Source: a virus
IMG/VR virus record: IMGVR_UViG_3300007516_000141
Span: 1 to 24,304 of that record
Reading direction: 5' to 3' (one strand)
DNA: 24,304 nt
Positions 1 through 24,304 of the stretch are shown one piece after another. The notes under the pieces were generated by a model. That model saw only the letters and a program-made list of their open reading frames with translations. It was not told where the DNA came from and did no database searches. Each line of letters begins with the position of its first letter. Position 1 is the first letter of the stretch. The translations under genes were made by a program, and so were the position numbers.

Positions 1-1
1 C

Positions 2-139
2 AACGAGTCTGCTGTAGAGTTCGAGCAAAATACCGACGACTCTATCATCTCACGTTTATCGGAGCACGGAATGATCGTCCCCTGCAACTGGCCGTCGATG
101 AGAGCGCGAAAAACAAACGCACCTCCCTTTAAGGGATGA
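2..139 (+). CDS. 3' end of an upstream gene (partial, unidentified)
   Basis: A reading frame enters from the left edge at base 2 and runs 45 codons to a TGA at 137-139. Its residue make-up is protein-like (an acidic stretch VEFEQNTDDS, then a basic end) and about 60% of its third positions are G or C, like the phage genes that follow. The frame starting at base 1 is also open to 132, so the choice of frame is not certain. No family is recognisable from so short a tail. The gene would end about 50 bases before the terminase genes, separated from them by a weak hairpin. Confidence 0.35.
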   Translation, partial: NESAVEFEQNTDDSIISRLSEHGMIVPCNWPSMRARKTNAPPFKG

Positions 140-153
140 TAGAAGGGATTTTT
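124..153 (+). terminator. Weak intrinsic terminator candidate
   Basis: TCCCTT (124-129) can pair with AAGGGA (143-148), which is followed at once by five T (149-153). A second AAGGGA copy at 131-136 competes for the same 5' arm. It lies at the end of the upstream partial gene and before the terminase operon. The stem is only 6 bp, so activity is uncertain. Confidence 0.35.
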
Positions 154-156
154 AAG

Positions 157-185
157 TTGCCCCTGTCAAGCCTTTTTGCTATCCA
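157..185 (+). promoter_or_regulatory. Possible promoter of the terminase operon
   Basis: TTGCCC (157-162) and TATCCA (180-185) are separated by exactly 17 bases and fit a sigma70-type -35/-10 pair at 4/6 and 3/6 positions. Transcription would begin about 191-192, at the ATG of the small terminase gene, and no Shine-Dalgarno sequence precedes that ATG. A leaderless transcript is therefore possible. Both boxes are weak. Confidence 0.25.
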
Positions 186-191
186 TCAACC

Positions 192-587
192 ATGCCACCT
201 AGGAAAAAAAATAAAATAGGTCGTCCTTCCACATTCACCGCCAAGACAGTCAATGAAATTTGCCGACGGCTTTCAAAGGGCGAGGGTCTAGCGGTAATTT
301 GCAGAGATGACAAAATGCCAGGGGTTCAGACCGTTTACGACTGGGCCTTTAAATATGAGGATTTTTCCGTTGCCATCGTACGCGCGAGAGATCAGGGATT
401 CGATGCAATCGCCCAAAAAGCCTTGGAGATTGCCGATGAACGAGGAGAAGACCCGCAATCCCGCCGGGTGATGGTGGATACCCGGCTGAAGCTCCTGGCG
501 AAATGGTGCCCGAAGAGATACGGGGACAAGATCGAGGTGGAGCAGACAGGCCAGCAAATCGTCACTGTAGTGATTGGCGGAGAATGA
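192..587 (+). CDS. terS: Terminase small subunit, Sf6 gp1-like
   Basis: A 131-residue protein expected to recognise phage DNA and start genome packaging with the large subunit. It begins with a basic patch (PPRKKNK), followed by GRPSTFT and a helix-turn-helix-like region (about residues 15-60) ending in VYDWAFKY. This layout is typical of Sf6-type small terminases, in which a GRP-x-x-F element precedes an HTH with a W near its end. The C-terminal half has the characteristic RLKLLAKWCPKRYGDK stretch. The gene lies directly before the large subunit and overlaps it by four bases (ATGA, 584-587), so the two are probably translationally coupled. The ATG has no clear ribosome binding site. Confidence 0.85.
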   Translation: MPPRKKNKIGRPSTFTAKTVNEICRRLSKGEGLAVICRDDKMPGVQTVYDWAFKYEDFSVAIVRARDQGFDAIAQKALEIADERGEDPQSRRVMVDTRLKLLAKWCPKRYGDKIEVEQTGQQIVTVVIGGE

Positions 588-1924
588 CCGGCGACACCGA
601 AATAAGGCTGGAAATCAACCCGCGCAAGCAGATGCGGCCGTATCTGGAGCGTAAGGAGAGATGGGCCTGCATGGTCATTCATCGCAGGGGCGGGAAGACA
701 TTCGCCTGCATTCAGGATCTCCTGACCAAGGCTTTGACCTTCAAGCGTCCGGGCCCCCCTCTCCGGTATGCCTACATCGCGCCCACACGCGACCAGGGGA
801 AGGACATCGCTTTTGGATATTTGGTCTCCTTCGCAGGCCAGATACCAGGCGTGGAGATAAACCGCGCCGATTTGATGATCACCTTTCCGAATAAGGCGAG
901 CATCAGGATTTACAGTGGTGAATCATACGACCGGATGCGTGGACTGTATTTCGATGGAGTGATTTTTGATGAGTATGACGACGTTGACCCCGGCGCGTGG
1001 AACTCAGTGGTGCGTCCTACCCTCTCCGATTACACGGGCTGGGCTACATTCATTGGCACCCCAAAGGGCCGGGGGAGCTTCTGGAGGCAATGGAGCTATG
1101 CCTTGCAACAAGATGACTGGTTCACCCTCATCCTCAAGGCGAGCGAAAACGGGATCATCAACCCAGAAGAGCTGGCCGACATCAGGAAATCAACCCCGGA
1201 GCATATTTATCAACAGGAATATGAGTGTTCGTTTGCCATCGGTCGGCCTGGGGCCATCTTCTCGAAGCAGATTGAAGCGGCAAGGGCCTCCATGCGGATT
1301 ACCGATAATGTCCTCTGGTTCAAAGAATTGCCGGTCTATTCATCGTTTGACGTTGGAGCGGCCCGAAATCAAAAGGTCTGGATCTGGCAAATGGTTGGTG
1401 ACCGGATCAACTACCTCGAAGCTCTCTCTGGTGATGACGAATGTAAGACTCCCGCTGATTGGGCTGCCCGCCTCATGACGAAAAGATACCGCTACGGAGC
1501 CCACTTCCTCCCGCATGATGCTTGTGCGGAGAATGGCGGTCTCTGGCAAGATGGCCTCGGCACAGGTGGGTTGTCTCATGTGGTCGGAGTGCCTCGGCAA
1601 AGGTCAGTGTGGGATGGGATCAACCTAGCCGTGGATGCCTTCGAGCGGGTGCATTTTAATGATTCGGGTTGCTCGGATGGGCTTGACGCTCTGGACGCCT
1701 ACCATTCCAAGGAGGAACGCGATGGTGTGACGATCAAGGATGTTCCCTCCCACGATTGGGCCTCCCACTACTCGGATGCGTTCTCCCTATCGCACCAAGC
1801 CATCAAGGCGGGGCTCGTTATGGACAGAAGCGCAATTGCGGCCCGTCCACGATCCGGCCAGCGTCCCACCGTCCACTTGGGTATTCGGGGGACAAATTCA
1901 ATCAAGGTCAATATCCGTCGATGA
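584..1924 (+). CDS. terL: Terminase large subunit (packaging ATPase-nuclease)
   Basis: A 446-residue motor that pumps DNA into the procapsid through the portal and cuts concatemers. The visible ATPase motifs are a deviant Walker A, HRRGGKT (residues 33-39), a Walker B with catalytic Glu, VIFDEYDD (about 126-133), and a coupling motif IGTPKGRG (157-164). The nuclease domain follows, with candidate metal-binding acidic residues at D256 (SFDVGAA) and in DGLDALDAY (about 365-373). The reading frame is open further upstream, to 503, but ATG 584 is chosen. It sits on the stop of the small subunit (ATGA) with GGAGA just before it, and family members begin shortly before the Walker A region. The next gene starts on its stop codon. 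Confidence 0.93.
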   Translation: MTGDTEIRLEINPRKQMRPYLERKERWACMVIHRRGGKTFACIQDLLTKALTFKRPGPPLRYAYIAPTRDQGKDIAFGYLVSFAGQIPGVEINRADLMITFPNKASIRIYSGESYDRMRGLYFDGVIFDEYDDVDPGAWNSVVRPTLSDYTGWATFIGTPKGRGSFWRQWSYALQQDDWFTLILKASENGIINPEELADIRKSTPEHIYQQEYECSFAIGRPGAIFSKQIEAARASMRITDNVLWFKELPVYSSFDVGAARNQKVWIWQMVGDRINYLEALSGDDECKTPADWAARLMTKRYRYGAHFLPHDACAENGGLWQDGLGTGGLSHVVGVPRQRSVWDGINLAVDAFERVHFNDSGCSDGLDALDAYHSKEERDGVTIKDVPSHDWASHYSDAFSLSHQAIKAGLVMDRSAIAARPRSGQRPTVHLGIRGTNSIKVNIRR

Positions 1925-2277
1925 CTCCGATTGACCGAGTGAGGCAGCTCTATCGACAGTGGCCGCAACCTCGAACCTTCGAGGAAGATGTCCGCGCCCA
2001 TTTGCAAGTTGGCCATGTGCTCCACAATGATGATTGCTTTGGTTTGGGGAGAGCGGTCAATCGGTGGGCTGGTTCGGAAATTATCGATGACCCTTGGCGC
2101 AGCTTTGATAAGGCGGACCAAAACGCATGGCTGATTTTTGCATACGCGGGGCGACTCAAAACAATTCTTGACTTTATCCCCTACAAATTGCAATTCATTG
2201 GTTTCCAACGACGGGGAAAAACAATCCGGTATTATGATTTTGACAAACTTCTTCAGCGCATTCGGCAAGCGGGTTAA
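1921..2277 (+). CDS. Conserved podophage protein next to terminase, function unknown
   Basis: A 118-residue protein starting in an ATGA overlap with the terminase stop (1921-1924). It opens with IDRVRQLYRQWPQPRTFEED, then VGHVLHNDDCFGLGRAV and a tryptophan-rich middle, and ends with FIPYKLQFIGFQRRG and YYDFDKL. This matches the shape of a small protein often found between terminase and portal in related podophages (phage-typical pattern F-x-x-GR-x-V, then IP-x-x-L-x-x-x-x-FxRR). That similarity is from memory. No catalytic motif is apparent. Its position suggests a packaging or virion-assembly role, which is inference. Confidence 0.75.
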   Translation: MTPIDRVRQLYRQWPQPRTFEEDVRAHLQVGHVLHNDDCFGLGRAVNRWAGSEIIDDPWRSFDKADQNAWLIFAYAGRLKTILDFIPYKLQFIGFQRRGKTIRYYDFDKLLQRIRQAG

Positions 2278-2560
2278 TCCTGGCCAATTCTTTTTTGGGG
2301 GCGGACAGTCGGCACCATCGGCACCGAAGCCGGTAAAAATGCCAGCGGCACCGCAAGTCACGATCCCAGCGCCGCCACCTCCTCCGCCTCCCATTCCGCC
2401 GGCCCCCACGGTGAGCAATCTTGACGCTTCACAGGCCGCGACCGATCAGAAGACACAGGCCGCCAGGCGCAAGGGAGTTCGCTCCACGCTGATCGCTGGC
2501 GAGTCCACGGGTGCGCTTTCTCCTGCTACGGGCAGCCAAAACAAAACCCTTCTCGGGTAA
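2234..2560 (+). CDS. Small proline-rich phage protein with C-terminal LLG motif
   Basis: About 108 residues. A hydrophobic/glycine start is followed by an alanine-proline tract containing seven consecutive prolines (about residues 47-53). The C-terminal half has RRKGVRSTLIAGESTG and ends NKTLLG. An arginine-rich RKG-x-x-S-T element followed by a terminal K-T-L-L-G is typical of a small protein encoded just before the portal in many podophages (recalled similarity). The start is uncertain. ATG 2234 overlaps the previous gene by 44 bases and has no ribosome binding site, and the frame is open further upstream to 2138. It ends directly before the portal ATG. Its role is unknown, perhaps at the connector. 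Confidence 0.65.
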   Translation: MILTNFFSAFGKRVNPGQFFFGGGQSAPSAPKPVKMPAAPQVTIPAPPPPPPPIPPAPTVSNLDASQAATDQKTQAARRKGVRSTLIAGESTGALSPATGSQNKTLLG

Positions 2561-4258
2561 ATGGTTGATAAAATTCCAGACGGCGGGCATTCTCTCGCTA
2601 AATACTGCGGAGAAAGACTTGCGAGCCTCAAGAGCGCTCGGGCATCTTGGGAGCCGACTTGGGATGAGTTGGCCCGCTACATCATGCCGAGAAAAGCGGG
2701 GAAGATTTACCATTCCACGACTTCGCCGGACACTTCAGCGGAAGAAGAACTATTTGATTCGACCGGAGTTTTTGCCAATCAGACTCTTGCTAATGGGCAA
2801 ATGTCCTACATCACGCCTGCGGATTCTCGATGGTTTACGCTTGATGCTCCAATGAGCAAGAAGGGTGACGATGAGGTTGATTCATGGTTTCAGAAATGTT
2901 CGGAGATCACCCAAGCGGAATTGGCAGGCTCAAATTTTTATTCTGAGATTCACGAGTTGTATTTTGACGATGGATGTTTCGGGACCAGTTGCATGATCGT
3001 ATTGCCAGGGAAGTCGGTCTCATTGAATTTCGAGGCTTTGCCAATCGGTTCCTACTGGATCGACGAGGACGACGAAGGCAAAATTGATACGCTTTTTCGC
3101 GAGATTCAGCTTTCAGCCAGGCAGGCGGAAATGAAATTTGGCGCGGACAATCTCAGTCCCAAAATGACGGCGGCTTTGGAGAAGTTTAGGAAGGACGGCA
3201 AGCAAGGATCGCCCTTCACGGTGTCTCATGGTATTTATCCGCGTCCCTATGATGAGCGGGAACCGGGGAAGATGGACCGGAAAAACAAGCCTTGGAGGTC
3301 TGTTTACTTCATTGCTGGGGAAAACCATCTTATTTCCGACGAGGGATTTGATGAGAAGCCGTTCTTTGTTTCCCGTCATGCGATAAAGAGCGGTGACATT
3401 TACGGGACTTCTCCCGGACAATCGGCACTAGCCGACCTGCGGCAACTGAATTTTCTGGTCAAGCAAATGGACGCCTTGGCAGAAGTGACGGCCTTCCCTC
3501 GCTTTCTTGCGCCATCCTCTATGGTGGATGAGATTGACCTTCGGGCTGGTGGTATGACTATATTCAACGAAAACCTGCCTGGTGCTCTGCCGAAAGAATG
3601 GATGACTGCGGGCCGTTATGATGTCGGGCTTGACCGCGAGAAGCGAAAACAAACCGCCATCGAACGATTGTTCTACGTTGATCTTTTTCAAATGTTCTCC
3701 CAGGTTGATAAACAAATGACGGCGCGAGAAGTTGCCGAACGAGCATCGGAAAAGCTGGCTCAATTCACACCGGCCTTTGCCCGCAAAACCACCGAACTTA
3801 TCACTCCACTACTTCAGCGTGTCTTTGGCATCCTCCTCCGTGCGGGCAAGTTCCCTCAACCTCCCATGCAAGCCATCGAACAAGGGGCCGATGGTGCGTT
3901 CCTCCCAGATCCCTCTGTCGCTTATAATTCGCGGGTAGCTCTTGCAATCAAAGCCCTCCAAAACACGGCATTTTTTCGGTCGATGGAAATCAATATGCCT
4001 CTCGCCCAGCAACATCCCGAGATCATGGATAATTACGATCTCGACAAGATTTCCCGCGATACCAGCCGGAATGACGGCTTGCCCGCTGATTGGATGCGGG
4101 ATAAAGACGAAGTTGATGAGATCCGGGCCGGTCGGGCTCAGGCCCAGGCAGAAGCCGCGCAGCAACAGCAAATGTTGGATGCGTCGATGGCGGCAAAGAA
4201 TGTTGGCGGGATCAAACCAGATTCAGTTGCAGGACAAGCCATCTCGAAAGAATTATGA
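2561..4258 (+). CDS. Portal (head-tail connector), T7 gp8 family
   Basis: A 565-residue portal forming the dodecameric ring through which DNA enters and leaves the head and to which the tail attaches. T7-type portals are 530-570 residues. Family-like features are an N-terminal helix ending in WDELARYIMPRK, then ELFDSTG and LANGQMSYITP (about residues 60-90). The middle contains YGTSPGQSALADLRQLNFL (about 282-300), and there is a late TAREVAERASEKL helix corresponding to the stem/crown region. A glutamine/alanine-rich tail (AQAEAAQQQQ) lies near the C terminus, common in these portals. The ATG immediately follows the preceding TAA, and its own stop overlaps the next start (ATGA, 4255-4258). 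Confidence 0.92.
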   Translation: MVDKIPDGGHSLAKYCGERLASLKSARASWEPTWDELARYIMPRKAGKIYHSTTSPDTSAEEELFDSTGVFANQTLANGQMSYITPADSRWFTLDAPMSKKGDDEVDSWFQKCSEITQAELAGSNFYSEIHELYFDDGCFGTSCMIVLPGKSVSLNFEALPIGSYWIDEDDEGKIDTLFREIQLSARQAEMKFGADNLSPKMTAALEKFRKDGKQGSPFTVSHGIYPRPYDEREPGKMDRKNKPWRSVYFIAGENHLISDEGFDEKPFFVSRHAIKSGDIYGTSPGQSALADLRQLNFLVKQMDALAEVTAFPRFLAPSSMVDEIDLRAGGMTIFNENLPGALPKEWMTAGRYDVGLDREKRKQTAIERLFYVDLFQMFSQVDKQMTAREVAERASEKLAQFTPAFARKTTELITPLLQRVFGILLRAGKFPQPPMQAIEQGADGAFLPDPSVAYNSRVALAIKALQNTAFFRSMEINMPLAQQHPEIMDNYDLDKISRDTSRNDGLPADWMRDKDEVDEIRAGRAQAQAEAAQQQQMLDASMAAKNVGGIKPDSVAGQAISKEL

Positions 4259-4560
4259 CAATAGCGGAAAAGCAAAGCTCCCGAAAGCTCAAGTCCGACC
4301 AAGAGCACGGCCAGAGGATTTCCCTCTATCGTCAAGTTTTTGGATCGACTGAGGGACAAGCGGTCCTAGCTGATCTATCCAAGGCAGCCGGGCTGACTTC
4401 CCGCGTGTTCATGCTGGCGGATAAGGGCGACCATTCTGCCTATGACCCTCTTAAAGCTGCCCTAAAGGATGGTGGCCGTGATGTGATTATCCGCATCCAT
4501 GAGATCCTTTCTTCTCCAATCGAGGAGGAAAAACCAAAACCCAAAGTTAAAAAATCATGA
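4255..4560 (+). CDS. Bbp19-like small phage protein
   Basis: A 101-residue, charged, mostly helical protein coupled to the portal by ATGA. The core VFGSTEGQAVLADLSKAAG (about residues 23-41), followed by a GGRDVIIRIHEIL helix (about 74-86), fits the Bbp19-like phage domain. That family takes its name from a Bordetella phage BPP-1 virion-region gene and is usually found beside the portal. The C terminus is a lysine/proline tail (EEEKPKPKVKKS). The exact role is unknown. Its stop overlaps the next start (ATGA, 4557-4560). The family call is from memory of the pattern F-x-x-x-x-G-x-x-VL-x-DL. Confidence 0.65.
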   Translation: MTIAEKQSSRKLKSDQEHGQRISLYRQVFGSTEGQAVLADLSKAAGLTSRVFMLADKGDHSAYDPLKAALKDGGRDVIIRIHEILSSPIEEEKPKPKVKKS

Positions 4561-4907
4561 TCGAATTAAAAGGAAACACCGTCTTGCGAGATGGGGAAGA
4601 GGTTGGAGTGGTGGACGAAAAGAACGTCTTCCATCCAGTCCAAGGCTTGCACCACAAGACCGTCACAATGGTCGAAAAGGAACTTTCCAAAAACCAGGGT
4701 GGACAAGCGGCAAGTCGCTTGCCTCATAAGCAAGAGATCGCCGGTTCGAGTCCGGCCCCTGGCACCACTTCGCTTAAAGGCGAGCCTGAACGAACTGAAC
4801 TTGGGGACATTGACCCGGATCTGATCGAATGGCGGCGCGAGAATTGGACGGAAGCTGATTTCGTCGCGTTATATCCCGCATCCCGGTTGCGGCAACTCGG
4901 GCTTTAA
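4557..4907 (+). CDS. Small protein whose gene contains an entire tRNA
   Basis: A 116-residue reading frame coupled by ATGA to the preceding gene. Residues 1-45 look like an ordinary small domain (beta-like, with VLRDGEEVGVVDEKNVF). Residues about 72-116 are acidic and end with a WRRENWTEADFVALYP element. Residues 46-71 are the in-frame translation of the tRNA at 4693-4767 and include AGSSPAPGT, the peptide classically produced when a tRNA T-arm is read as protein. The tRNA is 75 nt, a multiple of three, and introduces no stop, so the two halves stay in phase. Whether both halves form one functional protein is unproven. Function is unknown. Confidence 0.6.
   Translation: MIELKGNTVLRDGEEVGVVDEKNVFHPVQGLHHKTVTMVEKELSKNQGGQAASRLPHKQEIAGSSPAPGTTSLKGEPERTELGDIDPDLIEWRRENWTEADFVALYPASRLRQLGL
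4693..4767 (+). tRNA. tRNA with CAT anticodon (Met or Ile2), encoded CCA
   Basis: A full cloverleaf can be drawn. The acceptor arm is 4693-4699 with 4757-4763 (six pairs, with A-C opposed at position 1-72). T8 and G9 follow. The D stem GAC/GTC (4702-4704 and 4714-4716) carries a loop with GG. The anticodon stem is CTTGC/GCAAG around loop CTCATAA, with anticodon CAT at 4725-4727. The variable loop has five nt. The T stem GCCGG/CCGGC holds loop TTCGAGT. A73 and a genomic CCA (4765-4767) complete it. Tertiary partners T8-A14, G15-C48 and G18G19 with T55C56 are all present. The anticodon stem lacks the three G-C pairs of initiators, so this is elongator Met or, if lysidine-modified, Ile(AUA). Confidence 0.88.
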
Positions 4908-4910
4908 TTT

Positions 4911-5282
4911 ATGGACAAAAAAGCTAAATCAAAAAAGGCGACAGTGAAAAAGAAAATCTCCGTCAGACCTCCGGTAAAGAAAAGCCAAGCGCGAAAAACT
5001 AGTTCAAGAGTTCTGTCCACAATGCAGAGGGTTGTTGAAGAGATTCATAATAAAAACCAAAAAATGAGGAATGACCTCATTGACTCGATGGCGTCCGACC
5101 TTTCAAAGAAAATTCAAGAGGCAGTGAGGCTGGCGGCGTTAGATCGCGACATGGAAAGGTTCGTTGAATGGGGGATAGGCAGCCATTGGGATGCATACAA
5201 CGTCATTGAAGAAGCCACTAATAGCGGAGCAAGAAAAGCAATTTCATGGCTCAGACTTCAAGGGCAAAATATAAATTTATGA
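4911..5282 (+). CDS. Lysine-rich, AT-rich hypothetical protein
   Basis: A 123-residue protein of unknown function. The first 35 residues are strongly basic (MDKKAKSKKATVKKK...), which suggests nucleic-acid contact. A charged helical stretch follows (VVEEIHNKNQKMRNDLIDSM, about residues 43-62), then SDLSKKIQEAVRLAALDRDM, so a coiled coil is plausible. The first 180 bases are about 42% GC against about 57% in the scaffold gene that follows, so it may be a late arrival in the assembly operon. It begins three bases after the preceding stop, and its stop overlaps the scaffold start (ATGA, 5279-5282). There is no clear ribosome binding site. Confidence 0.6.
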   Translation: MDKKAKSKKATVKKKISVRPPVKKSQARKTSSRVLSTMQRVVEEIHNKNQKMRNDLIDSMASDLSKKIQEAVRLAALDRDMERFVEWGIGSHWDAYNVIEEATNSGARKAISWLRLQGQNINL

Positions 5283-6127
5283 GCGAAGAAACCACTACCA
5301 CCGAGGCGACCACGGAAGCCCCTGCCACCACAACCGAAGCAACCGCAACAACCCAAGCGCCGCCTCCTGCTGGCTTCGTTGGTGAAGATGGCGCGTTTGT
5401 CGAGGGATGGACTGACCGCTTGCCGGAAGAGATGGGCGATGCCAGATCAACTTTTGGCAAATTCAAGTCACTGCCTGATATGGCCAAGAGCTATCGGGAA
5501 CTCGAAACCCGCCTTGGAAAACCAGTAGGGGTAACGGTGCCTGGCGAAAATGCCAAGCCGGAAGAAGTGGCTGCCTATCGAAAGGCGGTGGGCGCTCTGG
5601 AATCCGTCGATGAATATGCCAAGATCAAACCGGAGAACTTGCCGGAAGGTCTCGACTGGAATGACGATCTATCAAAGCCGGTCTATGAACTGGCCCACAA
5701 ATACAACATCCCAGCGGAGGCGGTGAAAGAATATGTGGCCCTCCGCGCTCAGCAAGAGTCTGGCCGGATCGTCGCGACGACGGGCGAACTGCAACGGCAA
5801 CTGGACGAAGGCACTGCCACTTTGAAAAAGGATTGGGGCGAGAATTACGACAAAAATCTTCATCGTGTCGCCCAGGCGGCAAAAATTGCTGGGGTGGATG
5901 CGACGACGGCGCCAGGGTTCCGCGACCCGGAGACGCTTAAAGGCTTTCTTCGCCTCTCGGAAAAGCTCTCGGATGATGTTTGGCAGACCGGCGCAACCAG
6001 CAACAGTGCATCTATGTCGGCCAAGGACATCCAGACCAATCCTCAGAATCCGCTCTACGACCGATACCAGAAGGGCGACCCTGATGTGGTGGCCCAGGTT
6101 CGCTCTTTGATAAAGCGAGGACAATAG
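5279..6127 (+). CDS. Capsid scaffold protein, T7 gp9-like
   Basis: A 282-residue acidic protein placed between portal and capsid, the T7 gene 9 position. Scaffolds guide coat assembly and leave before maturation. The N terminus is a low-complexity Thr/Glu/Ala segment (about residues 1-30), followed by FVGEDGAFVEGWTDRLPEE. A helical middle contains LPDMAKSYRELETRLGKPVG and Glu/Lys-rich helices. The C terminus is basic (VRSLIKRGQ), as expected for a coat-binding tail. ATG 5279 is preferred over the upstream in-frame ATG at 5246 because it forms an ATGA overlap with the previous stop and begins the acidic low-complexity segment. A strong terminator follows 25 bases after the stop. Confidence 0.82.
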   Translation: MSEETTTTEATTEAPATTTEATATTQAPPPAGFVGEDGAFVEGWTDRLPEEMGDARSTFGKFKSLPDMAKSYRELETRLGKPVGVTVPGENAKPEEVAAYRKAVGALESVDEYAKIKPENLPEGLDWNDDLSKPVYELAHKYNIPAEAVKEYVALRAQQESGRIVATTGELQRQLDEGTATLKKDWGENYDKNLHRVAQAAKIAGVDATTAPGFRDPETLKGFLRLSEKLSDDVWQTGATSNSASMSAKDIQTNPQNPLYDRYQKGDPDVVAQVRSLIKRGQ

Positions 6128-6152
6128 TTCGCCCTAAACGGGCATCATGAGG

Positions 6153-6191
6153 GGCCGGTCACCAATGGGTTTTGGTGGCCGGTCTTTTTTT
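6153..6191 (+). terminator. Strong intrinsic terminator after scaffold
   Basis: A 13-bp stem (6153-6165 with 6172-6184, two G-T wobbles) around loop TGGGTT is followed directly by seven T (6185-6191). It ends the packaging/portal/scaffold transcript and separates it from the capsid unit. Confidence 0.9.
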
Positions 6192-6223
6192 GCGCGATAA
6201 CGGATCGAATTAAAATATTTGTG

Positions 6224-6252
6224 TTGACTGGATGCGGGAAATTTCATAAAGA
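6224..6252 (+). promoter_or_regulatory. Candidate promoter of the capsid unit
   Basis: TTGACT (6224-6229, 5/6 to the -35 consensus), a 17-base spacer and TAAAGA (6247-6252, weak) lie in AT-rich DNA between the scaffold terminator and the capsid gene. The context TTGTnTTGACTnGAT (6219-6233) recurs just before the tail fibre gene. A dedicated promoter for the highly expressed coat would make sense here. The -10 box is poor, so the assignment is tentative. Confidence 0.4.
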
Positions 6253-6297
6253 ATAAATTCAGCAATAAAGCGGACAACCTCCTTCGTGTGGCCCGCC

Positions 6298-6357
6298 GAT
6301 GGCAATCCCAAGACGGAAACCCGGAAACGGACAATTTCGCTGCCATGGGCGCAGTTT
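6298..6357 (+). promoter_or_regulatory. Capsid mRNA leader with possible stem
   Basis: The 200 bases between the terminator and the capsid start hold no convincing gene. ATGGCA (6299-6304) can pair perfectly with TGCCAT (6351-6356), closing a large A/C-rich loop about 40 bases before the capsid ATG. An in-frame ATG at 6299 lies in this stem. The extra 32 residues it would add to the capsid look non-protein-like, and there is no ribosome binding site, so it is treated as leader. The regulatory role is speculative. Confidence 0.25.
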
Positions 6358-6394
6358 AAACCACAACGAAATTCAACAGGAGATTATTAATCTT

Positions 6395-7318
6395 ATGTCC
6401 GCTAATTCTACAATCCCGGCACACTATCCGCTGGAATATGGTACCAACTGGGAGCAGCTCGTTCAGCAATCTGACAGCCGCCTTTCAGAATACGTCACCA
6501 TGGCACCCTTCGACGGCAAGTCGAAGGACTTCAATCAAATCGGAGCCGTTACCTGGCAGGCCATTCTTGGCCGTGCTCGCGAAACGGTTATCACTGACAC
6601 CCCGCTCGGCAAACGACGTTTGACCCAAGGCGGATACGACAAAGCTGACCTGTTCGACGAATGGGATGAGACCTTCCTTGGTCAAATCTCGCTTCCTCGT
6701 TCTGAGGTTCAAATGGCTCACCTTAATGGGTGGAATCGCCTCAAGGACACCGTGATTATCGCGGCTGCCCTCGGTGATGCCGTTGTTCCCTCGGTCACTT
6801 CGCTTGGTCTCGAAACAACCACCACGACCGCGTTGCCCGTTGGTCAGAAGGTAGCCATCGACTACGTGGAAAGCGGCAGTGATGCAAATTCCTCGCTGAC
6901 CATCGGAAAACTCCGTCAGGCCAAGTTTATCTTGGACGATGCGGACGTGGACGATGAAGAGGCCCGGTGTATTGCCATCACGGCAAAAGAACTCCAAGCG
7001 TTGCTTCGGGTGACCGAAATCACAAGCATCGACTACAATAGCGTCAAATCGCTGGTCGAAGGCAAGGTTGATACGTTCATGGGATTCTACTTCAAGAGGG
7101 TCTCTTCGAGCGTGATGCCTGCAGTGTCCGGCGTTCGCAATCTCCCTTGCTGGGTGAAGAGCGGCGTGAAGATGTCCACCGTTGGCGCTCGCGCTCACAT
7201 GGACATCCGGGCCGACAAGAGCCATTCCTTGCAGATCCGTCATACCGGCCTTGTCGGTGGCGTCCGCATGGAGGAAGCGAAGGTCGTGCAAATCGCAGTT
7301 GATACCACCTTGGCCTAA
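6395..7318 (+). CDS. Major capsid protein
   Basis: A 307-residue coat protein, assigned from position directly after the scaffold and before the tail-tube genes, and from its sequence style. It begins MSANSTIPAHYPLEYGTNWE and continues QLVQQSDSRLSEYV. It then has a loop rich in charged residues (APFDGKSKDF, RARETVITDTPLGKRR) followed by DEWDETFLGQISLP, as in several podophage coats. Later strands include VAIDYVESGS and a long charged helix (KLRQAKFILDDADVDDEEAR). ATG 6395 is chosen because an AGGAG (6378-6382) lies upstream, although the spacing of 12 bases is long. The upstream ATG at 6299 has no such site. It has its own leader and candidate promoter, consistent with high expression. Confidence 0.85.
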   Translation: MSANSTIPAHYPLEYGTNWEQLVQQSDSRLSEYVTMAPFDGKSKDFNQIGAVTWQAILGRARETVITDTPLGKRRLTQGGYDKADLFDEWDETFLGQISLPRSEVQMAHLNGWNRLKDTVIIAAALGDAVVPSVTSLGLETTTTTALPVGQKVAIDYVESGSDANSSLTIGKLRQAKFILDDADVDDEEARCIAITAKELQALLRVTEITSIDYNSVKSLVEGKVDTFMGFYFKRVSSSVMPAVSGVRNLPCWVKSGVKMSTVGARAHMDIRADKSHSLQIRHTGLVGGVRMEEAKVVQIAVDTTLA

Positions 7319-7354
7319 TCGCCGCAAACTTAACGAAAATAGGAAACCAAAAAA

Positions 7355-7816
7355 ATGGCAACACTACTCGGAACTGACACCTTCCAAAAGCAGGCGTCAA
7401 CCAACCCAGGGGCGCGACCTCTGGGACAAGTCATTTCTGGCGATGTCCAGGAAATCACCGGAACGTACACCACCACTGCAGCGGATGCTGCTGCGGACAT
7501 CATCCCTCTGTTCAAGCTCCCTGTGGGCGCGATTCTGCGGGATATGTACGTGACCACAGACGGAATTGGCGGCACAGGATTCATCTTCTCCAGCATTGGA
7601 GATGCTGGCGACGACGATCGGTACGCTACCACCGACATTGCGTTGACCGCAGCAGGCATCGAAATTAAGATGACTGCTCGGAACACGAATGCTCTGGCTC
7701 CGTTTGCCGTCGATACGGCAGCTAACCAGACCGTAACGGGAACACTCGCTTCGGGCAGTGGCACCGTTACCGCAGGAAAGCTCATCGTCATTCGGGCAAG
7801 CTACCGGATGCCCTGA
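7355..7816 (+). CDS. Small head protein after capsid (decoration/head-fibre candidate)
   Basis: A 153-residue protein rich in Ala, Thr, Gly and Val and apparently all-beta, with almost no charged helices. It begins MATLLGTDTFQKQAST after AGGAAA (7341-7346), a usable ribosome binding site. Segments such as GAILRDMYVTTDGIGGTGFI and the C-terminal GTLASGSGTVTAGKLIVIRA look like surface beta-structure. It lies between the coat gene and a strong terminator, so it shares the coat transcript and is probably made in quantity. A head-decoration or auxiliary head role is inference. No enzymatic motif is present. Confidence 0.7.
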   Translation: MATLLGTDTFQKQASTNPGARPLGQVISGDVQEITGTYTTTAADAAADIIPLFKLPVGAILRDMYVTTDGIGGTGFIFSSIGDAGDDDRYATTDIALTAAGIEIKMTARNTNALAPFAVDTAANQTVTGTLASGSGTVTAGKLIVIRASYRMP

Positions 7817-7820
7817 CCGA

Positions 7821-7872
7821 AAATCCAACTACCTGCGCTTTCGGAAAACCGGAAGCGCAGTCTTGGATTTTT
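7821..7872 (+). terminator. Strong two-part hairpin terminator after capsid unit
   Basis: A 12-bp stem (7833-7844 with 7849-7860, one wobble) with an AAAA loop is enclosed by a second pairing of ATCCAA (7822-7827) with TTGGAT (7863-7868), and ends in TTTTT. The outer arm begins with A-rich DNA, so the element might also work on the other strand. It would reduce read-through from the capsid unit into the tail genes. Confidence 0.88.
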
Positions 7873-7879
7873 AATCTTC

Positions 7880-8500
7880 ATGGCCTCTGACGTTCAAATC
7901 GCGAACCTTGCACTTGCAAGGATTTCTCAAGATCAAATTCTTGCGCTCAGTGATGATTCCCCATCAGCGCGTTTCTGTAACGCCTTCTTTGACCAAGCGC
8001 GGGAAGAGGTATTGCAATCAAATCCTTGGCGATTCGCCATAAAGACTGCCACCCTATCGAAGCTAACTACTACCCCGCTTCTGGAGTGGGAGTTCGAGTA
8101 CCAACTTCCCTCCGACAATCTGCGGGTGCTCTCACTGAATGGTTCCGGTCCGCATGATCGAAGCGATTACTTTGAGATTCAGGGGAAGACGCTCCTGACC
8201 GATGAGGGATCAGCCATCATCAAATACGTTTTCCGGGTCACTGACGGTTCTTTCTATCATCCGCTTTTCGTCTCTGCGCTTTCCTGCCAGTTGGCGGCCA
8301 TGATCGCCAAGCCGCTGACAGGAGACGAGAAGATGGCATCTTCCTTGTTGATGGAATATGCCCGATTGACTGGGCCTGAAGCTCGCCGGGTCGATGCCTA
8401 CCTAGGCCACCGACGCCCAGCCTTGCCTGCGGTTACTAGCGAACTGGTGGCGGCGCGGCGGGTTTATAGCTCTGGCGGCGGAATCTACCGAACCTTGTAA
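7880..8500 (+). CDS. Tail tubular protein A, T7 gp11-like
   Basis: A 206-residue adaptor ring protein that joins the portal to the nozzle. The N terminus is characteristic: ASDVQIANLALARISQDQIL, then SPSARFCNAFFDQAREEVLQ, then NPWRFAIKTATL (about residues 1-60). The series N-x-AL-x-RI, R-x-C-x-x-x-(Y/F) and (N/H)PW-x-FA is the recurring pattern of this family. T7 gp11 is 196 residues, close to this length. The C-terminal part has helices with LFVSALSCQLAAMIAKPLTG, also typical. The gene starts just after the second strong terminator, without a visible ribosome binding site. The next gene's ATG overlaps its TAA by one base (TAATG, 8498-8502). Confidence 0.9.
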   Translation: MASDVQIANLALARISQDQILALSDDSPSARFCNAFFDQAREEVLQSNPWRFAIKTATLSKLTTTPLLEWEFEYQLPSDNLRVLSLNGSGPHDRSDYFEIQGKTLLTDEGSAIIKYVFRVTDGSFYHPLFVSALSCQLAAMIAKPLTGDEKMASSLLMEYARLTGPEARRVDAYLGHRRPALPAVTSELVAARRVYSSGGGIYRTL

Positions 8501-10935
8501 TGCCTTTCTCGCAACTCATTCCCTCGTTCAACGCGGGCGAACTCTCGCCATACCTCGACGCACGGCCCGACATCGAGAAGTACGGGAGCGGCTGCCGGAC
8601 GCTTGAGAATATGATCGTTATGCCCTACGGCGGCGCGTATCGTCGGCCCGGAACGGAATACCTCGGCGCGGCCAAGCATTCAGACAAGCGGTGCCGGCTG
8701 CTCGGGTTCAATTTCTCAACAACCACAAACTTCATGCTGGAGGCGGGTGACCTTTATCTTCGCTTCTGGAAGAACGGGGCCAGCGTGGAAGACCCTGTCA
8801 GTCCCGGGAACCCGCTTGAAATCGTAACGCCCTATCTTGAGGCAGACCTGAGGGACATCCAATTCATTCAGATTAATGACGTGATGTTCTTCGCGCACCC
8901 TTCCTATGCGCCCCGGAAGCTCTCGCGGTTGGCAGACAATTCTTGGCGGATTGAAGAATTGATACCCGATTGGCCCGCTCTTCTCGACGAGAACATTACC
9001 AAGATCACCCTGACGGCGAGCGCAACCACCGGGGACGCCATCACGATCACGGCGACAGCCCCCGCGTGGGCGGGGTCAACCGACTATCTTGCCGGGGAAT
9101 ATGTTTCTAACAGCGGGAGCATCTATAAAGCGGAGACAGATCACACCTCGGGCACCTTCGCCACAGACCTTGCCGCAGCCAAGTGGACGCTTCACACGGA
9201 ATTCACTGCGGCCAGCGTCGGGAGCTACTACCAGATTGGGCATGATAGGGACACGGCAAGCATTGAAAAAACAATCGTGGCAAATGGCTCCTCCTCAACA
9301 ATTGCGGTACTCGGGGATTGGGAATTGACGACCTATGGAACATGGACCGCTTCCGTGACCTTGGAGCGAAGCTATGACGGCGGGACGACATGGGCAACGG
9401 TCCGGGGGCCATATGTCAGCAAGAATGATCGCAACATTTCCGCCACCGGCACGGAAGAGAGTGAGGCACTTCTTCGGTTGACGGTGACAAATTATGTCAG
9501 TAACACGTCCGCCCGCGCTTTGCTGGAACTCAAGAACTCCAGGGAATATGGATTCGTAAAAATCTCGGCGGTAGCTTCTGCGACAAGTTGCACCGCGGCC
9601 GTCAAAAACTCTCTCACCAAGACTACGGCAACGTCCTTTTGGAGTGAGGGAGCTTGGTCGGGGCGGCAAGGCTACCCGCGCACGGTCTCGCTTCATGAAC
9701 AGCGGGTGTATTACGCTGGGACATCCACCCGGCCTCAGTCGATTTGGGGGAGCAATACCGATGACTTTCAGAATTTCCGCACTTCGGCCAATGACGACGC
9801 GGGCCTCTTCTTCTCGCTTTCATCGCAGGAGGCCAACCCGATCCAGTGGATGACCTCGCAAGATCAGCTTCTTATCGGGACCGCTGGAGATGAATGGACG
9901 CTTGGAAGCACGACTGCAGACACTCCAATCACTCCCTCGAATGTGCGGGCGGCGCGGCAATCGTCCTACGGATCGAAATACCTTCGGGCAATGGTCGTCA
10001 ATGATGTGATTCTCTTCGTTCAGCGCCAGGGGCGAAAAATAAGGGAACTCGTCTATCAATTTGAAAAGGATGGCTGGGTTGCCCCGGATTTGACGGTGCT
10101 GGCGGAACACGTCACCAGCGGGGAAATCCTCGAATCGGCATTTCAGCAGCAACCGGATGCCCTATATTGGATGGTGGCGGGGTCAGGCGAACTTGTAGGC
10201 ATGACTTACGAGCGGGATCAAAATGTGGTCGGGTTCCATCGGCATACAACTGACGGCACTTTTGAGAGCGTGGCTACGATCTATGGGGCATCTGGGCCGG
10301 ATGAAGTCTGGTTCTCGGTCAACCGCACAATCAATGGGAGCGTGGTCCGATATATCGAGCGGTTCAGGACTGATTTTCGCGAGCAATTCGAGAATGAGAA
10401 CAAGCCATACTGGTGGTACCTCGACTGTGCCAAGCGGGTGACGAATGATCCGGCTTCTGTTTCGGTCTCCGGGCTGACGCACTTGGAGGCAAAGGAAGTT
10501 GACATTTTGGCCGATGGTGCCGTCTCTCCAGCCAGAACGGTTGCCAGTGGTGCGATTACATTGCAAGCCGCAGCGGGGACCGTGTTGGCCGGACTACGCT
10601 TTACCTCGACCCTTCAACCGATGAAGATGGAAATGCAACTTCGGAGCGGCTCAACTAAGGGGTCCAAGAAGAAAGTCTATCGGGCCGCAGTGAGTCTCCA
10701 CAAATCCCTCGGTGGTGAATATCAGGGCAATGCCGCTGGATCAGCCTGGGATTGGATGTTTTCCCGCACCACTCATGATCCCATGGATTCATCGCCTCCT
10801 GTCTTTACTGGCGACAAAGAATTTCCGGTCACAGGAAACCATTCCAGAGCGGCGGTCATTGCCCTTCGTCAAACTCAACCCTTGCCTCTGACCGTGCTGG
10901 CAATAACGCCACAGTGGGAGGCAACTGGAATATGA
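8500..10935 (+). CDS. Tail tubular protein B (nozzle), T7 gp12-like
   Basis: An 811-residue protein expected to form the hexameric nozzle at the end of the short tail. The start is diagnostic: PFSQLIPSFNAGELSPYLDA, then KYGSGCRTLENMIVMPYGGA and YRRPGTEYLG, a signature of this family. T7 gp12 is 794 residues, matching in size. The middle is Thr/Ser-rich and beta-like (about residues 165-370). Family-like stretches follow, with SLHEQRVYYAGTSTRPQSIW (about 400-419) and VVNDVILFVQRQGRKIREL (about 499-517). It is coupled at both ends: TAATG with tail tube A, and ATGATG around its TGA with the next gene (10932-10937). Confidence 0.93.
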   Translation: MPFSQLIPSFNAGELSPYLDARPDIEKYGSGCRTLENMIVMPYGGAYRRPGTEYLGAAKHSDKRCRLLGFNFSTTTNFMLEAGDLYLRFWKNGASVEDPVSPGNPLEIVTPYLEADLRDIQFIQINDVMFFAHPSYAPRKLSRLADNSWRIEELIPDWPALLDENITKITLTASATTGDAITITATAPAWAGSTDYLAGEYVSNSGSIYKAETDHTSGTFATDLAAAKWTLHTEFTAASVGSYYQIGHDRDTASIEKTIVANGSSSTIAVLGDWELTTYGTWTASVTLERSYDGGTTWATVRGPYVSKNDRNISATGTEESEALLRLTVTNYVSNTSARALLELKNSREYGFVKISAVASATSCTAAVKNSLTKTTATSFWSEGAWSGRQGYPRTVSLHEQRVYYAGTSTRPQSIWGSNTDDFQNFRTSANDDAGLFFSLSSQEANPIQWMTSQDQLLIGTAGDEWTLGSTTADTPITPSNVRAARQSSYGSKYLRAMVVNDVILFVQRQGRKIRELVYQFEKDGWVAPDLTVLAEHVTSGEILESAFQQQPDALYWMVAGSGELVGMTYERDQNVVGFHRHTTDGTFESVATIYGASGPDEVWFSVNRTINGSVVRYIERFRTDFREQFENENKPYWWYLDCAKRVTNDPASVSVSGLTHLEAKEVDILADGAVSPARTVASGAITLQAAAGTVLAGLRFTSTLQPMKMEMQLRSGSTKGSKKKVYRAAVSLHKSLGGEYQGNAAGSAWDWMFSRTTHDPMDSSPPVFTGDKEFPVTGNHSRAAVIALRQTQPLPLTVLAITPQWEATGI

Positions 10936-11408
10936 TGAAAGGCCCAATTCACATTCGAGATATGCGCGAAGGCGATATGGTGGCGTTTGATGCCGTGGGG
11001 CTGGAGTCGTATCGCGCCGCCGAACCGGTGATTCTGACTGTCGGAAAAGGCTGGGCTGTCGAAAACGAAGCTTCGCAGATTGTCGCGATTGGTGGCATCA
11101 TTCCCTCGCATCCAGGCTCAGGAGAGTCTTGGTTCATCATTGAGCCATCTTTGCAAGAATATCTTTCGGGGCTTCGCGCTCTATCGTTCATCCGTTCCTG
11201 TCGTGATTTTATCATCAGCGCATTTGTATCTTTAGACCTACACCGCATCCAAGCCCACATCATCGCTTCCCCGGCAACCGGGTCGTATCAGAGTGCTCGG
11301 TTCGTCCGGTGCATGGGATTCGTGAGCGAAGGAATCCGTCAAGCTTGGGGACCAAGCGGAGAAGATATGGAAGAATTTGTCCTATTTCCACAGAAGGAGG
11401 AGTTCTAA
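10932..11408 (+). CDS. gp13-position GNAT-fold internal virion/assembly protein
   Basis: About 158 residues in the T7 gene 13 slot. The fold pattern is GNAT-like: strand VILTVGKGWAVENEASQIVAIGGI (about residues 30-55, split by a turn), SWFIIEP, a helix, strand HRIQAHII (about 103-110) and helix-turn SARFVRCMGFVSEG (about 118-131). T7 gp13-type proteins and relatives belong to the same fold group. The usual acetyl-CoA loop (Q/R-x-x-G-x-G/A) is not visible before the central helix, which reads LRALSFIRSC, so catalysis is doubtful. Two tandem ATGs (10932 and 10935) overlap the nozzle stop and either could be the start. An upstream in-frame ATG at 10914 is less likely. Confidence 0.7.
   Translation: MMKGPIHIRDMREGDMVAFDAVGLESYRAAEPVILTVGKGWAVENEASQIVAIGGIIPSHPGSGESWFIIEPSLQEYLSGLRALSFIRSCRDFIISAFVSLDLHRIQAHIIASPATGSYQSARFVRCMGFVSEGIRQAWGPSGEDMEEFVLFPQKEEF
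11394..11402 (+). promoter_or_regulatory. Strong Shine-Dalgarno site
   Basis: AAGGAGGAG lies seven bases (counted from AGGAGG) before ATG 11408. It is the clearest ribosome binding site in the window and fixes the start of the gp14-like gene, ruling out the in-frame ATG at 11309. It also shows that the host uses ordinary Shine-Dalgarno pairing, although most genes here rely on overlap coupling. Confidence 0.85.
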
Positions 11409-12196
11409 TGGCTCTCGAAGCACTCGGACTCACATTGGGGGCGTCAATCGCCCTTTATGCCGGAGTTGCCAGTACTGCGGTCGCTGCGGCTGGCGCGGGC
11501 CTGTCCTATTATTCCCAACAACAACAGGCAAGCAATGCTTCTGCCATGGCGAATTACAATCGCCAAGTCGCAGACCAGAATAACCGGATCAACCTGCAAT
11601 TGGCCCAACAACAATCCACATGGCAGGCCCAAAATGCGTCAGCGCGGGCGCAGGCTCAACAGAATAACGCAACAGCCTTAGAGCAACAAGGCCGTGCGGC
11701 TGAGTCTCAGGCGCGAGAGGAGGCCAGCCGCGAGAGGATGCAGAACGAACGCCAACTCGCCTTGCAGCGGGCTCGCTATGGAAAATCCAACGTCACCTCG
11801 GAAGGATCTCCCTTGGCCGTGATGGCTGAAACTGCCTCGCTTCTTGAGCTAGGGGTTCAGGACATCAACTATCGCGGGGACATGGAAGGCCGGGCGTTTG
11901 ACCGGAGGGCACAACTTGAGCGCTTTGAGGCCGGATTCAGCCTTTTCGATGAGGGCCTTGCCCGATATGAAGGTGCGGCGGCTCAAGCTGGGTTCTCCAT
12001 CAATCAAAACAAGGCTCGGGCCGACTACCTGTCCGGCATGAACACCGCGCAAGGGTTCCGAAGCGCGGCGACAGGAACTCTTATTCAAGGGGCGGGGCAG
12101 GCAATCAACGTGGGGACGACTGGTTACTCGAACATTGCCGAAGCGCAACGAACCGTTAAAAAAAATTATGCCCATTCCGCTCGCTCAAATCCCTAA
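11408..12196 (+). CDS. Internal virion (ejection) protein, gp14-like
   Basis: A 262-residue protein in the T7 gene 14 position. It starts with a long hydrophobic, Ala/Gly-rich segment (about residues 3-35, TLGASIALYAGVASTAVAAA), able to span a membrane. A Gln/Ala-rich helical region follows (about 37-110: SQQQQASNASAM, LQLAQQQSTWQAQNASARAQ). The later motif ARYGKSNVTSEGSPLAVMA and the helix with FDRRAQLERFEAGFSLF are typical of this family. T7 gp14 forms an outer-membrane channel during DNA ejection, and the same role is inferred here. The start is set by a strong Shine-Dalgarno site on the stop of the preceding gene (TAATG). The next gene overlaps its 3' end by 29 bases. Confidence 0.82.
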   Translation: MALEALGLTLGASIALYAGVASTAVAAAGAGLSYYSQQQQASNASAMANYNRQVADQNNRINLQLAQQQSTWQAQNASARAQAQQNNATALEQQGRAAESQAREEASRERMQNERQLALQRARYGKSNVTSEGSPLAVMAETASLLELGVQDINYRGDMEGRAFDRRAQLERFEAGFSLFDEGLARYEGAAAQAGFSINQNKARADYLSGMNTAQGFRSAATGTLIQGAGQAINVGTTGYSNIAEAQRTVKKNYAHSARSNP

Positions 12197-14258
12197 CGCG
12201 CCACAACTAGGTCCAGATCCCTCGATGATCGGAGTTCCCCAGGCGAACACGAACCTTTCCGGCGTGGCTGGAAATTTGATGACGCAGCCGCTCCAACAAG
12301 GCTCTTTCGATGGAGCGGCCCGGGGGTCTCAGGCCATTGGTGATTCTATTTCCGGGCTGGGCGAAGTAGGCCAGCGGATTAGCGCGGTGATTCAGGATGC
12401 CAATGAGCGCAAGGCAAAAATGCAGGATGATGTGTCTCTGGCGACGATTGACGGACTCCGATCTGAAAGGCTGGCCCGATACCAAGGGACGCTACAAGGG
12501 AAATCAGAGGACCGCTGGCAGCCTGATTGGGAAACTGAATTTGCCAGCGGAGATCCGAAAGACTTGGAAGGACTGCCATTAAGTCAAGATGGAAGGCATC
12601 GGCTTGCGCTTCAAACGCAGGAATTCATGACGCGGGCTAACACTGGCCTAATTGTATCCTCGAATCGGTCGGCGGTGGAGAGGGGGGCAGGCATAATGGT
12701 GTCCCAAGCGCAAAGGAAATTTGACGATGGCGATGATGCGGGTGGACGGGTGATAGTCTCGCAACTCGTCACCAATGGCGCCTGGCGACAGGATCAGGCG
12801 GACACATTTTTGAAGCAGGTTAAAGAGACCCGGAATGCCAATGAACTGACCGGCTTCATGCAGTCGGCCCCCCCGCAATTTGCGGATGACATGAAGATCA
12901 TCAAAAACGGGAAGGACATCCCGCCCCATTTGCAAGACATGGCGGACCATTACTTTTCTGGTCCCGATGGACGGATGAAGATCGACAAATGGGAAGTCGA
13001 AGCGGCCCGGAACCTCCGAAATTTCCAGATTCAAGGGTCCAATGAAATTGACGATGACATTTTGAGCGGGAACATTACCACGGAAGATCAAATCCATGAT
13101 AGGACGGCAATCCTTGGCCTCGGGGAAAAAGACGCGCGTTCCTTCGTGGATTCGCTGGCGGTAGAGAAATCCACCACACCGGAAGGACAAGCGGCATACC
13201 TCGCGGCTTACGATCAGATGTGGACGGAATCCGTCAATTACGATCCATCCTCGGACACTGACGGCCAAGAGCGGATGAGGATACTTCGTGACATCCGGTC
13301 CCAAGCCATTCCAGGCGAGCGGCAACCGCTCCTAACCAATCTCCGCGAGGCCATTAAAGACGGCATGACCCCGCAACGGGAACGGGCGGCGAACATGGAG
13401 AATGTAATCGACACCATTGGCATGCAAGGGCTTTTGATCGAAAAACCAAAATCCAAACCAGAAGACGACCGTGAGGCTTGGGCTGAATACACGATTGCTC
13501 TGAACCAGAAGAAAGCAGCTTTGAAAAAGTCGGCCCGCGATTGGCAGAAAAAGTGGCCTGAACCTGGCCCGCAAGATGATGCCGATTGGATGAAGTCGGC
13601 GGTGGGATCAAGTACAGCGGGTGCGGCGGCGAAATCTATGTGGCAAACTCCCGGCAACTTATGGAGTTCGTTTATGAGCCGGCAGACGGGCGGCCTTGGG
13701 GATTTTATTCCAATTGTTCAACTGGGGCGCTTTCAGGCGGCTGGAATTTGGGGCGACAAGAAAACGAATGGCGAAGTTCCATCTGATGCGATTCGAGCTA
13801 AAGCCAGCAAACCCCAACCCCAACCAACGCCAGCCACAGGCGGCAAACTCGACAGCGCCTTGATTGATGCAGTGAAACAGTGGGAGGGGTTTAGCTCTGG
13901 TTCTTATGACGACTACAAGCAAACCGCCATCGGCTACGGGACGAAAGGCAAGCCGGGGGAGACCATCACGAGGGCAGATGCCGATAAGCGCCTTACCTCG
14001 GAATTAGAGACTCACGCGGCAAGGGTTGACGCTCAGATTGCCAAGAGCGGAATCAGTCTAAATAAAAATCAGCGGAACGCCTTAATTAGTTTCGATTTCA
14101 ACACCGGCGACATCGAGACAATCATGACATCGAAAAGCGCGGAAGAGATCGCAAGACGGCTCCCGACATGGAACAAATTCACAAAGGGCGGAAAATTGGT
14201 GGTGAGTCGAGGGTTGATAAATCGTCGCCAAAAAGAACTGGAAATGTTCAACTCCTAA
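12168..14258 (+). CDS. gp15-position internal virion protein with C-terminal GH24 lysozyme domain
   Basis: A 696-residue ejection-core protein. Residues about 1-550 are helical and mostly featureless, beginning PIPLAQIPNAPQLGPDPS and continuing IGDSISGLGEVGQRISAVIQ. A Pro/Gln/Lys linker (about 540-555) leads to a phage-lysozyme (GH24) domain. LIDAVKQWEGF carries the presumed catalytic Glu573. SYDDYKQTAIGYGTKG supplies Asp581/582 and Thr586, and the end has SFDFNTGDI and RGLINRRQKELEMF, the usual GH24 closing helix. It probably cleaves peptidoglycan during DNA entry. The Asp-to-Thr spacing is shorter than in T4 lysozyme. ATG 12168 is preferred over 12135 because the added residues look non-native. 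Confidence 0.85.
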   Translation: MPIPLAQIPNAPQLGPDPSMIGVPQANTNLSGVAGNLMTQPLQQGSFDGAARGSQAIGDSISGLGEVGQRISAVIQDANERKAKMQDDVSLATIDGLRSERLARYQGTLQGKSEDRWQPDWETEFASGDPKDLEGLPLSQDGRHRLALQTQEFMTRANTGLIVSSNRSAVERGAGIMVSQAQRKFDDGDDAGGRVIVSQLVTNGAWRQDQADTFLKQVKETRNANELTGFMQSAPPQFADDMKIIKNGKDIPPHLQDMADHYFSGPDGRMKIDKWEVEAARNLRNFQIQGSNEIDDDILSGNITTEDQIHDRTAILGLGEKDARSFVDSLAVEKSTTPEGQAAYLAAYDQMWTESVNYDPSSDTDGQERMRILRDIRSQAIPGERQPLLTNLREAIKDGMTPQRERAANMENVIDTIGMQGLLIEKPKSKPEDDREAWAEYTIALNQKKAALKKSARDWQKKWPEPGPQDDADWMKSAVGSSTAGAAAKSMWQTPGNLWSSFMSRQTGGLGDFIPIVQLGRFQAAGIWGDKKTNGEVPSDAIRAKASKPQPQPTPATGGKLDSALIDAVKQWEGFSSGSYDDYKQTAIGYGTKGKPGETITRADADKRLTSELETHAARVDAQIAKSGISLNKNQRNALISFDFNTGDIETIMTSKSAEEIARRLPTWNKFTKGGKLVVSRGLINRRQKELEMFNS

Positions 14259-14259
14259 C

Positions 14260-17200
14260 ATGGCTTTAATTATCGACCCGGAACCGCAAGAGGACAGCCC
14301 CGTCATTGACGACGCAACCGCCCATAGCTTTATGGAGCGACTCGACACGGCGGGACCGGATGAGCGGCCAACCATTGAGGCAAAACTCCTTCAATACGCC
14401 GACGCACAGGACGCAAGGAAGCGCGAAGTGCAAGGGGAGCATTTCGCCAAGCTCTATACGGACGATGAATTTTTCAAGAAGCAGTCGCGCCAACCCGCCG
14501 TGGTTGATGCTATGGCGGCATCATTGATTCCCGAAACGCTGCCAATCAGGGCGGCAAATCAAGCGTATCTCGAGTTTGCCACGGGGAAGCAACCTGGGGA
14601 ACTGACCGACACGTACGAACATTGGCGGGACGGGTTCGGGCAAAAAGCCAATGGAAAGCCGACCATCACGGATCAGGAAATGTTTTCGCTGGTGCGAGAC
14701 AATTTCACAGGGGAGAAGAAACGAGCGATGGATGAACAACTCATCCTTGGTGATGTCATGAACGGCCTTTTCGAGGAAGCGACGACTGGAGTGGTACAAA
14801 CTGGAGCCGCAGCACTCCAAAAATACAAGACTGAAAATCCCGATTTTGCCAAAGGTCTCAAGCCGGGCGAGGAAGCGCAATATCTCAATGGACTCATGGC
14901 GACGAGGGAAGATCTTCGAGAGAAATTCGACAAATATGCTCCCACCGCAAAGCGCCTCTATGACGAGGTGACAAGTCAGACAGGGCAGAAGGAAGGCTCT
15001 GGCGCGAAGAATGTCATTGGAGAGATTGCCAATATGCCAAAGGCCGACCAAGACATTCTCTTTTCTGCAGTATTGCTGGCCGCGCAACGGAGCGGGTTTG
15101 ATCCGAAAGGGTTCTTGAAGCAGACTGCGGAAACGCTCGGGCGCGCGACCATCGGCACAATGAATCAAACCGTAAGAGTGACGATGGAGGACGGCTTGCG
15201 AAACAAGCTCAGGTCATTAAATCAGCTTGATGTCCCTGAAATTAAATACGGAGGCCCACGAAGCATGGATGAGATTGGAGCATTTGCGATGCTGGGGCCA
15301 AGGTCTCGGTCGGGATTTGAGGAGAGTTACCCGACGCCAGAGAGTAGAGCGAAGGCTAAGGAGGAAATCCAAGATCAACTGAATGTCATTGGCGTTATTC
15401 GCAAGATCGACAATCTTTCACAGGAGGCGGACCCAATCAAGGTGGTCTCGAAAAGCTGGCTTGGGCAAGTGGCGGAAAAATCAGTCTATGGCGTTGCTGG
15501 GTCTGCTGGGATCATGGCTTCCTCAATGATTCCCGTCATTGGTCCAGCGTTGACGTTTGCGGCTTACCGAGCAGGCAACTATGAGCGACTCAGGAACGAA
15601 GCTCCAGATTTAGCCCCAGAGACCGCGAGCAGCTACGCGACAGTCATGGCGATTCCAGAGTCGATTCTTGATAGGTTTCAAATGGGCATTCTTTTCCGTA
15701 AGGCTCCCATCTTCTCTAAAACGCTTAAAGCAATGACGCTTTCCAAAAAAGGCATGGTCGGAAAAATGGCGAATTTCGGAAAGACTGCCAGCGTCATGAC
15801 GGCAGCGGAGACCGGGATTGAACTGGTTCAAAACTTCATCCCGCTTGTGGTCGATCAGCTCGGCATGGCTCTGGAAGAAGATTACCCTCAACATAATTTC
15901 AGAGAAGACCTAGCGCAATATCGTGACGCGATTCCAGAGACCATCGGCACGATGTTGATTATGTCCATGTTTGGGGCGGGCTTCGCCACAATATCAGACA
16001 CGAGAAATGGCCGTCATTTACTCGAATTCGCGCAACCCATGACTGACTCCGGGATTTCCGATGAAGGGGCGGCGAAGATCATCACGGCTCCCACAGAGGA
16101 AGAGAAGCTCGCCATCTTCATAGAGGAGGCAGCAAAGCGGACGCCGGAGAGCATTGCCGCCGGGGTGGCTGCGAGCAATGAGCGGGTGGCGAATCAGAAG
16201 GCGAATCAGGCTCAAGAAGGTAGATCGGAATTGACGGTCTCCTCTGTCCTTGGCGATCCCGATGAGAATGGCAACCCGGCGCAAGAATGGACTTTGACCG
16301 ACTCGAAAGGACAGGTTGTCATTAAGACAAGGGATCAAGCTGCGGCATTGATGGCGAAAGAAGAAGCTGACCGGGCATGGATGACCGGGAAGACATCGGG
16401 CATTGCCGAAGGCTTGGAGCACATCAAGGCCGTCAATGAAGCCATCGGTCGCGGCGAGGACGTTCAAAAGATCCTGCTCGGGAAAGGCTCGCAATCCTTC
16501 CTTGAGATTTACAACGCCGACAAAACGCCAGAACATCTCGATAGGCTTTTCGAGACGGTGCGTTCCCATGGCTACGAGATCAAGGAAGTTGAACAGCTTG
16601 CTGGATATTTCGTCAAGGCATCGAACCGGGGGCGACTTAAGGATGGGATTTACAAATCAATAATTGCGGTGAGTGACGGGGCCGACGGCATTCACCTCAT
16701 GCGGGATTACTCCCAGGACAATTTGAGGCGGGCCATCGAGGAAGGCGACACAACGATTGAATGGGTGCGGGATCAACTTGATTTGCTGAAAGGCCACAAG
16801 GAATTTGCCAACCTCCTGACCGAAACTGATACCAATGTCATTGAAGCGTTCTCGGACGTTGCGGTCTCGTATTTCCTCGGGCGCACGAAAGAAAGCCAGA
16901 TTCCCTCGGGGCTCCGCACATTCATGCGACAAATCGCGGTCTTTTTGCGGGAAATTCTCGTGCGGTCGTATCGGCTCAAGCGAGCGATTGCGGCGGGCGA
17001 CGTGAACCAGAATTTCCAACAACTCCTTGCCACATCGACTGGGCTTGACGTTGACCAGATTGCCCGCATGGAGGGCGAGAAGGAAGGGCGTCGGATGCAG
17101 CAAGAGGCACTTGATTCGGTCAACGCCGGGGAAGGGACGCCGGGGGTTGAGCTTCTCGACGTGCTGACCAGTTCAGCCGAGAAGCTGCCAGACACGAAAT

Positions 17201-20200
17201 CGCCATTCTTCACACCGGAGATTGGCAGGCTGAAAGAATTGGTACAGCAACTTGGCAAGGGAGAGTTTGCAACCCGCAAAAAGATGAGGATCAAGGATCT
17301 CTTCTCCAATGACGCCAAAGATCCAGACTTGCTGGTCGGTGCGTTCAATGAGGCGGGCCATGCCTTCTTCACGGTTGATGACATGGTGCAGGCATTGGAG
17401 GAACGGATTCGGACTGGCAAAGCGCAAGTGGGGACAATTTCTTCTGATGCGGTATATGGGGATGGGAACTATTCAATCTCCAAAAAACAGGACGCCGAGT
17501 ACATGGCGGCTGTGGAGAGCGGCGACGTTGAAACTCAACAGGCGATGGTTGACGAGGCCGCGATGGCTGCGGGGTACGCGCCTCAGTCAAAGTTCAGAGA
17601 CGGTCACAGCGCGCCTAGCAATTCGCGGGCTACAGACGAACAAGTAAAAGAGGATGGAGCAGACGCCGCGCTGGATCAGGTGGCTCGCGGGGTTCATAAT
17701 CAACCTGCTGACTATTTTGATCCCGTAGTCGGACCACGTTTTTACTCTTACACCGATAAAAACGGGATGGAAGCATACCGCGCCATCAAGGCGGCAATGG
17801 TTGCAATAAACAAGGGGAAGTCCCCAAATATTACCGTTTACCGTGCAGTTCCCTTATCTGTTAAAAACACCCGGATAGAAAATAGAGATTGGGTGAGTCC
17901 TTCTCGCGGGTATGCCGTTGATCATGGGGAGTCACGGTTTGGCGAGGGTGAATACCGCATCATCAAGGAAAGCATCCCTAGCAAAGAACTTTTTTGGGAC
18001 GGCATCGACATTCGGGAATGGGGCAAGGACGACGATCAAAACCGCGTTTACAAGAACACGGAAAACAACATAAAATCAGCGGACCCAATCACGCGAGACG
18101 AAAGCGGCAACGTGATTCCGCTTTCGGAGCGGTTCAAACCCGAAAGCGACAGCATCAACTACTCCATTGGAACTAAGGCGTTCGCGCGCCACGCTGACCT
18201 TGAAGCGAAGCACAAGGCTGGCACGATCACCGAAGCAGAGACGGCGGAGGCTCAGGCGTTGGTGGATGCGGCGGCGATGAAAACAATCGACAAGGTCCCC
18301 AAATCTAAGGCTTTTTCCGCCTTATCTGAATCTGAGTCGTCGGAGTTTTTGCAAGATATTGACGGATTTGCGCCACTGCCAAATGACGATCCGACCAAAA
18401 TTGATATATTTGAAAGGTGGATTTCTGTCTTAAAGAGCCGCGGGGTTCAGTTTCTTGATGGGTACCATGTTACCAATGCAAGCCGAGAGGATGTTGTTAG
18501 TTCAGGAATTGAAGGATCAGAAGTTGATTTGATTGGTCGGACAGGTGGAAATGCGCGAGGGAATTCGGTATATTTATTTCTTGAGACTGATGAGATTTTA
18601 AGAAGTTTTAATGGTGTTATGGGAGCACCGGGATTCACTCCGAATGTCATTCATATTAAAATTCCGCTTAATCAGCTTGGAAACCTGAGATGGGACTCGA
18701 ATTTCAATGTTTCTTATGAAACGAGAAGCGCGGTTAGAGTATTAGACGATGTGCCGTACGACAATGTTCTTGGCGTATATAAAATTGAAATTCCTGGGAC
18801 CGACCCGTTCACCGGCGTCCCGCTAGACCAGCGGTTCGATTCCTCGCAGGACAGCATCAACTACTCCATCTCCAAAGGCACAACTGACCGGGTGCAGGCC
18901 GCTCTCGAAGACAGGCTGAACCGAAGCCCTGACGCTCGCCTGGCACTCTACAAGCGGGCCAAGGTCAAGTTTGACGAGGTGCGGAAAGATCGTGGAAATT
19001 CCACCGATCCCAACAGGAAATTTTCCTCACTCCTGCAAAGCATGAGGGAACTAAATGCGATTCTTATAGTGCTCCCGAAGGATATTCGCGGGAAGGTCGG
19101 CGGGATGATGCCACTTGCCAACATGGGCAAGGATACCATACAAGGCAACCAGGTTGCCACCGTGGACAAGTTCCTCGAAAAGCGGATTGCCATGATCGAC
19201 AAGGAACTTGAGCGGGTGTTGAAGAAAGAATATCTCGCCGGATTGCGGAAGCTCATCAAGAAACTTCAGCCTGTGAGGTCAAGCGGCGGCGCCGCCAAGT
19301 CATTCCTTGGAGATACGGCTCAGGAAATTGCGATTGATGCCGGAAAGCTCGCGCTCCTCACGAATGATGAGGTTGCCAAGGAGATGCTTGATCTCGATGC
19401 GGCTATGAATGAAGGCCGGACCGATCAGAACCTCTATGAGCGGTGGTCGATGCTGAATATGTTCGGAGACCTAAAGGGAAGGGACGCGGCCACCTTGGCC
19501 ATCGCTTTTGATTGGCTCAAGAAGGTGGCTCAAGAGGGGCGCGACAAAACGAAGATGACCCGCGAGGCCCATTTCGCCAGCCTGAAAGAAATACGCTCTG
19601 CCCTCCTTGATGATATTGGCCGGGTTGAACTGTCTGACAGTTTCAGGGCGTCGCATAAAAAGTTCTTCGGAAGGGCCGGAGATTGGTCGGGTTCAGTCCT
19701 TCGTAACCATCTCTCCTTCGAGCAGTTCCTTGCGACAATTTTTCAGAACAGTCCCGAGCAAGTTAAATACTTTTTTGAGCGGATGATGAAGGCCGATAAT
19801 GCGGACCAAGATATGCGAATCCGTTATTCGCTTGAACTATTGGCGACAATTAAAGCCGGGGCCAATGCGGCAAAGAAGACAGCCGGGAAAGCAGCTATTG
19901 ACCTGATGGCACCCCATGAAAACGCGGTCATAATCTTGGAGAACATAAAGACTGAGACCGCAAAGCTGACTGTCGAGCAGGCGGAAAAGATGGCACTTGG
20001 CGAGATTGACTCTGGCAAATTCACGAAAGAAGAAATCCAAGACGCCTTGGATTCTCAGAGAGAAGAGCTTGCCGAGCGTGATGCCAAGGCGGCGGCAGAG
20101 GGAAGGGATAATGCACCGCTCGCCCAACGTGAATTTGTTGAGGTTAGCCGCAGGGTCGGAGTTGAAAAGGGCGCGACTCTATCCAGAAACCAAGCCATTC

Positions 20201-21831
20201 AGCTTCTCCTCACATGGAACCAGCGTGACGGTCGGAAGAAAATGAAGCTGGGCGAATGGAGGGAAGACACCGGCGAGCAGTTGCAGGCCTTCATCGAGAA
20301 AGACCCTGTTGCGGTCAAGGTCATGGATTTTCTTCAAAAGTTTTACAGTGAGGGAGCGGCGAGAGTAAACCCTGTTTATGTTCGGATCTTCGGCATGAAT
20401 ATGCCTACGGGGGAAAATTACGCCCCAGCAAGCTATGACCACCAAGGCGACGAGGTTGAGATTGGCCCCGATGGCATGGCAACTTCGGGCGGCTCTACGC
20501 CGGGATTCCTCAAGGGAAGAGTCTCTCATAAAGCATCAGTCTCACCTTCGGGAGCCATCACCATCTTTCAACAACACCTTGCCCAACAATCCCACTGGGT
20601 CAACTTTGCGGAACTGGGCCGGGACTTTAAGCACATCTTCGCAGATGCCGACATGAAGAAATCCCTTCGCGCCAAGTTTGGGAATTACGCGAACGAAGAA
20701 GTCTCGAAGTGGACGAGTCTCCTTGAGACTAGAGGGGGCGACAGGTCAAATTCGATGGCGTGGATGAATGGCCTTTTAGGAACTCTTATCGGCGGCAAAG
20801 CAATCTCATCCCTAGGGTTCAATATGCGGACCTTGACAATGCAGACCGATGCCGGGATGCGATTCATGTTTGCAATGGAACCGGGCGAGGTTGTCCGCGC
20901 CTTCTCTGACCCAGCCGCATTGGTTAAGTCCATGCCTGCTATTTGGTTCTCAGAAGCCGTTCAGCGGAGGATTAAAGGCGGGATGAGTCCTGCCATGCAA
21001 TTCGTTTTCCAGCAATACTCAGCGAAGCCTGGGGTCATGGCGAACGTAGCTCATGCGTCGATGGCACCAATCAACAGGACAGACGCTTTCTTCACCACTA
21101 TTGGGAGCGCGATTGTCTTCCGTTCTGCTTACACCACCGCAGTTGCGGAAGGGATGAATGAGAAGATGGCTGTTGACCACGCAATGAAGGAGGTTGACAA
21201 GGCCATTTATAGGTTCTCCCAGCCGATAGGCGTGGGGCAAAAGTCTCTGATTGAGAACTCTGGCAATATCCTTACCAAATCAATCATGATGTTCATGAGT
21301 GACCTCCGATTCAAGAGCGCGATGATGATTGAGGCAGGCTTTGAGATTAAGAAAATCGCCGAGGAGGGCAAAGGCAACTGGCAAAAGCCCTTGAAAACCA
21401 TCTTAACGATCGAGGCAATGGCATTTATCTCGCATTCTATGGGGAATCTTTATCGGACCCTGTTGAGCGACGATGAGCCAGAAGATATTTGGGCGCGGAA
21501 GGGATACTACAAGGCGCTCGCCCTAGCTCCGTTTGCTGGCCTTATGTTCGGCGGCACTATTGCCGATGTTACCTTATCGAAGCTGTTCCATGAAAGATTC
21601 TTTATGCCGTCAAGAGATCCGGTTGTGGATACCGCCATGCGAGGACTCAGGACGCTAAATAACATTGACGAGACATTCAATGTCGATGACCCCGAGGAGA
21701 TGTACCGCCAATGGCGAAACATCTCAAAAACAATTTCCGTTACTCCAGGACTCGCCGCCCCCGCAGCCGCCCTGAATCTCATCTCGCCTGCCTTCGGTCT
21801 GGCTGAGCGGTTAAAAGAAATGGAGAAATAA
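14260..21831 (+). CDS. Giant gp16-position ejection protein / polyvalent protein with two ART-like domains
   Basis: A 2523-residue protein, nearly twice T7 gp16, probably ejected with the DNA. Residues 1-400 are helical. Hydrophobic stretches lie at about 408-440 and 558-585. Residues about 858-900 (NVIEAFSDVAVSYFLGR) resemble the tail of a zincin domain with no HExxH before it. ART-like domain 1 (about 1110-1260) has VYRAVP (R1195), DWVSPSRGYAVDHG (1210-1223) and LFWDGIDIREWG (1244-1255). ART-like domain 2 (about 1385-1510) has GYHVT (H1403) and SVYLF (Y1438). Repeated borders end in INYSI or NYSI (1070-1073, 1299-1303, 1533-1537). A long helical region follows, then an LPD38-like part (about 2180-2390) and hydrophobic segments (about 2378-2440). 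The gene begins one base after the preceding stop. Confidence 0.85.
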   Translation: MALIIDPEPQEDSPVIDDATAHSFMERLDTAGPDERPTIEAKLLQYADAQDARKREVQGEHFAKLYTDDEFFKKQSRQPAVVDAMAASLIPETLPIRAANQAYLEFATGKQPGELTDTYEHWRDGFGQKANGKPTITDQEMFSLVRDNFTGEKKRAMDEQLILGDVMNGLFEEATTGVVQTGAAALQKYKTENPDFAKGLKPGEEAQYLNGLMATREDLREKFDKYAPTAKRLYDEVTSQTGQKEGSGAKNVIGEIANMPKADQDILFSAVLLAAQRSGFDPKGFLKQTAETLGRATIGTMNQTVRVTMEDGLRNKLRSLNQLDVPEIKYGGPRSMDEIGAFAMLGPRSRSGFEESYPTPESRAKAKEEIQDQLNVIGVIRKIDNLSQEADPIKVVSKSWLGQVAEKSVYGVAGSAGIMASSMIPVIGPALTFAAYRAGNYERLRNEAPDLAPETASSYATVMAIPESILDRFQMGILFRKAPIFSKTLKAMTLSKKGMVGKMANFGKTASVMTAAETGIELVQNFIPLVVDQLGMALEEDYPQHNFREDLAQYRDAIPETIGTMLIMSMFGAGFATISDTRNGRHLLEFAQPMTDSGISDEGAAKIITAPTEEEKLAIFIEEAAKRTPESIAAGVAASNERVANQKANQAQEGRSELTVSSVLGDPDENGNPAQEWTLTDSKGQVVIKTRDQAAALMAKEEADRAWMTGKTSGIAEGLEHIKAVNEAIGRGEDVQKILLGKGSQSFLEIYNADKTPEHLDRLFETVRSHGYEIKEVEQLAGYFVKASNRGRLKDGIYKSIIAVSDGADGIHLMRDYSQDNLRRAIEEGDTTIEWVRDQLDLLKGHKEFANLLTETDTNVIEAFSDVAVSYFLGRTKESQIPSGLRTFMRQIAVFLREILVRSYRLKRAIAAGDVNQNFQQLLATSTGLDVDQIARMEGEKEGRRMQQEALDSVNAGEGTPGVELLDVLTSSAEKLPDTKSPFFTPEIGRLKELVQQLGKGEFATRKKMRIKDLFSNDAKDPDLLVGAFNEAGHAFFTVDDMVQALEERIRTGKAQVGTISSDAVYGDGNYSISKKQDAEYMAAVESGDVETQQAMVDEAAMAAGYAPQSKFRDGHSAPSNSRATDEQVKEDGADAALDQVARGVHNQPADYFDPVVGPRFYSYTDKNGMEAYRAIKAAMVAINKGKSPNITVYRAVPLSVKNTRIENRDWVSPSRGYAVDHGESRFGEGEYRIIKESIPSKELFWDGIDIREWGKDDDQNRVYKNTENNIKSADPITRDESGNVIPLSERFKPESDSINYSIGTKAFARHADLEAKHKAGTITEAETAEAQALVDAAAMKTIDKVPKSKAFSALSESESSEFLQDIDGFAPLPNDDPTKIDIFERWISVLKSRGVQFLDGYHVTNASREDVVSSGIEGSEVDLIGRTGGNARGNSVYLFLETDEILRSFNGVMGAPGFTPNVIHIKIPLNQLGNLRWDSNFNVSYETRSAVRVLDDVPYDNVLGVYKIEIPGTDPFTGVPLDQRFDSSQDSINYSISKGTTDRVQAALEDRLNRSPDARLALYKRAKVKFDEVRKDRGNSTDPNRKFSSLLQSMRELNAILIVLPKDIRGKVGGMMPLANMGKDTIQGNQVATVDKFLEKRIAMIDKELERVLKKEYLAGLRKLIKKLQPVRSSGGAAKSFLGDTAQEIAIDAGKLALLTNDEVAKEMLDLDAAMNEGRTDQNLYERWSMLNMFGDLKGRDAATLAIAFDWLKKVAQEGRDKTKMTREAHFASLKEIRSALLDDIGRVELSDSFRASHKKFFGRAGDWSGSVLRNHLSFEQFLATIFQNSPEQVKYFFERMMKADNADQDMRIRYSLELLATIKAGANAAKKTAGKAAIDLMAPHENAVIILENIKTETAKLTVEQAEKMALGEIDSGKFTKEEIQDALDSQREELAERDAKAAAEGRDNAPLAQREFVEVSRRVGVEKGATLSRNQAIQLLLTWNQRDGRKKMKLGEWREDTGEQLQAFIEKDPVAVKVMDFLQKFYSEGAARVNPVYVRIFGMNMPTGENYAPASYDHQGDEVEIGPDGMATSGGSTPGFLKGRVSHKASVSPSGAITIFQQHLAQQSHWVNFAELGRDFKHIFADADMKKSLRAKFGNYANEEVSKWTSLLETRGGDRSNSMAWMNGLLGTLIGGKAISSLGFNMRTLTMQTDAGMRFMFAMEPGEVVRAFSDPAALVKSMPAIWFSEAVQRRIKGGMSPAMQFVFQQYSAKPGVMANVAHASMAPINRTDAFFTTIGSAIVFRSAYTTAVAEGMNEKMAVDHAMKEVDKAIYRFSQPIGVGQKSLIENSGNILTKSIMMFMSDLRFKSAMMIEAGFEIKKIAEEGKGNWQKPLKTILTIEAMAFISHSMGNLYRTLLSDDEPEDIWARKGYYKALALAPFAGLMFGGTIADVTLSKLFHERFFMPSRDPVVDTAMRGLRTLNNIDETFNVDDPEEMYRQWRNISKTISVTPGLAAPAAALNLISPAFGLAERLKEMEK
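17461..18147 (+). other. ART-like cassette 1 inside the giant protein gene
   Basis: The segment runs from the first NYSIS signature (residues 1070-1074) to PLSERF. A helical linker (DAEYMAAVESGDVETQQAMV, residues 1078-1097) precedes the ART-like domain. Candidate active-site elements of the R-S-E type are R1195 in VYRAVP and S1213/S1215 in WVSPSRG. The acidic position is not settled, although E1243 or E1253 near LFWDGIDIREWG are possible. This matches the ADP-ribosyltransferase family described in phage polyvalent proteins (recalled). GC over 17701-17940 is about 47%, modestly below the surrounding gene. Confidence 0.6.
18148..18167 (+). repeat. 20-bp direct repeat, copy 1 (border of ART cassette 2)
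   Basis: Identical over 20 bases to 18850-18869, in the same reading phase, encoding DSINYS plus the first bases of the next codon. It forms the left border of the second ART-like cassette. The flanking protein signature (PLSERF here, PLDQRF at copy 2) is also similar, with diverged DNA. Confidence 0.85.
18148..18867 (+). other. ART-like cassette 2, AT-rich, inside the giant protein gene
   Basis: The segment lies between the second and third INYSI signatures. A short Ala/Glu linker (residues about 1305-1342) precedes a domain with GYHVTNAS (H1403), NSVYLF (Y1438), a VIHIKIPL strand and a closing DDVPYDNVLGVYKIE. The H-x-T ... Y arrangement resembles the H-Y-E branch of ADP-ribosyltransferases (PARP/Tpt1 style). 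The third residue was not identified with certainty. GC over 18481-18720 is about 40% against about 60% a few hundred bases later, which marks it as a likely insertion. Confidence 0.5.
18850..18869 (+). repeat. 20-bp direct repeat, copy 2 (border of ART cassette 2)
   Basis: Exact copy of 18148-18167, 702 bases downstream, a multiple of three. Recombination between the copies would remove one cassette without breaking the frame. Confidence 0.85.
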
Positions 21832-21864
21832 AAACCTTTCAAAAACCCGAAAAACATGATTGTT

Positions 21865-21870
21865 TTGACT
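21865..21870 (+). promoter_or_regulatory. TTGACT element before the tail fibre gene
   Basis: TTGACT lies 11 bases before the fibre ATG, within TTGTnTTGACTnGAT (21860-21874). The same pattern occurs at 6219-6233 before the capsid unit, with 13 of 15 bases identical. It also lies in the only sizeable gap (50 bases) of the late operon. As a -35 box its -10 would fall inside the gene, so it may be a phage-specific element rather than a standard promoter. Confidence 0.3.
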
Positions 21871-21881
21871 CGATCCCTATT

Positions 21882-23261
21882 ATGAGCGTCTCTTCTTCCA
21901 CCAGCCGGTCGCAATATTCCGGCAATAACTCGACCGTGACGGCCTACGTTGTCCCGTTCCAATTCGCGGCCAATGATGATTTGGTGGTCGTCGTGACGAG
22001 CGCGGCAGGTGTTGCCACGACGTTGATTGACGCAACTGATTACACCCTGATCGGTGCCGAAAACCCGGCTGGCGGCAGCTTTACCACGGCGGTCGCGGTA
22101 GCCGTCGCGTCAACGGTGACGGTATATTCAGAGGTCGCGATTACTCAGCCGGTTGTGTACGTGGAGAATGCGGACTTCCCTGCCTCCACCCAGGAAGCGG
22201 CGCTGGATCGTGTTACCCGGATCTGTCAACAAATCGACCGGGCGGCGAATGCGTCAGTCCGGGTTTCTGATGTCGAGGGAGACCGGGATGAACTTGTTCC
22301 TGTTGCAAACACGATGCTCGGGCTCAACGCAAGTAAGATGCCAATAACGAAGACCGTGGATGAATTGAAAAGCTTCTTGGCTCTTTCCGGCACTACTCTT
22401 GCCGTCAACGCAGGGATGAAGACCTTTGCGGACGCGGGCGAACGTGGGCTTGCCGTGCCGGAATTTACAGGGCAGCTTGGCACCCAGCGAGACACGCAAG
22501 TCCTATATATCTCTTCCGGCACAAGTGCAGGAAATTGGGTCTCATACCAAACCCTTCTCGCCTCTTTCAGTGCGGACGAATTTACAGCGGACACTGCGGG
22601 GAGGCTTCCATTTGCCGATGGCATTTGGGATGCTGCCAAAATCGCGGCTGATGCGGTTACGACCGCAAAGATTGCGGCTGATGCGGTTACAACCGCAAAG
22701 GTTCTTGACGCAAACGTCACGGCGGCAAAATTGGCTGCCGCGCTCGATCTGTCGAGCAAGACGTTGACCATGCCTTCCGATCATTGGAAGAGCATCGCTC
22801 CGGCAGGCTCAATTCTGCAAGTCGTGCAAGCGTCATATACCGCAAATGCGCTCATAACGACGCCGTACATTCCTCACGACGATACAATCCCGCAAATCTC
22901 AGAGGGAACTCAAATTCTTTCTCAAGCGATTACTCCGTTTTCGGCATCAAACACAATTCTTGTTATTTTTCAAGGTCAAAGTTATATGTCCAATAACGCA
23001 GCTCCCATGGCCGCTATCTTTCGCGATTCTGTGGTTGATGCTATTTCAATGCGAGATATGTACCCAGGCGCTGCTCTTAATCAAGCGTTTGTTTCATTCG
23101 TAATTCACCATATAGATTCTCCGGCAACAACTTCTTCAACAACCTACACGGTTCGCGCAGCTCCAAATTCAAGTGGAAATATGTATTTTAATGGGGCAAC
23201 ACTAAGAACTGGAGGAGGAGCATCGGCAGCAACCCTAACCCTCATGGAGATAAAAGGATGA
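21882..23261 (+). CDS. Tail fibre protein, T7 gp17-like N terminus
   Basis: A 459-residue adhesin in the T7 gene 17 position. The N terminus (about residues 1-110) has the tail-attachment pattern of T7-type fibres: RSQYSGNNSTVTAYVVPFQF, a DYTLIG strand, VTVYSEVAITQPVVY, and then a QEAALDRVTRICQQIDRA helix. The middle is a shaft-like stretch with the decapeptide IAADAVTTAK twice in tandem (about 254-273). The C-terminal part (about 305-459), beginning GSILQVVQASY, looks like a beta-sandwich receptor-binding head and is encoded by AT-richer DNA. The gene is separated from the giant gene by 50 bases, and its stop overlaps the next start (ATGA, 23258-23261). Confidence 0.88.
   Translation: MSVSSSTSRSQYSGNNSTVTAYVVPFQFAANDDLVVVVTSAAGVATTLIDATDYTLIGAENPAGGSFTTAVAVAVASTVTVYSEVAITQPVVYVENADFPASTQEAALDRVTRICQQIDRAANASVRVSDVEGDRDELVPVANTMLGLNASKMPITKTVDELKSFLALSGTTLAVNAGMKTFADAGERGLAVPEFTGQLGTQRDTQVLYISSGTSAGNWVSYQTLLASFSADEFTADTAGRLPFADGIWDAAKIAADAVTTAKIAADAVTTAKVLDANVTAAKLAAALDLSSKTLTMPSDHWKSIAPAGSILQVVQASYTANALITTPYIPHDDTIPQISEGTQILSQAITPFSASNTILVIFQGQSYMSNNAAPMAAIFRDSVVDAISMRDMYPGAALNQAFVSFVIHHIDSPATTSSTTYTVRAAPNSSGNMYFNGATLRTGGGASAATLTLMEIKG
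22641..22700 (+). repeat. Two tandem 30-bp units in the fibre shaft
   Basis: Units 22641-22670 and 22671-22700 differ at two bases and encode IAADAVTTAK twice. Related but diverged residues (LDANVTAAK) follow. Such short in-frame units are common in trimeric fibre shafts and can vary in number. Confidence 0.85.
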
Positions 23262-23668
23262 ACATTATATCCGCAAAATATGCAAACGCGGGAAGCTCCG
23301 CCGTCACCATCGTTACGCAGGAAGCCGGGGCCGTAGCTATTCAGCGCGATGGGCCGGATGTCTCAGGCGGCTGGCGCGCTGCCTACGACGCATGGAGCGG
23401 CGACACTGCGGCCTACGAAGCTCCCGCCATCGACTATATTGCCGAGGCGGAATCGCATATCGCGTCCTATTTTTCGACCGCTCGACTACTGCAAATGAAA
23501 GTGTGGTGGGACACGTTCCCGCATGAATCAACCCCAAAACTTGCCGATTGTTTCCAGTGGGCGGACGGCATAACGCGAAAGGCTCTTGGCGGATCAAATG
23601 ACTTTTCTGAAGCTCCCTATGCCTTTCCCGAAATCGCAACAGAATCTCTCTCTATCCCAACACCATAA
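23258..23668 (+). CDS. Small protein following the fibre (assembly/companion candidate)
   Basis: A 136-residue protein coupled to the fibre gene by ATGA. It begins NIISAKYANAGSSAVTIVTQ, a short beta-like segment, then VSGGWRAAYDAWSGDTAAYE and an acidic, aromatic-rich middle, and ends in a Ser/Pro tail. Small proteins with an N-terminal strand pair, a W-x-x-x-x-x-W region and a proline-containing YEAP/YxP element are often encoded just after podophage or cyanophage fibres, where some act as fibre chaperones or caps. That role is inferred from position only. No known catalytic motif is seen. Confidence 0.65.
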   Translation: MNIISAKYANAGSSAVTIVTQEAGAVAIQRDGPDVSGGWRAAYDAWSGDTAAYEAPAIDYIAEAESHIASYFSTARLLQMKVWWDTFPHESTPKLADCFQWADGITRKALGGSNDFSEAPYAFPEIATESLSIPTP

Positions 23669-23673
23669 ACACC

Positions 23674-24018
23674 ATGAAAAAGACACTCGAAATCGCCCTT
23701 GCAATCCTCCTGATTGCCACAGTCACCGCCATTGCTGCCACGGCAGGGATCGGAACGGTATCAGTCACCGCGACGGAAACCACTGTCCTTGCAGCAAATG
23801 CTCAACGCACTTGGGTGATCCTGCAAAACAACTCGGCGGCGGACATTTACATTAAGGTGGATTCGTCAACGGATGCAGTCACTACCGCCAATGGACTCAA
23901 GGTCTCTGCGTCTGGCGGCAGTCTGACGATGGATGCCGGGACCGCACCTGTCCGCAATGCCATTACCGCAATCGTTGCCAGCGGAACAAGCTCTCTCTCT
24001 TATCAATGGGGAAACTAA
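23674..24018 (+). CDS. Phage beta-domain protein with N-terminal Sec signal or anchor
   Basis: A 114-residue protein. Residues 1-25 (KKT, then a run of L/I/A/V ending AATAG) form a signal-peptide-like start with a possible cleavage after an Ala near residues 21-24. The rest (about 26-114) is beta-rich: TVSVTATETTVLAANAQRTW, VILQNNSAADIYIKVDSS, and a Gly/Ser loop. This resembles a small structural domain found in many phage head or fibre proteins, in which a QNNS-x-x-x-(V/I)YI core is typical and which normally has no signal peptide. Export to the periplasm or surface is therefore implied. It is followed two bases later by another gene with a signal peptide. Confidence 0.7.
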   Translation: MKKTLEIALAILLIATVTAIAATAGIGTVSVTATETTVLAANAQRTWVILQNNSAADIYIKVDSSTDAVTTANGLKVSASGGSLTMDAGTAPVRNAITAIVASGTSSLSYQWGN

Positions 24019-24020
24019 AA

Positions 24021-24304
24021 ATGAAAAAGCTGATTCTTCTTCTCGCAATTTTGTTGCCCTCTCTTTGTTGGGCAGAAATTAAAATCAACGAGCCAATTTC
24101 CGGTGCAGCGCAGACGGCACTGGATGCGAAGCTGGCCCTAACTGGCGGGACGGTCACGGGCTCGGTCCTAGTCGATGGCAACACGACCCTTGGAGACGCC
24201 AGCGGGGACACAGTGACGATCAACGCGGGGACAGTCACGGCGGCAAATGCCACAGACGTGAGCAGCACTCGGCTTGCCAATGTGGGGGCGTTGGATGATC
24301 GCTA
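24021..24304 (+). CDS. Fibre-like repeat protein with Sec signal peptide (partial, cut by window end)
   Basis: The frame opens at ATG 24021 and is still open at the right edge (94 full codons). The start MKKLILLLAILLPSLCWA is a clear Sec signal with a probable signal peptidase I site after CWA. A lipobox is not convincing because Leu, not Gly/Ala/Ser, precedes the Cys. The mature part begins EIKINEPISGAAQTALDAKL and continues LTGGTVTGSVLVDGNTTLGD, then DTVTINAGTVTAAN. These are Gly/Thr/Val turns typical of beta-helical or collagen-like phage side fibres. The combination of a fibre-type body with a secretion signal is unusual. The C terminus and total length are unknown. Confidence 0.75.
   Translation, partial: MKKLILLLAILLPSLCWAEIKINEPISGAAQTALDAKLALTGGTVTGSVLVDGNTTLGDASGDTVTINAGTVTAANATDVSSTRLANVGALDDR

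Follow-up and report, generated by a model that had tools for sequence, protein, structure and literature searches.

Why phages carry tRNA genes is an old question that has usually been argued from codon usage. Codon supply cannot explain a tRNA of the initiator type. Initiator-like tRNAs are already present in GenBank phages, where they are usually labelled tRNA-Met, and phage papers mention tRNA-fMet in passing. A literature search that had subscription papers mostly outside its reach found no paper treating phage initiator tRNAs as a class. Initiator-like CAU tRNA genes occur in Rhodobacter phage RcXuper (2294-2369), Pseudomonas phage D3, and Caulobacter phage CcrColossus. An initiator-like tRNA(CAT) of the A13:U22 form lies in phase inside an annotated coding sequence, near its end, in Mesorhizobium phage vB_MseS-P1 (gp13, PP232116; L100:2650-3150); the coding sequence is annotated as a transcriptional repressor and the tRNA inside it is unannotated. 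Some phage tRNAs with a changed anticodon loop, and so an anticodon arm unlike that of the host tRNA, are proposed to evade host tRNases (PMC10264068, PMC11555353), and phage tRNAs can rescue infection from a tRNA-cutting defence (PMC11555353). In S. flexneri, the one host examined, tRNA-fMet is reported to be generally avoided by phages (PMC10264068). The phage-encoded ribosomal protein bS21 is an initiation component located in the terminase-portal-capsid region and proposed to act late (PMC9723584).

Here we describe an initiator-derived tRNA in a viral stretch of 24,304 nucleotides (IMG/VR record IMGVR_UViG_3300007516_000141), referred to below as the window. Its gene order is that of podovirus morphogenesis: portal, Bbp19-like protein, a 116-aa ORF, putative scaffold, capsid, and tail. 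The features are as follows; L018 and L003 are related loci.

2561-4258, + strand: portal (head-tail connector) gene, from which relatives were sought (portal searches)
4255-4560, + strand: gene for a Bbp19-like phage protein, upstream of the ORF (Pfam PF25181, 32.3 bits)
4557-4907, + strand: ORF of 116 aa running through the tRNA in frame (ORF list; homologous 180-aa ORF in L018)
4557-4691, + strand: N-terminal unit of the ORF, about 45 aa, one copy in the window and two in L018 (comparison of the two)
4693-4767, + strand: initiator-like tRNA gene, anticodon CAT (ARAGORN, Rfam, feature table, covariation with L018)
4788-4904, + strand: C-terminal domain of the ORF (GDI..EWRR.NW..YP), found also in L003, which has no tRNA (comparison with L018 and L003)
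5279-6127, + strand: putative scaffold gene (phrog_3742, function unknown; scaffold inferred from its place before the capsid gene)
6395-7318, + strand: major capsid protein gene (Pfam PF19821, 190 bits; phrog_3437)

The tail region includes an ORF of 2523 aa (14260-21831). A scan of 4200-6450 for promoters and terminators gave no excess over shuffles.

The GenBank phage tRNA-Met genes are likewise initiator-like, but they often belong to large tRNA-rich phages and lie outside ORFs, unlike the one described here, and the RcXuper copy is host-like at position 13. The gp13 gene and its repressor region are unrelated to the ORF and region of the window. The phage tRNAs proposed to evade tRNases are elongators, whereas the present one is of the initiator type; bS21 is a protein with expression data, whereas the window element is a tRNA known from sequence.

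Identity of the tRNA

The preliminary description had claimed a complete tRNA(CAT) of 75 nt with an encoded CCA at 4693-4767, and had taken a low covariance-model score as a sign against it. ARAGORN called a tRNA-Met(CAT) at exactly these positions, the sole tRNA of the window, and the Rfam model RF00005 gave 60.9 bits (E = 3.9e-11; gathering cut-off 29). The anticodon lies at 4725-4727 and CCA is encoded at 4765-4767. When the fold of the unmodified 75-mer was computed, the cloverleaf was not the minimum-energy structure; the pairing rests on covariation, and the minimum-energy fold was excluded as evidence.

The tRNA bears the acceptor- and D-arm marks of a bacterial initiator tRNA. The A.C opposition at 1:72 is present as first noted; it had been read as an oddity of an elongator, yet together with A11:U24 it marks the initiator type. 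In a survey of 9,917 CAU tRNAs, A11:U24 marked 4430 of the 4438 initiators but was absent from all 5479 tRNAs of the elongator Met and Ile2 classes, and position 1:72 was mismatched in 98.6% of initiators (PMC5143459). With the initiators of E. coli (metZWV) and Verrucomicrobiota, the window tRNA shares the CAU anticodon, the 1:72 mismatch (bacterial initiators may also have U:A here), A11:U24, A73, and a G:C-rich acceptor stem. It differs at two places. Bacterial initiators carry GGG or AGG at positions 29-31 (PMC5143459), and those read have C13:G22, whereas the window has A13.A22 and an anticodon stem of UGC/GCA (29-31/39-41), in which G30:C40 is the only one of the G:C pairs to remain. Because of this stem we label the tRNA initiator-derived and not a canonical initiator. 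Its anticodon loop, CTCATAA, is unaltered relative to bacterial initiators.

A covariance model built from 16 phage tRNAs (R1) was used for comparison with bacterial tRNAs. The E. coli initiators metZ/W/V scored 73.3 bits, the elongators metT/U 44.2, and the Ile2 tRNA ileX 31.2. In two Verrucomicrobiota genomes the best bacterial match was one initiator (70.5 bits, the next match reaching 55), and matches at E <= 1e-9 were present in 56 of 59 Verrucomicrobiota genomes, the best loci read being CAT initiators. It is very improbable that the window tRNA is an elongator tRNA-Met or a lysidine-type tRNA-Ile2. Such tRNAs share the CAU anticodon, and the rare A.C type at 1:72 is known from 6 of 2717 Ile2 tRNAs versus 1 of 4438 initiators (PMC5143459); however, the window tRNA has neither the C11:G24 nor the paired 1:72 of these two classes, and both identities were dropped on the 11:24 pair and the R1 scores.

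Reading frame and constraint on the tRNA

The ORF at 4557-4907 and the Bbp19-like gene share an ATGA overlap, and no stop interrupts the frame within the tRNA. As the preliminary description had it, the tRNA lies in phase with this frame, and the tRNA of L018 occupies the same frame of the homologous ORF. It is not codon-aligned: its first nucleotide is position 2 of codon 46 and its last is position 1 of codon 71. The open frame says little by itself, because two of the three frames through the tRNA are open; more than coincidence is indicated by the tRNA(CAT) that relatives have in this genome interval and by the embedded copy of L018. The parts of the ORF either side of the tRNA look coding when the window and L018 are compared: pN and pS were 0.38 and 0.68 in the N part and 0.27 and 0.77 in the C part, with pS near saturation, indels were multiples of three, and third codon positions varied most in these flanking parts. 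The N-terminal unit, single in the window, is doubled in L018 (4620-4900).

The 116-aa protein had no Pfam family and no confident PHROG in searches of these collections. A direct search for its relatives returned a 100% identical contig in IMG/VR and, among GenBank phages, tRNA-driven matches only; relatives were therefore sought via the portal. The C-terminal domain occurs in L003 without a tRNA. Arrival of the tRNA, or joining of the frame, is therefore probably to be placed in a common ancestor of the window and L018, two phages being few for such a comparison.

The tRNAs of the window and L018 differ at 18 of 72 positions. Both bases are changed in six pairs and a single base in one, with all standard pairs intact; only 2 of 100,000 random placements of an equal number of stem changes preserve as many pairs. 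The peptide encoded by the tRNA keeps 15 of 25 residues and changes 10. Conserved amino acids without conserved pairing had been named as the outcome that would count against the tRNA, and the reverse is seen. An alignment of 16 sequences had 96.6% of its cells paired and a covariation score of 0.465, compared with 0.163 for shuffles and at most 0.089 for slid alignments; kinship alone can beat shuffles without structure, and the slid control is also far lower. Selection on the tRNA is clear because pairs are compensated while the peptide is more poorly kept, and because covariation exceeds both controls; from these comparisons the conserved thing at 4693-4767 is the tRNA rather than the peptide. 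The earlier proposal that the tRNA was inserted into a translated gene, or that the gene is now a mere carrier, thus stands in part: the tRNA is in phase between flanks that look coding, with pN below pS, but the residues it encodes (46-71) are kept less well than its pairing, L018 including the tRNA in its ORF and L003 retaining the C-terminal domain without it.

Relatives and the anticodon arm

Portal-based searches gave a set of 80 loci from IMG/VR and two from Verrucomicrobiota genomes. The window portal shares about 30-33% identity with the portals of HTVC010P-type pelagiphages, epsilon15, and BPP-1. In a quickly built portal tree with open forks, the portal-to-capsid interval holds a tRNA in three clades. 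Only in the window's lineage (clade A: window, L018, L019) does it lie within the ORF. It is found between the Bbp19-like and scaffold genes in clade B (L005-L013, L015) and between the scaffold and capsid genes in clade C (45 loci, with a split copy in L076), directly after a stop codon in both. Every tRNA found in these clades has the anticodon CAT. No tRNA was present in the compared stretch of L003, L030, L031, L054, L058, L078, and the Verrucomicrobiota loci L095 and L096. The tRNA is not essential, since several close relatives are without it, and its three positions may have arisen by repeated gain or by movement. An attachment-site tRNA was also weighed but not adopted, given the mid-operon location and the two Verrucomicrobiota relatives without it.

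Several features of single copies were observed. In L076 (7031-7465) about 360 nt with a small ORF (about 92-105 aa) split the tRNA between the D arm and the anticodon arm; an intron, an insertion, and a broken gene are candidate readings. A similar leader of about 200 nt lies between tRNA and capsid gene in clade C (L033:5770-5962, L059:6791-6977, L076:7466-7648), with ACTGATAC-type repeats and a TTGACT promoter-like start. A T run immediately follows the tRNA of L059, and L006 (6524-6596) has one additional anticodon-stem base, best read as a bulged A. Low-scoring tRNA-like matches in two Verrucomicrobiota genomes included odd 69-nt CAT tRNAs (L144 and L147; G013:C48 and G014:C11), possibly another mobile element.

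The anticodon arm varies among these phages while the anticodon does not. All 18 distinct clade tRNAs have a stem or a loop outside the bacterial set, and all read CAU. Among 56 distinct phage tRNAs, 45 depart in this way. One of the four bacterial stems is present in 20 of the 56, the loop is altered in 24, and G30:C40 is retained in 54. These changes are relative to bacterial initiators, a comparison set that may not be the host's. Several relatives encode no CCA, one group has C33, and some anticodon stems contain mismatches. Many relatives have the stem AGG/CCU, as do all 32 Verrucomicrobiota initiators read, which also have the loop CTCATAA. The U.U and C.U mismatches at 1:72 of clade C occur in Verrucomicrobiota initiators as well; together with the loci L095 and L096 they hint at hosts of the Verrucomicrobiota type.

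Proposed role and alternatives

The presence of such a tRNA suggests a phage that may supply its own tRNA for translation start. On balance, we think it probable that 4693-4767 is an initiator-derived tRNA serving late phage translation, possibly hardened against nucleases that cut initiators. Host RNase P and 3' processing would excise it from the late transcript, after which it would be charged with methionine, formylated, and would join or replace the host initiator during synthesis of structural proteins. An own initiator would help a phage whose host initiator has been cleaved. In several bacteria, VapC toxins cleave tRNA-fMet at the junction of anticodon stem and loop (PMC8522696), and a stem and loop that drift while CAU and nearly always G30:C40 are kept would fit escape from nucleases of this type, the least certain step; counting against it, the window loop is unaltered and the stem alone differs. 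Full initiator function is also called into question by the absence of G29:C41 and G31:C39, as replacing all three G:C pairs makes the E. coli initiator inactive in initiation (PMC10486304). In the window's lineage the tRNA gene would have come to lie within a small ORF, and both tRNA and protein could be made from different transcript copies, because the open frame would let unprocessed RNA be translated into a fusion.

It is unlikely that the fold is kept as a place for RNase P and 3' nucleases to cleave, splitting the late polycistronic mRNA and setting message ends with decoding irrelevant. The location of the tRNA between structural genes, directly behind a stop codon in clades B and C, and the copies without an encoded CCA fit such a site, but it would have no need to retain CAU, found in all clade tRNAs, or the 1:72 mismatch and R11:Y24, and 5' processing is reportedly weakened by a 1:72 mismatch (PMC5143459). 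We regard as quite unlikely a decoy that, lacking the three G:C pairs, would be charged, formylated, and bound by IF2 without starting translation, and so block host initiation or ribosome maturation. The E. coli mutant behaves in this manner, being aminoacylated, formylated, IF2-binding, initiation-inactive, and harmful to ribosome maturation (PMC10486304), and this role keeps its small probability because the window tRNA retains the middle G:C pair only; against it, the phage's own late proteins need initiation, and the AGG/CCU stems and near-constant G30:C40 of the relatives do not suit it.

Two further readings have slight probability. The preliminary description proposed a post-transcriptional switch, in which translating ribosomes and excision of the tRNA would compete for the same transcript and so fix the protein:tRNA ratio. 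In-frame embedding and indels in multiples of three, shared by the window and L018, agree with it, but competition need not be regulatory, and embedding is confined to one small lineage; it cannot be the general purpose of the tRNA because the gene is intergenic in the other clades. Equally slight is the chance that the tRNA was picked up from a host and is now a neutral passenger or a relic in decay. Patchy presence, the split copy in L076, and stem mismatches could speak for this; compensatory changes throughout, and the absence of any broken standard pair between the window and L018, argue against decay. For the favoured role in late initiation, a clade whose only detected tRNA is of the initiator type, with a drifting arm and the rest constrained, offers a clean test of initiation takeover and nuclease escape, and the in-frame copy gives a small natural example of a coding sequence that contains a functional RNA.

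A broader proposal is tentative, and we lean against it at present: phages may own an initiator tRNA lineage, marked by A13, a relaxed stem with G30:C40, and in about half of its members A18/G55, often as the lone tRNA near packaging or capsid genes, which would take over late initiation; in the window's lineage one RNA would be both message and tRNA. The phage tRNAs share A13, and positions 18 and 55 co-vary among distinct phage tRNAs (L005-L255), with 25 A18/G55, 24 G18/U55, and no mixtures. A pattern requiring A13 matched at least 118 IMG/VR stretches, which is a lower bound and not a frequency; among the matches listed, many had no second tRNA in the stretch and many lay outside the window's clade. 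The same pattern, which requires A13 and a short D loop, had no match in 288 Verrucomicrobiota genomes. Within a hand-picked set of 17 loci, six (L180, L250, L212, L179, L240, L218) have the tRNA on the strand of the terminase genes and upstream of them, and in others it lies near DNA polymerase, helicase, or primase genes.

What the first reader, a model, noticed from the sequence alone, without database searches (positions are those of the whole stretch)
17461..18869. Two different ADP-ribosyltransferase-like domains in consecutive, bordered slots of an ejected giant protein
Seen: three NYSI signatures at residues 1070, 1300 and 1534, the last two preceded by PLSERF or PLDQRF, divide the protein into two segments. 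Each has an Ala/Glu linker and a domain with ART-type motifs (VYRAVP and LFWDGIDIREWG in one; GYHVT and SVYLF in the other). Known: polyvalent phage proteins carry effector domains thought to enter the host with DNA. Inference: this gp16-position protein is a modular injector whose slots can hold interchangeable effectors modifying host proteins or nucleic acids at the moment of infection.
Basis: partly seen in the sequence, partly recalled or inferred. Interest (0 to 1): 0.8.

Follow-up and report, generated by a model that had tools for sequence, protein, structure and literature searches.

The report
Swappable effector slots in injected protein
A giant protein that this T7-like virus probably injects into bacteria carries two neighbouring slots with fixed ends and exchangeable contents; close relatives hold unrelated domains, mostly ADP-ribosyltransferase-like enzymes, in the same slots, as if these viruses trade host-modifying tools.

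Summary
In detail: all motifs lie where stated in a 2523-aa protein in the T7 gp16 position. Each slot is linker (~35 aa), variable cargo (~80-260 aa), border (12-35 aa). Linker and border are mostly 50-85% identical between giants whose scaffolds are 21-36% identical and whose cargo is mostly unrelated. Two linker/border types occur and were never seen mixed (101 type I, 7 type II); the window has one of each. Among four non-identical pairs with 83-96% identical scaffold DNA, cargo is unrelated in three and only 36% identical in the fourth; in one pair two consecutive segments were replaced, with breakpoints at the YS(I) motif and just inside linker and border. Cargo has lower GC3 than its scaffold in 97 of 108 slots. 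Contents are mostly ART: 87 of 149 slots match ART-PolyVal. Window slot 1 is a separate, widespread family with a conserved R-S-E pattern; its confident model resembles ARTs only weakly. Window slot 2 has HVT and VYLF motifs but could not be modelled, so 'two ARTs' is half supported. Injection rests on gene position. Verdict: new variant of polyvalent phage effector proteins.

The parts
14260..21831 (+). Giant ORF, 2523 aa, in the position of T7 gp16
   Evidence: gene order
17467..17478 (+). First NYSI (residues 1070-1073), entry border of slot 1
17470..17580 (+). Type I linker of slot 1 (residues 1071-1107), two predicted helices
17581..18051 (+). Cargo of slot 1 (residues 1108-1264), R-S-E-type ART-like domain; R1195, S1213/S1215, E1253
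18052..18168 (+). Type I border of slot 1 (residues 1265-1303: NNIKSADPITRDESGNVIPLSERF...NYSI)
18157..18168 (+). Second NYSI (residues 1300-1303)
18187..18282 (+). Type II linker of slot 2 (residues 1310-1341: RHADLEAKHKAGTITEAETAEAQ...)
18283..18801 (+). Cargo of slot 2 (residues 1342-1514), unclassified domain with GYHVT (H1403) and SVYLF (Y1438); GC3 0.37
18802..18870 (+). Type II border of slot 2 (residues 1515-1537: DPFTGVPLDQRF...NYSI)
8500..10935 (+). Tail tubular protein B-like gene (T7 gp12 position)
   Evidence: phrog_376, E 1.8e-198
10914..12196 (+). Two internal virion protein genes (10914-11408, 11309-12196)
   Evidence: phrog_308 and phrog_418
12135..14258 (+). gp15-position gene with C-terminal lysozyme domain
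   Evidence: PF00959 E 3.6e-18; phrog_7
21882..23261 (+). Tail fibre gene (T7 gp17 position)
   Evidence: phrog_1640 and others

Best explanation
The giant is an ejection protein in the T7 gp16 position whose middle carries two consecutive effector cassettes. Each cassette is linker - cargo - border, and linker and border come as matched types. Between phages the cargo is replaced by recombination that starts and ends at or just inside these conserved ends, so one scaffold can present different domains. Slot 1 holds an R-S-E-type ART-like enzyme; slot 2 holds a domain of unproven fold, perhaps an H-Y-type ART. On infection the protein is ejected and the cargo modifies host proteins or nucleic acids using NAD+. 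Shown: anatomy, matched flanks, replacement of cargo between close relatives, foreign composition of cargo, gene position. Inferred: ejection, enzymatic activity, targets, and that the flanks themselves guide the exchange.
For: Flanks conserved while cargo differs in giants with related scaffolds. Flank types pair strictly: 101 type I/I, 7 type II/II, none mixed. Slot 2 cargo family sits in type II flanks in the window and type I flanks in L006. Cargo replaced in pairs with 83-96% identical scaffold DNA, two consecutive segments in L090/L112. Cargo GC3 lower than scaffold in 97 of 108 slots, p 1.5e-17, including window slot 2. 87 of 149 slots match ART-PolyVal, 7 DUF3990, 1 PARP. Slot 1: conserved R, S, E, model pLDDT 88, ARTs dominate weak structural matches. 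T7-like gene order; T7 gp16 is ejected (PMC8954989).
Against: No close relative covering the window's own slots was found (L002 and L003 end before them), so exchange is shown in relatives and inferred here from flanks and composition. Structural match of slot 1 to ARTs is weak (Foldseek E above 1). Slot 2 fold unknown. Synonymous sites in most flanks are close to saturation, so flanks need not be recombination arms in general. No direct proof of ejection.
Confidence: 0.68

Rival explanations
1. No exchange of contents: linker and border are the conserved outer parts of one ART-like fold, and the middle diverges very fast in an arms race.
For: Most slots match one ART family or another, and the border region QIKS adjoins the end of the ART-PolyVal model.
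Against: Cargo is unrelated in length and sequence between phages with 94-96% identical scaffold DNA; an R-S-E domain and an H-Y ART occupy the same slot in L116 and L097; cargo composition is foreign.
Confidence: 0.1
2. The cassettes are exchangeable but inert: structural spacers or decoys inside the virion, without enzyme activity in the host.
For: No biochemical data; slot 1 matches known ARTs only weakly and slot 2 is unclassified.
Against: R, S and E of slot 1 are conserved across phages and genome contigs of several bacterial phyla; most slots elsewhere match a curated ART family.
Confidence: 0.12
3. Whole cassettes (linker, cargo and border together) move as units by illegitimate recombination; the flanks are only passengers that the cargo needs to fold, and play no part in the exchange.
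For: Linker and border types always travel together; window slot 1 and L023 share linker 75%, cargo 63% and border 67% while the N scaffold is 30% identical; flank conservation is mainly at protein level.
Against: In near-identical pairs the breakpoints fall inside linker and border, not outside them; a few unrelated giants share only flank DNA (L099/L116).
Confidence: 0.3

Closest known systems
Polyvalent proteins with ART domains (Iyer et al. 2017, PMC5512222; Pfam ART-PolyVal PF18760)
   Same: Very large, multi-domain phage proteins thought to be injected; ART is the commonest modifying domain, in one or several copies per protein; relatives' slots mostly match PF18760.
   Different: Those ARTs are described as H-Y-D type and the Alt/VIP2 R-S-E family as absent from genuine polyvalent proteins, while slot 1 has an R-S-E pattern; matched linker/border pairs and cargo swaps are not described there, only recombinational variability as a possibility for one class.
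T7 gp16 ejection protein (reviewed in PMC8954989)
   Same: Same place in the virion gene order, before the tail fibre gene and after two internal virion genes and a gp15-position gene.
   Different: Twice as long (2523 against 1318 aa); the peptidoglycan-hydrolase domain is on the gp15-position protein, as in K1E; two effector slots in the middle.
Polymorphic toxin systems (Zhang et al. 2012, PMC3482391)
   Same: Fixed carrier with exchangeable effector domain exchanged by recombination (abstract).
   Different: Exchange here is internal, in tandem slots bordered on both sides, inside a virion gene; 979 residues of scaffold follow slot 2.
phrog_2579, 'ParB C-terminal domain' of mycobacteriophages
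   Same: Shares the slot 1 domain (phrog_2579 E 4.5e-18; tblastn 26-31% identity).
   Different: Small early-region genes, without giant scaffold or slot flanks.
T4 Alt, an injected R-S-E ART (as described in PMC9503650 and PMC5512222)
   Same: Virion-borne ART entering with the DNA; R-S-E active-site type.
   Different: Stand-alone protein, not a cassette in an ejection protein; no sequence link found here.

Membership tests
ART superfamily, R-S-E type (slot 1) | Arg in first strand, Ser motif, Glu, in that order | tested here: met
   R1195 and W1211 invariant, [ST]-x-S after it in most members, E1253 nearly invariant in 19-20 sequences; R lies in the first predicted strand
ART superfamily, R-S-E type (slot 1) | ART fold | tested here: inconclusive
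   Confident model; best Z 4.5 to KptA and Foldseek E above 1, but nearly all rows are ARTs
ART superfamily, R-S-E type (slot 1) | NAD+-dependent ADP-ribosyl transfer | not testable with these tools
   Needs biochemistry
ART superfamily, H-Y type (slot 2) | ART fold with His and Tyr at the NAD site | tested here: inconclusive
   HVT and VYLF conserved with L006; model pLDDT 41; no profile match
Pfam ART-PolyVal PF18760 (window slots 1 and 2) | Profile match | tested here: not met
   No match at E up to 5; no profile-profile similarity to 77 H-Y cassettes
Polyvalent proteins | Very large multi-domain protein of a phage, with ART or similar effector domains | tested here: met
   2523 aa; relatives with the same scaffold and flanks carry PF18760 cargo, e.g. 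L097, L066
Polyvalent proteins | Other named domains (MPTase, LPD) | tested here: not met
   No such Pfam match and no HExxH motif; not required of every member
T7 gp16-like ejection protein | Position in virion gene order | tested here: met
   same order in L112, L090, L023, L087
T7 gp16-like ejection protein | Packaged in virion and ejected | not testable with these tools
   Needs virion proteomics and cell fractionation
Polymorphic toxin systems | Exchangeable C-terminal toxin with adjacent immunity gene | tested here: not met
   Slots are internal, with 979 residues after slot 2; the next gene is a tail fibre; immunity genes were not searched further

The most novel reading that the evidence does not exclude
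Ejected phage proteins carry dedicated docking slots: matched linker/border pairs, in at least two mutually exclusive types, act both as a protein frame that accepts any ART-like cargo and as recombination ends through which phages draw cargo from a shared AT-rich pool, with several slots in tandem in one protein.
Probability: 0.45. Interest if true: 0.82.

Novelty: new variant of a known kind. Interest (0 to 1): 0.7.

Why it matters
If right, effectors of such phages can be read off genomes by their borders: whatever lies between a linker and its matching border is cargo, known or not. That gives a search rule for unknown host-modifying enzymes (roughly 30 of 149 slots have no assignment here) and natural matched pairs such as L090/L112, in which little but the effector segments differs, so the effect of an effector on host range or defence becomes directly testable. 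It also moves recombinational exchange of polyvalent-protein domains from a suggestion (PMC5512222) to an observation.

Tried and rejected
Slot 2 as ART by structure: the model failed for lack of relatives; further viral scans and about 1,160 genomes gave none beyond the L006/L007 contigs (the genome samples had no positive control, so their silence means little). Slot 2 against phage and plasmid records: no match. Profile comparison of slot 1, slot 2 and H-Y ART cassettes: no similarity among the three, so I do not claim one family. PDB sequence searches for both slots gave only chance hits. Recent DNA transfer as the general cause of flank conservation: rejected for most pairs, since synonymous sites are near saturation; it holds for a few (L034/L128, L116/L099). 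Assembly chimaera as the cause of L090/L112: unlikely, since both ORFs stay open through all breakpoints and the L090 arrangement recurs in L050 from another sample. Weak Pfam hits such as KARI_C lie below their cut-offs and were ignored.

Full report
1. Observation. The window holds a 2523-aa ORF at 14260-21831 (+).

2. Setting. Upstream genes match terminase large subunit, portal (head-tail adaptor, phrog_332), a protease-like protein, major head protein and tail tubular protein A, then tail tubular B (phrog_376), two internal virion proteins (phrog_308, phrog_418) and a protein with a C-terminal lysozyme domain (PF00959, phrog_7); a tail fibre gene follows. This is the T7-like virion order and the giant sits where gp16 sits. 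The order tail tubular B - internal virion protein - lysozyme protein - giant recurs in L112, L090, L023 and L087. In T7, gp16 is ejected and is placed partly in the host cytoplasm, and in some relatives (K1E, K1-5) the hydrolase sits on the gp15 homologue (PMC8954989). Ejection of this protein is therefore inferred from position.

3. The slot unit. Searching with each slot separately brought different relatives. Across them a three-part unit appears: a linker (type I consensus DAxYxxAVExGDxExAQxMVxxAAxxAGY), a variable cargo, and a border (type I consensus QIKSADPVTYDDxGNVIPLSxRFNxxxxDIRYS). Against giants whose scaffolds match the window at 21-36% aa identity, the linker mostly matches at 50-85% and the border at 55-74%, and the cargo usually not at all.

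4. Two matched flank types. Window slot 2 has other flanks: RHADLEAKHKAGTITEAETAEAQ in front and DPFTGVPLDQRF behind. A pattern for that border found six more viral stretches, and in all six the type II linker stands in front (for L160). The 101 type I borders with a recognisable linker have the type I linker; 42 had none that my pattern caught; no mixed slot was seen. The contents of the type II slots differ; five of the six start with an HG[TD]- or WHYS-like ART motif. The cargo family of window slot 2 occurs elsewhere only in L006 and its duplicates, inside type I flanks. So one cargo family is found in both flank types, and each flank type holds several cargoes. The sequences are not phylogenetically independent, so I give no formal probability.

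5. Natural swaps. With slots masked, scaffold DNA was compared between all giants. Leaving out identical copies, four pairs share 83-96% scaffold DNA next to the slot: L090/L112 (96.4% over 6974 nt), L039/L105 (93.8%), L097/L116 (83.4%) and L023/L116 (92.1%). In the first three the cargo is unrelated; in the fourth it is the same family but only 36% identical. In L090/L112 identity is 98.5% up to nt 2939 of the ORF, just after a GYS motif; a leading segment is replaced; identity returns for 105 nt spanning YSIS and the linker of the next slot (97%); that cargo too is replaced (260 against 125 aa); identity returns at the border and holds for 4149 nt at 94.9%. The L090 arrangement recurs in L050 from another sample. 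In L097/L116 the same slot holds an ART-PolyVal domain in one phage and a slot-1-type domain in the other.

6. Composition. In 108 slots the cargo has lower GC3 than its own scaffold in 97 (mean -0.146, Wilcoxon p = 1.5e-17), while flanks are slightly higher. In the window, slot 2 cargo has GC3 0.37 against about 0.60 for the scaffold, with flanks at 0.76 and 0.88; slot 1 cargo is 0.50. The contents look drawn from an AT-rich pool.

7. Why the flanks are conserved. Between otherwise unrelated giants, identical flank residues use the same codon in 43-44% of cases against 35-36% expected; for scaffold the values are 36% and 34%. Long-term conservation is thus mainly selection on the protein. A few pairs exceed this after correction (L034/L128 border, 28 of 31 codons; L116/L099 linker, 20 of 22, where 81 nt of linker is the only similarity found between the two contigs), which is what a recent exchange ending in a flank would leave. 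My reading, inferred: the flanks are a protein frame and, being conserved, can also serve as recombination ends.

8. Slot 1. The cargo belongs to a family found in phages and in genome contigs of Bacteroidota, Bacillota, Spirochaetes, Synergistaceae, Akkermansia and others, mostly in giant ORFs with the same flanks, and in mycobacteriophage proteins called ParB C-terminal domain. R1195 and W1211 are invariant, an [ST]-x-S follows in most, and E1253 is nearly invariant: the order of an R-S-E ART. AlphaFold2 with 19 sequences gave pLDDT 88. PDB matches are weak (Foldseek E 1.4 at best, VIA Z 4.5 at best), yet nearly all VIA rows are ARTs: KptA/Tpt1, Arr, TreTu, Vis, pertussis S1, cholera toxin, ParT, ExoS, C3. 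No Pfam ART profile matches. I rate slot 1 as probably ART-like. Iyer et al. describe polyvalent ARTs as H-Y-D and the Alt/VIP2 R-S-E family as absent from genuine polyvalent proteins (PMC5512222), so an R-S-E type here would be an addition.

9. Slot 2. Motifs YHVT and SVYLFL are conserved with L006, which would suit an H-Y ART, but the model failed (pLDDT 41) and no library matches. Unproven.

10. What fills such slots in general. Of 149 slot sequences 87 match ART-PolyVal, 7 DUF3990 and 1 PARP; 23 match phrog_2579, the slot 1 type. These are mainly ART slots, with several ART types and some unassigned contents.

11. Known and new. Polyvalent proteins, their ARTs and their likely injection are known (PMC5512222; PMC9503650), and so is mosaicism of ejection proteins (PMC8954989). 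In the literature held here I found no description of matched linker/border pairs or of cargo swaps between near-identical phages; the 2017 paper raised recombinational variability as a possibility for one class. The library is incomplete. I place the finding as a new variant of a known kind.

Noticed in passing
window 12135-14258: The lysozyme domain sits at the C terminus of the gp15-position protein, not on the gp16-position giant as in T7; a review reports the same relocation in K1E and K1-5.
   Followed up: partly
window 8500-10935, residues 189-217: The tail tubular B-like protein shows a weak carbohydrate-binding module (CBM_5_12) match, E 0.00031, below the curated cut-off, in a part that may be an insertion.
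   Followed up: no
L137-L155: Giant ORFs with the slot 1 domain and type I border occur in gut and rumen genome contigs of Bacteroidales, Synergistaceae, Akkermansia, Spirochaetes and Clostridia, presumably prophages or conjugative elements.
   Followed up: no
L160 1092-11744: In front of the type II slot of this giant lies a long run of repeats of about 20 residues (LNFPxLTTVGGxV...), an unusual repeat domain.
   Followed up: no
L121 2-10369 (-): One 3456-aa frame carries three type I borders in a row, each behind a different domain.
   Followed up: no
L010 3121-3510: Mycobacteriophage genes annotated 'ParB C-terminal domain' share the slot 1 domain; the name probably hides an ART-like domain.
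   Followed up: partly
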